In this document: piece by piece, positions 1 to 64,000 of the stretch
How positions within the stretch are numbered: the first letter of the stretch is position 1
How the letters are laid out: every line of letters begins with the position of its first letter
Assembly (NCBI RefSeq): GCF_016403105.1
Contig: NZ_CP046155.1
Location: 2,509,906-2,573,905, forward strand
Direction of reading: 5' to 3'
Source: Leptolyngbya sp. BL0902
Lineage (GTDB): Bacteria; Cyanobacteriota; Cyanobacteriia; Phormidesmidales; Phormidesmidaceae
Length of the DNA stretch: 64,000 bases
The notes under the pieces: model-generated
Told to the model about the DNA's origin: nothing
The model's database searches: none
Seen by the model: the letters and a program-made list of their open reading frames with translations, nothing else
Made by a program: the position numbers and the translations under genes

Positions 1-1745
1 ACAAAGCCGAGGCTGCCCAGCAGCACCATCATCAATCGCTGGTTGGTTTCATTGTCATCGGCAATCAGCACACGCGGCACGGGTTGATCGGGGGCGAGGG
101 CCACCACCTGATCCACCAGGGTACGGGGCTTGAGTTCCACTTGGTTGACCGCGACCACGGGCAGATCGAGGTAGAAGGTGCTGCCCTGGGGGCCAGATTC
201 GGCCAGGGTAAGATCGCCCCCTAACAGGTGGGCAAAGCGACGACTGAGGGCCAGCCCCAGCCCTGTACCATCCTGGCGGGTGCGGCCTGTATCGGTTTGG
301 GAGAAAGGCTGAAACAGGCCTGGAATCTGATCGGCGGCAATACCGGGGCCGCTATCGGTGACGCAAAAGCGCAGCAGTGGCGGACAGGCCGTGGCATCGG
401 CCCAGGTGACGACGAGGGAGACGGTGCCCGCCGGGGTAAATTTTAGGGCGTTATCCAGCAGATTCAGCAAAATTTGCTGGAGCTTGCCAGAATCACTGCG
501 CAGGTAGGGGGGTAAGCCATCCTCGATCTGAAAGGTAAGCCTGATGCCCTGGGCGTTGGCGCGGGGCAGCAGCATGTCGATCAACTGCTGCACCAGGTCT
601 GGCAGGCTGAAGGCGCTGGTAATCAGACTCATTTGGCCCGCCTCAATTTTGGCCAGACTGAGGATGTCGTTGATCAGGCTGAGGAGGTATTCGCCGCTGT
701 GGGCAATGGTAGATAGGTGATCTTGGGTATCGTTGGGCAAGCGGCGGTCGCGGCGCAGGAGTTGGGCATAGCCCAGAATGGCGTTCAGCGGCGTCCGCAG
801 TTCGTGGCTCATGTGGGCGAGGAAGTCGCTCTTGGCCCGGTTCGCCCGCTCCGCCGAGTCCTTCGCCTGCTGGGCCTGATCCAGCAGGGTAATTTGGTAG
901 AGGGCCAACCCCAAATGGTGGGCCACCTGGGTCATGAGGGCGATGTCGTCAGGCAGCCAGCGACGCGGGCCAGCATTTTGGTAGACGCTCAGCAATCCCC
1001 ACAGCCGCTCCTGCTGAAAAATCGGCACAATGGCGTAGGCCCGCACCTGGAACTGTTCCAAAATGTCGATGTGGCAAGGGGTATGGCCACTCAGGTAAAT
1101 GTCGTCAACGGCGAAGGTTTCCCGGTTTTGGTAGCGTCCCCCCTGGTGTTCTTGCAGATAGGTATCGGCCCACACCGTGCGCCGTCCCTCTCCCACTAGC
1201 GACAGCCACCCCGCCGCCACCGACTCGGCCACGAAATGACCACTCCAGTCCTCCTCAAAGCGGTACACCGACGCCCGGTCGCAGTTCAATAGGTGCTGGA
1301 GTTCCTGGGTAGCAATGGTGAAGATATCTTGCAGGTCAAAGCTTTGGCGTAGCCGATCTACCAACCGCCCTAGGGCTTTCTCCCGTTCAATTTGGTGCTG
1401 AAGCCTCAGCTCTGCCCGTTTATAGCGGGTGATGTCGCGCCCCACCGCCTGGATTTCTGCCAGTTGGCCCTGATGGTCAAACTGGCCGTGGTTGTACCAC
1501 TGCTGCCAAAGCACATCGCCGCTGGGGGTTTGAATACGGGTTTCGTGGTTGAGGGAAGCATGATCCGCTGTAATCGTCATGACATTGAGGTCTGGCCAGC
1601 CGTCTAGGCTTTGGCTCAGATGGGGCGGATCGGCCAAGGACTCGGGGTTGGCGGGGTCGCAGCCAAAGTATTGACCATAGGCCGCGTTGACATAAACCAC
1701 CGTGCCATCCGCCCGAAACCGACAGACCAATTCGGACTGGCTCAT
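1..1745 (-). CDS. Hybrid sensor histidine kinase (PAS-GAF-HisKA-HATPase-REC), 3' end outside window
   Basis: A cytoplasmic two-component sensor with no visible membrane helix. Reading leftward from ATG 1745, the protein starts with a PAS domain (about residues 1-120), then a GAF domain (about 140-290). The dimerisation/phosphoacceptor helix follows, with the H-box [14 protein letters not shown], then the ATPase with an N-box ([11 protein letters not shown]), DSGPGIA and GTGLGLAL. A receiver domain begins at [13 protein letters not shown] and is cut by the window edge. The start is supported by a GGAGAG ribosome site 10 bases upstream. Autophosphorylation and phosphotransfer to the attached receiver are expected from the family; the signal is unknown. 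A perfect 14-bp palindrome lies 40 bp upstream. The edge cuts only the C-terminal end. Confidence 0.95.
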
Positions 1746-1784
1746 CTGTCGTTGCTCTCCACCATGAGGATTAGGGTTCTGTAT

Positions 1785-1798
1785 GTAATCTAGATTAC
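1785..1798. promoter_or_regulatory. 14-bp perfect palindrome matching GTA-N8-TAC (NtcA-type box)
   Basis: The sequence GTAATCTAGATTAC is a perfect palindrome and fits the consensus GTA-N8-TAC bound by the cyanobacterial nitrogen regulator NtcA. It lies 39 bp upstream of the histidine kinase start. A TAN3T -10 box at the usual 20-24 bp distance is not clear in either direction, and it would leave almost no leader. It could therefore be a site for another dimeric regulator or a repression site. Confidence 0.4.
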
Positions 1799-1906
1799 CT
1801 AAGTTAGCCCCCAACCTAACGAGACTCTCCCCTGCATGACCACTAACCCCAGGCTGTCTTCATCACCCAGTTAATCTTGGCCCTGGGGTCAATTTTGACC
1901 ACCGTT

Positions 1907-2464
1907 TCACCGATCAAAATTGGCGATGGCGCGAGCCGCACCAATGCTTTGATCGCCAGGGCCAAAGGTCAGCTCCAGCGCCTGTTGATCGGCAAAAGCA
2001 CGACTGGCCTCGCGGTAGACACTGCGGCTGGTGGGCAGGGTACGGCGCTGGCCATCGTAGTCAAAGGTAATGGCGTAGTCCACGTTTTTTTGGAGAATCG
2101 GGTCGGTGCGCTGTTCGATGGCTTCCCGTCGGCGTTCCTCCAGTTCGTCGGCGGTGGGGCGGGGCGGCAGGGCTGGCCACCAGAGGCCCTCATCGTCAGG
2201 CCCCGTTACTGCCCCTTCGGGACGCACCCGGTTACGGTTTACTAGGCTGGTTGATTCAAAGGTTTCTCGACGGATGGTGCGCCGCTGGTCAAAGCTGCGG
2301 GCATAGTCCACCTGCCAGGTATAGGTGACGGTGGCCATGGCCTCGTAGGTGCCCGTGGTGATGGTATTGCCTGTGGCAGGGTAGGTCTCGCAGCCGGAGA
2401 GCAATCCCACCCCTAGGGCTAGGGCGCTGAGGCGAGTGAACCAGGTAGAACCAGCGGTTGGCAT
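1907..2464 (-). CDS. Small lipoprotein of unknown function
   Basis: A 185-residue protein with a lipoprotein signal: a hydrophobic stretch at about residues 10-23 followed by the lipobox LSGC, so Cys25 should be lipidated and the mature protein membrane-anchored. The mature part is polar and rich in Arg, Glu and Thr, with WWPALPPRP near residue 95 and a charged, probably helical segment (ADELEERRREAIEQ). No catalytic motif or named domain is recognised. It is a stand-alone gene between the sensor kinase and the uracil-DNA glycosylase. The ATG is preceded by GGGAAT-type repeats rather than a clear ribosome site. Function is not assigned. Confidence 0.75.
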   Translation of the reverse strand: MPTAGSTWFTRLSALALGVGLLSGCETYPATGNTITTGTYEAMATVTYTWQVDYARSFDQRRTIRRETFESTSLVNRNRVRPEGAVTGPDDEGLWWPALPPRPTADELEERRREAIEQRTDPILQKNVDYAITFDYDGQRRTLPTSRSVYREASRAFADQQALELTFGPGDQSIGAARAIANFDR

Positions 2465-2465
2465 G

Positions 2466-2492
2466 GGGAATTCGGGAATTAGGGAACGGGAG
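2466..2492. repeat. Degenerate GGGAATN heptamer-like repeat at a start codon
   Basis: Directly upstream of the lipoprotein start lies GGGGAATTCGGGAATTAGGG, a degenerate form of the GGGA(A/G)TC heptamer array found upstream of the CIA30-like gene at 31668-31709. Both sit where a ribosome-binding site would be expected. Confidence 0.4.
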
Positions 2493-2709
2493 CCTAGATG
2501 TTAGGCCAAAGCTATCTAAGCCATACCTCTGCAATACCATCCCTAAAGGGTAGCCAACGCGCCCCGCAGGAAGCTTTGAGAATCGGCACAGGGCTTACCT
2601 GACCTCCATCAAGGCGGGCTAAGTCACGGTTTGCCCTGAGTCCGTCTCGGCATGACTAGGAAAGGGTAGGGGGCGGGCGGGCGAATCACTCAAGCTCCTG
2701 GGAGCAGGG

Positions 2710-3480
2710 TTAGGCAGGCGGCTGGAGTTCGGCCAACTTCGCTTTAACAGCCTGGATATCTTGCCACATCAACCATTTGGGGCTGCCCTTCTCACGCGAG
2801 GGGTTGCGTAGCAGGTAGGCCGGGTGAAAAATCGGCATACAAAGCCGTCCGTCCCACTCAAACCACTGCCCCCGAATTTTGGTGATGCCGTCTTTGAGGC
2901 CCAAAATACCCTTCACCGCCGTTGCCCCAGTCAGCAGGATAATTTTGGGATCAACGAGGCGAATTTGCTCTAGGAGATACCCTTTGCAGGCAGCCACCTC
3001 ATCAGTGGTCGGCACCCGGTTGTTGGGAGGCCGACATTTCACGATGTTACCGACGTAGACATCCCGCTCCGTATCCAGCCGCACCGAGGCCAAGATTTGC
3101 TCCAAGAGTTGCCCCGACCGCCCCACAAAGGGTTTACCTTGCTCGTCCTCCTGTTGCCCTGGCCCCTCGCCAATGATAAAGATGGGGGCATCGGCACTGC
3201 CCCGGCTAACCACAACGTTGGTGCGGGTGGGGGCGAGGCCGCAGCGCTGGCAGGCATGGCAGTGGGTGGCTAAGTCCTCTAGGCTGGCGTAGGTGCCAGG
3301 AGCAATGGCCACTGAGGCCGTGGTGGGAATGGCGTCATAGTTAACAGACGAATTGGCAGATGAATTGACAGACGAACTGGCAGGCGAGTTGCTGGCAGAG
3401 GTAGGCTGGCTAGACTCCTTCGCGGCGGCGGTCGCAGTGACATCTTCCAGGGAAAATAAACTAATTTGCTCGTCTGCCAT
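2710..3480 (-). CDS. Uracil-DNA glycosylase, family 4 (iron-sulfur type)
   Basis: Removes uracil from DNA at the start of base-excision repair. The C-terminal 185 residues match family 4: CQRCGLAPTRT with two cluster cysteines, GEGPGQQEDEQGKPFVGRSGQLL (uracil pocket and catalytic loop, given here only to locate it near residue 110), NIVKCRPPNNR with the third cysteine, and IFHPAYLLRNP (DNA intercalation motif). The first 60 or so residues are a low-complexity Ser/Ala/Asn linker encoded by a degenerate 12-bp tandem repeat at about 3343-3400. The ATG at 3480 is preferred; an in-frame TTG three codons earlier is possible. It is transcribed divergently from the MFS-like gene. Confidence 0.92.
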   Translation of the reverse strand: MADEQISLFSLEDVTATAAAKESSQPTSASNSPASSSVNSSANSSVNYDAIPTTASVAIAPGTYASLEDLATHCHACQRCGLAPTRTNVVVSRGSADAPIFIIGEGPGQQEDEQGKPFVGRSGQLLEQILASVRLDTERDVYVGNIVKCRPPNNRVPTTDEVAACKGYLLEQIRLVDPKIILLTGATAVKGILGLKDGITKIRGQWFEWDGRLCMPIFHPAYLLRNPSREKGSPKWLMWQDIQAVKAKLAELQPPA

Positions 3481-3489
3481 GGGGTTCAA

Positions 3490-3882
3490 TCAATGCAACA
3501 AGGAAAGGCAACGGGAATTTGTCAACCATTGTAAAGCGATTATTCGTCCATTCGATAGACCTTGGGCCTATCTGCTAGGAAAGGCATGGCCGGAGCCGCG
3601 ACCTAGGGGCAAGAATCATGTCAGACTGCCCAAAAAATTGAAAGTTCCCTATCATTGCGCCATCAAAAAAGTGATGACATGACACGATTTCCCAACAATT
3701 CTTACACCAAGTTGTGGCCATGGAGATAGGGTAGAAGCCTATGTTAAACCCTTGAGGTCTTTCATCTTAGGGCAGACCTCCAGCCTAGCAAAAGACCAAA
3801 CCAGTCCCTAGCTTGTGCCTTGCATCGCTCAGTCTAGAGAGGCTATGCTAACCGCTGACGGAACATCGTTGGCAATCGCAGC
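3490..3882. other. Divergent intergenic region
   Basis: About 390 bp between the uracil-DNA glycosylase start (leftward) and the MFS-like gene (rightward). It must hold both promoters, but no convincing -35/-10 pair, operator palindrome, RNA gene or coding sequence was seen. Confidence 0.5.
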
Positions 3883-5637
3883 ATGATAGACCTTTGGGCG
3901 CAGTCACTTCAGTCAACCATTGATGTGCCCAAGGTGCAGGTGTCAATAGTGAACACCGATTCGATCCAAGTGATTCTCTACAGCCCCGATTTAGCCACCA
4001 TCAACCAAGCTGCTCCTTGGATTGTATGGCTGAAACGCCACTGGCCTGGGGACGGCGGGGAGGTTTCCCTAGTGGCTCAGTGGGGCGAAAGCTACCTGTG
4101 GCGCGAGGTCGTTACGGTTACGAATTCCTCCAGTCAGGGACGTTCACAACTCCTTGAAGGTTCTGAAATAATCACCTCAGAAAGTCTTACTGACGCACTG
4201 GTCGATGAACCTGAAAATCCGATCAAAAAGAAAAACTCTTCTCTCTCGTATTCAGAATTTCACTGGAAGTATCGACACATTTCCCCCCTAAGTCATGAGG
4301 CAGATGAGACAACTCAAGAAGCCGCAAGGGTCATTCACGCGGAGGATTACAAACTTGCCTGGATTGGGCTGGCCATTCTGCTCTCTCTGAATACCTTGTC
4401 CCAGCGATTAGGGGAAGTTGTTTCTATTAGTAATTTTCTGGACAATGTTGGCGTTGAGAGCATTTTTTTGGTTTGGATTTTGGATGCTGTCCTGCTCATT
4501 ATTGCCACATCATTGCAGTCTTTGTTGGTGGATCGCATCTTTCGACTGACCCTCGCCAAGCTAGTAGCTTTTGTCGTGGCGGCCCTCTTTGCTCTGTGCT
4601 GGCTATTTATGAAGCTTGGGGCTCCTAGCGGACTCACCTTCACCCTAATGTTTTTGATTGCTCAACAGCAGATGGTCTTTGTCCCCGTCGTTTTCTGGAC
4701 ATTAGCCAACGACATTTTTGATGTAGCAGTTGGGCGGCGGATGTTTCCCCGTTTGGCGGCGGTGGCCTTTGCCGGAAGCCTTGTTGGCAGCGGCATGGCA
4801 GCTCTCATGCCCCAGCTTCCTGGGTGGCTCAATGTCGAAGCCATTCTCCTAGGAAATGTGGGCATTTATTTAGGCATTATCCTCATTCTACAGGTATTTT
4901 TTAAGCCTGCTTGGATTCGCAAAACGGCCACCACTTCCCTCAAGGTTCAGGAGGTACTGAGGGAAGGCTTTGGTTTTATTCAGGATGTGCCTGCCTTTAA
5001 GTTTTTGATTGCATCCTTAATTTTGCTCTATGCTGGCGACGTTTTAGTTGAGTACTACTTCTTTGCAACGGCTAACAGCGTCTTTCCCAATCTGAATGAG
5101 TTTCAGACCTTTTTTGGGCTGTTCTCACTGCTGCGGCAGGGGGCGTATCTGCTCATTCAGGTATGGGTGGTAGAGCGATTCGTCAATGCCTTAGGGCTGC
5201 GGTCGATTTGGATTGTTGCTCCCATTGCCACTGTGCTGGCCGGGACAAGCGCCCTAGGCATTGCGGGTCTTGCCGGGGCTACCCTCAGCGTGGCCTTGCT
5301 CAAACTCCCCCTCTACGGCATTGACGAGACCGCCCGCAAAAATCTTCAGGGTTTAATTCCGGAAGAGCGGCGGGGGCGAGTGAGTCTATTTATGGATGGT
5401 TACGTCATCGCGCTGGGATCAATCATTGGTGCCATGATGGGGGCAGGGGTATTATTCCTCGGAACCCAACTTGCGTTTCCGAGCCAAACCAGCCTACTGC
5501 TGCTGGTGATGGGTTTAGGTAGTGTGGCCGTCGCCATGGCCACGCAGGTTCACCGTACCTACGAAACCTCCATGCTGAACTGGCGTCTCAAACGCCGTCA
5601 GCGCGGACGATCTTCCATCCTCGATCAATTTCAATAG
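3883..5637 (+). CDS. Polytopic membrane protein, MFS / NTT-like fold, with soluble N-terminal region
   Basis: A 584-residue protein. Residues 1 to about 150 are soluble; the rest holds about 11-12 hydrophobic helices starting at LAWIGLAILLSLN. The loop near residue 480 (IDETARKNLQGLIPEERRGR) resembles the cytoplasmic loop of major-facilitator or ATP:ADP-antiporter-like permeases. Substrate cannot be predicted; a nucleotide carrier is only one option. The next gene, a HAMP-type sensor, starts 32 bp downstream, so the two were probably co-transcribed before that gene was interrupted. The N-terminal soluble part is unusual for a plain MFS carrier and may be regulatory. Confidence 0.7.
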   Translation: MIDLWAQSLQSTIDVPKVQVSIVNTDSIQVILYSPDLATINQAAPWIVWLKRHWPGDGGEVSLVAQWGESYLWREVVTVTNSSSQGRSQLLEGSEIITSESLTDALVDEPENPIKKKNSSLSYSEFHWKYRHISPLSHEADETTQEAARVIHAEDYKLAWIGLAILLSLNTLSQRLGEVVSISNFLDNVGVESIFLVWILDAVLLIIATSLQSLLVDRIFRLTLAKLVAFVVAALFALCWLFMKLGAPSGLTFTLMFLIAQQQMVFVPVVFWTLANDIFDVAVGRRMFPRLAAVAFAGSLVGSGMAALMPQLPGWLNVEAILLGNVGIYLGIILILQVFFKPAWIRKTATTSLKVQEVLREGFGFIQDVPAFKFLIASLILLYAGDVLVEYYFFATANSVFPNLNEFQTFFGLFSLLRQGAYLLIQVWVVERFVNALGLRSIWIVAPIATVLAGTSALGIAGLAGATLSVALLKLPLYGIDETARKNLQGLIPEERRGRVSLFMDGYVIALGSIIGAMMGAGVLFLGTQLAFPSQTSLLLLVMGLGSVAVAMATQVHRTYETSMLNWRLKRRQRGRSSILDQFQ

Positions 5638-5669
5638 CCGACAATCCATCTTTTGAGTCGCCATTCCCC

Positions 5670-6681
5670 ATGACTGTCTTCGTCGATACCCACCGCGAGC
5701 CACCCCAGCGGCGGCGCTTTGTTAGTCTTCAGGTACGCCTGCTGGTAGGGTTTACTATCATTTTCACAGGCGTATTCTCGGCGGCCTACTACTGGTTCTA
5801 TACCTTCACCATAGAAAGCGCAGTAGCCAGCCTCCGAAAAGATCTCAACAACACCCTAGAGGGAGCCGCCGCCGGGGTTGATGCGGAGGAGTTAATTGAC
5901 CTTTATACAACTGGGGAACCCAATGCAGCGGGGTTTTCCGATGATCCCCGCTACCTGAATCAAATTTCCTGGTTTGAAACAATTCAACAGCTAGAGCCCC
6001 GTGCTTGGCCCTATGCCTACATCATGGTTGGATTGGCCGACCAAGACACTGCCAGAAAGCAGGTGCGAGATAGCAATGGCAATATCAGCGTTGAAACCTT
6101 TGTTCCTAGCCATGATCGGCAGTTGGTTGGGGTTGTCGATCTATGGGCCATTCACGATCCGGCCAAGTCTTACTTGTTTCTAGACATGGGTGAAGCCAGC
6201 CATTATTCTGTGCGGGCTTGGAAGGAAAATCGACTCATTGAACGCTCAGATTTGTATGCTGATGCTTGGGGTGAATGGTTTAGTTCCTACACGCCTATTC
6301 GCAATGCCGAGGGGGAGGTGGTGGCACTCTTAGGTATTGATTTTGAGGCTAGCTATGTCAATCAACTCAAGCGCTCGCTAGTGGATCAGATTATTATCTC
6401 CTTTAGTTTGGCTTACATCACCTTGTTTATTCTAGTGTACGTCAGCTCTAAATTTTTTACTCGTCCCCTCAAACATCTCAGCTTTGCAGCCAAGAAAATT
6501 GCTAATGCGGAATATGACGATACCGAATCCTTTAAGCTTCTCAGCAGTCGAAAGCTAAGGGATGAATTCACCGATTTATCCGACACTTTCATGATGATGA
6601 CAGCTAAAATTAGAGGCCGTGAAGAGGCTCTAAAAACGAGGGTTCAAAAGCTACAAATCGAAATTGACGAGACTCGCAAAC
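5670..6681 (+). pseudogene. HAMP-domain membrane sensor, 5' part (interrupted by IS)
   Basis: First 337 codons of a sensor protein. They encode a short cytoplasmic N-terminus, membrane helix 1 at about residues 22-46, an extracytoplasmic sensing region (about 47-235), membrane helix 2 (about 240-262) and a HAMP linker starting at FFTRPLKHL, followed by a coiled coil. No kinase, cyclase or methyl-accepting domain follows. The reading frame runs into the IS end and stops at 6728 after 15 foreign residues. The remainder of the gene is at 7995-8143. Removing the IS and one 9-bp target copy joins the halves in frame into a 383-residue protein. Loss of the C-terminal helix probably impairs function, although a truncated protein could be made. 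Confidence 0.9.
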
Positions 6682-7994
6682 CTGACTGCCTGACACATCT
6701 TTATGCGGCCTCCCAAGGGGGTAGCTGACAGCGCATGGACTGGATCCTAGAGAACCAGATGCGGTCATAATATCGGGCTTCTGCCTTTTTAGATGCAAAA
6801 CAGGGATCTGGGTCAACGGTCAATAGGGGGATGGGGTTGAGCAACGGACGCCCTTTGTTGACCACCCCTCTAAGCCAGCGGAGGCCGATTTTGAGATAGC
6901 TGATGCCCCGTGTCCAATGAGGGTCAACCTGAGAGCGGAGACCGTCGAGTTGAGCGGCCATGCCCTGGGTGGTGCCATAGAGGATGGCGACTGCCGCGAC
7001 GAGGTAGAGACGTTCGAGGGCTTGGGCGGAGCGGATGCCGGAAGATTCGAGGGCAAAGGCCCCGGATTTTGAATCGAGGAACAGTTCCTCAACTCGGAAC
7101 CTGAGGGCATATTGCCACAGGGTATTGAGGGTCGGCGGCTCATCGGTGATGACCGCCCAGGGCTCCTTAACGCCTTTGACGTTAGCCAGAACCAGGTTGC
7201 AGCGCCAGCGCCCATCGGCCCACAGGCCAATGCCCTCATAGAAACGAACTTCGCCCTTGGGGGGCCACAGAACACCTACCTCAATCGGCTGACGGCGGGG
7301 GCCATGCACCACCACATCACTGGGCAAGCGTAAAGCATAGTGCCATCGACTGTCGCTGAGCCACGCCAGCAGGTCATGGTTGGCAAACCCTCGGTCGGCT
7401 AACAGCATCACATCGGGATAAGCCTGCAACAGTCGATGGGCTAAGCGCAGCATCGGCAAATACCGTTGGGCACTGACCGTGGCACTAGGATGCTCTAACA
7501 CCCGCCACAGCAGGGGCACCGCCCGCCCACAACAGGTCACGGACAGGTGAATCATGCAATACCGATTCCACAGCACCGTCGTATCGAGGGCTAGGTAGAG
7601 TCGCCGTCCTTTCCACCGATGAATCGCCGCTAACGCCAAGGGCACGTACAGACTTTTAATCCGCACCCGGTGATTGCTCATAAACCGTTGCCATCGTCGT
7701 TCGGTGCTTTGCGCTTGGCGGGCGCGACTGGGAACATAGGCCTCCCACTCCGGCAGGCTCAACCGACCACTGCACACCAGCGCCGTCACCATCCACGCCA
7801 GCGCTTTGAGGTGCCGTAAATCCCGACGATGGCTATATTGACGCAGCAAGGACAGCACTTGATCATAGAGACAGGTGGTGGATGACATGGCAAAGACCCT
7901 GAAATACGCAAATTCCAGCGTCTCATGTCACCTCACCTTTTCCCCTCCCACCACGAGGTTTCAAGCCTTTCACCCACTTCTGTCAGGCAGTCAG
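6682..7994 (-). mobile_element. IS4-family insertion sequence, complete (1313 bp)
   Basis: Both ends carry a perfect 14-bp inverted repeat, CTGACTGCCTGACA (6682-6695) and its complement (7981-7994). The flanks are an exact 9-bp direct repeat, CTCGCAAAC, at 6673-6681 and 7995-8003, which is the target duplication. The ends begin CTGACT, as in IS50, and the 9-bp duplication agrees with the IS10/IS50 side of the IS4 family. The single transposase gene is intact. The element interrupts the HAMP sensor gene. Intact ends, intact target duplication and an open transposase frame suggest a recent insertion and possible activity. Confidence 0.96.
6701..7888 (-). CDS. IS4-family DDE transposase
   Basis: A 395-residue protein that cuts and rejoins the element ends in trans. 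Visible catalytic motifs are the first Asp in LALDTT (about residue 104), the second Asp in LLADRGF (about 183), and the third-block signature Y-(2)-R-(3)-E-(6)-K in YALRFRVEELFLDSK (about 288-302), which is diagnostic of IS4-type transposases. It fills the element, leaving about 20 bp at one end and 105 bp at the other. It reads opposite to the gene it interrupts. The same enzyme could act on the MITE at 52404-52564, which has nearly the same ends. Confidence 0.95.
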   Translation of the reverse strand: MSSTTCLYDQVLSLLRQYSHRRDLRHLKALAWMVTALVCSGRLSLPEWEAYVPSRARQAQSTERRWQRFMSNHRVRIKSLYVPLALAAIHRWKGRRLYLALDTTVLWNRYCMIHLSVTCCGRAVPLLWRVLEHPSATVSAQRYLPMLRLAHRLLQAYPDVMLLADRGFANHDLLAWLSDSRWHYALRLPSDVVVHGPRRQPIEVGVLWPPKGEVRFYEGIGLWADGRWRCNLVLANVKGVKEPWAVITDEPPTLNTLWQYALRFRVEELFLDSKSGAFALESSGIRSAQALERLYLVAAVAILYGTTQGMAAQLDGLRSQVDPHWTRGISYLKIGLRWLRGVVNKGRPLLNPIPLLTVDPDPCFASKKAEARYYDRIWFSRIQSMRCQLPPWEAA

Positions 7995-8143
7995 CTCGCA
8001 AACAGCGAGAAGTGAAGGAAATTGTTGAGTCTGACTTTTTCCGAGAACTCCAGCAAAAAGCCGCAGAAATTCGACGCCGTGCTAGGGAATATCCTGAGGG
8101 AGAGGAGGACGTTGATGGGGCATCCTCAGACAGTTCCCTTTGA
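7995..8143 (+). pseudogene. HAMP-domain membrane sensor, 3' part
   Basis: Last 46 codons of the interrupted sensor gene, from the second target copy to TGA at 8141-8143. It encodes a charged helix (KQREVKEIVESDFFRELQ), then an acidic Ser/Asp-rich tail. In cyanobacterial HAMP proteins this EIVE-DFF-ELQ helix normally follows the IEIDE coiled coil that ends the 5' part, so the two belong together. An open frame from 7925 covers it, but its first 26 codons are IS sequence. Confidence 0.88.
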
Positions 8144-8278
8144 ATAGCATAAACCCGAAGAGACCCCCCTGCATCAAATGAGGTTTTGACCAGCGCAGCC
8201 TGAGCAGCATCGGTTTTTAGTCGGGGGTAGGCAATCGGGATTTCGCAGAATAGACAGGCCAAGCTGGCGGCGACAGGC

Positions 8279-9586
8279 TTGGCAGACACGTTAGGAGAAC
8301 TTGGATTGACGGCTTTAGTGGTATGCAACACCTATGAGTCCTACGGTGTTTTTTTGAGGGGCTTGCAAAACTCTGCTGATTTGGTTCATCCGGTGGGGGA
8401 TCGGTCGCTTTTTTATCTCCCTAGCCCCAAGCTACTGGTCACGAGTGTCACGCCCCCTCACCTAGACTATGTGCGGTCTCTGGGATACGTCATCCAGAGC
8501 TTTTCCCCCCGTCGGCCCAGTCCGTCTCTGTGTCAGGACTTGATCACCGATCAGGAGTTAAGCCACGCGCTGTTGGCGGCGATTGATCGGGATGCCCCCC
8601 TAGAAATTGTGCCCTACGGCAACACGGCTGAGTTTTTCCAGATGGTGGCCCACTATCAAACTCAATATGCGCTCACCATCGCCCTGCCAGAATCGCCCGT
8701 CGCGTCGTTGGGCTGGTTCCGTGATGCCCTAGATGGCAAGTCGGTGTTTGCTATGTTGGCCCCAGCGCTGCTGGAGGGAACGGCTTGTCGCTTGGCCCCT
8801 CGGGTGGTGGCCGATTCGATTCCCCAGGCGACAGCGGCGGTTCAGACGTTTCTCGCCCAAGCCCAAGCCTGTGTGGTGAAGCCCGATGTGGGCTACTTGA
8901 GTTTGGGGCTGATGCGCTTTGATCCCCATGATTCCTGGACTCAAGCCACCATCGAGGCGCACCTGCGCCGCAATGCCGCCTTTGGCCACCGCAAACTCTC
9001 GGTGGAGGCATGGATTCGCAGCGGCATCGAGGGCCAGTCGCCTTCGGTAGAGGTATTTGTGCCGCACCGAGGGAAGCCCTATGTCACCTATGTGTGCGAT
9101 CAGGTATTTTCGGCAGACAACTTGTTTGCGGGCATTGCCCTACGCCCTGAATTCTACGCCACCGCCTGGGCGAAAACCCTCAGCCAAGGAGCCCTCGCCG
9201 TGGCTGATCGACTTCAGAGTTTGGGCTACTGCGGCTACTTTGACCTAGATGCCATCGTAGATTCCGAGGGGCAGGTCTATGTGATTGAAATGAACCCACG
9301 CCGCACCGGGGGCACCCATGTCCATGACCTGGCCGAATTTCTAGTGGGTCAGGACTACTGCAACCGGGAGGTGCTCCTCAGTGGATCTCTAACCCTGAAA
9401 CACCCCTGCACCTGGCCCGAATTAGAAATCGTGTTGCGGGAGTCGGGGTTGCTCTATCCCCAAGGAGCTGTGATTCCGGTACAAACGTCATCTTTGCCCT
9501 TGGGCTGGCTGGGCTACGTCATCCTAGCGGCGGAGTGGGAGGCTGTTCAGGGCTGGCAGAAGCGGCTACTCGCCTTATTGACCTAG
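8279..9586 (+). CDS. ATP-grasp domain protein
   Basis: A 435-residue protein whose middle and C-terminal parts fit the ATP-grasp fold: a possible ATP-lysine in ACVVKPDVGYLSLG (about residue 200), and the metal/catalytic block YFDLDAIVD with VYVIEMNPRRTGG (about residues 320-345), where Glu and Asn ligate magnesium. Such enzymes form an acyl-phosphate and join it to an amine, thiol or similar nucleophile. The substrate is unknown. No ATG is available: the frame is open from 8231 and TTG 8279 is the listed start, so the N-terminus is uncertain. It lies tail-to-tail with the KamA-like gene, 58 bp apart, and the two may act on the same amino acid, but this is only inference. Confidence 0.75.
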   Translation: MADTLGELGLTALVVCNTYESYGVFLRGLQNSADLVHPVGDRSLFYLPSPKLLVTSVTPPHLDYVRSLGYVIQSFSPRRPSPSLCQDLITDQELSHALLAAIDRDAPLEIVPYGNTAEFFQMVAHYQTQYALTIALPESPVASLGWFRDALDGKSVFAMLAPALLEGTACRLAPRVVADSIPQATAAVQTFLAQAQACVVKPDVGYLSLGLMRFDPHDSWTQATIEAHLRRNAAFGHRKLSVEAWIRSGIEGQSPSVEVFVPHRGKPYVTYVCDQVFSADNLFAGIALRPEFYATAWAKTLSQGALAVADRLQSLGYCGYFDLDAIVDSEGQVYVIEMNPRRTGGTHVHDLAEFLVGQDYCNREVLLSGSLTLKHPCTWPELEIVLRESGLLYPQGAVIPVQTSSLPLGWLGYVILAAEWEAVQGWQKRLLALLT

Positions 9587-9608
9587 CTCCAGCAGCCCGC
9601 CGCCCGAC

Positions 9609-9641
9609 GGTGATCGTCGTTGAATGGTGATCGCCGTTGAG
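9609..9641. repeat. Direct repeat between convergent genes
   Basis: GGTGATCGTCGTTGA and GGTGATCGCCGTTGA stand next to each other in the 58-bp gap between the ATP-grasp and kamA-like genes. They do not form a classical terminator. Function unknown. Confidence 0.4.
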
Positions 9642-9644
9642 ACG

Positions 9645-10748
9645 CTAATACCCATCAGCGGGCTCTTGGTAAATCACCGGGTCTCCCCTGTAGGTTCGCA
9701 AAACGACCTGATGATTGGGGCGTTCCTCCAGCAGGGTTTGGGGTGCAACCACGACTTTGCCACCACCGCCCGGAGCATCTACGACATACTTGGGAACCGC
9801 ATAGCCGCTGGTGTAGCCCTGTAAGTTGGAGATAATCTCCAGCCCCTTGGCGATGGAGGTGCGGAAATGCCCTGCCCCGGCCACCAAGTCGCACTGGTAG
9901 AGATAGTAGGGGCGAACCCGATGTTTCACGAGTTTGTGAACCAGTTGTCGCTGCACCTCCACACTGTCGTTAATCCCGGCGAGTAAAACACTCTGGTTGC
10001 CGAGGGGAATGCCCGCATCTGCCAGCCGCGCTAGGGCTAGGGCCACCTCGTCGGTTAGCTCTTTGGGATGGTTGCTGTGAATGTTGATCCAAAGGGGATG
10101 GAACTGGCGCAGCCGTTGGCACAACTCTGGGGTAATGCGCTGGGGTAGAAAAATGGGAACTCGACTGCCAATGCGGATAATCTCTAGGTGATCGATAGCC
10201 CGCAGTTGCCGCAGCAGATGATCCAGGGCGTCATCAGAGAGAGTGAGGGGATCACCGCCGCTAATCAGCACGTCGCGAATTTCGGGATGGTTCCTCAGAT
10301 AGGATAGTTGGGCCTCTAGGGCTTCTAGGCTGAGAGATTGATGAAAGTCTCCGACCAGGCGGCTGCGGGTGCAATAGCGACAGTAGCTGGCACAGTGGGG
10401 CGTGACCACCAGCAACACCCGATCAGGGTAGCGATGCACCAAACCGGGCACCGGACTTTGGGCTTCCTCTGCCAAGCTGTCGGCCATCATGCCCTCAAAC
10501 GGCTGTAATTCTCGTCCTAGGGGAATTACCTGCCGACGAATAGGACAGTTAACGTCTGTTGGATCCATTAACTGGGCAAAGTAGGGGGTGATATCCACCC
10601 GAAAGTGGTGGGGAGCCCTCAGCCCTTGCCGTTCCTCAGGGCTTAGATCAATGAAATCCTCCAAATCCTCAATGGAGTTGAGGCGATGCTTGAGCTGCCA
10701 GCGCCAATTCTGCCAATGTTCGGCAGAAACGTCCTTCCATTTTTCCAT
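9645..10748 (-). CDS. kamA: KamA-family radical-SAM aminomutase (lysine 2,3-aminomutase-like)
   Basis: A 367-residue radical-SAM, PLP-dependent aminomutase. The cluster motif is CASYCRYC (about residues 120-127). Downstream are SGGDPL, IRIGSRVP and a PLP-lysine region near the C-terminus (VDAPGGGGK). In characterised KamA two Asp residues bind the lysine amino group; equivalents are visible in YQCDL and VVDAPGG, so L-lysine is a reasonable substrate and beta-lysine the product. EpmB, which modifies elongation factor P, is the main alternative relative, but the N-terminal WxWQ region and retained Asp pair favour KamA. The ATG is at 10748. It is divergent from ureG and convergent with the ATP-grasp gene. 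Confidence 0.85.
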   Translation of the reverse strand: MEKWKDVSAEHWQNWRWQLKHRLNSIEDLEDFIDLSPEERQGLRAPHHFRVDITPYFAQLMDPTDVNCPIRRQVIPLGRELQPFEGMMADSLAEEAQSPVPGLVHRYPDRVLLVVTPHCASYCRYCTRSRLVGDFHQSLSLEALEAQLSYLRNHPEIRDVLISGGDPLTLSDDALDHLLRQLRAIDHLEIIRIGSRVPIFLPQRITPELCQRLRQFHPLWINIHSNHPKELTDEVALALARLADAGIPLGNQSVLLAGINDSVEVQRQLVHKLVKHRVRPYYLYQCDLVAGAGHFRTSIAKGLEIISNLQGYTSGYAVPKYVVDAPGGGGKVVVAPQTLLEERPNHQVVLRTYRGDPVIYQEPADGY

Positions 10749-10818
10749 TCCGTGTTGCTCTCATGTGCGGTGGGCCGTGGCGGTGGACACCTTCGGCATT
10801 GGTTTAGGCTTAGCATGC

Positions 10819-10934
10819 CCATGGTGGGGCCAACCATGGCCCCTGGCGGCAATTTCTAGGCCGAGGTGCCCCCATAGCTAGCCATGGCGGGCCAGCGGTA
10901 GCAGCACCAAGGAGCACCAAAAGGAGCACCAAAC
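10819..10934. repeat. Inverted and tandem repeats in kamA-ureG intergenic region
   Basis: CCATGGT (10819-10825) and ACCATGG (10833-10839) form a short inverted repeat. At about 10901-10934 the unit GAGCACCAAAAG occurs about three times in tandem with small variations. Both lie in the divergent promoter region between the kamA-like gene and ureG; they may be regulatory or simple slippage repeats. Confidence 0.45.
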
Positions 10935-11026
10935 GCCTTGGCCTTTGGGAATCTTGCGTCAGCGCCGCCGCTGGCAAGGGGAGGTTTGCTACCATACCCA
11001 AAACCTTAAGATTGGATCATGCAACC

Positions 11027-11641
11027 ATGACAACTCCCTTTCGTGTGGGTGTGGCTGGCCCAGTGGGTTCTGGCAAAACCGCCCTGGTGGATAGCCTCTG
11101 CAAGGCGCTGCGGCAGCGCTTCTCCATCGCCGTTGTCACCAATGATATCTATACCCAGGAAGACGCCCAGTTTTTAGTCCGCAGTCAAGCCCTCAGCCCC
11201 GACCGCATTGTGGGGGTAGAAACGGGGGGCTGTCCCCACACCGCCATCCGCGAAGATGCCTCCATGAACCTAGTGGCCATCGAAGCTCTAGAAGCCCGCT
11301 TTGACCCGCTGGATTTGGTGTTTGTGGAAAGCGGCGGCGACAACCTGGCCAGCACTTTCAGCCCAGAATTGGTGGATCTCACCCTGTATGTCATCGACGT
11401 GGCCGCCGGAGACAAAATTCCTCGCAAGGGTGGCCCCGGCATTACCAAGTCTGACTTTTTGGTCATCAACAAAACCGATCTGGCTCCCCTGGTGGGGGCC
11501 AGCCTAGAGGTGATGGATCGCGATGCCCGCACTATGCGCGGCTCCCGGCCTTTTGGCTTTACCAACCTCAAAACCCAGGCAGGGCTCGATACCATCATCA
11601 CCTTTGTGCTAGACCACGCAGGGCTTGGTGTGGCGGCGTAG
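11027..11641 (+). CDS. ureG: Urease accessory GTPase UreG
   Basis: A 204-residue SIMIBI-class GTPase that drives nickel insertion into urease with UreD, UreF and UreE. Motifs are the P-loop GPVGSGKT (about residues 10-17), [18 protein letters not shown] with the nickel-binding Cys-Pro-His, the switch region FVESGGDNL, and the base-specificity motif NKTD (about 150). The ATG at 11027 gives the usual length; the TTG at 11012 would add five residues without support. No other urease gene is in this window, so the structural genes must be elsewhere. It lies about 9 kb from the URC pair, whose pathway releases urea. Confidence 0.95.
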
Positions 11642-11741
11642 CCTCCCTTACCCCCGGCCCCTCTCCCATGCAGAAGAGCGGCGTTAGAGGCGATCTGCAA
11701 CGGCTTTTTCCACGGTGGATTTTTCTACGCGGGAAAAGGGG

Positions 11742-12725
11742 TTAGGGCGAGGCCGGAAGGGTTGTTGTTTCGAGTGAACCGGACTGGGGCCACTGGGGCT
11801 CGATGGCCAGATGGGCAGTGGGGTTAAACTGATCCTCTAAGGCCGAACCCAGATCGTCATCGGGGAAGGGTTCGCCAGCCGGGATGCGCCGTTCCTCTAG
11901 GTCTTGGAAATTAAACAGATTGGGGTCGGCCAGTTGAGAAGGGGCCACATTTTGCAGGCTGCGAAACAGGCTGTCGGTGCGCCCCGGCCATTGCTTTTCC
12001 CAGTCCTGGATCATCTGTTTAATTTGGGCCCGTTGCAGGTTGGCCTGGGAACCGCAAAGGGTGCAGGGAATGATGGGAAACTGCCGATAGCGGGCGTAGC
12101 GGGCGATATCAGGTTCGGGGCAGTAGGCCAGGGGCCGAATCACCACATGGCGACGATCATCGGTGAGCAACTTGGGCGGCATGGCCTTGAGGGTGCCGCC
12201 GTGAAACATATTGAGGAATAGGGTTTCGATCAGGTCATCCCGGTGGTGGCCGAGGGCAATTTTGGTAGCTCCCTCCTCAGCGGCTACTCGGTAGAGAATG
12301 CCCCGCCGCAGCCGCGAGCACAGCCCGCACATGGTTTTGCCTTCGGGGATGACTCGCTTGACGGTGCTGTAGGTGTCTTGCTCCACAATGCGGTAGGCCA
12401 CGCCGATGGACTCAAAATACTCTGGCAGCACATGGGCCGGAAAACCGGGCTGTTTTTGATCCAGGTTAACGGCCAAAATCTCGAAATGAATGGGCGCACT
12501 GCGCTGGAGGTGGCGCAAAATATCCAGCAAAGTGTGGGAATCCTTGCCGCCCGACAGGCACACCATCACCCGGTCGCCCTCCTCAATCATGCGATAGTCG
12601 CGGATGGCTTGCCCCACCCGCGCCCGCAGAAAGCCCTGGAGCTTTTTAAAGCTATTGGAGGTAGGCATCTGTACGCCAACCATAGACCGCGCCTCAAATC
12701 GGCCTCGATCATACCAAATTCCCAT
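11742..12725 (-). CDS. ttcA: tRNA 2-thiocytidine biosynthesis protein TtcA
   Basis: ATP-pyrophosphatase-type enzyme that thiolates cytidine 32 in certain tRNAs using an iron-sulfur cluster. The PP-loop SGGKDS is at about residues 58-63, and the cluster cysteine pairs are CGLC (about 135) and CTLC (about 222); LGHHRDD also fits the family. The start at 12725 has a good ribosome site (AGGGAGA, 8 bases away) and lies 12 bp after the stop of the export protein gene, so the two form an operon; later ATGs at 12683 and 12668 are possible. The last 50 residues are an acidic, Pro-rich tail not needed for the fold. Confidence 0.93.
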
Positions 12726-12737
12726 CCGCCCTTCTCC

Positions 12738-13967
12738 CTAGGGACGGCCTGTGCGGTTGCGAGTGCGAATCTCGTTGAGCTGGTTGAAAATGCTGGTAAT
12801 GCCCAAGACAGGATTAACCACCGCCGCCGCCGCCCCGCCCAGCAGCCCTAGGAAGTCTGCATTGCGGGCCAGCCCCGTGCGCGACACCACCACAATGTCG
12901 TTCTCCCGCAGAGCCGGGTTGTTTTCTTCGTTGATACCCGCCGTGAGGTCGATGGGGATGGTGCGGTTGGTCACGGTGCCGTCGGGGTTCAGCCGAATGA
13001 AGGCCACCTCGCCACCTTGGGCACGGGGGTCATCAAAGCCACCCGCCGCCAAAATCGCCTGGTTGAGGGTTGAGTTAGCCCTCACCGTGACGCGGCCTGG
13101 GGCACGCACTTCGCCCACCACATCTACCTGTACCTCATTGGGAGCAAAGTTGGCTTCGGCGAGGGCTTGGGCCTCTTCGGGGCTGAGGGCTACCGCCGTG
13201 GGGATCAGCACCGTATCGCCATCCCGCAGCAGCAGGTTTTGGGACTGCTGGCCGTCTTCTAACAGGGCAAAGAAATCAATGAAAATGACATGGTCGGGGC
13301 CATTGAGCTGAGGACGACGCACCTCAATGTTGCGAATATCCGCCAGTTGGGTGATACCCCCGGCGGCCTGGATGGCCTGAACCACGGTTCGCAGTTCGTT
13401 GGGGTTGGGCTGCACTCCGTCGGGGGCCTGCCCTGGGCCAGTGGTGTAGGCTCCGGGGCGGCGCACTTCGCCCACCACCGCCACCCGCATGGGCCGGGGG
13501 GTAAACAGGGTCAGCGTTACCACCGGGTCGCGAATGAACTGAACGTAGCGCTGCTCTATGGCGCGGGCGGCTTGCTCCAGATCTAATCCTCGCACGGGCA
13601 CCCGGCCAATCCAGGGCAAGTTGATCGTGCCGTCGGGCAGCACGTTATAGAGGTTGTCAACGGGGAGGCGGTTGTTGCCCTGGGAATTGGCCAGTTCTGG
13701 CACGTTAAACATGTCAAACCGCACCACATCCCCCGGCCCTAGCACATAGGCATCGTTTTCGGCGGCGTTAATCAGCGCGGCATTATTAGACCAGGAGGGT
13801 GGAGTGGCCGGGGCCGCCTCTGGGAAAAACGGCTGGGAGTCGGGAGTGGACAGCGGCAAGGTTTGGGCTAGGGGCTGGGCCAGCAGCGGCGTCACATGGC
13901 TGGAGACCAACCCTAGGGTAATGAGCGAACCGAGGGCGGCACGATAGGTCGGATTCATGATGGGCAT
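12738..13967 (-). CDS. Polysaccharide export outer-membrane protein (OPX/Wza-like), copy 1
   Basis: A 409-residue secreted protein with an N-terminal signal (about residues 8-30). The export domain begins at YVLGPGDVVRFDMF and continues with LPDGTINLPWIGRVPVRGLDLEQAARAI (listed only as a landmark, about residue 110). It is followed by two SLBB-type repeats (MRVAVVGEVRRPGAY at about 158 and VDVVGEVRAPGRV at about 275). OPX proteins form the outer-membrane channel for capsule or exopolysaccharide. It is a paralogue of the protein at 39118-40587 but stands alone here, with ttcA downstream. The C-terminal end has a hydrophobic stretch near residue 370-390. Confidence 0.9.
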   Translation of the reverse strand: MPIMNPTYRAALGSLITLGLVSSHVTPLLAQPLAQTLPLSTPDSQPFFPEAAPATPPSWSNNAALINAAENDAYVLGPGDVVRFDMFNVPELANSQGNNRLPVDNLYNVLPDGTINLPWIGRVPVRGLDLEQAARAIEQRYVQFIRDPVVTLTLFTPRPMRVAVVGEVRRPGAYTTGPGQAPDGVQPNPNELRTVVQAIQAAGGITQLADIRNIEVRRPQLNGPDHVIFIDFFALLEDGQQSQNLLLRDGDTVLIPTAVALSPEEAQALAEANFAPNEVQVDVVGEVRAPGRVTVRANSTLNQAILAAGGFDDPRAQGGEVAFIRLNPDGTVTNRTIPIDLTAGINEENNPALRENDIVVVSRTGLARNADFLGLLGGAAAAVVNPVLGITSIFNQLNEIRTRNRTGRP

Positions 13968-14314
13968 GACATATTACTCCAAGTATCACGGGCTTCACTC
14001 TCCCCCGGCTTTGGGCAGAGGGCTGCAAGAGCCCTGAATTGAGGCTGTGGCGTCCACATCGATAGTGGATGATAGCCCATCCCAAGCCAGTTCTCCGTAA
14101 TTTCTGGGACAGCCTCATCAAGCCTTTAATAACCGATAGAGGATTTTTACTGAACTAACGCTATCGATTCGTCGCGCTATCGGGGGCTGCGCCAGGAGCC
14201 TAGGGCCATTGACACCTAGGGCCTAGATCGATGTTCCTGATGTTTGGAGCGTGTTTTGAGATTGTGTTTTGAGATTATCCTAGAGGCCAGAAAGTTCCCT
14301 AGCGGTGTTCCCTA
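13968..14314. other. Intergenic region with tandem 13-bp repeat
   Basis: A 347-bp gap between the export protein start (leftward) and the small membrane protein at 14315. Its only clear structure is the 13-bp tandem repeat at 14251-14276. No RNA gene or longer coding frame was seen. Confidence 0.5.
14251..14276. repeat. Perfect 13-bp tandem repeat (GTGTTTTGAGATT x2)
   Basis: Two identical adjacent copies, 14251-14263 and 14264-14276, 38 bp upstream of the start of the small two-helix protein. The position suits an activator-binding direct repeat, but this is inference. Confidence 0.6.
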
Positions 14315-14473
14315 GTGTTTACGGGCCTGGATTTGATTGTGGTGTTCTTGGTGGTAGGGCTCATCTTCTACGCCACCAGCGCTGAGGGGGGCGGGTCTGG
14401 ATCCAAGCCGGAACCCTTGACCCTCATGGTGATCGTCATTGTGGCGGGAATGATTCTGATGTCCTTCCTGTGA
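14315..14473 (+). CDS. Small two-helix membrane protein (52 aa)
   Basis: Starts at GTG 14315 and ends at TGA 14471-14473. Helix 1 is LIVVFLVVGLIFYA (about residues 7-20), then a Gly/Ser-rich polar loop (SAEGGGSGSKPEP), then helix 2 at about 36-52 (TLMVIVIVAGMILMSFL) reaching the last residue. The short hairpin topology, clean hydrophobic-polar-hydrophobic pattern and codon use like its neighbours suggest a real small protein. There is no clear ribosome site. It lies 177 bp upstream of the FtsE-like ATPase. Function unknown. Confidence 0.6.
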   Translation: MFTGLDLIVVFLVVGLIFYATSAEGGGSGSKPEPLTLMVIVIVAGMILMSFL

Positions 14474-14650
14474 CGATGATTCTACGGGGGCGGTCGCGAC
14501 GGGAATCAAGACGGGAATCAATCGTAAAAGGTTTAAGTTTATTGAAAAAAAAGACTAGCGAGGAATCAACTCCAGGCTTTCCAGTACAATGGCGTGCCAA
14601 AAGCCTAGCGACGATGCTCCCCTGCCCCTACTCTAGTTAGGACGTTCCCT

Positions 14651-15535
14651 ATGCCCCCTGTTGTGCCTCGCGCCACGGATGACCCTCGCCTAAGCCAGTT
14701 ACCCGCCTCCGTACAAGCTCACCTGAAAGAGCGTTTCAATATGGTGGTTCCGGCCCCGTCCGCTGCTGCTAAAACCCTATTCTCCTCAACCGAAGCCCCT
14801 GCCCCTGTGATCTCCCGTTCCCCTGCGCCCCCGGTGGCCACCCCCGACGATGCTAAGGCCCCTGCTCCCGCCGTGGTGATGCTAGACAAGGTGGAAAAAA
14901 TCTACACCAACGGCAGCACCGCCCTCGTCGATGTGAGCTTAACCGTGAACCAGGGAGACTTTTTGTTTGTCACTGGGCCATCGGGGTCAGGAAAATCGAC
15001 CCTGCTGAAGCTGCTCTACGGCTACGAACGGCCCACCAGCGGAGAGATTCTAGTGGCCAACGAGCCCATCGCCAAACTGCGGGGCAACCAACTGGCCATG
15101 ATGCGCCGCCGCATTGGGGTGGTGTTCCAAGACTACAAACTTCTGCCCCGCCGCACCGTGGCCGAAAATGTGGCCTTTGTGCTGTGGGCGCAGGGCTTCA
15201 CCCGCAAGGAAATTCATCGCCGCCTGTGGCCTGCCCTGAAGATGGTGGGGCTGCAAAACAAAGCTCAGTGCTTCCCAGACGAGCTGTCTGGGGGCGAACA
15301 ACAGCGGGTTAGTATCGCCCGGGCGGTGGTCAATACGCCGCCCCTGCTGCTGGCGGACGAGCCCACGGGCAACCTCGACGCCGACAATTCCCTCCAGGTC
15401 ATCAAAATCCTCAAAAAGCTCAACTCCATCGGCATTACCGTCATTGTCACCACCCACGACGAGCAGTTGGTACGCATCTCCAACCATCCCGTAGTGCAGC
15501 TGAGAAACGGTCGCCTGCACCACCTGGTTCGTTAG
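14651..15535 (+). CDS. ftsE: FtsE-like ABC transporter ATPase with N-terminal extension
   Basis: The ATP-binding partner of FtsX, which controls peptidoglycan hydrolases at division. Visible motifs are Walker [10 protein letters not shown] (about residue 111), the Q-loop in [10 protein letters not shown], signature [10 protein letters not shown] (about 215), Walker [10 protein letters not shown], and the H-loop TTHDEQL. FtsE is normally about 220 residues; this one has 76 extra N-terminal residues rich in Pro and Ala before the usual start region. An internal ATG at 14879 would give the standard length but has no ribosome site, so the extension may be real. No ftsX follows; an M23 peptidase gene lies 230 bp downstream, in keeping with a cell-wall role. 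Confidence 0.85.
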
Positions 15536-15655
15536 TCTAGGAGCCGATCTAGGAGCCTGTCGCCGCTGCGTTGCTCCTCCCTCACCAGTTGCCATGACGG
15601 GGTAGAACGGCTGGCTCTAGCCCCTGGCCGCAGATGGCGCGGGGAAAATCGAGTA

Positions 15656-15704
15656 GGCGTTTGCTCTGGGGCTGGGGGCTGGAACCCCAGGGCGGACAAA
15701 CGCC
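15656..15704. other. Imperfect hairpin between ftsE and M23 peptidase genes
   Basis: GGCGTTTG (15656-15663) pairs with CAAACGCC (15697-15704), and the inner arms CTGGGG and CCCCAG also pair. There is no T-run, so it is not a classical terminator. It may be an attenuating or mRNA-processing structure between the two genes. Confidence 0.5.
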
Positions 15705-15766
15705 GTCAAGGGTGATACGCTCTAGCCAGCGTGATCACCCAACCCTACAAACTACCTCACGGGCCT

Positions 15767-16654
15767 ATGAACTACCTCACGGGATATCGCCCCTTTAGTC
15801 GTCGTGCTGTGCTGGCGGGGCTGTTGGCCGGATCCGCCAGTTGGGCGTGGGCTAGTCGGGCCTACGCCTACGATGTGGTCATTTCCCCCGCTAACCCTCA
15901 ACTGGGGGATACCCTGTCTGTCATCATCCAGGCTAGCCAGCCCGGTGCAGCGCCACCCGTTGTCACCCTCAACCACAGCACCCGCTATCCGGTGTTTCCG
16001 CTGTCGGGCAATCGGTTCCGGGCGTTGATCCCCACCAGCCCACTAACACCCCCAGGCACCCTAACGATCCAGGTGATGGGCGACGAGGGCAACCGAAACC
16101 TGGCGGTGGGCCTCCGAAATCGCAGCTTTCCCACCCAGCGCATCACCCTGCGCCCCGGCCAAGCCAGTCTGGGTACCCCCCACGAATTTGAACGCGTGGC
16201 GGCGTTTAGGGATCTGGTAACTCCAGAGCGCTTTTGGAATGGGGCCATGGTGCGACCCAACCCAGGGCGCGTGACCACGGTCTACGGTGTGCGCCGCTAC
16301 TATAATGGCGTCTTTGCCCAAGACTACTACCATCGCGGCGTAGACTATGCCGCCCCAACCGGATCTCCAGTGGTTTCCCCGGCGGCAGGCCGAATTGCCC
16401 TCGTCGGTCGGGTATCCGAAGGCTTTGAACTTCACGGCAACACCGTTGGGATCGACCACGGCCAGGGCGTGCTCAGCATCATGATTCACCTCCACCGCAT
16501 TGACGTGAACGAGGGGGATTTTGTTCAGGCGGGGCAAGGGATTGGCACGGTGGGGTCAACGGGCATCTCCACGGGCCCCCACCTGCACTGGGGGCTGTAC
16601 GTCAACGGCATTTCAGTGGATCCTGTCCCCTGGCGAGAGCGGGGTTTTGAGTAG
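15767..16654 (+). CDS. Secreted M23-family peptidoglycan endopeptidase
   Basis: A zinc metallopeptidase that cleaves peptide cross-links in the cell wall. A twin-arginine-like signal (RPFSRRAVLAGLLAG, about residues 7-21) precedes AYAYD, a likely cleavage point. A beta-rich region of about 150 residues follows, then the LytM domain with HRGVDYAAP (zinc His and Asp), HLHRI and GPHLHWGL (HxH). The ATG at 15767 is chosen; an in-frame GTG at 15731 would add 12 residues. The start codon is inside a direct repeat: AACTACCTCACGGG occurs at 15750-15763 and 15770-15783. It sits between the FtsE-like and Slt-like genes, all cell-wall related. Confidence 0.92.
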   Translation: MNYLTGYRPFSRRAVLAGLLAGSASWAWASRAYAYDVVISPANPQLGDTLSVIIQASQPGAAPPVVTLNHSTRYPVFPLSGNRFRALIPTSPLTPPGTLTIQVMGDEGNRNLAVGLRNRSFPTQRITLRPGQASLGTPHEFERVAAFRDLVTPERFWNGAMVRPNPGRVTTVYGVRRYYNGVFAQDYYHRGVDYAAPTGSPVVSPAAGRIALVGRVSEGFELHGNTVGIDHGQGVLSIMIHLHRIDVNEGDFVQAGQGIGTVGSTGISTGPHLHWGLYVNGISVDPVPWRERGFE

Positions 16655-16846
16655 CCTGGTGGCCCCAGGTACCCCTGGTGTGGATGGAGCCTAGGAGGAG
16701 GGATCCCTAGGCTTAGGCGTGGTTTGGCCCAGATATCATTTTCCCGCTGGCCGATTGGAGAAAACGGCCACCTGTCCCCCCCGAAATCGGGATTTTCTGC
16801 TACAACAACCCATAGCCGAACCCCATCGCCGAATTTCCTTCCTCCC

Positions 16847-19042
16847 ATGCTTAATCGGATTAAACAGCGTCTGCCCCTGCTGGCCCTAGCTGGCCTTAGC
16901 GCTCTGTCCTTTGGGATGGTGGCGGCTTTTGTGAACAGTACCGAGGTCATCACTCCGAGGGACAACCTCGGGGCGGCGGAGACTCCCCTGGGGGGACGGG
17001 CACAACATCGCTGGGACGACCCCGTTCTCGATCTGGCGCTGCAACCCGCCGAACAACGGGCGGCGGCGTTGACCCAGTATGCCCAGGGGCGCGATTCTAT
17101 CAGTCAGCATCGGGCTCGGTATCTGCTGGCGCTGGATTTAATCGCGGCGAATCGGGGCGGCAGTGCGCTGCCTTTGCTGGAGGGGTTGGAGGCGGACTAT
17201 CCCGAAATGGCCCCCTACGTGCTGCTGGCCCAGGCCCAGGCCCAAACCGCCGCTGGCCAAACCGTTGCTGCCCAGGCTACCCAAGATCGCCTGCTAACGG
17301 AATACAGTGACGATCCCGCCATCGCGCCCCTGCTCTACAGCCTCGGACAACAGGACTCGGCCCGGTGGGATGAACTCCTCCAGCGCTTCCCCGACCATCC
17401 CAAATCCGTGGACGTCGCCCACCAGCGGCTGACCGAGAACCCCAATCGGGCCGATGCGCTTCCCCTGTTGCTGACGGTGGCGCGGGCAGGGTTGCACCAT
17501 CCCAGCGCGGGGGATGTGCTGCTGCGGCTAAAAAATCAGTTTGCGGATCAACTTCAGCCCGAAGACTGGCAGACCGTGGGCTTTGGCCTGTGGCGACGGG
17601 ATGCCTACGCTGAGGCTGGCCCTGCCTATGCCCAAGCGCCCCCATCCCCCCGCAACCTCTACCGGGCCGCTAGAGGTTTGCAGATTGGCCGTCAGCGAGA
17701 TCGCGCCATTGCCCTCTACAGTCAGCTAGATCAGCAGTTTCCCGATGCCCCAGAAACCGCCACGGGCCTCCTGCGGCTGACCCTAAGCCTCTCGGATCAG
17801 CAGTCCCTGGACGTGCTGGATCAGGTGGTGGCTCGCTTCCCCGACCGCGCCGCCGAAGCCCTGGGGATGCGGGCAGACATTTTAGACAACCTCAACAGCG
17901 CTGCATCGGCCCAGGCCACCCGCGACGCCATTCTCCAAGACCACAGTGCCAGCAGCACCGCCGCCCAAATTCGCCTCACCAAGGCCCGCAACGCGGCTCA
18001 GCAGGGTGACTTGGCCATGGCGGTGCGCTGGGGTCAAGAGGCCATCCAACAGAGCCCCGATGGTCGAGATGCCGCCGAAGCTGGATTTTGGGCCGGAAAG
18101 TGGGCCACCGACCTGGGCCAGACTGATGTGGCCCAAACCCTGTGGGAACAGGTGATCGCCCATCAGCCCGAATCCTACTTTGCTTGGCGATCTGCCGTTC
18201 ATCTGGGCTGGGATGTGGGTGACTTCACCACCGTGCGCGACAAAATGCCCGCCATCGCCCCCCTCACCCGCCGCAGCCCCCTGCCCACTGGGTCGGATAC
18301 CCTGAAGGAGCTGTATATTTTGGGCCAAGACCGAGCCGCCTGGGAGCGTTGGCAGACCGAATACGTCAATCGCCAAGATCCCTCGGTGCCGGAGCGGTTT
18401 GTGGATGGCCTGATGCGCCAAACCCAGGGCGACTTTTTAGACGGCATCTTCCAGGTGGCCAGCCTTGCCTCTGTAGACGACCCGGAGGACATCGCGGCCT
18501 TCAAAGCCCTCAAGCAAAAGCCCGACTATTGGCATGGGGTCTATCCCTTTCCCTTTGCCGATTTAATTCAAACCTGGTCGGCCCAGCGGCAGCTTAACCC
18601 TCTGCTGGTGCTGGCCCTCATTCGCCAAGAGTCTCGGTTTATGCCCCGCATTCGTTCTGTGGCCGGGGCCGCTGGGCTCATGCAGGTGATGCCCGGTACG
18701 GCCCAGTGGATCAAAGACCGCGAACCAACCATCACCAGCTACGAAATCACCGACCCCCACGACAACATCAAGCTGGGCACTTGGTACTTGGACTACACCC
18801 ATCGCGAGTACGACAATAACTCTATGTTGGCCATGGCGAGTTACAACGCTGGCCCCGGTAATGTGGCGAATTGGGTGAACCGAGGGGGCTTCCGCAACGA
18901 CGACGACTTTGCCGACAAAATCCCCTTCCCCGAAACCAGAGGCTATATTCAGTCGGTCTTTGGTAACTACTGGAACTACCTGCGGCTCTACGATCCCACC
19001 ATCATGGCCGAGGTAGAACGAATTCAGCAGCGCCATCGGTAG
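16847..19042 (+). CDS. Slt-type soluble lytic murein transglycosylase with TPR-like superhelix
   Basis: A 731-residue periplasmic enzyme that cleaves glycan strands of peptidoglycan to give 1,6-anhydromuramic ends. ATG 16847 starts a signal-anchor (LPLLALAGLSALSFGMVAAF). Residues about 60-530 are Ala-rich helical repeats of TPR type. The C-terminal SLT domain shows LIRQESRFMP with the catalytic Glu, SVAGAAGLMQVMPGTA, and MASYNAGPGNV. Length and domain order resemble Slt70. The frame is open upstream to 16724 but those residues look unlike a signal. Transcription runs with the M23 peptidase gene 192 bp upstream. Confidence 0.93.
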   Translation: MLNRIKQRLPLLALAGLSALSFGMVAAFVNSTEVITPRDNLGAAETPLGGRAQHRWDDPVLDLALQPAEQRAAALTQYAQGRDSISQHRARYLLALDLIAANRGGSALPLLEGLEADYPEMAPYVLLAQAQAQTAAGQTVAAQATQDRLLTEYSDDPAIAPLLYSLGQQDSARWDELLQRFPDHPKSVDVAHQRLTENPNRADALPLLLTVARAGLHHPSAGDVLLRLKNQFADQLQPEDWQTVGFGLWRRDAYAEAGPAYAQAPPSPRNLYRAARGLQIGRQRDRAIALYSQLDQQFPDAPETATGLLRLTLSLSDQQSLDVLDQVVARFPDRAAEALGMRADILDNLNSAASAQATRDAILQDHSASSTAAQIRLTKARNAAQQGDLAMAVRWGQEAIQQSPDGRDAAEAGFWAGKWATDLGQTDVAQTLWEQVIAHQPESYFAWRSAVHLGWDVGDFTTVRDKMPAIAPLTRRSPLPTGSDTLKELYILGQDRAAWERWQTEYVNRQDPSVPERFVDGLMRQTQGDFLDGIFQVASLASVDDPEDIAAFKALKQKPDYWHGVYPFPFADLIQTWSAQRQLNPLLVLALIRQESRFMPRIRSVAGAAGLMQVMPGTAQWIKDREPTITSYEITDPHDNIKLGTWYLDYTHREYDNNSMLAMASYNAGPGNVANWVNRGGFRNDDDFADKIPFPETRGYIQSVFGNYWNYLRLYDPTIMAEVERIQQRHR

Positions 19043-19421
19043 GCAGCTCCCAGCGCCAACGGTGGAGACTCCCCCACCAGGGAAGATCGTCCAGCGGCAA
19101 TAACCTGGGCAGGCATGTCGTCGCCCAGCCCTGTCCAGCCGCCCTCGGCCCCACGAAATGGCAAAAAAAACCCTAGGATCCCTCCAGGTGTCCTAGGGTT
19201 TAACAATCAGGGTGCATCTACTTTCCTTTAATACGAGACTTAGGGGAGGCTTCCGGACAAGTTGGAAAAATTTTTCCACGGATTTTTCATCCCACCGGGG
19301 CCTCGGCCCTACGGGGCGATCCAGGGGGCAAAACATAGGCAAGACAGAACAGCCTGATGATCTCGTTCGGGAACAGGTCAGGAGGCCCGACCGCCTTGGC
19401 TTCGTTGAATTGCCAACCGCC
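19043..19421. other. Convergent intergenic region
   Basis: The 379 bp between the convergent transglycosylase and DUF1688 genes hold the terminator at 19161-19201 and a 14-bp perfect palindrome GGAAAAATTTTTCC at 19264-19277. No gene was seen. Confidence 0.55.
19161..19201 (-). terminator. Rho-independent terminator for the DUF1688/URC unit
   Basis: AAACCCTAGGA (19168-19178) pairs perfectly with TCCTAGGGTTT (19191-19201). Read on the minus strand the 11-bp stem is followed by eight T residues, a classical intrinsic terminator for the leftward gene ending at 19422. On the plus strand only three T residues follow, so it would be weak for the transglycosylase gene. Confidence 0.8.
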
Positions 19422-20708
19422 CTAAAAAACCGTACCATCACTCGCCAAGGTGAGCGGTGGGCCACCGTGGGGGCGTTTTTCGGCGGCGAGGGCACGTCCT
19501 GCGGCCCAGGTTCCCCCTTGCAGAATTTTTACTAGGGGCAACTCGATAGCGGTTTGGTGCCGTTGTTGACGCAGGAGATCCGCCAGGTCATCCAACAGGC
19601 AGAGGGTGAGGGCGCGCCATTCCACAATCAGGGGCGAGTTGGGGGGATGGGCGATTTCCAGATCGGTGGGGTCTTTGAGGCTGAGGACGCCGCTATCGAG
19701 GAAAAGCCCACCGTTGCGATATTCTGCCAGCCCCGTGAGCTGATCCAAATTGGTGATGGTGAGGCCCAGGTCTTGCAGGGGTTCCAACAAAGAATAGGTG
19801 AGCCACTGGGAGAGTTTGTGGAAGGGGACAAGTTGGCTCCCCAAACCCGTATCCGGCAGTTGGGGATGGGGCCACACATCGCCCAGGTTGACGCCGCCGA
19901 GGGTGATGCGTCCCGGCCAGATGGGGCCAAATCCTTGCAGGACGGTGTGCAGTACCGTGACCGCTGAGAGGGTTTGATCCTCGGACTGACTCAGCCAGTA
20001 ATCCACCAAATTTCCAGGCCGGGGATTTGTTTCACCGAAGAGGTGAGGCTGTTGTTGCAGGGCGTGACCAAGGGTTTGCAGCAGCGAAACTCGTCCCGCT
20101 AGTCCCAACAATGGATTTTCGGGGCTGACTTGGAAGGCTGTTCCCAACCGTTCCGGCGTTAGTTGACTGAGGCCGAGGGCATCCGCTTGCCAGGGGTGAT
20201 CGGGTTGGCTGGAAAAAAGTCCCTGCCCAAAGCTGTGGAAGCTGGCAATAGCTAAGCCTTCCGACCGCTGAAACACCTGACCCGTGCCCGGTTCCCCGTA
20301 GCGCCAGGTAGAACCTGCCCCGGCATCGAGCAGCACACTCGTCACCGCCAAATCGACTTTGATTCGTGCCTGCTCTAGGGGGTCGAACGCAGATAGGCGG
20401 GGTTCCAGGGTGGCCAATCGGGAGACGCCATCCACCTCAAAATGTCGCCAGCGGGAATGGAAGGGCACATCGCCCTGGGGATAGGCCCGATCCATCAGCC
20501 GCCGCACATAGTCCGCCGTTGCGGGTAGGGCGTCTGGGTGTAAGTGAAAGTGGCAGAGCTGATCGGCTTTGGCTAGGGCGTAGAGCCTTCGGCAGCGTTC
20601 GCGGATCGCCTGGGGGCTTTGCAGATAGGCGACGACTTCGGCGGTTTGGGTTGGATTGGGTTCGATTATGGGGGCGGTGTTTAGGGTGTTTTCGGCTGTG
20701 GTTTGCAT
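19422..20708 (-). CDS. DUF1688 / URC4-type uracil catabolism protein
   Basis: A 428-residue protein recognised as DUF1688, the family of yeast URC4 and bacterial Urg3, which belongs to the URC route of uracil breakdown that releases urea. Landmarks are VPFHSRWRHFE (about residue 80), VLLDAGAGSTWRY (about 127), EGLAIASFHSFGQGLFSS (about 150) and NGGLFLDSGVL (about 330). The reaction it catalyses is not established from sequence. Its partner URC1 is the next gene upstream, 155 bp away on the same strand, and a strong terminator follows, so the two form a unit. The ATG at 20708 is preferred over the TTG one codon earlier. Confidence 0.88.
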   Translation of the reverse strand: MQTTAENTLNTAPIIEPNPTQTAEVVAYLQSPQAIRERCRRLYALAKADQLCHFHLHPDALPATADYVRRLMDRAYPQGDVPFHSRWRHFEVDGVSRLATLEPRLSAFDPLEQARIKVDLAVTSVLLDAGAGSTWRYGEPGTGQVFQRSEGLAIASFHSFGQGLFSSQPDHPWQADALGLSQLTPERLGTAFQVSPENPLLGLAGRVSLLQTLGHALQQQPHLFGETNPRPGNLVDYWLSQSEDQTLSAVTVLHTVLQGFGPIWPGRITLGGVNLGDVWPHPQLPDTGLGSQLVPFHKLSQWLTYSLLEPLQDLGLTITNLDQLTGLAEYRNGGLFLDSGVLSLKDPTDLEIAHPPNSPLIVEWRALTLCLLDDLADLLRQQRHQTAIELPLVKILQGGTWAAGRALAAEKRPHGGPPLTLASDGTVF

Positions 20709-20764
20709 CAATATCGTCCTTAAGCGCAGTAACGATTGAGTTGAGGCAACGGGCTTTTCGCCTA

Positions 20765-20850
20765 CCTTTTCCTGGGGAACGCTACGCGAACGGGAAGCGA
20801 GCTATACCCCCAGCCCCTCGTATTCTCATAGGGAGGAGCGGGGGGCTGGA
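20765..20850. repeat. Palindromic intergenic repeats between URC genes
   Basis: GGGAACGCTACGCGAACGGG (about 20774-20793) resembles a short repeat common in cyanobacterial genomes. It is followed by an inverted repeat, CCAGCCCCTC (about 20811-20820) against GAGCGGGGGGCTGG (about 20837-20850). These fill most of the gap between the two URC genes. Confidence 0.55.
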
Positions 20851-20863
20851 AGGTGAGGTCTAC

Positions 20864-22204
<1,341 letters not shown>

Positions 22205-22569
22205 AGATACCTCGGCTCTCAATCAGCGGTTAAAGGATTGAAGCCAATTAATGTCGCACACTTGGCCAATGGAAAAAAGCTCATCCGCAACAGACGGACA
22301 CAATTACCCTTCAGTGCCCATGGGCCAAAGGAAGGGTGCCTTGGGATGAGGCACGTTTGCGGGAATGGCAGATGAATCGGAATAAATAGACCGATGCTTA
22401 GCCAGTACTCGCCGCATCTCTTCCCTAGCTGTGGTCGATCACCTCGATGCGAAATGCGAAAATGGGCATTTATCCCCTTACCCTTTTGCTGACCTGCTTC
22501 GTCCTTGTTGCGTTAACATCTGTCGGCATGGGCAACTGTCGTTATCCTATCCGCATACGCTGCGTATGG
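22205..22569. other. Intergenic region
   Basis: About 365 bp between the URC1 start and the hemN stop, both leftward. Just after the hemN stop is a compact inverted repeat, CATACGC-T-GCGTATG (22554-22568), which may help end hemN transcription but lacks a T-run. Otherwise nothing recognisable was seen. Confidence 0.45.
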
Positions 22570-23967
22570 TTAAACCGACTGGGAAAACTGCCGGACGGTT
22601 TTGTTTCGCAGGTAGGTATCAAACACGGCGGCGATATTGCGAATTAATAACCGCCCAGCGGGAAGAACTTCAATGTGATTAGGCGTTAATCGCACCAAGC
22701 CATCCATTTCTAGAGCGTGGAGATCTTGACGTTCACGAGCAAAGTAATCGTCAAAATCTTGATCGAACCGAAGGTGATATTTTTCTTCAATGGCGGTTTT
22801 AGATAGCTCAAACTGGCACATCAATTCCATAATCACCGTGCGACGAAGAATGTCGTCTTGACTGAGTACCACGCCCCGTTCGATGGGTAAAACATCGGCA
22901 TCCATCGCCTTGTAGAAATCCCGCAGACCCTTGTGGTTTTGGGCATAGACATCGTGCAACATGCTGATAGAGGTCATGCCAAAGCCCAGCAGGTCAGATT
23001 CGGGCTGGGTGGTATAGCCCTGGAAATTGCGGTGTAGCTGGCCCTGGCGTTGGGCAATGGCGAGTTCATCGTCGGCCTTGGCAAAGTGATCCATGCCGAT
23101 AAATTGATAGCCGCCAGCGGTGAGGCGGTCGATGGTCATATGGAAGATGTCGAGTTTCTCTTCGGGGCCAGGGAGGGTAGCGGGGTTGATGTGCTTTTTC
23201 TGCACGGGTTTCAGCCAAGGCACATAGGCAAAGTTGAATACGGCAATCCGGTCAGGATCAAGACGTAGGGTTTTCTCGATGGTGTTTTGGAAGGTGGCCA
23301 AATTCTGGTAGGGCAGGCCGTAAATGAGGTCTACGTTGACGCTTTCAAACCCCGCCTCCCGCAGCCAGCCCATGGCGTTAAACAGCATGTCCTCCGGCTG
23401 AATCCGGTTAACTGCTGCCTGCACTTTGAAATCAAAATCTTGCAGACCAAAGCTCACCCGCTTAAAGCCTAGGTCTTTCAGAAAGCGAACATACTCCCGA
23501 TCCAAATCCCTGGGGTTAACCTCAATGGAAATTTCCGCCGCTGGGTCGAAATCAAAATTTTGGTGCAATACATTCCACAGCCGTTCTACCTGAGATTGGG
23601 TGAGGTAACTCGGCGTGCCACCACCCCAGTGCAGTTGATTAACCTTACGGTTGCTGACTCTCTGGGACATCTGGATAATGTTTTGATCCAGATAATCTAA
23701 GTAAGGATCGGCTACTTTTTTATGGCGCGTAATCACCGTGTTGCAGCCACAGAAATAACAGGCCGATTCACAAAAGGGAATGTGGCAATACAACGAAAGC
23801 GGTGTTTGTTTATAGTTGCCAATGGCAATGGAAGCTTCCAAATCCCTAATGCTAAAGCTCTCCTTCATTTCCGTAGCGGGCGGATAGCTGGTGTAGCGGG
23901 GCAGGGCTTGGTTGTACTTGTGCAGCAGAGCAGAATCGAAAACAACGGAATTGGCAACAGAGAGCAT
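22570..23967 (-). CDS. hemN: Oxygen-independent coproporphyrinogen III oxidase HemN
   Basis: A 465-residue radical-SAM enzyme converting coproporphyrinogen III to protoporphyrinogen IX without oxygen. The cluster motif is CESACYFCGC (about residues 66-75), and HWGGGTPSY (about 113-121), the IEVNPRDLD strand and VDLIYGLPYQ all fit HemN rather than HemW. The N-terminal PRYTSYPPA and the full C-terminal domain match the long bacterial HemN. It follows the heme oxygenase gene on the same strand. In other cyanobacteria hemN, a second heme oxygenase and a second acsF copy are co-induced under low oxygen; this locus has the same three genes. Confidence 0.95.
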   Translation of the reverse strand: MLSVANSVVFDSALLHKYNQALPRYTSYPPATEMKESFSIRDLEASIAIGNYKQTPLSLYCHIPFCESACYFCGCNTVITRHKKVADPYLDYLDQNIIQMSQRVSNRKVNQLHWGGGTPSYLTQSQVERLWNVLHQNFDFDPAAEISIEVNPRDLDREYVRFLKDLGFKRVSFGLQDFDFKVQAAVNRIQPEDMLFNAMGWLREAGFESVNVDLIYGLPYQNLATFQNTIEKTLRLDPDRIAVFNFAYVPWLKPVQKKHINPATLPGPEEKLDIFHMTIDRLTAGGYQFIGMDHFAKADDELAIAQRQGQLHRNFQGYTTQPESDLLGFGMTSISMLHDVYAQNHKGLRDFYKAMDADVLPIERGVVLSQDDILRRTVIMELMCQFELSKTAIEEKYHLRFDQDFDDYFARERQDLHALEMDGLVRLTPNHIEVLPAGRLLIRNIAAVFDTYLRNKTVRQFSQSV

Positions 23968-23989
23968 AGTTATCGAGAGTTATGAAGGG

Positions 23990-24145
23990 TGGATTGGCAA
24001 TGTAGGGTACATTTACGAAACAATGCACCAAAAGGATCGGCCCTCACCCCCAGTCCCTCTCCCAAAAAAGGAGAGGGGAGCCGGAATAGAGGTACAGAAA
24101 CACAAGGCCGTTGTAGGGTGCATTGCTTCGCGAATGCACCACGGG
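23990..24145. repeat. Composite repeats between ho and hemN
   Basis: The gap holds two copies of a GTAGGGT(A/G)CATT...GCACC hairpin repeat (about 24000-24030 and 24114-24142). Between them is a Pro-rich-looking hairpin, CCCTCACCCCCAGTCCCTCTCCC against GGAGAGGGG (about 24043-24080), of a type that recurs at 57656-57705. Both are familiar dispersed repeats in cyanobacterial genomes. They could affect the level of hemN relative to ho. Confidence 0.6.
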
Positions 24146-24147
24146 AT

Positions 24148-24897
24148 CTATTCCGTTGCCATCAGGGCCACCATGCCGTGGTGGTGGTGGCGTTCGGTGC
24201 TGCCGGGACGGTCTTGGCGGGTGATCAGGTCAAACACATGGTCGCCCACGGCGGCGCGAACGTCGGGTTCCAGTTCGTGGAAGACATCGCGGTTGAGGGC
24301 AAAGGCCAGGTTGGTTTCGTCGATGAGGGCCTGAATCAGCGCCTCATCCACGGGCAGGGCATTGAGGGCTTCCCGGTAGCGGATTTTGAAGTCGCGCTTG
24401 GCTTCTACGGTGGGTAGCGCATCAAATTCATGGAGTCCCGTACCCTTGTCAGGAGGCAGGTTTAGGGCCGAGCGGACAATATGCCGCAACCCCTGTCCAC
24501 CGGAGAGATCGCCCATATAACGGACGTAGGCATGGGCCACCAGCAGGGCCGGATTGCTGCGCGACACCTCGCGAATGCGGCTGACGTAGTGGGCTCCGGC
24601 GGGGGTAGCCTGAATCAGATCGCGCCAGTTGTCACCGTAGTAATAGGCCAGGTCTTCCTCCAGCTTGGCCGTCCGCAGCAGTTCGCCAAACACCATCGGC
24701 CCCACGGCGGGATGATCGGTATGGTGGGCCATTTCTTCTTCCAGGGCGCTGTAGAGAAAATACAGGTCGGCGGTGAGCTTTTTGAAGGGTTCTAGCTCCA
24801 CCACACCCTTGAGAAAGCACTTCATGAAAGCGGTATTTTCCGACAGGGTATGGGAGGTTTGGCTGCCTTCCCGCAGCCGCTGAGCCAGATCGGTCAT
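24148..24897 (-). CDS. ho: Heme oxygenase
   Basis: A 249-residue cytosolic enzyme opening heme to biliverdin, the precursor of phycobilins. The proximal His lies in SQTSHTLSEN (about residues 13-22), and the distal-helix glycines are in RYMGDLSGGQGLRHI (about 130-144). Length matches the cyanobacterial HO1/HO2 family plus a short His-rich C-terminal tail (RHHHHG). The ATG at 24897 has a GAGGT site 9 bases upstream. Its position next to hemN and divergent from acsF suggests it is the low-oxygen-induced HO2-type copy, which is inference from context, not from sequence. Confidence 0.94.
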   Translation of the reverse strand: MTDLAQRLREGSQTSHTLSENTAFMKCFLKGVVELEPFKKLTADLYFLYSALEEEMAHHTDHPAVGPMVFGELLRTAKLEEDLAYYYGDNWRDLIQATPAGAHYVSRIREVSRSNPALLVAHAYVRYMGDLSGGQGLRHIVRSALNLPPDKGTGLHEFDALPTVEAKRDFKIRYREALNALPVDEALIQALIDETNLAFALNRDVFHELEPDVRAAVGDHVFDLITRQDRPGSTERHHHHGMVALMATE

Positions 24898-25376
24898 GGG
24901 TGTACCTCGCAAAAACAATGTTTCGAGAAAAATCTTTTCATCACTATACAGCTATGAAGCGCCAGATCTAGGCTGATAAGTTAAGTTTTATGTCTGCCAA
25001 GGGCGAGTCATGGGGATGGGCCAGATCGTCCCCCTTGGGAACCCGGCAAACCCTGTCGGGCCATTGTTAGGAAACGTTACCTAGGGCAATCGCGACTCCC
25101 AAAACCGCCCTAGGTCTAGCCTTTTGGGAGCCTCAAGGGTGCGATCAACACCGAAGTCCAGGGCAGTTTTTCTGAACGGTAGGGAAAAGGGGCTAAGGGC
25201 TATGCTATGTTTTATAGCCATAAAGCGATGAAGCAATTCCTTGGGGTCACAACGCCCTGTCGCTGACGTTTGCAATCTTCTCTCTCAACCCATCCCCTCC
25301 CTGGAGGGGACTTTTGTAGGGGCCTGCGGCCTCTCTGGTTCATTTTCATTGCCCTTTATCCCTTCCAAATAGCCCT
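24898..25376. promoter_or_regulatory. Divergent ho / acsF control region with palindromes
   Basis: A 479-bp gap. Near ho, TTCAT (about 24938-24942) and ATGAA (about 24954-24958) form an inverted repeat around ACTATACAGCT. Nearer acsF, GGCTAT (25198-25203) and ATAGCC (25214-25219) form a second inverted repeat, followed by AAAGCGATGAAGC, which echoes TATGAAGCG at the first site. CCCCTCC-CT-GGAGGGG (25294-25309) makes a stable hairpin in the acsF leader. In other cyanobacteria the MarR regulator ChlR activates these genes; its site here is a guess. No regulator gene is adjacent. Confidence 0.5.
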
Positions 25377-26453
25377 ATGGTGACTGCTCTCCCCAAACCA
25401 GCCCCACAGCCTGGTAATAGCCAAGTCAAAACGGCCATTGAAGAAAACCTGCTTTCTCCCCGGTTTTACATTACAGATTTCGACAAAGCCGCTGACCTTG
25501 ACCTCTCCCTAGAAGCGGAAGGCATCCAGGCGATGATCGAGGAAATGCGGGCCGACTATAACCGCCACCACTTCATTCGCGATGATTCCTTTAACCAGGT
25601 GTGGGATCACATCGAAGGGGAAGAACGGAAGGCGTTTATTGATTACCTGGAGCGCTCCTGCGTATCAGAATTTTCAGGCTTTTTGTTGTTCAAGGAACTG
25701 TCCCGTCGCCTCAAGGATCGCAATGCCCCCCTGTCGGAAATCTTTCACCTGATGGCTCGCGATGAAGCCCGTCATGCAGGATTTCTGAACAAATGTATGC
25801 AGGATTTTGGTATTTCCCTGGACTTGGCGAAACTGACCAAAAACCGCACCTATACCTTCTTTCCAGTGGAGTGGATTATCTACGCTGTTTACCTGTCGGA
25901 AAAGATCGGCTACTGGCGCTATATTCTGATTTTCCGCCATTTAGAACAGCATCCTGAACACAAGTTCTATCCCCTGTTCAACTATTTTGAAAGCTGGTGC
26001 CAGGATGAGAACCGCCACGGCGATATTTTCAAGGCACTGATCCGTTCTCAACCCCATATGTGGGATACCTGGAAAGGTCGTTTGTGGAGCCGATTCTTCC
26101 TGCTGTCCGTATTTGCTACCCACAGTTTGACGGTACATGAACGGGCCAAATTCTACGAAATGCTGGGCCTCGATGCCACGGAATTTGATACCCAAGTGGT
26201 GCGCAAAACCAACGAAACCGCCGCCCGTGCTTTTCCGGTGTCGCTGAATGTGGATCATCCCCAGTTTTTCCCTCGCCTAGAACGTTCCGCTGCCCGCAAC
26301 CTCAAAATGAAGCAGATTACCGAGGGTTCTGGCCCTAACTGGCTGAAGTCCTTGCGGAAGCTGCCCCTGGTGATGGGCATTGTGGGCGATCTGCTGCGGC
26401 TGTATCTAATTGCCCCTGTGAACGCCGAAGCCCTGCGTGGTACGGTGCGCTAG
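25377..26453 (+). CDS. acsF: Mg-protoporphyrin IX monomethyl ester oxidative cyclase (AcsF)
   Basis: A 358-residue diiron enzyme that closes the isocyclic ring of chlorophyll using oxygen. The two iron-binding blocks are ARDEARHAGF (about residue 122) and CQDENRHGDIF (about 209), each with ExxH. Length and end-to-end sequence match cyanobacterial AcsF (ChlA). Cyanobacteria often have two copies, one for high and one for low oxygen; proximity to ho and hemN suggests the low-oxygen form, but here the gene is divergent rather than in one operon. The leader contains a stable hairpin. No clear ribosome site precedes the ATG. Confidence 0.96.
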   Translation: MVTALPKPAPQPGNSQVKTAIEENLLSPRFYITDFDKAADLDLSLEAEGIQAMIEEMRADYNRHHFIRDDSFNQVWDHIEGEERKAFIDYLERSCVSEFSGFLLFKELSRRLKDRNAPLSEIFHLMARDEARHAGFLNKCMQDFGISLDLAKLTKNRTYTFFPVEWIIYAVYLSEKIGYWRYILIFRHLEQHPEHKFYPLFNYFESWCQDENRHGDIFKALIRSQPHMWDTWKGRLWSRFFLLSVFATHSLTVHERAKFYEMLGLDATEFDTQVVRKTNETAARAFPVSLNVDHPQFFPRLERSAARNLKMKQITEGSGPNWLKSLRKLPLVMGIVGDLLRLYLIAPVNAEALRGTVR

Positions 26454-26567
26454 CCCTGGGTCTGCCCACCGGGTGTTTCATTTGCTAACGTCTGGGCGAT
26501 GGATGCAGGGAAAACGACGGGCAACCGTCTAGGATAGGGGGCAATCTCTGTTTCCTTGGAGGCCCCC

Positions 26568-27170
26568 ATGATCGATGTTCCTTGGCGTTGGAGCCTGTTG
26601 GCTCTCTTGCTGGCCGCCGTGGGGTGTCAGAGTGCTCCGCTGGGTTCGCCCTCCGCCCCATCCTCTGGCGGGGAGACGGTGGCGGTCGATTGGGCCTCCG
26701 ATGCCGACCTGCTGCCTGCGGTGTTGGCCCAGGTGGAGGATCTGGATCTTTGCGATGGCTTCTTCCAGGCCGAGGTGGCAGCGGCGGAATCCGAGATTTA
26801 TCCGATGGGGGATCGGGCTCTGGTGCAGGTGCTGTGTGCCCATGCGGCCTATCAATCGGTCTATGCCTATGCCGCTGTTTTCCCCGATGGCACCCTAGAG
26901 CCACTGACCTTAGACGTGTTCTATCCCGATGGGGCGGGCGACTTTCAACGCGCTAGCGAGGCTACGGTGGGCGGCATCGTCAACTTTGACCCCAGCTACG
27001 ATGAGTTGACGGTGTTTAGCAAGGCCCGTGGTCTAGGGGATTGTGGATCCTTCGCCGTCTATCGTTGGACGGGCCAAGCCCTCGACCTCGAAACCTACCG
27101 CTACCAAGACTGCACCGACACCCCGGAAAGAGCCCCCCATCCAGCTACCTATCCCCTGGTTTACCCCTAG
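26568..27170 (+). CDS. DUF1176-like lipoprotein
   Basis: A 200-residue protein with a lipoprotein signal: WSLLALLLAAVGC places the lipidated Cys at about residue 20. The mature part has CDGFFQAEVAA, VLCAHAAYQSVYAYAAVFPD and, near the C-terminus, RGLGDCGSFAVYRWTG, the GDCG motif seen in DUF1176 proteins. Four mature cysteines could form disulfides. The ATG at 26568 is preceded by TTGGAGG at good spacing. It stands alone downstream of acsF. Function is not known. Confidence 0.78.
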   Translation: MIDVPWRWSLLALLLAAVGCQSAPLGSPSAPSSGGETVAVDWASDADLLPAVLAQVEDLDLCDGFFQAEVAAAESEIYPMGDRALVQVLCAHAAYQSVYAYAAVFPDGTLEPLTLDVFYPDGAGDFQRASEATVGGIVNFDPSYDELTVFSKARGLGDCGSFAVYRWTGQALDLETYRYQDCTDTPERAPHPATYPLVYP

Positions 27171-27336
27171 GGTGCAGCGGGTTGGGATGGGTAGGCCAAC
27201 GCGTTGCTGGGAGAAAACTGGGGCCAAGTGGTGGGGTCGGATTTCTGGAGATTTTGTCTCATAGGGTTGGGTTCTGGCCTATTCTGGCTGATGGGGGGTA
27301 GGCACCTCCATCCATTGACCCAAGAAAGGCACGCCC

Positions 27337-28431
27337 ATGCGTATTGGACTTCCACAGGAAATTAAAGATCAAGAATTTCGGGTGGGGCTTACCCCAGCAA
27401 CGGTCTACACCCTGTGTCAGCAGGGGCATGAGGTGGTGGTGCAATCGGGGGCAGGGGCGGGCTCTGGCCTGACCGATGAAGCCTATCAGGAGGCGGGGGC
27501 CACCCTCGTGGAGGATGCCGCTGAAGCCTGGGCGCAGGAATTGGTGGTGAAGGTCAAGGAGCCTCAGCCCTCAGAATATGCCTACTTTCGGCCCGATTTG
27601 ATTTTATTTACCTATCTGCACCTCGCCGCAGAGCGTGCCCTCACCGAAGCCTTGATCCAGAGTGGGATTCAGGCGGCTATTGCCTACGAAACCGTGACTA
27701 CGGGCGACGGTCGGCTGCCGCTACTCACCCCCATGAGCGTGATTGCCGGACGGCTTTCGGTGCAGTTTGGGGCGCGTTATTTAGAACGACAGCAGGGCGG
27801 TCGGGGGCTGCTGTTGGGAGGTATTCCTGGGGTGGCCGCCGGGTGCGTGGTGATTTTGGGCGGCGGCGTTGTGGGCACCGAAGCGGCTAAAATTGCCGTC
27901 GGCATAGGAGCTAGGGTGCAGATTCTCGATATCAACGTTGACCGTCTGGCCTACCTAGAAACCCTATTCGGCTCGCGGGTGGAACTGCTCTACAGCAGCC
28001 CCCTCCGCATCGAAACCTCAGTTCCCCAGGCAGACTTGCTGATCGGGGCCGTACTGGTGCCGGGGCGCAAGGCTCCGGTGCTAGTCTCCAAAGAACTGGT
28101 GGCCGAAATGAGGCCCGGTTCGGTGATTGTGGATGTGGATGTAGACCAGGGCGGCTGTATCGAAACCCTGCGGCCCACCTCCCATAGCCAGCCTACCTAC
28201 CTTGAGTCCGGCGTCGTTCACTTTGGCGTGACCAATATTCCCGGTGCGGTACCCTGGACGGCGACCCAAGCCCTCAATAATGCCACCGCCCCCTACGTCC
28301 TCAAACTGGCCAACCAGGGGATGGGCGCATTGATTACCGATGCGGGCCTGAAGGCGGGCCTGAATGTGGCCAAGGGGCGGCTGGTGCATCCGGCGGTGCA
28401 GGGCGTCTTCCCTGATCTGGTGACGCTGTAG
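27337..28431 (+). CDS. ald: Alanine dehydrogenase
   Basis: A 364-residue NAD-dependent enzyme that interconverts L-alanine with pyruvate and ammonia. The N-terminus RIGLPQEIKDQEFRVGLTP and the EVVVKVKEPQ-like block (VVKVKEPQPSEY, about residue 70) match the family substrate domain. The Rossmann motif is ILGGGVVGTEAAKIA (about 171-185), and the segment DVDVDQGGCIET (about 265) is the conserved cofactor loop. Length is as expected. It links carbon and nitrogen metabolism; the dihydropyrimidinase gene follows 249 bp downstream, but a shared operon is not evident. Confidence 0.95.
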   Translation: MRIGLPQEIKDQEFRVGLTPATVYTLCQQGHEVVVQSGAGAGSGLTDEAYQEAGATLVEDAAEAWAQELVVKVKEPQPSEYAYFRPDLILFTYLHLAAERALTEALIQSGIQAAIAYETVTTGDGRLPLLTPMSVIAGRLSVQFGARYLERQQGGRGLLLGGIPGVAAGCVVILGGGVVGTEAAKIAVGIGARVQILDINVDRLAYLETLFGSRVELLYSSPLRIETSVPQADLLIGAVLVPGRKAPVLVSKELVAEMRPGSVIVDVDVDQGGCIETLRPTSHSQPTYLESGVVHFGVTNIPGAVPWTATQALNNATAPYVLKLANQGMGALITDAGLKAGLNVAKGRLVHPAVQGVFPDLVTL

Positions 28432-28680
28432 CCCATTGACCGTGGCGAAGGGATCGGGTTTGATCTGTGGCTCAGGCGGTGACGTCGTGGCTCGATGAAC
28501 GGAGGATTGACGAGGGCGAAGCTTAAACTTTCCTGGATAAATCCGTGAAATTGGGCTGAGGCTCTATAGTCAAATAACCCGTGAAAGTCAGCTTGTTGGC
28601 CGTTTTTAGGGATGGCTGAACGTTCCCCATGGTAGACCCTGATTTGACCGGGCTATCCCTGCTCAATCGAGGGTTTTACG

Positions 28681-30096
28681 ATGACTCAGGTGCTGATTAA
28701 AGGCGGGCGCATTGTCACCGCCGTAGATGACTATGTCGGCGATATTTTGGTGCAGGAGGGCCGCATTGAAGCGATTGGTCGCAGCCTTGCCGCCGAAAAT
28801 GCCGAAGTCCATGACGCCACTGGGCTGATGGTGTTTCCGGGCGGCATTGATGCCCACGTCCACATGGAAACGCCCATGGGCAACGATGTCTACACCTGCG
28901 ATACCTTCGAGTCGGGCACCAAGTCAGCGGCCTTTGGCGGCACCACCACCATCATCGACTTTGCCCAACAGTTCCATCACGACAGCCCCAAGGCGGCGCT
29001 GGATCGACGGCTGGCGGCGGCGGAACCCCAGTGCTCGGTAGACTATGCTTTCCATGTCATTTTGACCGACGTCAACCGCGATTCCCTGGCGGAACTGCCG
29101 GACTTGATCAACCAGGACGGCGTTTCCAGCTACAAACTCTACATGGCCTATCCCGGTGTGTTGATGGTGGACGATGCAGCCATTTTCAAAACCATGCGCC
29201 AGGTGGGAGGGCACGGCGGCATGGCCATCCTCCATGCAGAAAACGGCCTTGTGATTCAAGCCCTGATCGACGAAGCCCTCGAACAGGGCCACACCTCGCC
29301 CCAGTATCACCAGCTCACCCGCCCCCGGCTGATGGAGGGGGAAGCGGCCCATCGCGTGATTCGCATTGCCGAACTGGCGGAGGTGCCCTCCTATATTGTG
29401 CACCTGTCGGCCAAGGAAGCCCTGGATGCGGTGGTAGAAGCGCGGGATCGCGGCGTCCATGCCTTTGCCGAAACCTGCCCCCACTACCTGTTTTTGGATC
29501 AGTCCGAATACGACGCCCCCGGCTTTGAAGCGGCCAAGTATGTGATGACGCCGCCCCTGCGCGACCACGACTGCCAACACGCTCTCTGGCGTGGCCTTCA
29601 GTTCGACGACCTACAACTCGTCGCCACCGACCACTGCCCCTTCTGCATGAACGAGAATCCGCTGGGAATCCTCAAATCCAAACAGTTTGGCCGCGATAAC
29701 TTCAACCGCATCCCCAACGGTGCCCCAGGGGTAGAACTGCGGCTGATGCTGCTCTACGATGGCGGCGTGCGGGCCGGACGGATTAACCTCAACCGCTTTG
29801 TGCAACTGACCGCCACGGCCCCCGCCAAAATGTTTGGCCTGTTTCCGCGTAAGGGCACCATTGCCGTGGGCAGCGACGCCGATCTCGTGCTGTTTGACCC
29901 CAACGAAACCCACACCCTCAGCGCCAGCACCCACCATTCCCTGGTGGATTACTCCCTGTTTGAGGGACGCGAGGTAACAGGCAAGGTGAAAAAAGTGTTC
30001 CTGCGCGGCCATTGCATTGTAGACGGCGACCAGTGGCTCGGTCGCCCCGGCATGGGCCAATACCAGCGACGCGGAGCCTCTGGCCGTGTGCTGTAA
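28681..30096 (+). CDS. Dihydropyrimidinase / hydantoinase
   Basis: A 471-residue amidohydrolase that opens the ring of dihydrouracil, dihydrothymine or hydantoins. The binuclear-zinc residues are visible: GGIDAHVHME (HxH, about residues 57-66), the carbamylated Lys in SSYKLYMAYPG (about 152), the His in HAENG and in VHLSAKEA, and the Asp in VATDHCPF (about 320). End-to-end similarity is to D-hydantoinase/dihydropyrimidinase, not dihydroorotase. No dihydropyrimidine dehydrogenase or beta-ureidopropionase is in the window, so it may act on another cyclic amide or complete a pathway encoded elsewhere. A 13-bp stem hairpin lies downstream. Confidence 0.92.
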   Translation: MTQVLIKGGRIVTAVDDYVGDILVQEGRIEAIGRSLAAENAEVHDATGLMVFPGGIDAHVHMETPMGNDVYTCDTFESGTKSAAFGGTTTIIDFAQQFHHDSPKAALDRRLAAAEPQCSVDYAFHVILTDVNRDSLAELPDLINQDGVSSYKLYMAYPGVLMVDDAAIFKTMRQVGGHGGMAILHAENGLVIQALIDEALEQGHTSPQYHQLTRPRLMEGEAAHRVIRIAELAEVPSYIVHLSAKEALDAVVEARDRGVHAFAETCPHYLFLDQSEYDAPGFEAAKYVMTPPLRDHDCQHALWRGLQFDDLQLVATDHCPFCMNENPLGILKSKQFGRDNFNRIPNGAPGVELRLMLLYDGGVRAGRINLNRFVQLTATAPAKMFGLFPRKGTIAVGSDADLVLFDPNETHTLSASTHHSLVDYSLFEGREVTGKVKKVFLRGHCIVDGDQWLGRPGMGQYQRRGASGRVL

Positions 30097-30140
30097 TGCT
30101 CCAACGCTCTAGGCCATCATCCTAGGCCATAAGCCAACGA

Positions 30141-30182
30141 CTTCCCTAGATCCCCTGGCTCACAAAACAGGATCTAGGGAAG
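30141..30182. terminator. Hairpin between convergent genes (putative bidirectional terminator)
   Basis: CTTCCCTAGATCC (30141-30153) pairs perfectly with GGATCTAGGGAAG (30170-30182), a 13-bp stem with a 16-base loop. It lies between the convergent dihydropyrimidinase and response-regulator genes. No T-run follows on either strand, so termination efficiency is uncertain. Confidence 0.6.
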
Positions 30183-30230
30183 CCCCAGCGTGCGGATGGT
30201 GGCGAACTTGGCCTAGCTGCCTGAACTGGC

Positions 30231-30815
30231 CTACTTCATCTTTTGCTTGATGAAAGCCAACACCTTAGCCAGTTGCCCCTTCAGTTGGGTGACTTCAGCC
30301 TGGAGCTGCTTCACCTCCGTTTGCAAGGCCGCAAAGGCTTCGGGACTCACTCCCCCACCAGCCGCCGCTGGGGCCGGGGCCGGGGCCGCTGGCGGGGCCG
30401 CTGGGGCTGGGGCCGCAGCGGGCACATTGCGGCGAGGTTTGCGGGCCTTGACCATGGCGGCTTTGATGGCTTCAATCAGTTCCTTTTGCTCAAAGGGCTT
30501 CTGAATGAACTCAAAGTACTCGAAGGGCTCCGACATTTTCTCGGTGACTTCTTCTTTCCGGCCCGACATCAACACCAGGGGGATTTTCTGGAGATCTGGA
30601 CTAGCCTGAATTTCCTGGAACACCTCCCAGCCACTCATGCGCGGCAGCAAAAAGTCGAGCATGATCAGGTTGGGGTGCTGCTCGCGGATGGCGTCCATCC
30701 CTTCTACGCCATCCTTGGCCTCGATGACCTCAAAGTTGCCCTGGGGAAGCATGTCGCGTACGCGCATACGAATCACCCGACTATCATCGATGACCAAAAT
30801 CTTGTGACTTGCCAC
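30231..30815 (-). CDS. CheY-like response regulator with Ala/Pro linker and C-terminal coiled coil
   Basis: A 194-residue protein. Residues 1 to about 122 form a receiver domain with acidic pair IDDS (10-11), phosphoacceptor Asp in LIMLDFLLP (about 54), Ser in LMSGRK and Lys in FIQKPFE. An Ala/Pro-rich linker (about 130-155) leads to a short coiled coil (LQTEVKQLQAEVTQLKGQLAKVL, about 165-187). There is no DNA-binding domain, so output is probably by protein contact. The start is GTG 30815 with a GAGGAG ribosome site 8 bases upstream. No cognate kinase is adjacent. Confidence 0.9.
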   Translation of the reverse strand: MASHKILVIDDSRVIRMRVRDMLPQGNFEVIEAKDGVEGMDAIREQHPNLIMLDFLLPRMSGWEVFQEIQASPDLQKIPLVLMSGRKEEVTEKMSEPFEYFEFIQKPFEQKELIEAIKAAMVKARKPRRNVPAAAPAPAAPPAAPAPAPAAAGGGVSPEAFAALQTEVKQLQAEVTQLKGQLAKVLAFIKQKMK

Positions 30816-30964
30816 AGTGGACTCCTCTTACGGTGTCGAAGCAGGTTGGAGACAACAATGCCATCCATAATAGTTCAGGTTGCCGGAAAGCTCTCGTCTT
30901 TTCGCGAATAAATGGGTTTATGGCGGCGAGAGCCCCGGTCGCTTGCCGTTGGAGCGGCTCACAC

Positions 30965-31666
30965 CTAGCGATAGGCGGCTATGGTCTGCACCTCCAGGCA
31001 AAACGGGCCGGGGACAAAGTGAGGGTTGAGGGCCTGGTCATACTCAAACTTGCTCAGCATCAGTTGCAACGACCGCAGGCTGGAGGGATCGAGGGGTTTG
31101 GCATCGGGCTGGGAACGAGCGCGAAACACGGGCACCAGATTGCTAAAGGGCACCGCCACAGTGATCCACGCCTGGGGCACCGTATCAAAGGACAGCCCGT
31201 AGGCTACAGCATCCCAGCCATCGCGATCTCGCAAAAAGACCTTGTAGCGCTGGCCATCTCCCCGTAGGCGCAGGGTCAGTCCTTGGTAGGTGCCCAGGTT
31301 CAAAGGCGGGTCAAAATTACGAGTCCGCACCGAGGCAAAGCCCCCAGAGTTATCGGTGGAAACATAACCCGTGAAGCAGGCTGCGTTCTCCCCAGCTTGC
31401 AATCCGCTGCGGCTCACGCCGCCCATCACCACATCATCCAACGCGCCCCACAGAGCCATTAGGTCGAGGCTGCGGGCCGAACGGGGATGGCTGAAATCAA
31501 ACAACACCCCATTGTCCATCTGGGGCGGCTGGGGTAACTGGGAACCAGAGAACATTGCTTTTAGGGTGCTAACGACAGGAATGGACTCGAAAAAATCTAG
31601 GGTTTGCACCAATCGGCCAACATCCCAGGGAGAGCGGCCTTGGTTGGGGGGCGGGGAGGAGGTCAT
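30965..31666 (-). CDS. CIA30-family protein
   Basis: A 233-residue protein with the CIA30 (NDUFAF1-like) beta-sandwich fold. Landmarks are VLFDFSHPRS, WGALDDVVMGGVSRSGL (about residue 85), GYVSTDNSGGFASVRTRNF (about 110) and LRLRGDGQRYKVFLRDRDGWD (about 150; landmark only). The eukaryotic relative helps assemble complex I; in cyanobacteria the role is less clear and may involve other NAD(P)H or photosynthetic complexes. No signal peptide. A heptamer repeat array occupies the site where a ribosome-binding site would be. Confidence 0.88.
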   Translation of the reverse strand: MTSSPPPNQGRSPWDVGRLVQTLDFFESIPVVSTLKAMFSGSQLPQPPQMDNGVLFDFSHPRSARSLDLMALWGALDDVVMGGVSRSGLQAGENAACFTGYVSTDNSGGFASVRTRNFDPPLNLGTYQGLTLRLRGDGQRYKVFLRDRDGWDAVAYGLSFDTVPQAWITVAVPFSNLVPVFRARSQPDAKPLDPSSLRSLQLMLSKFEYDQALNPHFVPGPFCLEVQTIAAYR

Positions 31667-31667
31667 G

Positions 31668-31709
31668 GGGAGTCGGGAGTCGGGAATCGGGAGTCGGGAA
31701 TCGGGAATG
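31668..31709. repeat. Heptanucleotide tandem repeat (GGGA[A/G]TC x6)
   Basis: Six consecutive 7-bp units, GGGAGTC, GGGAGTC, GGGAATC, GGGAGTC, GGGAATC, GGGAATG, start 2 bp upstream of the CIA30-like start codon. Short tandemly repeated heptamers are well known in filamentous cyanobacteria. Its location replaces any ribosome-binding site, and copy number could tune translation. Confidence 0.85.
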
Positions 31710-31846
31710 GTTGTGATCCTAGCGTGGCCTTGGAGGATCGCCGCCTAAGCGTTGCCCCAGTTGGGCAGCACTAGGCACTAGATCATTGCCTATCCTAGGG
31801 CAGGGATTAGGATAGCTGTACTCCTCTGGCGAAGAGCTTCCACTCG

Positions 31847-32332
31847 TTATGGTCTGGCCAGTGGCCCTAGGGTCGCTTGGGTGGCGGTGAGATAGTCCTG
31901 GGGGGCCAACCACAGCATAAGCCCCCGCTTCCCTGCCGAAACGGCGATGTGGTCGAAGGTCAGCATCGATTCATCCCCGTAGATGGGGTAGGCTTTCTTG
32001 GTGCCCAGGGCTGTCACGCCCCCTCGGATGTAGCCCGTGAGGGGCTGAACGTCCTTGAGAGGCACGGTTTCTACCTTACGCTCTCCAGCAAGGCTAGCTA
32101 GGGCTTTGAGGTCAAGCTGAGCATTTCCGGGCACCACGGCAAGGCAAACCCCCTGGCGTTCTCCCCGTGCCACCAGGGTTTTGAACACCTGTTCTGGAGG
32201 GATTCCCAGCTTGGCGGCGGTGCTTTCGGCAGCGAGGTCGTCGGGATTCACCTCGTACTCCAAGACTTGATAGGGGATCTTCAGGCGGTCGAGGATGCGG
32301 GCAGCATTGGTTTTAGCGGTGGCTTTGCTCAT
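31847..32332 (-). CDS. ybaK: Cys-tRNA(Pro)/Cys-tRNA(Cys) deacylase YbaK
   Basis: A 161-residue trans-editing factor that hydrolyses cysteine misattached to tRNA-Pro. It shows the YbaK/ProX fold landmarks: TNAARILDRLKIPYQVLEY at the start, VFKTLVARG with the catalytic Lys (about residue 50), VVPGNAQLDLKALA (about 67) and GYIRGGVTALGTKKAYP (about 99), which includes the GG(V/I)SP-like loop in a variant form. Length is normal for the family. It is a single gene, leftward, next to CIA30. Confidence 0.93.
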   Translation of the reverse strand: MSKATAKTNAARILDRLKIPYQVLEYEVNPDDLAAESTAAKLGIPPEQVFKTLVARGERQGVCLAVVPGNAQLDLKALASLAGERKVETVPLKDVQPLTGYIRGGVTALGTKKAYPIYGDESMLTFDHIAVSAGKRGLMLWLAPQDYLTATQATLGPLARP

Positions 32333-32620
32333 GGGTGGCGTGTGGGAAGAAGACGTCCCGTAGGTTTGGCGATGCGCTCACAGAAAATCCTTGCCAAACT
32401 ACGACAAACTCTGACGCGGTTGGTTTATTCAAATCGTCGCCGATAGAATAGGAAAGAATCATTCTTTAGCGTGGGTTTGTGCCGCTGCGGCTGATCCCTA
32501 ACCGGACATCGCTTCGATAGGGAAGGCTGTTTGCGGTGTCAAGTTTCGCCCAGCGTCAATGCGCCTACGCTGTTGCTGCATGGTCACTATCTCCGTTCTC
32601 TCTTCCCCCTGTCTGCCCCT

Positions 32621-33142
32621 ATGACCCTAACCAAAGATACCGAACTACCCGAAAAATCTGCCATGCGTAAGGGAATTCCGTCGGACTGGCAGCGTAAGAT
32701 CCGCTACGTCTATCTGCGGTTTATCCGGCTTCAGGGTAGCCCGGAACAACTGGCTCGGGGCATGGCCAGCGGGGTATTTTCTGGCTGTTTTCCGCTGTTT
32801 GGCCTGCAAATCGTCATTGGGCTAGCGGTGGCTACGGTGGTGCGCGGCAATCGGATAATGGCCGCCGCCGCCACCTGGATTAGCAACCCCTTCACCTACC
32901 TGCCGATCTTTGCTTTTAACTACCAGGTGGGCGTCTGGATCTTGGGTAGCAGTTCCACCCAGGGCTTCACCGACCTAGATAGCCTGCGGGGTTGGGCCGA
33001 CATGGGCACCGAAGTCTCGGTACGGCTGATGCTGGGCAGTGCGGTGGTGGGCGTCATTGCAGGGTTGCTGAGCTACTACTTAGGGCTTCCCCTCATTCGG
33101 CGGCTGCGTCAGCGACGGTCGTTTCCTAGCCGCCTTCGGTAG
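32621..33142 (+). CDS. DUF2062 family membrane protein
   Basis: A 173-residue protein with a basic N-terminal amphipathic region (WQRKIRYVYLRFIRLQGSPEQLARG) and then hydrophobic helices at about 45-70, 75-95 and 130-155. The phrase GMASGVFSGCFPLFGLQIVIGL and SNPFTYLPIFAFNYQVG are typical of DUF2062. The C-terminus is strongly basic (RRLRQRRSFPSRLR). The ATG at 32621 fits the family start; the open frame extends 90 bp upstream without support. The function of the family is unknown. Confidence 0.85.
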   Translation: MTLTKDTELPEKSAMRKGIPSDWQRKIRYVYLRFIRLQGSPEQLARGMASGVFSGCFPLFGLQIVIGLAVATVVRGNRIMAAAATWISNPFTYLPIFAFNYQVGVWILGSSSTQGFTDLDSLRGWADMGTEVSVRLMLGSAVVGVIAGLLSYYLGLPLIRRLRQRRSFPSRLR

Positions 33143-33305
33143 TCGGTGCATCGACGACCATGGCTGGGGATCGCCTAGAGGTGGCTGATCCCCGGCTCCA
33201 GACAGGCCAGAGCAAGATCCGCTAAAATGGGCGTCTGCCAACCTGGAATGATCCAGGGCAGCGGCAGGTTTGCGGAGTCATGGCCATAGCTGGGGTTCAA
33301 GACCG

Positions 33306-34358
33306 ATGGTTCAACTCAATAACGGCATCACCCTCTTTTTTAGCCTGCTGGTAGAGGCGATGCCCTTTTTGCTGTTGGGGGTAATTTTTTCCAGTGTGCT
33401 GCTGCTGTTTGTTGATGAGCAAAAGCTGCTGGCCCTGATGCCTCGCAACGTGCTGTTAGCGGCCCTGGCCGGGGGGCTGATTGGCTTTCTCTTTCCAGTG
33501 TGCGAATGCGGCAACATCCCCGTTGCTCGACGGCTGTTGATGAAGGGAGCCCCCACTGCCGTAGCCATTGGCTTCTTGCTGGCGGCTCCCACGGTCAATC
33601 CCATCGTGTTTTGGGCCACCTGGATTGCCTTCCGAGATCAGCCGGAAATCGTCTTTTTGCGAGTGGGCTTCACCCTGGTGGTGGCCATGGCCGTGGCTCT
33701 GATCTTCAGCGCCCAAGCCGATATGCGGCCTTTTCTGCAAGATAATTTGGCCCGTATGATGGGCGACCCCGCCGCCCCGCCCGCCGCCACTGGGCTTCAG
33801 GGTGGATCGCCATCCCCAGCGGAGGATGAAGCCATTTCGCCCTTGCTGCGGTCAGGCACTTTTTTGATGCAGTCCCCCGGTCAGGTGCTGCAACTGGATG
33901 CGCCCCCGGCCCAGGTTTTGGCTCAAGTCACCGGAGCACCGCCGCCCCTCCGATTGCGGTTTCGCATGATGGTAGACAACATGGTGCTGGAAACGCGGGA
34001 ACTGGGGGCCGTGCTGATTTTGGGCAGCGCCATTGCCGCCTTTGTCCAGGTGGCGATTCCTAGGGAGGTCATTCTCAGCTTGGGGCAGGGGCCAGTCACC
34101 TCTATCCTGGCGATGATGGCCCTAGCCTGGGTGGTTTCTATCTGCTCCACGGTGGATGCTTTCTTTGCCCTGTCCTTTGCTTCGGTGTTCACTAGCGGGT
34201 CGCTGTTGGCCTTTCTGGTGTTTGGCCCCATGATCGACCTCAAAAATATCAGCCTGCTACTGACAGTCTTCAAAGGACGGGCGATTATCTACCTGTTTCT
34301 GCTGGCGGCCCAGCTCACCTTTTTGCTGACCCTGGTGATGAATTTATATGTGGGGTGA
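33306..34358 (+). CDS. UPF0718 / YraQ-type permease
   Basis: A 350-residue membrane protein with about eight helices in two groups split by a polar loop (about residues 155-215). The conserved half-sites are GFLFPVCECGNIPVARRLLMKG (about 58; landmark) with the Cys-Glu-Cys motif, and ICSTVDAFFALSF (about 282). These permeases usually travel with a TIGR03943 partner, as here (next gene, 113 bp downstream). A metal or inorganic-ion substrate is often suspected, but this is unproven. Start ATG 33306; the upstream GTG at 33270 lacks support. Confidence 0.88.
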   Translation: MVQLNNGITLFFSLLVEAMPFLLLGVIFSSVLLLFVDEQKLLALMPRNVLLAALAGGLIGFLFPVCECGNIPVARRLLMKGAPTAVAIGFLLAAPTVNPIVFWATWIAFRDQPEIVFLRVGFTLVVAMAVALIFSAQADMRPFLQDNLARMMGDPAAPPAATGLQGGSPSPAEDEAISPLLRSGTFLMQSPGQVLQLDAPPAQVLAQVTGAPPPLRLRFRMMVDNMVLETRELGAVLILGSAIAAFVQVAIPREVILSLGQGPVTSILAMMALAWVVSICSTVDAFFALSFASVFTSGSLLAFLVFGPMIDLKNISLLLTVFKGRAIIYLFLLAAQLTFLLTLVMNLYVG

Positions 34359-34471
34359 GGTGGCTTATCCTGCCCTTGGGCGAGGGGATATCCAAGTTCC
34401 TTCCCCACCGCTAAGCTCCTAGGCTTCCATGTCCTTAGCCTTTCGTTGGCTGACTTCTCAATTTAGGCGTC

Positions 34472-35278
34472 ATGACCTCCTCTATTCGTTCCCGCCGTCG
34501 GCCATTGCCCTCTCCCCGGCGTGTTTCCCTACCCTGGCAAGCCATCATTGATGGCCTGATGCTGCTCCTGTGGGCGGCGATGCTGCTGCGGTTTACCGTT
34601 ACGGGGCAAATCTACCTGCTGCTGCACCCCGACTATATGTGGCTGTCCCACATGGCCATGGTGCTGACCTTTGGGATGGGTATGGGCCGGATGTGGCAGG
34701 TGTGGCAGGTGGTGCGGTTGCAGCAGCGCCAGGGTGGCCCCCGCAGCCAGGAGCACATTGCCCTGCTGCCCCGCCGGGTGAGCACCGGGCTGTTGCTAGC
34801 GGTGGCGGTGTTTGGGCTGATCTACACCCCCCGTCCCTTTACCAGCGAAACGGCCCTCCAGCGCGGCATTACCGAGGTGTTGAGCCAAACCCGGTCGCGC
34901 CCCCAGCGATTTGTGCTCAGCGGGGCTTCGGAGGATCGCACCATTGTGGATTGGATCCGCACCCTCAATGTCTACCCCGAACCCGAAGCCTACGCAGGGC
35001 AGGCCGTCAACGTGAGCGGCTTTGTCACCCATATGCCGGGTTGGCCCGACAACCTATTTATGATTACCCGCTTTGTGCTCACCTGCTGCGCCGCCGATGC
35101 CTACCCCGTGGGCCTGCCTGTGGAATTGCCGCCCGGTACTCCGCGCCCCGCCCCCGACACCTGGCTGGAGGTGACGGGCCGGATGACCACCCAAACCCTC
35201 GACAACAAGCGGCAACTGGTGATTGGAGAAGCCGCCCTGACCGAAATTCCCCAACCGCGTACCCCCTACGAATACTAG
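34472..35278 (+). CDS. TIGR03943 / DUF1980 (YcgQ-like) membrane protein
   Basis: A 268-residue partner of the upstream permease. Two N-terminal helices (about 25-45 and 50-72) and a third at about 100-118 are followed by a soluble domain. That domain contains VNVSGFVTHMPG, FMITRFVLTCCAADAYPVGLPVE (landmark, about residue 190) with a Cys-Cys-Ala pair, and WLEVTGRM. The Cys-Cys motif may bind a metal or thiol partner. It ends 2 bp before the next gene start, so the two are translationally close. The ATG at 34472 follows the permease on the same strand. Confidence 0.87.
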   Translation: MTSSIRSRRRPLPSPRRVSLPWQAIIDGLMLLLWAAMLLRFTVTGQIYLLLHPDYMWLSHMAMVLTFGMGMGRMWQVWQVVRLQQRQGGPRSQEHIALLPRRVSTGLLLAVAVFGLIYTPRPFTSETALQRGITEVLSQTRSRPQRFVLSGASEDRTIVDWIRTLNVYPEPEAYAGQAVNVSGFVTHMPGWPDNLFMITRFVLTCCAADAYPVGLPVELPPGTPRPAPDTWLEVTGRMTTQTLDNKRQLVIGEAALTEIPQPRTPYEY

Positions 35279-35280
35279 CC

Positions 35281-36915
35281 ATGGCTCGTCGTCGCTCTCG
35301 CCGCCCTGACCAGGGGCCAAACCGCCGTTCTCCGGCTGCCCTGTCCTCTACGTCATCCTCCCGTCGTCAACCGCTGGATCGACTGGCGGTGGGGGCGATG
35401 GCGGTGCTGACCGTGGTGCTGGGAATATTAGTCTTTTCCGGCGACCACGCTACCGCTAGGGTACGAGACTTTAGCTGGCAAAATCGACAGGTGGGGGTGG
35501 AGGATCGCGCCTTTTTGATCACCTTCAGTCGGCCTATGGATCCGGTCAGCGTTGAGGAAAATCTTGCCCTCGATCCGCCCTTCCCCGGCAAGGTGAGCTG
35601 GGCGGGGCGTCGGATGGCCTATACCCTCACCGAACCCCTGCCCTATGGCCAGTCCTTTACCCTACGGCTAGACCGGGCGCGGGATCGGTTTTCGGCCCCC
35701 GATGCCGATGTGGATCGGTTTCAGTCCTTTGAGGCGGGCTTTCAGTCTCGCAAACGCGCCTTTGTCTATATTGGCACCGAGGGCGACGAGGCTAACCGCC
35801 TGGTGATGGCCGACCTCGATCAGCAGGAGCGGGTCATCCTAACCCCAAGAACGCTGTCGGTGCTGGCCTTCGAGCCCTATACCCTCGGCGACAGGATTTT
35901 GTTCTCGGCCATGGATGCCGATGCCCCCGACGGCCTGCTCAACCAGCAGCTCTACACCGTCACGACGGGCATCGTCCCCCGCCCGCCCCAGGATTTGCTG
36001 GCTGAACCGCCGCCCTTCTGGCAACGCCTGCTGCCCACCCCCACGGAGGCCACCCCAGGGGAACTGACGCTCGTGCTAGACAACCGCAACTACCAAAACC
36101 TGAAGTTTGACCTCTCCGCCGATGGCCAAACCATTGTGGTGCAGCGGGTGAACCGCGATGACCCCGCCGACTTTGGCCCCTGGGTGGTGCGGGCAGGCAG
36201 GGCTCCCTATCCCCTCGATACCGAGCCGGGGGGAGACTTCTTGATTGCCCCCGATAGTCAGTCCCTCGTGCTGCTCCAGGGGGAGGGCACCGCCATCCTC
36301 GATCTCAGCCCCGACGCTACCCGTGGCCCCCAGCTACCCCTCGACTTTTTGCCTAACTACGGTCAAGTCCTAGACATCGCCAGGGATGGATCCGCTGCCG
36401 CCATGGTGAACTTTAACCAAAACGACCCAGAAAAGCGATTTACCGAGTCCCTCTTTTTGGTCACAAGCCTAGGGGATGAAGAAGAACTACTGCGGGTCAG
36501 TGGCTCCATTCGCGAAGCCCAGTTTGATAACCGCCGTCGCTTTCTCTACGTGCTAGCCAGCGAGCAGGTTGACAGCCGTCGCCGTCGGAATGGCCTTGAG
36601 GTAGAAGATTATGCCGAGCAACCGCTGCTGCTGGTTATTGACCTGGAGGCTAGGGCTATGACGAAGCTCGCCACTCTCCCCCAACAAACCACCCAGCACA
36701 TGAGCCTTGCCCCCGATGGTCGCTCCCTGCTGCTAGACGTAGCCCAGTTTGAGGACGTGGCCGACGGATCGGCTCGCCCTCGTCGCGACGAAGACCTAGG
36801 CCCTGGGCTGTGGCACCTGCCCCTGTTTACCACCGCCGCCGACCAATCGGCCCCCACCCTAGACAGCCCAGAATCCTTTCCTTTCCAGGGTATCCAGGCT
36901 ACGTGGTTGCCCTAG
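35281..36915 (+). CDS. Membrane-anchored Ig-like / beta-propeller-like protein
   Basis: A 544-residue protein. The N-terminus is basic (RRRSRR) followed by one membrane helix (about residues 37-58). An SbsA/Ig-like module follows (FLITFSRPMDPVSVEENLALDP, about 80; landmark). The rest consists of repeats such as LVMADLDQQERVILTPRTL, LTLVLDNRNYQNLKFDLSADGQTIVVQ (landmark) and QHMSLAPDGRSLLLDV, resembling TolB/WD-type blades. Function is unknown; co-location with the permease/TIGR03943 pair suggests it works with them. The frame is open upstream into the previous gene, but that part is only an overlap of reading frames; ATG 35281 directly follows its stop. Confidence 0.8.
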   Translation: MARRRSRRPDQGPNRRSPAALSSTSSSRRQPLDRLAVGAMAVLTVVLGILVFSGDHATARVRDFSWQNRQVGVEDRAFLITFSRPMDPVSVEENLALDPPFPGKVSWAGRRMAYTLTEPLPYGQSFTLRLDRARDRFSAPDADVDRFQSFEAGFQSRKRAFVYIGTEGDEANRLVMADLDQQERVILTPRTLSVLAFEPYTLGDRILFSAMDADAPDGLLNQQLYTVTTGIVPRPPQDLLAEPPPFWQRLLPTPTEATPGELTLVLDNRNYQNLKFDLSADGQTIVVQRVNRDDPADFGPWVVRAGRAPYPLDTEPGGDFLIAPDSQSLVLLQGEGTAILDLSPDATRGPQLPLDFLPNYGQVLDIARDGSAAAMVNFNQNDPEKRFTESLFLVTSLGDEEELLRVSGSIREAQFDNRRRFLYVLASEQVDSRRRRNGLEVEDYAEQPLLLVIDLEARAMTKLATLPQQTTQHMSLAPDGRSLLLDVAQFEDVADGSARPRRDEDLGPGLWHLPLFTTAADQSAPTLDSPESFPFQGIQATWLP

Positions 36916-36926
36916 CCTAGGGCAAC
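36905..36926. terminator. Near-perfect palindrome overlapping a stop codon
   Basis: GGTTGCCCTAG (36905-36915) and CCTAGGGCAACC (36915-36926) form a near-perfect 22-bp palindrome that includes the stop codon of the beta-propeller-like gene. It could stabilise or end the trio transcript; no T-run is present. Confidence 0.5.
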
Positions 36927-37027
36927 CCTTGGGGTCGTGCCAGACATCCTTCCGCTGGCTAGCCCCGCCCATCCCTGGAGAGAAAATGACGGTAGCACCG
37001 ATGGGTATGGCAAGATAACAGCGGTGT

Positions 37028-38830
37028 TTGACGGTATCCCCTGTGATTTGGATTGACTGGGCCATTGTGGTGGCCTATCTGGTGTTTTCCCTGGGCCTGG
37101 GGCTCTACCTAGGCCGCCGAGCCTCTGGTAGCCTGGTGGACTTCTTTGTGTCGGGGCGTTCTTTGCCCTGGTGGCTGGCCGGAACCAGCATGGCCGCGAC
37201 CACCTTTTCCATTGACACCCCCCTCTACATTGCTGGGGTAGTCGGCAATCGCGGCATTGCAGGCAACTGGGAATGGTGGAGCTTTGGCATCGCCCATGTG
37301 GTGATGATCTACGTGTTTGCGCGGCTGTGGCGGCGGTCGGAAATCATTACCGATGCTGAGCTTACAGAACTCCGCTATGGTGGCCCGATGGCGGCTTGGC
37401 TGCGGGGGGTAAAAGCCTTTTTGTTCGCGGTGCCGATTAACTGCATTGGCATTGGCTATGCCATGCTGGCCATGGTGAAGGTAATCGACGCCCTACAACT
37501 GTGGCAGTCCGTGGGCATTGAGCCGGGGGAGAGCCTGAAACTGCTCAGCGTCATTGGCGTCAGTATCCTAGTGCTGGTCTACGCTGGCTTCTCAGGACTA
37601 TGGGGCGTCGTGGCGACAGATTTTTTCCAGTTCTTCCTAGCCCTGTTGGGGGCGATTATTGTGGCGGTCGTCGCTGTGGCCAACCTGGGCGGCATGGCCC
37701 CCCTCATCGAGCAGGTACAAGCCCTGGGCGGTACCGATCTGCTGGCCTTTGTGCCCCTAGAGCGATCCGCCGAGGGCGGTTGGTACCGCTGGAGCGAAAC
37801 CGCTGGGATCACCGTGAGCACCTTTTTGGCCTACGTCACCCTGCAATGGTGGGCTTTTCGGCGCAGCGATGGCGGGGGCGAATTTATCCAGCGCCTCGCC
37901 GCCGCCAAAGACGAAGCCGAGGCAGAAAAAGCCGCCTGGTTTTTTAATATCCTCCACTACGTCATCCGCACTTGGCCCTGGGTGGTAGTGGCCCTCGCTG
38001 CCGTGGTGATCTACCCCAACCTAGAAGACCGGGAACTGGGCTACCCCATGCTGATGCTGGACTTTCTGCCCCCGGCACTGTTGGGGCTGGTGGTGGCTTC
38101 ACTCATCGCTGCCTTTATGAGTACAGTATCGACCTTAATTAACTGGGGTGCGTCCTACCTCACCAACGACCTGTACGGACGTTTCCTGCGCCCTAATGCT
38201 CCCCAAGCTGAACTGGTACTGGCTGGCCGACTGGCCTCGGTGCTGGTGACGGCCCTCGGTGCGGTCGCGGCATTTTATTCCCAGGATGTGACCACCGTAT
38301 TTCGACTGGTGATTGCCATTGGCACCGGGCCGGGGCTGGTGTTAATTTTGCGCTGGTTCTGGTGGCGCATCAATGCCGCTGCCGAACTGGCCGCCATGGT
38401 GGCCGGGTTCCTGATCGGCCTTGTCACCACCGTGGTGCCCGTGCTGACCATCTCCGACTTTGGCCTGCGCCTATTCGCCACCACCCTCGCCACGCTGGTG
38501 CTTTGGGTCGCTGCCATGGTGGCTACCCCACCCGAAAGCGATGAGACGTTGGATGCCTTCTACACTAAAGTGCGTCCTGGTGGCCCCGGCTGGGCACGGC
38601 AGCAACAGCGCACGGGCCTCGTCCCCGTCCAATCCCTCCGCCACGATTGCCTCAGGGCCTGCGCCGCCCTATTGCTGCTCCTGGGGGCGATGCTGGGGGT
38701 TGGTGGGTTCCTCCTCTATCAACCCCTAACGGGCTGGGTGTGGCTGATAGTCGCGGTGGCGGGCGGCTGGTGGCTACGGCGTCTCGGCAAGGGACAGCCG
38801 CCCCATGTTCCCCCCCCGGAGGAAATATAA
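37028..38830 (+). CDS. Sodium:solute symporter family (SSF) transporter
   Basis: A 600-residue secondary transporter with about 13-14 membrane helices. The SSF landmarks are DFFVSGRSLPWWLAGTSMAATTFS (about residues 38-61; landmark), ITDAELTELRYGG (about 107-119), and STVSTLINWGASYLTNDLY (about 367). The family couples sodium to sugars, amino acids, organic acids or urea; the substrate is not predictable here. The central loop is charged. Start is TTG 37028 or GTG 37043; neither has a good ribosome site. A palindrome separates it from the trio upstream. Confidence 0.88.
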   Translation: MTVSPVIWIDWAIVVAYLVFSLGLGLYLGRRASGSLVDFFVSGRSLPWWLAGTSMAATTFSIDTPLYIAGVVGNRGIAGNWEWWSFGIAHVVMIYVFARLWRRSEIITDAELTELRYGGPMAAWLRGVKAFLFAVPINCIGIGYAMLAMVKVIDALQLWQSVGIEPGESLKLLSVIGVSILVLVYAGFSGLWGVVATDFFQFFLALLGAIIVAVVAVANLGGMAPLIEQVQALGGTDLLAFVPLERSAEGGWYRWSETAGITVSTFLAYVTLQWWAFRRSDGGGEFIQRLAAAKDEAEAEKAAWFFNILHYVIRTWPWVVVALAAVVIYPNLEDRELGYPMLMLDFLPPALLGLVVASLIAAFMSTVSTLINWGASYLTNDLYGRFLRPNAPQAELVLAGRLASVLVTALGAVAAFYSQDVTTVFRLVIAIGTGPGLVLILRWFWWRINAAAELAAMVAGFLIGLVTTVVPVLTISDFGLRLFATTLATLVLWVAAMVATPPESDETLDAFYTKVRPGGPGWARQQQRTGLVPVQSLRHDCLRACAALLLLLGAMLGVGGFLLYQPLTGWVWLIVAVAGGWWLRRLGKGQPPHVPPPEEI

Positions 38831-39117
38831 GGTGTTTCCCAAATCGGCTAGCGTCGGGGCGGTACTCTAACCCTAGACCAATCGCTGCCTAGGTAGCAGA
38901 CCTCCACCCTGTGGAACTCCAGGGGCTTGGGCCTGTCTTAAGACTAGGGCTCTCTACCTGATAGGGCATCTAAACCTCCCCCAGATCAGGGTTTCTTCTC
39001 CGGTAGTGGACAGTTTCCAAAGTGGCTTGGGTATGCTAAACCCCAAGCGGACTGTAGAATGTATCGAAGTCCAAGGGCGTCCCGGCAGTATTAAGGCACC
39101 TCCCTCTCACCACTAAA

Positions 39118-40587
39118 ATGACTCAGCCGATGAATTGGAGACTCTTGTGTTCAGCCCTTCCGCTTTCATGCTTGTCCCTATGCTCCCTCTCTGGTGCCTA
39201 CGCGCTTGCTCAAGATGCGCTCCCTTGGCCGGGAACTGCGCCCACCAACCCTAGCGTAGCTTCCCCGACGCCCTTTCCGGCCCCTAACCTCGCCCAGGTG
39301 GCTGCTCCAGGGCAGCGTGATGCCTACGTTCTAGGGCCAGGCGATCAACTTCAAATCACCGTGTTCAACGTTCCAGAGCTCACGGGGCCTCATACTGTCC
39401 TTGTTGACGGCACGCTCAGCCTTCCCTGGGTGGGTGATGTGGATGTCCAGGGGATGACCCTGCGGGAAGCAACGGATCTGCTCACCTGGCGCTACAGTAC
39501 TCTGCTAACCCGTCCGCCTCAGATCACCCTTAGCTTGACTACTCCCCGTCCTGTCAGGGTGGTGGTGGCGGGCGAAGTGAGACGGCCAGGGGCCTACGAT
39601 ATCAGCTTTGCCGATGGCGGCGGTAGTGAAAGTGTGGGCATCAGTTGGCCGACCCTCACTCAAGTTATCCAAACCTCCGGGGGCGTAACAGAACAGGCCG
39701 ATGTGCGCCGGATTCAGGTCATTCGGCCCAATCGTTCCGGCGGATCCTCCGTTCTACAGGTGAACCTCTGGGATTTAATTCAATCGGGCAACTTAGAGCA
39801 GGATCTTCGCCTTCGCGATGGCGACCGAGTCATTGTCTCTGCTGCCCCCAGAACCCCAGAAGAAGCACGTCGGATTGCCGCCGCTAATTTCTCTCCCCAA
39901 GAACCCCGGCTGATGAGAGTGGCCGTGGCCGGAGAGATTCGACGCCCCGGCACCTACTCTAAAGAAGTGGCCCCAGGAGAGGTCGGCCCGACGCTAACCG
40001 AGATTATTCGGGAGTCTGGAGGCATTACCGAACAAGCCGACGTGCGCCGGGTGCAGGTGGTTCGGCCCACCCCCACTGGGGAACCCATGGTTCTAGAAGC
40101 CAACCTGTGGGACTTGATTCAATCGGGAGATATAGAACAGGATCTCCAGTTAAGGGACGGTGACCGGGTCATTGTCTCTGCTGCCGCCATTCCCCCCGGA
40201 GAGTCCCTGAGAATTGCCACCTCCAACTTCTCGCCAGACAGCATTATGGTGCAGGTGGCAGGCGAAGTACCCCGAGGCGGCAACCTAGAATTACCCGTCA
40301 ACGCCAGCCTCAATCAGGCCATTCTGGCCGCTGGTGGGCTCGATAGCGCCAGGGTGCAATCCTCCTCTGTAGAGTTGGTGCGCCTTAACCGAGACGGTAC
40401 GGTTCTGCGGCGCACCTATAATGTTGATCTATCATCACCGCCCAACGATGACAATAATCCGATCCTGAGGGCCGATGATGTTGTGATTGTGCGGCGAAAC
40501 ACCATCGCTCGAACAACCGATTGGCTGAACGTTTTACTCGCTCCCTTTGTTGGCGTGGCTACCTTTTTAAGATTATTTGGTCTTTAG
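39118..40587 (+). CDS. Polysaccharide export outer-membrane protein (OPX/Wza-like), copy 2
   Basis: A 489-residue secreted protein that opens the exopolysaccharide locus. After a signal (about residues 10-32) comes the export domain: YVLGPGDQLQITVFNVPEL and LPWVGDVDVQGMTL (about residues 62-115). Three SLBB-type repeats follow, each starting V.VAGE(V/I)RR or QVAGEVPRGG. Two of them are clearly duplicated: GGVTEQADVRRIQVIRP and GGITEQADVRRVQVVRP, each with NLWDLIQSG and RDGDRVIVSAA, and the duplication is visible at DNA level (about 39640-39860 and 39990-40200). It passes polymer through the outer membrane with the PCP protein encoded next. Confidence 0.92.
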   Translation: MTQPMNWRLLCSALPLSCLSLCSLSGAYALAQDALPWPGTAPTNPSVASPTPFPAPNLAQVAAPGQRDAYVLGPGDQLQITVFNVPELTGPHTVLVDGTLSLPWVGDVDVQGMTLREATDLLTWRYSTLLTRPPQITLSLTTPRPVRVVVAGEVRRPGAYDISFADGGGSESVGISWPTLTQVIQTSGGVTEQADVRRIQVIRPNRSGGSSVLQVNLWDLIQSGNLEQDLRLRDGDRVIVSAAPRTPEEARRIAAANFSPQEPRLMRVAVAGEIRRPGTYSKEVAPGEVGPTLTEIIRESGGITEQADVRRVQVVRPTPTGEPMVLEANLWDLIQSGDIEQDLQLRDGDRVIVSAAAIPPGESLRIATSNFSPDSIMVQVAGEVPRGGNLELPVNASLNQAILAAGGLDSARVQSSSVELVRLNRDGTVLRRTYNVDLSSPPNDDNNPILRADDVVIVRRNTIARTTDWLNVLLAPFVGVATFLRLFGL

Positions 40588-40614
40588 TTGAGCAGTTTGT
40601 TCTTGGGCAAGGTA

Positions 40615-42921
40615 ATGGAAGATCTGAAGCATACAGAGCCAATAGCTAACGGTGATGGCCGCCACTACATCCTGCCTTCTAGGCCCAGTTTTGATGACTA
40701 CCAAGGTATCACCGATGATCATGACGGTGAGGATATTGAACTTCGTGATATTCTTGCTGCCCTCAAACGTCGCTGGAAAACTCTTTTGACCGTCTCTGCT
40801 GTAACCTTTGTCGGAGCAGCAGCTATTTACTTAGGTCTTCCCCCAGTCTATATAAGATCATTTTCGATGGCGGTAGAACCTCTAGATAGACTCACAGGTC
40901 AGGATTCAGGTACATCTATTCTCAATACAATCCCTGGAGGGCTCATTCCTGGAGGAGCACTTCCTGGGGGAGTGGCTAATGACTACAGCAGCCTGATTAC
41001 AGTCTTGCAGAGTGAGTTGGTCTTGAACCCAATTGTTCAGGTAGCTCAGGCTCAGGATCCTGACTTTGACTATGAAAGACTTCTGGAAAGTCTGAGTATT
41101 ACGCAAGCTGGGGGAGCAAAAATCCTGGATGTTTCTTTCAGGGCGCAGAACCCAGACTTAGTGCAGTTGGTTGTTGCAGAATTACAGGCGGCTTATCTAG
41201 ACTACAGCACCGAGACTCAGCAGATGGGACTCATTCGTCGACTTAACGATCTAGACGTCCAGGTGGAAGTACAGCGGCAGGTTGTATCGACCACCCAAAC
41301 AGCTTTGGCTCAGTTTCAAAGTGAGAATCAGATTCTTGATCTTAGGGCCGCCGGAGAAGCCTTGGAACTGCGGCGCAATACTGTTTTACTAGAGCAGCAG
41401 AATGCTCGAATTACCCTAGAAGCAACCTTAGAAACGTATAATAATTTGCGCAACCAGTTGGGGCTACAGCCAGCAGAAGCTGTCTTTGTGGCAAACCTCA
41501 GCGAGTCGCCCGTATATCAGAGCTTGCTAGCTCAATACCGGAGCTTGGAAAGTGAAATCGCCATTGAATCCGCCCGATTCAGAGCCGATACGCCTGTGAT
41601 TCAAGCGCTTCAAGACAAACAGGCGCAGTTGTTACCGCTCCTTGAGGCTGAAATAGAGCGCAACCTAGGTAACGCAGTCACCGCGACGGGATCGATCACG
41701 CCGCAAACCTTGAGCTATCAGGGCAGCATTGGCCGAGATTTAGCGAAGGAACTGGTCGCATCCGTTAACCAAATTCAGGTTCTACAGGTTCAAGACCAAT
41801 CCTTATCTCAGCTCTACAATGCATTGTCTAACCAGCTAGGGAGCTTGGTCAATCTAGGTAGTGACTTTCGGGAAATTGAGCGCAACCTTACCCTTGCAGA
41901 AGCCTCTTTGCAACGACTTTTGGCTGCTCAACAAGAGCTTAAACTACAGCTAGAAGCGGAAACCAATCCTTGGGTGATTGTGTCAGGGTATGACCTGACA
42001 ACGCCTTTAGAGCCGGAAAGCCGCCTTCTTCGCAGTCTAGTCCTCGGCTTTGTGGCTAGTTCGGTCTTGGGTCTAGGGGTAGTCTTCCTACTAGAAATGA
42101 TGGATCAGTCCTACCATGACGCTAACTCTGCTAGTAAGGAAACTCAGTTGCCTGTTTTGGCGCTGATTCCCTGGGGCAGACCGTTAGTTGCTCCAGCACA
42201 ACTGCCGCAGAGAAGCTTAGTTGCAGCCCAAGGCCAATCCTTCGTGCGATCTACAGATCGCCCCGGAGTTCAGCAACCCTTAAGCGCTGACCAACCAGGG
42301 TTCTCCTCAGAGCAGAGCCAGTTTGAATCGGCATTTCAAGCCTTGGAGGCTAACCTTCACCTTCTCAGTAGTAATAGTTCACCTCCAGTGCTGCTTGTTT
42401 CTTCCTCTGCCTCAGGCGAGGGAAAAACAACGGTAGCCTGTCATCTAGCCCTTGCCTCAGCTAGGGCAAATCGTAAGGCATTGTTGATAGATTGCGACCT
42501 CGAAAATCCGCAAGTGGCCCAATACTTTGGTATTCCGTATCCGGCCCATTCACCTCAGTTGCCTATACCTGGCAGTGCAGCACTGCCAACTGTAACACCC
42601 CTAACAAAGGATGGCAGGGTTGATCTACTTCACTTTCCTGCTTCGCAGTTTATTTCTCCCATTGACTTATTGACAAATCCTCAGTTCGATCTCCTCCCCA
42701 AAAAATACCGCGATGAATATGATTTGATCATTCTAGATTCATCGGGCTCATTGAATACTGCCGATACCAAACTCATTAGCCAGCATGTTGATGCGGTATT
42801 ACTCGTTCTCAGGCTCGAAGAGACTGATAAAAGCGTTGTCAATGGTGCAATTAGAGATTTTCGCATGGTATGCCAAGTTCCTATCTTGGGCTTGATAGCC
42901 AACGGTATAAAGTTAAGGTAG
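40615..42921 (+). CDS. Wzc-like polysaccharide co-polymerase with BY-kinase-type ATPase domain
   Basis: A 768-residue inner-membrane protein controlling chain length and export. It has a first membrane helix (about residues 57-78), a long periplasmic coiled-coil region (about 100-460), a second helix (about 468-490), then a cytoplasmic ATPase. The ATPase shows Walker A SASGEGKTT (about 602-610), Walker A' LLIDCDLENP and Walker B LIILDSSG. The Tyr-rich tail of autophosphorylating Wzc-type kinases is absent, so kinase activity is uncertain. ATG 40615 has an AAGG site; an upstream TTG at 40588 is possible. It follows the export gene almost without gap. Confidence 0.92.
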   Translation: MEDLKHTEPIANGDGRHYILPSRPSFDDYQGITDDHDGEDIELRDILAALKRRWKTLLTVSAVTFVGAAAIYLGLPPVYIRSFSMAVEPLDRLTGQDSGTSILNTIPGGLIPGGALPGGVANDYSSLITVLQSELVLNPIVQVAQAQDPDFDYERLLESLSITQAGGAKILDVSFRAQNPDLVQLVVAELQAAYLDYSTETQQMGLIRRLNDLDVQVEVQRQVVSTTQTALAQFQSENQILDLRAAGEALELRRNTVLLEQQNARITLEATLETYNNLRNQLGLQPAEAVFVANLSESPVYQSLLAQYRSLESEIAIESARFRADTPVIQALQDKQAQLLPLLEAEIERNLGNAVTATGSITPQTLSYQGSIGRDLAKELVASVNQIQVLQVQDQSLSQLYNALSNQLGSLVNLGSDFREIERNLTLAEASLQRLLAAQQELKLQLEAETNPWVIVSGYDLTTPLEPESRLLRSLVLGFVASSVLGLGVVFLLEMMDQSYHDANSASKETQLPVLALIPWGRPLVAPAQLPQRSLVAAQGQSFVRSTDRPGVQQPLSADQPGFSSEQSQFESAFQALEANLHLLSSNSSPPVLLVSSSASGEGKTTVACHLALASARANRKALLIDCDLENPQVAQYFGIPYPAHSPQLPIPGSAALPTVTPLTKDGRVDLLHFPASQFISPIDLLTNPQFDLLPKKYRDEYDLIILDSSGSLNTADTKLISQHVDAVLLVLRLEETDKSVVNGAIRDFRMVCQVPILGLIANGIKLR

Positions 42922-42932
42922 GTACATCATCC

Positions 42933-44819
42933 ATGGGTCTATTCCGTAAACTAGCTACACTTCCCCGCCGAGCCAAGCTTTACATTCTTTGGCTGACGGA
43001 TGTTTTTGCCATCACCTTAGCTCTATATATTGCTATTTGCCTGACTCAACAACGTGTTCTGTCTATCGATGAGCTATCAGTTTATGAGCCTCTGATTTTA
43101 TTGAATATGATAGTTAAGACCCTCGTTTTTTATGCGGTGGGTTTACATCGTTCTGTCCTAAAATATATCAGCCCTGACCTACTGTGGAAAGGTGTAGGTC
43201 TGTCTAGCATAGCCTTTGGTTTTCTTTTGGCATTAGTGCCATATCTAGACTATTCTTTTATTCTTTGGATCAATGATCTGGTCTGGACATTTCTGTTGGT
43301 ACTTGGAGTCCGCTCCCTTGCTCAGTTCCTAGTTTACTCTGAAGCTATCCACAACCCTAGAAGACCCCTAATCATCTACGGAGCGGGAACGGCAGGTTCT
43401 CAGCTTGCTAAGGTTTTGTCTTCAGGCCGCGAATTTAGGATTGTGGCTTTTGTCGATGACAATCCTCAAATTCAATCTCATCTAGTCGGCGGAATTATGG
43501 TGTACAACCCTGTACTTCTGCCTAAGCTAATCAATGATCATGGGGTTGAAACGCTACTTCTTGCCATGCCTTCTGTCCCCAGGCAAGAGCAAGCGTCAAT
43601 CCTTGATTCCCTATCAACTCTACCCGTAACAGTGAAAACTGTTCCGACCCTGGAAGAAATTATATCGGGGAAAACAGGAATTAATGCGCTGCTTCCAGTC
43701 AGCATTAAAGACCTCTTAAATCGTGACGAGGTCTTACCTGATGAATCCCTCCTAGCAGCAGATATAGCAGGGAAAGCAGTTCTTGTGACTGGCGCTGGAG
43801 GTTCCATAGGATCGGAGTTGTGCCGTCAAATTGCTCTCCAAAGTCCACAGCATTTGATTCTTTATGAACTTAATGAGTTTGCTCTATACAAGATTGATCT
43901 CGAACTGAGTGAGACTTTTCCTGATTTAGCTTGTACAGCTTGCCTTGGATCTGTAACTGACTCTGTGCGATTAGAAGCTGTTTTAAAGCAACATCGGGTT
44001 AATACTATCTACCATGCTGCGGCCTATAAGCATGTTCCCCTAGTAGAGTATAACGCCGGAGCTGCTGTCGTTAATAATGTCTTAGGGACTCAGACCGTTG
44101 CTGAAGTTGCTCTCAAGCAGAATATTGGCACCTTTGTTTTGATATCGACGGACAAGGCTGTGCGGCCGACTAATGTTATGGGAGCAACAAAGCGAGTTGC
44201 GGAGCTCATCTTGCAGGCTATTGCTACCCATCGCAATACCACTCGATTTAGCATTGTTCGATTCGGCAATGTTCTCGGAAGCACTGGGTCAGTCGTACCT
44301 CGATTTAGTGAGCAAATTAGGTCAGGAAAAGCCGTGACGGTCACTCATCCTGATGTAACGCGCTACTTTATGTCCATTCCTGAAGCTGCTCGATTGGTCA
44401 TACAAGCTGGTGCCATGGGTTTACAAGGCGAAGTATTTTTATTGGATATGGGTAAGCCCGTCAAAATCTATGATCTAGCAAAGCAGATGATTCATCTGAG
44501 TGGACTAACTCCTAATGTTGATGTCGCCATAGAAATAACTGGCCTACGACCTGGAGAAAAGCTTTACGAGGAGCTTCTCATTGATCGTACTAAAGCTGCT
44601 CCGACCCAACATCCAAAAATATTTATGGCTCAGGATGGTGACGTTGATCCATCTCATCTCTATCTGTATTTAGACTTATTGCTGAAAGCAGCTACTCAGA
44701 ATGACACCGTTGCTATCAAGAAATACCTCAAAGTCATTGTGCCTGAATACCAGCCAAAAGATAATGCTGTGCTCTTAGCTTCAGAGCAGATAAAGCAAGA
44801 AAGCAACTGGGTTGTCTAG
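42933..44819 (+). CDS. CapD/WbpM-like nucleotide-sugar 4,6-dehydratase
   Basis: A 628-residue membrane enzyme. Four or five N-terminal helices (about 15-130) are followed by a Rossmann-like nucleotide-sugar region (IIYGAGTAGSQL, about 148), then the catalytic SDR domain. The NAD site is VTGAGGSIGSELCRQI (about 290), and the active-site block is STDKAVRPTNVMGATKR (about 403-419), where the usual Tyr of SDR enzymes is replaced by Met, as in WbpM/PglF. It makes a UDP-4-keto-6-deoxy sugar for polymer assembly. The start is ATG 42933, 12 bp after the co-polymerase gene. Confidence 0.92.
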   Translation: MGLFRKLATLPRRAKLYILWLTDVFAITLALYIAICLTQQRVLSIDELSVYEPLILLNMIVKTLVFYAVGLHRSVLKYISPDLLWKGVGLSSIAFGFLLALVPYLDYSFILWINDLVWTFLLVLGVRSLAQFLVYSEAIHNPRRPLIIYGAGTAGSQLAKVLSSGREFRIVAFVDDNPQIQSHLVGGIMVYNPVLLPKLINDHGVETLLLAMPSVPRQEQASILDSLSTLPVTVKTVPTLEEIISGKTGINALLPVSIKDLLNRDEVLPDESLLAADIAGKAVLVTGAGGSIGSELCRQIALQSPQHLILYELNEFALYKIDLELSETFPDLACTACLGSVTDSVRLEAVLKQHRVNTIYHAAAYKHVPLVEYNAGAAVVNNVLGTQTVAEVALKQNIGTFVLISTDKAVRPTNVMGATKRVAELILQAIATHRNTTRFSIVRFGNVLGSTGSVVPRFSEQIRSGKAVTVTHPDVTRYFMSIPEAARLVIQAGAMGLQGEVFLLDMGKPVKIYDLAKQMIHLSGLTPNVDVAIEITGLRPGEKLYEELLIDRTKAAPTQHPKIFMAQDGDVDPSHLYLYLDLLLKAATQNDTVAIKKYLKVIVPEYQPKDNAVLLASEQIKQESNWVV

Positions 44820-45164
44820 TCTAATTTTTATCAAACTAGACCTGCTAATCGAGTCGAATCTTGTTGACATTGCCTTTGTGTAACCCCACCAGTATTACAG
44901 GGTAGTCATCTAGACTTATCAGCATATAAAATAGCTGCTGAAAGATATATCCTACAGGGGTATTGATGTTACAAATACAATGAAATTACTACAGCGGCAC
45001 TCGACCTAGCGAGGTACATCTTGAGAGCTAGGATTCATATATAACAAGGGCTTTGAGCTTCGTACTGTACCTCACGTGATCCAAAAGCGCTGTATTAATC
45101 CATTGAGTAGCAAGAGTTTTATTGATGTTAGGTATAGGCCAAGTAATAAGCTATGATTAGCTAG
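44820..45164. other. AT-rich intergenic region holding palindromic repeat copy A
   Basis: A 345-bp gap in the polysaccharide locus. It contains the 105-bp palindrome at 44990-45094 and an isolated TTGACA (44864-44869) with no -10 at the right distance. No gene was seen. Confidence 0.5.
44990..45094. repeat. Dispersed palindromic repeat, copy A (105 bp)
   Basis: Ends are TACAGCG and CGCTGTA; inside, GAGGTACA and TGTACCTC pair at the same distance from both ends, so the whole unit is a large imperfect hairpin. The right arm, with CCTCACGTGATCCAAAAG, closely matches that of copy B at about 49608-49690. Probably a non-coding mobile or REP-like repeat. Confidence 0.75.
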
Positions 45165-46163
45165 ATGCAACGCATGAGAATCATAAAAATGAAAATTCTT
45201 GTAACTGGTGCTGCTGGTTTTATTGGTTTTCATGTCTGTCAGGCTTTACTTGATCAAGGAGAGCATGTCATAGGAATAGACAATCTCAACAACTACTATG
45301 ATCCAGCTCTCAAGCAGGGACGACTCAAACAAATTCTTCCCAGAGTAAATTTTGAGTTCTTCAAGCTTGATCTAGCTTCGCGCGAAGAAACATCTAGCAT
45401 ATTTAGTCAGGTTCAACCGCAAATAGTAGTACATTTAGCAGCACAAGCAGGAGTTCGACACTCCCTTAAAGATCCCCATTCTTATGTAGATAGCAATCTT
45501 GTTGGATTTGTCAATGTCTTAGAGGGATGCCGCCACCAGAATGTTGAGCACTTGGTATATGCATCTTCCAGCTCAGTATATGGAGCTAACACTAAAATCC
45601 CCTTCTCTGTTGATGATAATGTTGATCATCCAGTAAGTTTGTATGCGGCAACTAAGAAAGCAAATGAGCTGATGGCTCACAGCTATAGCCATCTCTATAA
45701 TTTACCAACCACTGGTCTACGTTTTTTCACAGTCTACGGCCCTTGGGGCAGACCAGATATGGCTTACTTCTCCTTTACAAATTCTATTCTTTTAGGTAAA
45801 CCAATTAAAGTATTTAATCATGGGAAGATGCGCCGTGACTTTACATATATTGATGATGTTGTTGAGGGTGTAGTAAGAATTCTCAACCATATTCCTCAGA
45901 AGGCTCCCCCTATAGCCCCCTATCGTCTTTATAACATTGGCAATCACAGTCCAGTTGCTCTAGCCGAGTTTATTGAAACTTTAGAGACATGTTTAGAGAA
46001 ACAGGCTGAAAAAATATTTTTACCCATGGAACCCGGAGATGTGGTCGAAACCTATGCCGACGTTGATAATTTGGTAGCAGACGTAGGCTTTGCTCCTAAT
46101 ACGCCATTAGTATCTGGCTTGGAAAAATTTGTCGCCTGGTATCGAAACTTTTATGGGATTTAG
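45165..46163 (+). CDS. NAD-dependent epimerase, UDP-glucuronate 4-epimerase-like
   Basis: A 332-residue SDR-type enzyme. Motifs are [14 protein letters not shown] (about residues 11-24), [16 protein letters not shown] (about 35), [12 protein letters not shown] (about 91), the catalytic SSSSVYG and Y-x3-K in YAATKKA (about 164), and [15 protein letters not shown] (about 186). This pattern is closest to UDP-glucuronate/UDP-galacturonate epimerases. It probably supplies a uronic acid for the polymer. Starts at 45165, 45174 and 45189 are possible; the last gives the usual N-terminus. Base composition is AT-rich. Confidence 0.9.
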
Positions 46164-46472
46164 GCTTAAACATTGGCTGAAAAACTCAAGGTAAAGTTCT
46201 TACATGAGGGAGACTCTTACAACTTATGGCACTTTAAGGTGATTGAGAAAAGATCCTTAAAGGTGAAGTAATCTTGCCTTGAATTGACTTTCTGCCAGGG
46301 TTACTTTACAACAATATCTTTCTTTAGGACTTGCCTGGATCACATATAACAACAAATGGCTTTCTGACTCTAAAACATAAAAATTTAAGCTAGAGAGCTA
46401 TATCTGTATAAGGCAGCTTACTTTGAATTTTACTAGCTATTGCCTCAATCTTATTAATAGGAGCTAAAGATT
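46164..46472. other. AT-rich intergenic region
   Basis: 309 bp between the epimerase and flippase genes. No hairpin, repeat or coding frame stood out. Confidence 0.4.
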
Positions 46473-47768
46473 ATGAGAAGAAAAATAATCAAAAAAATCT
46501 CTGGCACTGGACTGATTGGTATTGCTCAAAAAGCTGGGCAGCTTCTGGTTTCTGCTATTCTTGCACGTTCTTTGGGTGCAGAAGACTATGGTGTGTATGC
46601 CTATGCCCTTTCCGTTATTGTGATTTTGTCCTTGCCTATTAATGCAGGCATTCAGCAGGTCGTTATTCGTGAAACTGCAACCTTTGAGCTTAATCATGAC
46701 TGGGGACTACTAAAAGGACTATTGCAGTGGAGCATAAGTGTCGTACTTGGCATATCAATTCTTGTAATTTCTTTATCTGTAGGCATAGTCCTATTTTTTA
46801 TCAACGACAACTCTGGCATTCTTGATCCGAAGACTTTCATGATAGCAATCCTTGCTTTACCTATCGATTCGTTATCTTTGATTCGAACTGCTTTGATGCG
46901 AGGTCTACGACATCCTGTATCTGCTTTTTTGCCTGAGGGAATAGTTCTTCCATGGATTAATATTGCCCTTATTTTATGGCTACTATTACATGAAAGAAGC
47001 CTATCACCACCTCATGCTATGTCCGCTAGGCTTCTTTCCTCCATGATCTCTGGTTTCCTTGGATTTATTCTGGTACTTAAAGTAATTCCCAAAGAAGTTT
47101 TTTCTAGTCATGTAAATTACCATATTAAAGGATGGCTTTCTGCCATTGTTCCTTTTACCTTGTTTTACGGAATTAATCTCATTAATACTCAAGCAGATAT
47201 CATAATGCTAGGTTTTTTCAGGAGACCTGAAGAGGTTGGATTATATCAGTCCTGTATACAATTAATTCTTCCTTTGTCAGGCATTATGTTGACAATTAAT
47301 TCTGTGATATCACCCTATATTTCTAGGTTTTATGAGCAAGAGAATAGGGCAGAGCTTGCAAAGATTTCTACCTTGGGCGCTAGGGTAAGTCTATTCATTT
47401 TTATGCCTTTTTGTCTCATCTATATATTTAAAGGTCAGTTCATCTTGAGGAACTTGTACGGCGATATTTTTGCGCAAGCAGCTCCAGCCCTAATGATTCT
47501 ATCAGGCGCAACTCTTGTGAATGTTGCATTCGGGCCAGTAGCAACCATCTTGAATATGACCAGGAATGAGAACGAATCCTTGAAGGGCATCCTCTTAAGT
47601 GCATTCTTCAATTTGCTGGCGAATCTGATAGTAATTCCTCGGTATGGTATAATTGGAGCCGCAATCACAACACTGATATCCTACTTGATATGGAATATCT
47701 TCTTATGGATTAGACTTAGAGCTAAGTTGGGATTGGATTCCTCAATCGTTGGTTTTCACTCTTTGTGA
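46473..47768 (+). CDS. Wzx-like polysaccharide flippase
   Basis: A 431-residue MATE/MOP-superfamily membrane protein with about 12-14 helices, expected to turn lipid-linked oligosaccharide units across the inner membrane. The N-terminus (RKIIKKISGTGLIGIAQKAGQ, landmark) and ILARSLGAEDYGVYAYALSV (about 30) are typical of the family, as is NTQADIIMLGFFRRPEEVGLYQ (about 235; landmark). The ATG has a GGAG site 10 bases upstream. The gene is clearly AT-rich compared with the genome around the locus. Confidence 0.9.
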   Translation: MRRKIIKKISGTGLIGIAQKAGQLLVSAILARSLGAEDYGVYAYALSVIVILSLPINAGIQQVVIRETATFELNHDWGLLKGLLQWSISVVLGISILVISLSVGIVLFFINDNSGILDPKTFMIAILALPIDSLSLIRTALMRGLRHPVSAFLPEGIVLPWINIALILWLLLHERSLSPPHAMSARLLSSMISGFLGFILVLKVIPKEVFSSHVNYHIKGWLSAIVPFTLFYGINLINTQADIIMLGFFRRPEEVGLYQSCIQLILPLSGIMLTINSVISPYISRFYEQENRAELAKISTLGARVSLFIFMPFCLIYIFKGQFILRNLYGDIFAQAAPALMILSGATLVNVAFGPVATILNMTRNENESLKGILLSAFFNLLANLIVIPRYGIIGAAITTLISYLIWNIFLWIRLRAKLGLDSSIVGFHSL

Positions 47769-47819
47769 GGTTGTGGCCAACCTTATCAGTCATATTTTCT
47801 CAAGACAGGTGGATTTGCT

Positions 47820-48665
47820 GTGAAGACCGCTGTTATCTCTTCGTTCGATAAACTGACAGGCTTAATCCATGCTTACGTGCCACCGAAAAGATCGGTCAAC
47901 GTGTTAGATGAGGATATCTTCCTAGTGTCATATCCTAAGTCGGGAAACACTTGGCTTAGATTTATTGTTGCTAATCTTATTAACTCTGCTACAGATATTT
48001 CATTTTCTAATATTGACTTGATCGTGCCTGATATATACAAGGTTTCTGCTGCCAAGCTCAGAAAAATATCAAGGCCAAGAATCTTAAAGAGCCACGAATA
48101 TCTAGATGTCCGTTATGGAAAGGTTATCTATATCGTACGAGATCCTCGGGATGTCTTGCTTTCTTACTACCACTATAAAATCTTGAGAAAGAAGCTCTCA
48201 GAGTCTCACCCACTGGATGATTTTGCCCAGGATTTTCTGCATGGCAAGATTGATAAGTTTGGAACCTGGCAAGATCATGTTGGAGGATGGTTGGGTGCCA
48301 GGAAAAATTCCCAGGACTTCTTGTTATTAAGATATGAGGACTTGATTAAGGAGCCTTTTCTAGAGACAAAGAAGGTTGCTAATTTTATTGGATTGAACGC
48401 ATCAGACGATGCCGTGCAAAGATCGCTGGAACTAAGCTCATTCAAAAAAATGAGAGAACTTGAAAAAACAACGGGCAGCAATTCAGCAGCCTTGCGAGGA
48501 TCTCGGAAAGATATGTTTTTTGTTCGGGAAGGACGATCGGGAGGGTGGGTCGAAAGTTTACCTGATGTAATCAGTGCAAAAGTGATCGAGAAGTTTCAAT
48601 CGGGCATGGTGGAAGCAGGATATTTAGAGGCTTCTACTGGTAATGCTCAGTCGATGAAACCCTAG
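47820..48665 (+). CDS. PAPS-dependent sulfotransferase
   Basis: A 281-residue cytosolic enzyme of the sulfotransferase-1 type. The 5'-phosphosulfate loop is FLVSYPKSGNTWLRF (about residues 37-51) with the key Lys, and the 3'-phosphate site is YIVRDPRDVLLSYYHY (about 108-123). KSHEYL fits the position of the catalytic His. It likely transfers sulfate to a sugar of the polymer or its lipid-linked unit. The start is GTG 47820 with an AGGTGG site. It lies 51 bp after the flippase gene, so co-transcription is likely. Confidence 0.9.
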   Translation: MKTAVISSFDKLTGLIHAYVPPKRSVNVLDEDIFLVSYPKSGNTWLRFIVANLINSATDISFSNIDLIVPDIYKVSAAKLRKISRPRILKSHEYLDVRYGKVIYIVRDPRDVLLSYYHYKILRKKLSESHPLDDFAQDFLHGKIDKFGTWQDHVGGWLGARKNSQDFLLLRYEDLIKEPFLETKKVANFIGLNASDDAVQRSLELSSFKKMRELEKTTGSNSAALRGSRKDMFFVREGRSGGWVESLPDVISAKVIEKFQSGMVEAGYLEASTGNAQSMKP

Positions 48666-48727
48666 CAATATTAGCTGTTCACCTTTGGCGACCCTGAATT
48701 AATCTCCCTTAACTAAGGTTTTAAGAA

Positions 48728-49513
48728 ATGACTGAAACTGCACTAGTCCATCAATTCAATAATGGAATCAAGGTATATGAAAAGCATCTGACTGACGCCC
48801 AAAAGGCACGTTATCAGAAGCATAATCTTCATGAGCCACTGGAAGAAGAAATCTTTCTTAAGATCATTAACTCAATTCCAGAAGGTGGCTGTTATTTGAA
48901 TATTGGGGCTGCCATTGGTTATTATGCTTTGCTGGCTAAGCAGCAATCTCCAAGCCTTGATATTCACGCCTTTGAACCGCTTGAAACACACCGCAACTAT
49001 TTCCGTGAAAATATACTTCTGAATACATTTAGTGAAGGTGACTTTCACATTTATGCTGAGGGCATCAGTTCATCTAGCTCTAGTCAAGATTTTGTTGAAA
49101 GCTCCTATGGCAGCAAAATAGCATTAGGCTTTAACTCCACTCGCAGTCTCACTGCCAGAACAAAACTTGGATTGAGAAGACTAGCTAAACGTCTTCTGAT
49201 CTCCCTAAAACTAAGAAAGAAAGAAAAGACTGTAAAAATCAATACAACCACTATAGATGCTTTTTCTGAACACTTAGGAAAGCCTGTTGATTTATGCCAA
49301 ATGGATATTCAAGGATTGGAAATTGAAGCTCTCACTGGCGCGTCTCAAGCTATGGAGTCAGGAAAAGTTAAAGTATTCATCATTGGAACCCATGGACTTT
49401 TCTGCCATCAAAAAGTAATAGAGATTCTATCTTCCTTCGATTACAGTATCGAGTTTGAGGACTTTACTCCCTCTGATCAACCGGACGGCATAGTTGTTGC
49501 GCGCAAAAGATAA
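48728..49513 (+). CDS. FkbM-family methyltransferase
   Basis: A 261-residue SAM-dependent enzyme. The SAM site is YLNIGAAIGYYALLA (about residues 57-71), with the acidic adenosine-ribose contact in HAFEPLETHRNYF (about 82-94). The later FkbM blocks are TTTIDAFSEHLGKPVDLCQMDIQG (about 175-198; landmark), containing the MDIQG motif. It probably O-methylates a sugar hydroxyl of the polymer. It follows the sulfotransferase on the same strand with a 62-bp gap. AT-rich composition. Confidence 0.88.
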   Translation: MTETALVHQFNNGIKVYEKHLTDAQKARYQKHNLHEPLEEEIFLKIINSIPEGGCYLNIGAAIGYYALLAKQQSPSLDIHAFEPLETHRNYFRENILLNTFSEGDFHIYAEGISSSSSSQDFVESSYGSKIALGFNSTRSLTARTKLGLRRLAKRLLISLKLRKKEKTVKINTTTIDAFSEHLGKPVDLCQMDIQGLEIEALTGASQAMESGKVKVFIIGTHGLFCHQKVIEILSSFDYSIEFEDFTPSDQPDGIVVARKR

Positions 49514-50010
49514 TCCCAAAGAAGTTGAATTTAGAAACTGATCGACTAGCGCTTGCTGTGATCTTACTAAGATGAAAACCTGAATACAGCCGTAATTAAT
49601 CTAGTAAGGAGCACTTTGAACCATAGGATCAAGATATGACTAGGAGTTTGAGCCTTGCACTGTGCCTCACGTGATTCAAAAGTGCTGTAGATTACTTCAA
49701 TATTTTGTGGATTCTCGAATATTGATTCTATATGTCCATATGAACCTGACTGAACTTAAAGTCAATTAGAAATCAAGGAAAGAAGGCATGAACAATCTAG
49801 GCGAACTGCTATCCGATGGTAACTATTGAGAAAAATCCTGATCCTCACTTTGGCACCTCTAGATTTTAGGCTTTTCCCATGCTCTCTTTGAACCTTAGCC
49901 CACTTTAATTTGTAAATCGACTGGAAAACAATGCTATCCTGCGCAAAGGGATAACATTGTTTCTAGAAGAAAGTAAAGTCATTGTAAGGCGTTAGGAGCT
50001 TGCATAAATT
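49514..50010. other. AT-rich intergenic region with repeat copy B and a hairpin
   Basis: A 497-bp gap. It contains palindromic repeat copy B (about 49608-49690) and an inverted repeat CAATGCTATCC / GGGATAACATTG at 49929-49959. No gene of convincing length was found; it may be the scar of a lost gene. Confidence 0.5.
49608..49690. repeat. Dispersed palindromic repeat, copy B
   Basis: Left arm AGCACTTTGAA (49611-49621) pairs with TTCAAAAGTGCT (about 49677-49687). The segment TTTGAGCCTTGCACTG...CCTCACGTGATTCAAAAG matches copy A at 45050-45087 with a few changes. The shared right arm reads outward as TACAGC(A/G)CTTTTG(A/G)ATCAC. Confidence 0.72.
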
Positions 50011-50889
50011 ATGGAAGTAGGAGTTAGAATTCCATTTTTTAGCGTTATTACTGTTGTTAGAAACGAGAAAGATTCCATATTAAAAACACTTCAAAGCGTT
50101 AAAGATCAAGGGACTTATAGTAGTCCAGAACTCATCATTGAACATGTTCTGGTTGATGGTCTTTCAACCGACGGTACTGCTTTAGCGATTGAGGAATTCA
50201 TTGCTAGTAATACAACCTGTCCGCAGATAATTTACAACTACGTTTCCGAAATGGATAGTGGTATCTACGACGCGATGGATAAGGGCAGATCCATGGCATC
50301 TGGACGCTTTATTTTTTTTCTAAATGCGGGCGATAAGTTTTCAAGCAATGATGTTCTCAACCAAACTTATGAGTCTATTCTTCAGGTCGAGAATCTTGAT
50401 CTAATCTTTTATGGATCAGTAAATATTAATAGTGAACTAACTCACTGGAAGCGTCCTGCTGTTCGACCAGACTCTAGGATACATCAAATAGACAATATCA
50501 ATCGTTTACCTCATCACCAGTCTATTTTTTATCCTAGGTCATTTTATTCAAATCATAAATATGATATTCATTTTATCAAATACGGTGATACTGACTATAC
50601 TTTGCGCGCCTGCCAACAATTTTATGCCTATTACCTAGACTTAGAAATTACAAGCGTAACTCTGGGTGGATTTAGCACTAAAAAACATACTTTTAAGGAG
50701 GCTTATAAAATTTATCTAGATTTTCAGAGGCTTAGCAGCAGGCATCCGTCAAGTTTTAGCATTCTAGAGAGGCTTTTAAAGCCGATCTCTTTTATACTTA
50801 AATTTTTACTAGATATGGTTGGAGGTGCTAGGCTTAAACATTGGGCCATGAAGAATATTTACAAAATAAGGCAAAACAGAAAGTCTTGA
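50011..50889 (+). CDS. Family 2 glycosyltransferase
   Basis: A 292-residue inverting glycosyltransferase of GT-A fold. Landmarks are FFSVITVVRNEKDSILKTLQS (landmark, about residue 9), EHVLVDGLSTDGT (about 45-57), SEMDSGIYDAMDKG (about 80-93) and FIFFLNAGDKF (about 101), where NAGD stands at the metal-binding DxD position. This YDAMDKG arrangement is common in WcaA/WcaE-like capsule enzymes. It adds one sugar of the repeat unit; donor and linkage are unknown. The ATG has a GGAG site. Strongly AT-rich. Confidence 0.9.
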   Translation: MEVGVRIPFFSVITVVRNEKDSILKTLQSVKDQGTYSSPELIIEHVLVDGLSTDGTALAIEEFIASNTTCPQIIYNYVSEMDSGIYDAMDKGRSMASGRFIFFLNAGDKFSSNDVLNQTYESILQVENLDLIFYGSVNINSELTHWKRPAVRPDSRIHQIDNINRLPHHQSIFYPRSFYSNHKYDIHFIKYGDTDYTLRACQQFYAYYLDLEITSVTLGGFSTKKHTFKEAYKIYLDFQRLSSRHPSSFSILERLLKPISFILKFLLDMVGGARLKHWAMKNIYKIRQNRKS

Positions 50890-51097
50890 TGCTATTGGTC
50901 TGTTTTGAACCTGCTGACCCGCAAGCTATTTTTTCAATCAACTCCGTTGACTATAACGTAGTGAGATGTAGGGTTTAATATTAACGACGCTTGATATTTT
51001 ATAGTCGTTTTGAAGAAAGACTTATGTCACTACATTTCTGATTTTCAATCAATTATCTAAAAATGAATTTTCCGTAATTGAGAAAAACAAGTGAGAT

Positions 51098-52306
51098 ATG
51101 CTTAAACCTTTTTTATTCGCTCTGGCTTTGCGTTTTATTATAGCTATCATAGGATTTTACTTCGTCACATTACCTTATTCTTCCGACGATGCCGTCTACA
51201 ACGATAACACAGCCTGGCTCCTCAGTCAGTCAGGTTTTTGGGAAGTATTCTCCAGAGATGTACCTAGAAGTGGATCTGAGTACTATGTAAGATTTATTGG
51301 CTTTATTTATTATTTTATTGGTAGATTGCCGCTAGCAATGATACTTCTAAATGTCTTGTTTGGTTCTTTAACTGTACTCAATATTTATCTTCTCAGTTGT
51401 TTCTTGTGGGGAAAGAGGTGGGCTGTTCGATGCGCGTGGATTGCCGCCTTGTTTCCCTCCATGATACTTTTGTCTACTGTACTGTTAAGGGAAGCGCCAA
51501 TACACTTTTTCTCTTCTCTTGGACTCCTATATTTGGCCAGATTTTTTAAGTTTAGAAGAGCAGTAAACTTTCTTGGATTTTTAATTTGTTTTTTATTAGC
51601 TGCATCTTTGCACTCTGTCTTTATTATTGTTCCTATTGTCCTAGCAATCTATACTTTTATAAACCAGTTGTCAAGTAAGAAAAAAAGAATAATGAAACGG
51701 GGCAGATTTATTCTTGTCTCAATGATTCTTCTGGTTTTGTTAACTACGGCCTTGTATAGTGGATTTGGACTTGCAAAGTTCGCAAGATTAATTGAAGATT
51801 TTAACGCTTTTAGCTTACAGCAGTTGTCGCAAATCATCTTCGATGTTCAAGCATCACGAGCACGAGAAATCAATCGTGGTACTTATTTGTCAAGTCTCCA
51901 AGTCTCTAGGCCAACCGACTTGATCTTACATGCCCCTATTCGATTTGTATACTTCCTTTTTTCTCCATTCCCTTGGATGATATCAAGCTTGTCTGACCTT
52001 TTTGGCATTCTTGATGCCTCTCTATACGTGTTAATCATTTTATTGATTGTTAAAAATAGAGTTATCTCTAAGCAACAGAAAACTAGTGACTCCTTTTTGA
52101 TTTTTGTTTTGGCCGCTGTCTTGGCGTTAATTTTTTTGCTTGCCTTTTCCACATCAAATTACGGTACTGCTATTCGTCATAGGGCTAAACTGATCGTCTT
52201 CCTTCTTCTTTTGCTACCTGGATCAGTCTCTTTCTTATTCCAAGAAAATAGCTCTCGTACTAGTAAATCGAAAAGAATGCTCATAGGGAGACGACTAGAG
52301 AGGTGA
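51098..52306 (+). CDS. Polytopic membrane protein, polymerase- or GT-C-like
   Basis: A 402-residue protein with about 10-11 helices. The N-terminal helix is followed by an acidic loop (YSSDDAVYNDNTAWLLSQSG, about residues 29-48), as in GT-C glycosyltransferases, and WIAALFPSMILLSTVLLREAPIHFF (landmark, about 113). No defined catalytic signature is seen. As the only candidate in the locus it may be the Wzy-like polymerase or a membrane glycosyltransferase. It closes the locus: the MITE starts 98 bp downstream. The AT-rich composition continues to its end. Confidence 0.7.
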   Translation: MLKPFLFALALRFIIAIIGFYFVTLPYSSDDAVYNDNTAWLLSQSGFWEVFSRDVPRSGSEYYVRFIGFIYYFIGRLPLAMILLNVLFGSLTVLNIYLLSCFLWGKRWAVRCAWIAALFPSMILLSTVLLREAPIHFFSSLGLLYLARFFKFRRAVNFLGFLICFLLAASLHSVFIIVPIVLAIYTFINQLSSKKKRIMKRGRFILVSMILLVLLTTALYSGFGLAKFARLIEDFNAFSLQQLSQIIFDVQASRAREINRGTYLSSLQVSRPTDLILHAPIRFVYFLFSPFPWMISSLSDLFGILDASLYVLIILLIVKNRVISKQQKTSDSFLIFVLAAVLALIFLLAFSTSNYGTAIRHRAKLIVFLLLLLPGSVSFLFQENSSRTSKSKRMLIGRRLER

Positions 52307-52403
52307 TGGGAGTCTGAAAATATCTTTCCTTTATCTCACTATTAAAACCTTAGTACAAAAGCTATTCAGAACTTTTTCCATGGGGAAAGAGGATGGCATC
52401 ATG

Positions 52404-52564
52404 CTGACTGCCTGACACATCTCTGGAAACCCCTGATTTCTCGTGGGGGACGTTGGCCCAAAAGCCCCTTCAGCCAAGCTCTCCGGCTCCAACCCAAGGG
52501 CTATAGGCTTCGGCTCCAAGACAACGCATTTTCAAGGCTTTCGGGACTTGTGTCAGGCAACCAG
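52404..52564. mobile_element. 161-bp MITE related to the IS4-family element
   Basis: Left end CTGACTGCCTGACA (52404-52417) is identical to the IS4-family end at 6682, and the identity continues to 19 bp. Right end TGTCAGGCAACCAG (52551-52564) matches in 12 of 14 positions and shows further similarity inward (GAAAG-CTTGAAA). An exact 9-bp target duplication, GGCATCATG, flanks it (52395-52403 and 52565-52573). It has no transposase frame, so it would move only with the help of the IS transposase. It marks the right border of the polysaccharide locus. Confidence 0.93.
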
Positions 52565-52654
52565 GGCATCATGTCTTAGCCTCATTTTAGAGAAGTGGAT
52601 GAAGATCTCGCTCAGCAAGTTAATGACTGACTGATGTATTAGGGGAGCTAAGAT

Positions 52655-52686
52655 TGAGTGGCTAAACTACTGAGTGGCTAAACTAC
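52655..52686. repeat. Perfect 16-bp tandem repeat upstream of hxlR
   Basis: TGAGTGGCTAAACTAC occurs twice in direct tandem (52655-52670, 52671-52686), about 150 bp upstream of the HxlR-type regulator. It could be an operator with two sites. Confidence 0.6.
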
Positions 52687-52834
52687 AATGGTCAGTCTGG
52701 CTTTGAGGCTAGTATGGAGGTCAGCAACGAGATATTTATTAAGAAAAAATTAAATTTGAGCTATCTGCAACAAGAATAACCATCAACGACGGAATAATCT
52801 TTCACAATGGGAAGCGACATCCTCAAGGAGAGTG

Positions 52835-53191
52835 ATGCCAATGCTTCATTCTGTTCAGGTTGCTCCCGTCCGCTCTACCCAGGATGGACATGTCCACTGT
52901 CCAGTTCGCCACGTGCTATCTTACATTGGCAACAAGTGGGCTATCCTAATTTTGGGAGAGCTTTTCCAGGGCAACCGTCGTACCAATGAGTTTCTTGCAG
53001 CTCTTCCCGGCATTAGCACCAAAACTCTGACTGCTCGCCTACGCGAACTTGAGCGTTGTGGTTTGCTGACACGCACGGTGTTTCCTGAGGTGCCGCCCCG
53101 GGTAGAGTATGCTCTGACCGAGAAGGGACGGGAAATCCAGCCCATCATAGCTGCCCTCAGTCAGGTAGGGGAGCACTGGCTTGGCCAATGA
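52835..53191 (+). CDS. HxlR-family transcriptional regulator
   Basis: A 118-residue winged-helix DNA-binding protein. The family signature is clear: a Cys near the N-terminus (HCPVRHVLSYIGNKWAILIL, about residues 19-38; landmark), FQGNRRTNEFLAALPGISTKTLTARLRELERCGLLTR (about 42-78; landmark, recognition helix and wing) and YALTEKGRE. The single Cys before VRHVLS is often a redox sensor in this family. ATG 52835 or 52841; AAGGAG precedes both. A tandem repeat upstream may be its own operator. There is no obvious enzyme partner adjacent, so the target is unknown. Confidence 0.9.
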   Translation: MPMLHSVQVAPVRSTQDGHVHCPVRHVLSYIGNKWAILILGELFQGNRRTNEFLAALPGISTKTLTARLRELERCGLLTRTVFPEVPPRVEYALTEKGREIQPIIAALSQVGEHWLGQ

Positions 53192-53208
53192 CTGCTCTGC
53201 AATATTCC

Positions 53209-55128
53209 CTAAGCACCAGTGAGCACCACCTCACTACGGCGGGACTGGATCTCTAGATGTACCAGCAGGGCGTTGACATCCGCAGGATTCACCCCGCCAA
53301 TGCGGGAGGCTTGGCCGATGGTGAGGGGTTTCACCTGGTTGAGCTTTTCCCGCGCCTCTTTGGAGAGGGTGTCGATGGTCATGTAATCGAGGGTTTCAGG
53401 CAGTTTGCGGTTGGCGTTTTTGGCGATTTGGTCGATCTGGTTTTGTTGCCGCTGGATGTAGCCGGAATATTTGATGTCGATTTCGGCCCCTTCTTTTTCT
53501 TCGCGGCTGAGGTCGGGATGGCCTAGGCCGTAGCGATCCAGATCTACATAGTGGAAGCCGGGACGACGGAGCAGATCGGCGAGGGTGATGGAGCCTTTGA
53601 TGCGCTGGTCGGTGTCGGCGACAATTTGCTGACCAACGGGGTCATTTTCCTTGACGCGGGTGGCTTGCAGGCGATCTTTTTCGGCGGCGATGTGGTCGTA
53701 TTTGCGGGTGAACAAGTCCCAGCGACGGTCGTCGATCAGGCCAATTTCCCGTCCCAAGGGGGTCAGTCGTTGGTCAGCATTGTCAGACCGTAGCAAGAGG
53801 CGATATTCCGACCGGGAGGTGAGCATTCGGTAGGGTTCCCGCAGGTCTTTGGTACAGAGGTCGTCGAGCAGGGTGCCGATGTAGCTGCCTTCGCGGGGCA
53901 GGATTAGCAGATCTTGGCCCTTCACCAACCGAGCGGCGTTGACCCCGGCCACAAAGCCTTGGGCGGCGGCTTCTTCGTATCCGGTGGTGCCGTTGATTTG
54001 TCCGGCGCAGAACAGCCCCTCCACCCGCTTGGTCATCATGGTGGGGTAGCACTGGGTGGCAGGGAGATAGTCGTACTCCACGGCGTAGGCGGGGCGCAGC
54101 ATGGCACAGTATTCCAACCCAGGAAGAGTGCGGAGCATGGCCAGTTGCAGTTTTTCCGGCAGTCCTGTCGAAAAGCCCTGGACGTAGATTTCGGGGATAT
54201 CGCGGCCTTCAGGTTCGAGGAAAATCTGGTGGCTTTCCTTGTCGGCAAAGCGAACGATTTTGTCCTCAATGCTGGGGCAATAGCGGGGGCCTTTAGAATC
54301 GACCCAGCCGCCATAGATGGGCGAGAGGTGGATGTTGTCTTGGATCAGGCGATGGGTTTCGGCGGTGGTGCGGGTGAGGTGGCAGGGCATTTGCTCACGC
54401 TCAACCCACACCTCTGGGTCAAAGCTGAACCAGCGCACGTCCTCATCACCGGGTTGGGGTTCCAGAATATCGAAGTTGATAGAGCGACGGTCTACCCGCG
54501 CCGGGGTGCCCGTTTTCAATCGTCCGGTTTCAAAACCCAGGCGATTCAGGGTGTCAGTCAGCCCCTCGGCAGCAAATTCCCCGGCCCGTCCTGCCGCCAT
54601 GGATTTGTCGCCAATCCAAATGGTGCCGCCCAAAAACGTCCCGGTGGTCAAAATCACCGCCCGACAGCGAAAGGCCACTCCAAAGTAGGTCTGGATGCCG
54701 ATTACCTCATCGTTTGGCCCCAGCACCAAGTCCGTCACCATGCCCTCGCGGATGGTCAGGTTGTCCTGGTTTTCCACGATGGTTTTCATCACGGCGGCGT
54801 ATTCCCGCTTGTCGGTCTGTGCCCGCAAGGCCCACACCGCAGGGCCACGGGAGTTATTCAAAATGCGCTTTTGCAGGTAGGTGCGGTCAGCCATTTTGCC
54901 AATTTCGCCGCCCAGGGCATCCACCTCATGGGTGAGCTGAGACTTGGCAGGGCCACCCACTGCCGGATTGCAGGGCTGCCACGCGATTTTGTCCAAATTC
55001 AGGGTAATCATCAACGTGCGACAGCCCAGCCGCGCCGACGCCAGGGCCGCCTCGCAGCCGGAATGCCCCGCCCCTACAACGACAACATCATATTCATCCA
55101 AAAAGTCAGCGGTATCGGGGGCAATCAT
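53209..55128 (-). CDS. mnmG: tRNA uridine-34 modification enzyme MnmG (GidA)
   Basis: A 639-residue FAD protein that with MnmE makes the carboxymethylaminomethyl group on U34 of certain tRNAs. The FAD site is [20 protein letters not shown] (about residues 15-34), followed by [22 protein letters not shown] (about 285-296) holds the catalytic Cys, and [16 protein letters not shown] (about 380) is conserved. The C-terminal helical domain is complete. Full length for the family. It is transcribed toward the HxlR gene with 17 bp between their ends. Confidence 0.96.
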
Positions 55129-55287
55129 GGGCGTTGGGCAAGGGGTGAATAATAAGGATCAAGTAAAAAAGGGCCAATCCGAAAAGTTAACAAAGCTTGG
55201 CCGAAATTGGCGCGAGATGAAAGGCACTAGTCCGCCACATTAATTCTAGCGGGTCAGGTCTGGGGAATTGGGCCGAGTTCCCCTAGG

Positions 55288-55902
55288 TTAGGACGAGGAG
55301 AAAATCCGTACCACTAGGGCGATGAAGCTATGCACCAAGGCTGAACTGAGACAACTACCCACCAGTGCACCGAGAACGGCAGGGGAAACAGGGTCAAAAG
55401 TGTTAGGAAACAGCCCTTCGGCGATGGTGCTGAAGAGGAGCACCATGATCAGCGGCAGCAGGCTTCCCACTAGGCTGCTGCCCAGTAGACCCACTCCCTG
55501 CCACAGTAGGAAATTGGAGAGATTTTGCTGGCTGGCCCCAAACCAATAGCCCCAGGCCACCGACCATACCCCAATCAACAACCCAGAACCCAGAAACAGC
55601 GGAATGAAGAACACTAGAAAGAGAATGCCACCGCCTTGGCTTTCAAAGGTTTCTGGGAAAAACGTCTGGAGCATGGCAATTCCTAGACCTAGGCCCAAGA
55701 TTGTTGTGACAACAACGGCCAGCGCCATCCAGACCAAGAAGAGAAAGGATCGACTTTTGACCCAGCAAACGACCCCTGCCGCCAGAAAATACAGCAGCAC
55801 CATCCCCGCCAGCACGTAGAACGATCTCTCCGTGACGACCATAGAATCGCCCCAAGGGTCGCGATTGCCAGCGGTCTGTAACAACCAATAGGCTAATCCC
55901 AT
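55288..55902 (-). CDS. Integral membrane protein of unknown function
   Basis: A 204-residue protein with about five hydrophobic helices, the first at about residues 28-48 (FYVLAGMVLLYFLAAGVVCWV, landmark), followed by helices near 55-80, 95-120, 130-160 and 170-200. Short loops and no conserved catalytic residues. The start is well supported by GGAGGA 8 bases upstream of ATG 55902. Upstream of mnmG on the same strand with a gap of about 160 bp. It is not recognised as a named family. Confidence 0.7.
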   Translation of the reverse strand: MGLAYWLLQTAGNRDPWGDSMVVTERSFYVLAGMVLLYFLAAGVVCWVKSRSFLFLVWMALAVVVTTILGLGLGIAMLQTFFPETFESQGGGILFLVFFIPLFLGSGLLIGVWSVAWGYWFGASQQNLSNFLLWQGVGLLGSSLVGSLLPLIMVLLFSTIAEGLFPNTFDPVSPAVLGALVGSCLSSALVHSFIALVVRIFSSS

Positions 55903-55922
55903 CTCGCTTTCCTCCTACAATG

Positions 55923-56078
55923 ATGGCCCAGGGCTACTTCATTCTAAAGAGTTCGAGGGGTGAGTTTAGAAGAAACCCACAGCCCTGCTGGCTGACGATC
56001 TACGCTGACTATTCTGACCGCCATGTTATCGATTTCAGCCCCGATCTCATTGCATTAGATCTTTACCTCATAGGTTTG
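55923..56078 (+). pseudogene. Possible small gene cut by the IS5-family element
   Basis: An open frame from ATG 55923 (or 55920) reads about 52 codons of native-looking sequence (GYFILKSSRGEF, WLTIYADYSDRHVIDFSPD). It then enters the IS end and stops at 56141. It has no ribosome site and starts only 17-20 bp from the divergent membrane-protein gene, so it may not be a gene. If real, its C-terminus has been replaced by IS sequence. Confidence 0.3.
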
Positions 56079-57021
56079 AGAGGATATTTGGAAACCCGGA
56101 GACGGGATATGCAACGCTTCAGGCGAGTCTCCGTAGCATGATACGAATCATGGCGATGTGAATGAACGCCTCCGAGGATTCGGGCAAGCGCTCGTAATCG
56201 ACATTGAGGCGGCGACACCAATGGAGCCACCCATAGGTGCGCTCCACCACCCACCGTCGGGGTAACAGGACAAAGCCCTTGGCGGTTTTGGGGCGTAGCA
56301 CCACCTCCAACACGATAGCCATCCAGTCAATCACGGTTTTGAAGAAGTGTTTGCCCGAAAATCCGCTATCGACCCAGATTAGGCTCAGACGAGGCAGACG
56401 TTGCCGCTCATCTTGGACGGTTTGAAGGAGTTGTTTAGCTCCTTCTCGCTCCGGGACACTGGCGGCGACCACCTTCACCGATATCAAAAGCCCCATCGTA
56501 TCGACTAGGGTAAAACGCTTGCGACCCTTGATTTTCTGGCCCCCGTCATAGCCCACCGATTGGCTCACCATCACCGCACTGGGCACCGTCTGAGAGTCTA
56601 GGGCTCCGGCACTGGGGGTGGGAAATCGGTCTTCGGACACCCGCACCCAGTCCACCAAATGGTCATGCACCCGCTTCCAGGTGCCGTCGTGTTTCCATTG
56701 TCGAAAATAGTAGTAGACCGTGGAATAGGGCGGAAAGTCCTGGGGTAACAGCGACCAGGCACAGCCCGTCGCTAGGACATACAGAATGGCATTGACCACC
56801 GCGTATCGTATCGGTCAACCGTGCGAGGCCGTCCCGTGGCGTTTGGGCCAGGGAGCAACGGGACGAGTAGTTCCCACTGGTCATGGGTCAGGTGGCTGGA
56901 ATAAGCTGATGGCATAGCTTCCACGAGGCTACAGTGATTGTTACTCTGAGCCTAATACCGAGGAAGCCTTTTCTGCGATTCGGGTCGCTGTGTGCTAATT
57001 GCTACTTTCCAAATATCCTCT
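56079..57021 (-). mobile_element. IS5-family insertion sequence with broken transposase (about 943 bp)
   Basis: A perfect 16-bp inverted repeat, AGAGGATATTTGGAAA (56079-56094) and its complement (57006-57021), bounds the element. No matching target duplication is visible outside: the left flank ends GGTTTG and the right begins AAACG. The right end falls inside the Uma2 gene and replaces its last codons. The transposase frame is broken. The lack of a duplication together with a truncated neighbour suggests a flanking deletion after insertion. Exact ends are uncertain by a few bases. Confidence 0.85.
56119..56915 (-). pseudogene. IS5-family transposase, frameshifted by a 5-bp duplication
   Basis: ATG 56915 opens MPSAYSSHLTHDQWELLVPLLP and reads to VDRY, then runs out of frame and stops at 56772. 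The rest (VVNAILYVLATGCAW onward) is in another frame to 56119. GTATC is duplicated in tandem at 56803-56812; removing one copy rejoins the frame as VDRYAVVNAILYVL, the normal IS5-type sequence. The catalytic residues are present: ALDSQTV, LIWVDSGFSG and RWVVERTYGWLH. Because the shift is a 5-bp duplication and not a slippery run, it looks like inactivation, not programmed frameshifting. Confidence 0.88.
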
Positions 57022-57513
57022 AAACGTAGGCTGCTTAGGGCTGCCAATAAACACCCGCCCACCCAAACCCCGATAGTCCACAATCCAATATTCTGGGATG
57101 CCAAACAGGGCATATTCTTCCACTTTGCGGGCATAGTCCGTTTCCCAATTGGTGCTCACCACCTCCACCACCAGCTTTACCGAAGTGCCCAGGGTAATCA
57201 CAGGTTCTCGTTCCCACAGCGGCTCATGGGCCAAGGCCAACTCGTCAAGCACCACTACATCTGGGCGGCGAGCCGTCGCAACATCTGCAAACGGGCGCAG
57301 CAGACAGGTGTGAGGAATCACCCACGGATGACCCTGGCGATCCATTTCAATGCTGAGCTGGCTGGCGGCGATTTTTCCGGCAGTGGTTTCGTGAGAGCCA
57401 GTGGGTGACCTCTCAATCAGTTCTCCGTCGGCCAGTTCGTAGCGGGGGTTATCGCCGTAGCGGGCGAGAAATTCGTCAACGCCAAGGATCAGCGACGATG
57501 AAGTCTGAGTCAT
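56995..57513 (-). pseudogene. Uma2-family (DUF820) nuclease-like protein, C-terminus lost to IS
   Basis: 172 residues with the Uma2 PD-(D/E)xK-like fold: DEFLARYGDNPRYELADGEL at the start, RRPDVVVLDE (about residue 82), VKLVVEVVSTNWETDYARKVEEYALFGIPEYWIVDY (landmark, about 111-146). The native protein stops at KQPTF (residue 164); the last eight residues come from the IS end. The complete paralogue at 62558-63208 has about 40 more residues at this point, so the gene is truncated. The start ATG 57513 is normal. The catalytic core may remain, but the fold is incomplete. Confidence 0.85.
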
Positions 57514-57655
57514 GGAGAAGACTCCTGGAACTGAGCAGTCATAGAACGATTGTAGGAAATGGGGAGAGTTTGGACATCAGCAGCCCAATCGCAAAAGACG
57601 CAGACCAGAGAAATCCGATCTGCGCCTGAGCTTTGAGATGGCGGCATTAGCAGCT

Positions 57656-57705
57656 TTTCCGGCCCCCCTCTCCCTTGGGGAGAGGGGTTGGGGGTGAGGG
57701 CCAGC
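57656..57705. repeat. C/G-rich palindromic intergenic repeat
   Basis: CCCCTCTCCC pairs with GGGGAGAGGGG, then GTTGGGGGTGAGGGC follows. The same type of repeat, in the other orientation, lies between ho and hemN (about 24043-24080). Here it is just downstream of the ileS stop and may act in transcript termination. Confidence 0.6.
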
Positions 57706-57708
57706 AAT

Positions 57709-60591
57709 CTAGAACGTCCCCGCTAGAGCCTCCACGCAGCGGTCGCAAATCGTCGGGTCTTCGGCGGATTCGCCCACATGGGTAGAGTAATTCCAGCAGC
57801 GGTCGCACTTTTGGCCATCGGCATCCACCACGCCAACGCCCAGGGAGTCGGATTCGCTGCGGTACTTCAGCCCAGCTAGTGGCTCGGCGGAGTCCAGCAC
57901 CTCCACCTGGGAGACCAGGAACAGGTAGCGCAGTTCATCGACGTGGTTATTCCCAGGGGCAACAGCATCGTCGGGGTTGAGGCTGATCAGCGTTTTTCGC
58001 AGGTCTGCATCGGCCACGTATAGCAGCACTTTAGCTTCTAGCGAAGAACCAATATCCTTGGCGGTACGGGCCTGTTCTAGGACTTTGTTCACTTCCTGGC
58101 GGATGGTGCGGAGTTGGCTCCAGCGGTCTACCAGGCTGGGTTGCGACCACTGGGGATCGAGCTTGACCCAGCCGGATTGGAACACGGATTTGTGCTCGGT
58201 GGGGTAGGGCAGATTTTGCCAGATGTCTTCGGCCATGTGGGAGAGCACTGGGGCAATGGCCTTGGCTAGGGCTTCAATGGCGACGGCCAGCACGGTTTGG
58301 CAACTGCGCCGCCGCTGGGAATCCGCCGCGCTGATGTACAGCCGATCCTTGGCCACATCGAGGTAGAAGTTGGACAGATCGACCACGCAGAAGTTCTGCA
58401 CGGTTTGGAAGAAGCGGAAGAACTGGAAGGTCTCGAAGGCATCGGTGATGTCGGCGAACACCTCGGTCATGCGGTGCAGCATGTAGCGATCCAGTTCCGG
58501 CAGTTGGTCGTAGGGGACGGCATCCTTGGCGGGGTCGAAGTCGTGCAGGTTGCCCAGCAGGAACCGGGACGTATTGCGGATTTTGCGGTACACGTCCGCC
58601 ATTTGCTTGAGGATGTTGCTGCCCAGGGGCACGTCGGAGGAATAATCCACCGAGGACACCCACAGCCGCAGCACATCGGCTCCGTAGGGCGGCTCCTGCT
58701 TCTGGTTTTTGCCGCCGTTGATCACCACGTAGGGATCGACCACGTTGCCCACGGACTTGCTCATCTTTCGGCCTTGCTCGTCTAGGGTGAAGCCGTGGGT
58801 CAGCACCGTTTTGTAGGGGGCGTGGCCATTCACCGCCACACTGGTGAGCAGGCTGCTCTGGAACCAGCCCCGGTGTTGGTCGGAGCCTTCTAGGTACATT
58901 TCCACGGGGTATTTTAGTTCTTCCCGCTGTTGGGCCACCGCCGCCCAGGAGGAGCCGGAATCGAACCACACATCCATGGTGTCGGTGCCCTTGCGGTAGG
59001 TATGCCCGTTGCTGCGGTAGGGTTCGGGCAGCAGATCAGACTCAGAAAGCTCCCACCAGGCATCAGACCCTTTTTCGGCAAAGAGGGCCTTGATATGGGC
59101 CAGGGTGTCGGCGTTGATCAGGGGTTCCCCGGTTTCCTCGTCGTAGAACACCGGAATCGGCACGCCCCAGGTGCGCTGACGGGAAATGCACCAGTCGGAA
59201 CGGTCGGCCACCATGGCGGTGATCCGATTTTCCCCGGTGGCAGGAATCCACTGCACTTCCTGGATCGCCTTCAGTGCCTCGTCCCGGAAGCCCTCAACCG
59301 ACGCAAACCACTGCTCGGTGGCGCGGTAGATGGTGGGCTTTTTGGTGCGCCAGTCGTAGGGATATTTGTGGACGTAGGGCTCATGCTTCAGCAGCGAACC
59401 CGCCTCTTCCAGGGCTTTGATCACCGCTGGGTTGGCATTCTTCAGCACGTTCAACCCGGCAAAGGGGCCAGCCTCTTCGGTCATGTCGCCCTTTTCATCC
59501 ACCGGGCAAAGAATCGGCAACCCGTAGCGCTGACCCACCCGGAAGTCTTCGTCCCCGTGGCCGGGGGCGGTATGGACGAGTCCGGTACCAGATTCCGTGG
59601 TCACATAGTCGCCGCCGATCAGGATTGGGCTTTCCCGGTCGAACAGGGGATGACGATAGGTGGACTGCTCTAGCGCCGCCCCCTTGATTTCTGACTTGAC
59701 GACCAGATCAGACCCCAACACCTGGGTCATGCGCTCCACTAGGTCTTTGGCGATGATCAGGTACTGGAACGGCTCGCCGGAGGCCACCTCCACCACGGCA
59801 TAGGTGAGGTCGGCGTTCACCGCCACGCCCAGGTTGGCCGGAATTGTCCAGGGGGTCGTCGTCCAGATTGCCACGCCTAGCTGACTTAGGTAGGGTTCCA
59901 GGGCAGATCGGGCATCGGCAGACGCACTCACCATCGGGAAGGCGGCATAGATACTGGGGGAGGTGTGGCCTTCGGGATATTCCAGTTCCGCCTCCGCCAG
60001 GGCCGTTTGGGAACTGGGGCTCCAGTGGACGGATTTCAGCCCACGATAGATGTAACCCTTGAGGAACATCTGGCCAAACACTTCAATTTGCGCTGCTTCG
60101 TACTCTGGGGTGAGGGTTTTGTAGGGTTCATCCCAGTTGCCCCACACGCCGTAGCGCTTAAAGCCTTCCCGCTGCCGTTCGATGGTTTTGAGGGCAAAAT
60201 CCCGCGCCTTGTAGCGTAGCTTGATGGGGGTAAGCTTGGCCCGCGCCTCGTCGTCCATCGCTTGCAGCACCTTTAGCTCGATGGGTAGACCGTGGCAGTC
60301 CCATCCGGGGACGTAGCGCACCTTGCGGCCCTTCAGCAGTTGGTACTTATTAATCGTGTCCTTCAGGATCTTGTTCAGGGCGTGGCCAATGTGCAGGTCG
60401 CCGTTGGCGTAGGGCGGCCCATCGTGCAGCACAAACACCTCACCGGGGTTTTGGGTAGACAGGGTTTCATAAATCTGTTCCGCCGCCCAAAAGGCTTGAA
60501 TTTCCGGCTCGCGCTTCGTGGCGTTGGCCCGCATATCAAAGCGGGTTTGGGGCAGCAGAACGGTTTCTTTGTAGCTTTTAGGGTCTGTCAC
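57709..60591 (-). CDS. ileS: Isoleucyl-tRNA synthetase
   Basis: Charges tRNA-Ile. The class-I signatures are GPPYANGDLHIGHALNKIL (HIGH, about residue 60) and GRKMSKSVGN (KMSKS, about 603). The editing domain shows TTPWTIPANLGVAV (about 245). The C-terminal zinc site has two Cys pairs in CDRCWNYSTHVGES and CDRCVEAL. Typical cyanobacterial IleS begins (M)TDPKSYK, which corresponds to GTG 60591 (960 residues); an in-frame TTG at 60618 would add nine residues. Neither start has a clear ribosome site. The candidate SRP RNA is upstream on the same strand. Confidence 0.96.
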   Translation of the reverse strand: MTDPKSYKETVLLPQTRFDMRANATKREPEIQAFWAAEQIYETLSTQNPGEVFVLHDGPPYANGDLHIGHALNKILKDTINKYQLLKGRKVRYVPGWDCHGLPIELKVLQAMDDEARAKLTPIKLRYKARDFALKTIERQREGFKRYGVWGNWDEPYKTLTPEYEAAQIEVFGQMFLKGYIYRGLKSVHWSPSSQTALAEAELEYPEGHTSPSIYAAFPMVSASADARSALEPYLSQLGVAIWTTTPWTIPANLGVAVNADLTYAVVEVASGEPFQYLIIAKDLVERMTQVLGSDLVVKSEIKGAALEQSTYRHPLFDRESPILIGGDYVTTESGTGLVHTAPGHGDEDFRVGQRYGLPILCPVDEKGDMTEEAGPFAGLNVLKNANPAVIKALEEAGSLLKHEPYVHKYPYDWRTKKPTIYRATEQWFASVEGFRDEALKAIQEVQWIPATGENRITAMVADRSDWCISRQRTWGVPIPVFYDEETGEPLINADTLAHIKALFAEKGSDAWWELSESDLLPEPYRSNGHTYRKGTDTMDVWFDSGSSWAAVAQQREELKYPVEMYLEGSDQHRGWFQSSLLTSVAVNGHAPYKTVLTHGFTLDEQGRKMSKSVGNVVDPYVVINGGKNQKQEPPYGADVLRLWVSSVDYSSDVPLGSNILKQMADVYRKIRNTSRFLLGNLHDFDPAKDAVPYDQLPELDRYMLHRMTEVFADITDAFETFQFFRFFQTVQNFCVVDLSNFYLDVAKDRLYISAADSQRRRSCQTVLAVAIEALAKAIAPVLSHMAEDIWQNLPYPTEHKSVFQSGWVKLDPQWSQPSLVDRWSQLRTIRQEVNKVLEQARTAKDIGSSLEAKVLLYVADADLRKTLISLNPDDAVAPGNNHVDELRYLFLVSQVEVLDSAEPLAGLKYRSESDSLGVGVVDADGQKCDRCWNYSTHVGESAEDPTICDRCVEALAGTF

Positions 60592-60749
60592 AGCCGCAGA
60601 TTTAAAGATGAAGGACAAATCTTAACCATGATCGCAGATTTGGCCCCCGGAACATGTCTAGGATTAGCCAAACCTGTTCGGGGTATTTCTATACATTAGG
60701 CCAGGTTATGGGTAATTGCGGCGGCGAAATCCGCTGAGATAGGGCAAAA

Positions 60750-60843
60750 TGGCGCTTCCCATTGGTCACGGTTGCTCCCTGCTGCACCGGGCCGTCTTGG
60801 CCATCGACTAGCCCCTGCACAACGGGTCAATGATCCATCGCCT
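60750..60843 (-). ncRNA. ffs: Candidate small SRP RNA (ffs)
   Basis: Read leftward, the core is GACGGCCCGG-loop-AGGGAGCAACC, which resembles the SRP domain IV pattern GTCAGGTCCGG-AAGGAAGCAGCC with the AGCA internal-loop strand intact. The apical loop is enlarged (GGTGCAGCA instead of GGAA). ACGG and CCGT pair around it, and GGCG/CGCC pair near the ends, giving about 92 nucleotides, normal for the small bacterial type. It lies in a 255-bp gap between ileS and the DUF1537 gene with no other content. Recognition is by motif only. Confidence 0.45.
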
Positions 60844-60846
60844 AGG

Positions 60847-62172
60847 CTAGTCATCGGATCTAGCAAGGCGCTGATAGGCGGTAGCCAAGGCCGTAGCATC
60901 GCCCACGTTGCCAGGAAACAACACCACAGGCAGGTCAGGAAACTGGGGATGATCCGCCGGAGTTCGCACGACAGAAACCCCCGGCAAAATTTGGCCCAAC
61001 AGCCGCGCCGTGGTCAGAGCAAGGCCCGTGCTAAGGGTGTCGTTGGAGGTGATGCCGCCCTTACTGATTAAGAATCCGATATCCAAGGGCAGTTTTTGAA
61101 TCACGTCCATCAGCAAGCGGGAGACCTCCAGGCCAAAGTCTAGACGGGCTTGGACTGTGGCGAAGGTAAGTTCCTGACGGCTGGTGTAGACCACGGGGGT
61201 GAGACCGTCGCGGTGGGCGGTGGTGATCTGTTTGATCAGGTTGAACAGCAAGATTTCGCGGGCGTCTTCGTCGCTGTCGCGCAGTTCGGCCACATCCACC
61301 TCTAGCCCCACCACACCGGGAGCTTGCAGCAGATGCTCCAACTGTTCCGTAGTTTTTTTAACGTGGGAGCCTACAATAATTGCCCCCGGCTTGCCGTCTC
61401 GCACGTAGGAAGCCATGTGGTCGGCGTCGATGGGCTGGGGCGGCAGGGCAGCGAGGGCCGTGAGAATGCTGGCGGCACTGCGGAACAAAAACCGTTTCCC
61501 TTGGGCAGCGGCGGCAAGCAAATCCTGGGCAAAGCGATCCAGGTCGGCCTGCCCTTCGCCATCTACCACGCCGCAGACATTGCCCTTTAGGGCCATTAGC
61601 CGATCTAGGCAACCGCCGCGCACATCGGCCAGGGTAAAGCGCTCCACATCTTGGGCCACAATGCCGCCATCGGTCTTTTCGGCCACGTAGTCCGGTAGGT
61701 AGCTGGTGCTGTAGCCAAAGACGGAATCCTTGGCAAACTCGGTTTCGTGGACGGGCACGGGTTCGCCATTCACCATTAAATAGTGGCGACTGTCGCGGGT
61801 GATGCGGCCTCCCTCAAAAAAGGCAGGCACCAAAAAGTGAGCATCAAACGGCCCCAGTTCCGCCGCCATCACGTCGGTTTCGATGGGGTAGTGGCCGCGC
61901 AGGGTGGAATCAGAACGGCTGATCACCAAAAACTCCTGCACCCCCTCTAGGGCGATGGCCTGCTTCAGGTTTTGACACACCTCGCGGGTCACAGCCTCGG
62001 CGGCGGCGGGGCTGAGGGCGCGGGTGTTGGTCAGCACAAAGAAAATGGGGGACTCGTCCCGCAACCCCTGGCGCAGAGTCTCCACATCCCACCGCATCAA
62101 CAATAGACAGCTATGTACTGTCTGGGATCCGGTGGGGTCGTCGTCTAGAACAATAATTTTGGGCTGAGCCAT
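60847..62172 (-). CDS. Four-carbon acid sugar kinase family protein (DUF1537)
   Basis: A 441-residue two-domain kinase. The N-terminal domain holds VLDDDPTGSQTVHS (about residues 8-21), FVLTNTRALSPAAAEA (about 46) and ISRSDSTLRGHYP (about 85-97), the sugar-acid site. The C-terminal nucleotide domain holds VGSHVKKTTEQ (about 268), VYTSRQEL, ISKGGITSNDTL (about 369-380) and VVLFPGNVG. These match the OtnK/DtnK/YgbK family that phosphorylates tetronate-like acids. No aldolase or isomerase partners are adjacent, so the substrate is open. ATG 62172 has a GAGG site; it ends about 250 bp before ileS on the same strand. Confidence 0.9.
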   Translation of the reverse strand: MAQPKIIVLDDDPTGSQTVHSCLLLMRWDVETLRQGLRDESPIFFVLTNTRALSPAAAEAVTREVCQNLKQAIALEGVQEFLVISRSDSTLRGHYPIETDVMAAELGPFDAHFLVPAFFEGGRITRDSRHYLMVNGEPVPVHETEFAKDSVFGYSTSYLPDYVAEKTDGGIVAQDVERFTLADVRGGCLDRLMALKGNVCGVVDGEGQADLDRFAQDLLAAAAQGKRFLFRSAASILTALAALPPQPIDADHMASYVRDGKPGAIIVGSHVKKTTEQLEHLLQAPGVVGLEVDVAELRDSDEDAREILLFNLIKQITTAHRDGLTPVVYTSRQELTFATVQARLDFGLEVSRLLMDVIQKLPLDIGFLISKGGITSNDTLSTGLALTTARLLGQILPGVSVVRTPADHPQFPDLPVVLFPGNVGDATALATAYQRLARSDD

Positions 62173-62557
62173 CACCGCTGGCCTCGATATGTGGGGAGCA
62201 AAAATAGCGAAAATGCATTAAATACTACTATCCCGCATTGGGGTATCCACCGCCAAGCCCGAAACACCTGGTTCAATTTAGGAAGTCATAGGGGGATCGC
62301 CCCCTGCCATTGGCGATCCCCATTCCCCCTACTCGTCCTTGGTCAAAACCGTTGGCAGCTTACGCGATGGATTGGCCCGCACCGAACTAATGACCGATCC
62401 CACCGCCCATAAGTCTGCTCCGTGCAGTAAGTGTAGGGCTTTATCCGAATGGCATCCCGAACTTGATCAAGCAGTGGCTTGGGTGAAGGATTCGATTGTG
62501 AATTTAGCAAAAATTCAATCTGGTAGACTGAAGGTGTTGATTAGGCTAAGTTGACCC
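62173..62557. other. Divergent intergenic region with strong hairpin
   Basis: The 385 bp between the DUF1537 gene (leftward) and the Uma2 gene (rightward) contain one clear structure, the hairpin at 62292-62321. Short open frames over the rest lack start signals and are not called. Confidence 0.5.
62292..62321. other. Perfect 10-bp stem hairpin
   Basis: GGGGATCGCC (62292-62301) pairs perfectly with GGCGATCCCC (62312-62321) around a 10-base loop. There is no T-run. It may be an operator, a transcript end or a repeat. Confidence 0.6.
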
Positions 62558-63208
62558 ATGGCTCTTGCGATTCCCTCGGGGACGGCACAGCCGAACGCCC
62601 AGCTAACACAACAAAAGCCGCTTAGCTTTGACGAATTCCTGACCCAGTCTGGTGGCGATAACCGTTATGAGTTGATTGATGGCGAGGTGTTTGACTTGGA
62701 ACCAACAGGTCAGCATGAGGAAGTTGCCGCCTTCGTAACCACAAAAATTTGTGTCCAGATTGAGAGGACAGGTTTGCCTTGGTTTGTTCTTCAACGAGGA
62801 CTATTGCGTCCCTCTAATGCAGGCATGACAGCGTTTCGACCTGATGTTGCCGTTGTTGATCGAGATGAATTGATTAAAGAACCATTTTGGTCTGAACAGT
62901 CAATTCTGACGCTAGGCCGTTCGATTAAATTTGTGGCAGAGGTTGTGAGTAGCAACTGGCAAAATGATTATGCTCGCAAGGTTGAAGACTATGCAGCTTT
63001 AGGTATCTCAGAGTATTGGATTGCTGACTACGCGGGGCTGGGGGGAACCCGACACATTGGGAAACCCAAACAGCCGACCCTTTCTATTTGTACGCTAGTG
63101 GATGGAGAGTATGAAATTCATCAGCTTCGAGGCAGCGAGATGATCGTCTCTCCAACCTTCCCAGAGTTGAGACTAACGGCTGAACAAGTTTTAAGGGCTC
63201 ATAGGTAA
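62558..63208 (+). CDS. Uma2-family (DUF820) nuclease-like protein, full length
   Basis: A 216-residue protein of the expanded cyanobacterial Uma2 family, with a restriction-endonuclease-like core. Landmarks are LSFDEFLTQSGGDNRYELIDGEV (landmark, about residue 22), FRPDVAVVDRDEL (about 88), KFVAEVVSSNWQNDYARKVEDY (landmark, about 124) and ISEYWIADYAGLGG, giving D, E and K at the expected PD-(D/E)xK positions. The C-terminal PTFPELRLTAEQVL is complete, unlike the paralogue at 56995-57513. Biological role of the family is unsettled; members are often linked to mobile DNA. Confidence 0.88.
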   Translation: MALAIPSGTAQPNAQLTQQKPLSFDEFLTQSGGDNRYELIDGEVFDLEPTGQHEEVAAFVTTKICVQIERTGLPWFVLQRGLLRPSNAGMTAFRPDVAVVDRDELIKEPFWSEQSILTLGRSIKFVAEVVSSNWQNDYARKVEDYAALGISEYWIADYAGLGGTRHIGKPKQPTLSICTLVDGEYEIHQLRGSEMIVSPTFPELRLTAEQVLRAHR

Positions 63209-63378
63209 CGGCGGCATAACAACCCCAACGCAGCGGACGGTCAAAAACTGCTGGTGCTGAGTTCTAGATTATCTGCTACTGCTGATTTGAGCCGTTAGAT
63301 AGTTTTAGGCAAATGGGTTCGTATCGCTCCGATTTTCAAAGGAATGACCAGGGGGGAATTGCCCAGCCTACGGTGCTG

Positions 63379-64000
63379 TCATGCCTGCCGTTCTAGCCAG
63401 CCGCGCATTTTGCCGGGGTTGAGTAGGCCGTAGGGATCCACCTGGGCCTTAAAGTTGACCTGGGTGTGATCTACCTGCTTCATGCCGCCATCTTCCAGTA
63501 AGTAGGTGTGGGGATTGGCGATAAACGCCCCGTTATCCTCGTGGTAGCGGATGATCTCGTTGAGGCGATCCTCGGTGGTGTAGCGCACTAATTGCAGTGC
63601 TGCCGGACACACCCGCCCCCCCACGCGCAGAAATTCCAGGTGCATCAACACCTCATCGCCAAAGTACCGATAGAAATGTTCGACGGACTTCAGATCCGCA
63701 TCGTAGGGAAACAGCGTTTGTAAATAGGTGAGGCTGGGATCCACACTGCGGGCATGGAGGGTGGTGTGGTTCCAGGTAAATTCCACCAGCAGCGTTCCTT
63801 TACTGGCATCCTGGGCCGATTTTTGATAAGTCACCGTGCCGCCAAATTCCCGCACCAGTTCGCCAAACGCTTCCCAGGAAGACTCGGCCACCATGACAAA
63901 GGCCGCTGCCTTGCCCCCTGGAAGGTACGGCTGAAGTGCGCCAAAATAGCTCGGCACGGGCCATGCAAACACGGTGATCAGCTTTTTCATCAGTCCGTCC
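63379..64000 (-). CDS. FAD-binding oxidoreductase, C-terminal part (5' end outside window)
   Basis: The visible 206 or so codons end a larger protein. The frame is open to the right edge and the Met at 63990 looks internal (DGLMKKLITVFAWP). Features fit the C-terminal substrate/cap region of glycolate-oxidase-type flavoproteins: an alpha/beta region with EFTWNHTTLHARS, DGALI-like segments and the ending VDPYGLLNPGKMRGWL, where NPGK is the usual C-terminal motif of these enzymes. The flavin-binding half must lie beyond the window. Substrate unknown. Confidence 0.75.
   Translation of the reverse strand, partial: DGLMKKLITVFAWPVPSYFGALQPYLPGGKAAAFVMVAESSWEAFGELVREFGGTVTYQKSAQDASKGTLLVEFTWNHTTLHARSVDPSLTYLQTLFPYDADLKSVEHFYRYFGDEVLMHLEFLRVGGRVCPAALQLVRYTTEDRLNEIIRYHEDNGAFIANPHTYLLEDGGMKQVDHTQVNFKAQVDPYGLLNPGKMRGWLERQA

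Follow-up and report, generated by a model that had tools for sequence, protein, structure and literature searches.

The element at positions 52404 to 52564 (+ strand) of the DNA stretch that we analyzed (64,000 nucleotides from Leptolyngbya sp. BL0902, here referred to as the window) is very probably a type II MITE in which an unrelated interior is enclosed by the two ends of a Tn5-like insertion sequence (IS) of the IS4 family, and which is moved by the transposase of the resident IS. A first-pass annotation had proposed a 161-bp MITE with IS-matching ends at this site, and the element is real: it measures 161 bp, recurs in the genome in a second copy (160/161 identical), and has relatives in other genomes. 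On both sides it is flanked by the 9-bp target duplication GGCATCATG (52395 to 52403 and 52565 to 52573), which is perfect, as annotated; the interval from 52395 to 52573 thus consists of the 161-bp MITE and the two repeats. The element is nonautonomous, being too short for a transposase gene, and no 100-aa open reading frame (ORF) lies within its 161 bp, at which length none would be possible. Its GC content is 56.5%, versus 37 to 40% in the surrounding stretch.

The left 19-bp end of the MITE, CTGACTGCCTGACACATCT (52404 to 52422, + strand), is of the ATCT type found at the 3' end of the IS and shares 19/19 positions with the IS at 6.7 kb (IS positions 1 to 19, window positions 6682 to 6700), where this end lies 3' of the transposase gene; the annotated 19-bp identity was hence exact. 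The right end (52546 to 52564, - strand), which reads inward as CTGGTTGCCTGACACAAGT, is of the AAGT type found at the IS 5' end. Compared to that other IS end, CTGACTGCCTGACAGAAGT, it matches at the annotated 12/14 positions and at 16/19 over the full end, the three mismatches being located at positions 4, 5, and 15. The similarity that the annotation had seen further inward is real as well: the 26 bp inward of the right end resemble the IS 5' subterminal region with a score of 26, compared to a shuffled mean of 9.6, and 0 of 5000 shuffles reached this score. An exact copy of the 14-mer end was found in the window only at the two IS ends and at the left end of the MITE, with ∼0.0005 occurrences expected randomly (128,000/4^14), whereas with up to 3 mismatches allowed the 9 occurrences seen were near the 5.3 expected by chance. 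Since a 9-mer recurs at the spacing of the MITE at 4 of 63,800 window positions, chance does not account for a duplication that abuts the inverted repeats precisely.

The likely helper is an IS4-family insertion sequence of 1313 bp (6682 to 7994, - strand) that is flanked by its own 9-bp target duplication, CTCGCAAAC (6673 to 6681 and 7995 to 8003). Its transposase gene (6701 to 7888, - strand) is intact, a single ORF of 395 aa without a frameshift, and the encoded DDE enzyme carries the Y-(2)-R-(3)-E-(6)-K signature as YALRFRVEELFLDSK. A DDE transposase with this signature and without a frameshift characterizes the IS4 family (PMC2266710). The enzyme matched the Pfam profile DDE_Tnp_1 at 31.5 bits (cutoff, 23) and scored 113.6 against NCBIfam IS4_2, which is under the cutoff of 152. 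Its predicted structure (pLDDT, 82.8) adopts the Tn5 fold, the top five PDB matches all being Tn5 transposase and other IS4-family structures being absent among the matches; the structural alignment with Tn5 transposase has 14% identity, and phmmer yielded no match among the PDB sequences. Elements of the IS50 subgroup have ends of the pattern CW------Y---CA-A--W-, duplications of 8 to 9 bp, and a typical size of 1350 to 1550 bp (PMC2266710). The IS has such ends and a 9-bp duplication, but its 1313 bp fall below this size range and within that of the IS10 subgroup (1200 to 1350 bp). Because size and NCBIfam score leave the subgroup unsettled, we label the IS as IS4 family, Tn5-like, and withhold a subgroup assignment. 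The IS interrupts a gene close to its 3' end (window positions 5670 to 8144), and uninterrupted homologues of this gene in two other genomes (G035 and G044) read through the insertion site.

The first-pass annotation had suggested searching the genome for both ends and 9-bp duplications. In the source genome (4.71 Mb in 6 contigs), this search, whose counts cover a limited number of candidates scored per genome, yielded at least 10 copies of the IS and at least two of the MITE. Seven of the IS copies are identical; of the others, one has 6 differences as well as a stop codon, another is 88% identical, and another is decayed. Perfect 9-bp duplications flank 8/9 complete copies, with 2 mismatches at the remaining one; among the seven identical copies, the one at C1:3633213-3634525 has a duplication with 2/9 mismatches and a copy in opposite orientation 5 kb away. 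On the small contig C5, two copies (88% and 99.5%) lie in the same orientation ∼1.1 kb apart (C5:19810-23562) and possibly form a composite arrangement. The second MITE copy is located on contig C6 (25,969 bp), which is probably a plasmid, and differs from the window copy at a single position. Its flanks are unrelated to those of the window copy, its perfect 9-bp duplication is a different one, and the gene that it adjoins is an unrelated one. Given the separate flanks and duplications and the one difference between the copies, we conclude that the two insertions were independent and recent.

The only sequences that a pattern search for the ends recovered were the IS, decayed IS copies, pieces resembling MITEs, and members of a distinct 130-bp family. 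No second transposase with such ends was found among the matches of this search across the whole source genome, the IS being the sole transposase-encoding element recovered with these ends. A piece at C1:3573362-3573397 consists of the two IS ends alone, 36 bp in total, with a target duplication of 8/9; it is an IS deletion product of minimal size. At C1:2835500-2836086, a MITE right end comes directly after an unrelated gene that by eye looks transposase-like, as if the element of this gene had inserted into the MITE.

Relatives of the MITE were found well beyond the source genome. Genome G035 carries four, with 94, 87, 85, and 80% identity, G046 carries one with 76% identity and a perfect duplication, and G047 carries one with 68% identity; partial matches were present in G026, G039, and G042. 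A genome of another genus (G010) harbors a sister subfamily of MITE length with an alignable interior, from which about a dozen complete copies were recovered, their duplications being mostly perfect. A sequence-only model placed the family in 22/65 genomes and 6/14 genera, and the plasmid collection contained neither a MITE match nor a related plasmid. Since full-length relatives with 68 to 94% identity occur in other species alongside the sister subfamily, the MITE lineage predates the burst that multiplied the IS into identical copies. The IS at 6.7 kb is therefore a plausible present-day helper of the MITE rather than its progenitor. Genome G047 carries the MITE and yielded no transposase match at an E value of ≤1e-20. 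Co-occurrence of MITE and transposase across the genomes is loose. In addition, a large number of the assemblies are drafts, where copies of an IS collapse at the ends of contigs; we thus left co-occurrence out as evidence.

For the MITE copy in G046, the joined flanks align with three genomes (G031, G047, and G041) as a continuous stretch that lacks the element. These relatives are 72 to 76% identical and the 9 target bases have drifted, so that the empty site is shown but the exact single 9-mer is not. At the window site, comparison of the joined flanks with 28 genomes of the genus found the far right flank alone to be common and the left flank to be absent from the relatives, and for the C6 site the downstream gene alone was common among relatives.

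The two ends of these elements are of distinct types. In the IS group (transposases 64 to 92% identical), the 5' end mostly contains CACAAGT or CAGAAGT, with CACAAAT in two cases, and the 3' end contains CACATCT or CACATTT. Among 26 related MITE-like elements with both ends, the 9-bp duplication was perfect in 14 and had at most one mismatch in 19. A CATCT-type end was paired with a CAAGT-type end in 25/26 of them (the CAACK ends of a 148-bp subfamily being scored as 5' type), which is how the IS combines its own ends, and the two types differ at positions 17 and 18. The outside end of Tn5 likewise differs from its mosaic end at positions 17 and 18, and also at position 4. The 5' end of the group consensus, CTGACTGCCTGACACAAGT, matches the Tn5 outside end at 14/19 positions, which shuffles reach at a frequency of 1e-5. 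The corresponding 3' end matches the Tn5 mosaic end, CTGTCTCTTATACACATCT (PMC4248319), at 13/19 positions, reached by shuffles at 2e-4. Retention of mixed ends in gene-less MITEs across several genera would mean that asymmetry between the two ends is a requirement, or at least a strong preference, of the transposase itself, a reading that we consider possible but rather doubtful. The same mixed ends were also observed in an 83-bp MITE in genome G052 (L163, positions 1451 to 1533), which has a perfect 9-bp duplication.

The MITE most likely uses the transposase of the Tn5-like IS located elsewhere in the same genome. By analogy with the IS4 family and Tn5, we infer that this enzyme acts in trans and by cut-and-paste chemistry: it would bind the 19-bp ends of the MITE, bring a CATCT-type and a CAAGT-type end together, excise the element, and insert it at a new site through a staggered cut of 9 bp, which would generate the 9-bp target duplications. 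The first-pass annotation had gone further in describing the two elements of the window as parent and derivative. Their shared ends stand, but derivation from the window IS does not, and a direct origin of the MITE by internal deletion of the IS at 6.7 kb is very improbable. Both ends and the 9-bp duplication do match the IS, and deletion products of the IS arise in this genome, the 36-bp piece with its 8/9 duplication being one. However, the interior of the MITE shows no resemblance to the IS (P = 0.63), a comparison by which we ruled out a deletion derivative, and its left subterminal region resembles the 5' end of the IS where a deletion product should resemble the 3' end; moreover, the full-length relatives in other species predate the identical IS copies. 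An interior that is unrelated to the IS and common to old copies in other genera makes the element a type II MITE rather than a deletion product. Mobilization by a related but different IS from the same end group, now lost, with the resident IS no longer recognizing the MITE, is a more serious alternative, albeit still an unlikely one. It would accommodate the 3/19 positions at which the right end departs from the IS end, the MITE copies in genomes where no intact group-A transposase was detected, and the precedent of the 130-bp family with group-B ends, which outlived its own transposase in the source genome. Against it, the near-identical MITE pair and the seven identical IS copies indicate that both elements were active recently and at about the same time, and within the IS group the ends also vary at positions 4, 5, and 15, where the right end of the MITE differs.

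We also considered whether the host retains the MITE because it serves a function, for instance as an RNA hairpin downstream of the final polysaccharide gene, and not as a passive passenger; of all alternatives, this one appears the most remote. The polysaccharide genes extend from ∼39.1 to 52.3 kb and include functions in export, chain length, and flipping as well as a glycosyltransferase and a sulfotransferase. The MITE lies at the border of this locus, as annotated, 97 bp past the last ORF of the run and ∼270 bp before a gene for an HxlR-type regulator, and breaks no gene. A functional role could be read from this location between two genes, from an RNA fold that is better than those of shuffled sequences (z = -3.2), and from the G046 copy, which lies upstream of a gene that by eye looks like a nucleotide-sugar gene. 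However, the fold consists mostly of the inverted ends, covariation supports 4/27 pairs of the interior, no terminator or promoter signal rises above chance, and the C6 copy sits beside an unrelated gene on another contig. A conserved RNA structure of the interior and a promoter or terminator role were consequently rejected, for weak covariation and chance-level signals, respectively. An Rfam search of the MITE returned one subthreshold chance match only.

In addition, the source genome contains at least 13 copies of another MITE family, whose members measure 130 bp and have CTGRTTGACTGACAAAACT and ...AAAAGA as their ends (for example, C1 1358005-1358134, 3810367-3810496, and 1886729-1886858, and C4:64313-64440). 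Perfect 9-bp duplications flank 5/6 copies examined. The matching IS group, with group-B ends, is present in relatives, and since only transposase fragments of it occur in the source genome, the 130-bp family is an orphan there. In a 148-bp subfamily, ends of the same kind enclose a foldback interior, GTAGGTTGGGT..., with several perfect 9-bp duplications (L274, L279, L269, L280, and L283; in the source genome, C1:1138807-1138953 and C1:1601205), which suggests that the GTAGGTTGGGT palindromic repeat can travel as a MITE.

We found no literature record of the MITE family: its end sequences were absent from the papers searched, none of which named both Leptolyngbya and MITEs. The element represents a new type II MITE family together with its probable helper, and is otherwise an ordinary, well-documented passenger of a transposon. 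The mixed-end pattern and the neighboring orphan family are its main points of note. The probable helper and its passenger form a recently active pair in a cyanobacterium, in which the end preference of a Tn5-like enzyme could be tested by a standard tube assay, and a single genome holds one MITE with its probable helper and a second family without a matching transposase. These findings are useful for annotating cyanobacterial repeats and leave the general picture of how MITEs work unchanged.

Nezha, reportedly described by Zhou in 2008 (cited in PMC10969869), is likewise a mobile MITE in cyanobacteria; we liken the two by description only and claim no family identity. The transposase of Tn5 has ∼476 aa. 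The IS resembles IS50/Tn5 in its 19-bp ends of the subgroup pattern, its 9-bp duplication, the YREK signature, and Tn5 as the best fold match, and differs from it in its length of 1313 bp and in a transposase of 395 aa with 14% identity in the structural alignment. Type II MITEs are 50 to 500 bp long, lack a transposase gene, and have target duplications, terminal inverted repeats in common with an autonomous IS, and an interior unrelated to that IS (PMC10969869). The element described here is like them in its 161 bp, in its IS-type ends (19/19 and 16/19) and 9-bp duplications, in the lack of a transposase gene, in its several independent copies (at least two in the source genome and about a dozen complete ones in G010), and in an interior unrelated to the IS.
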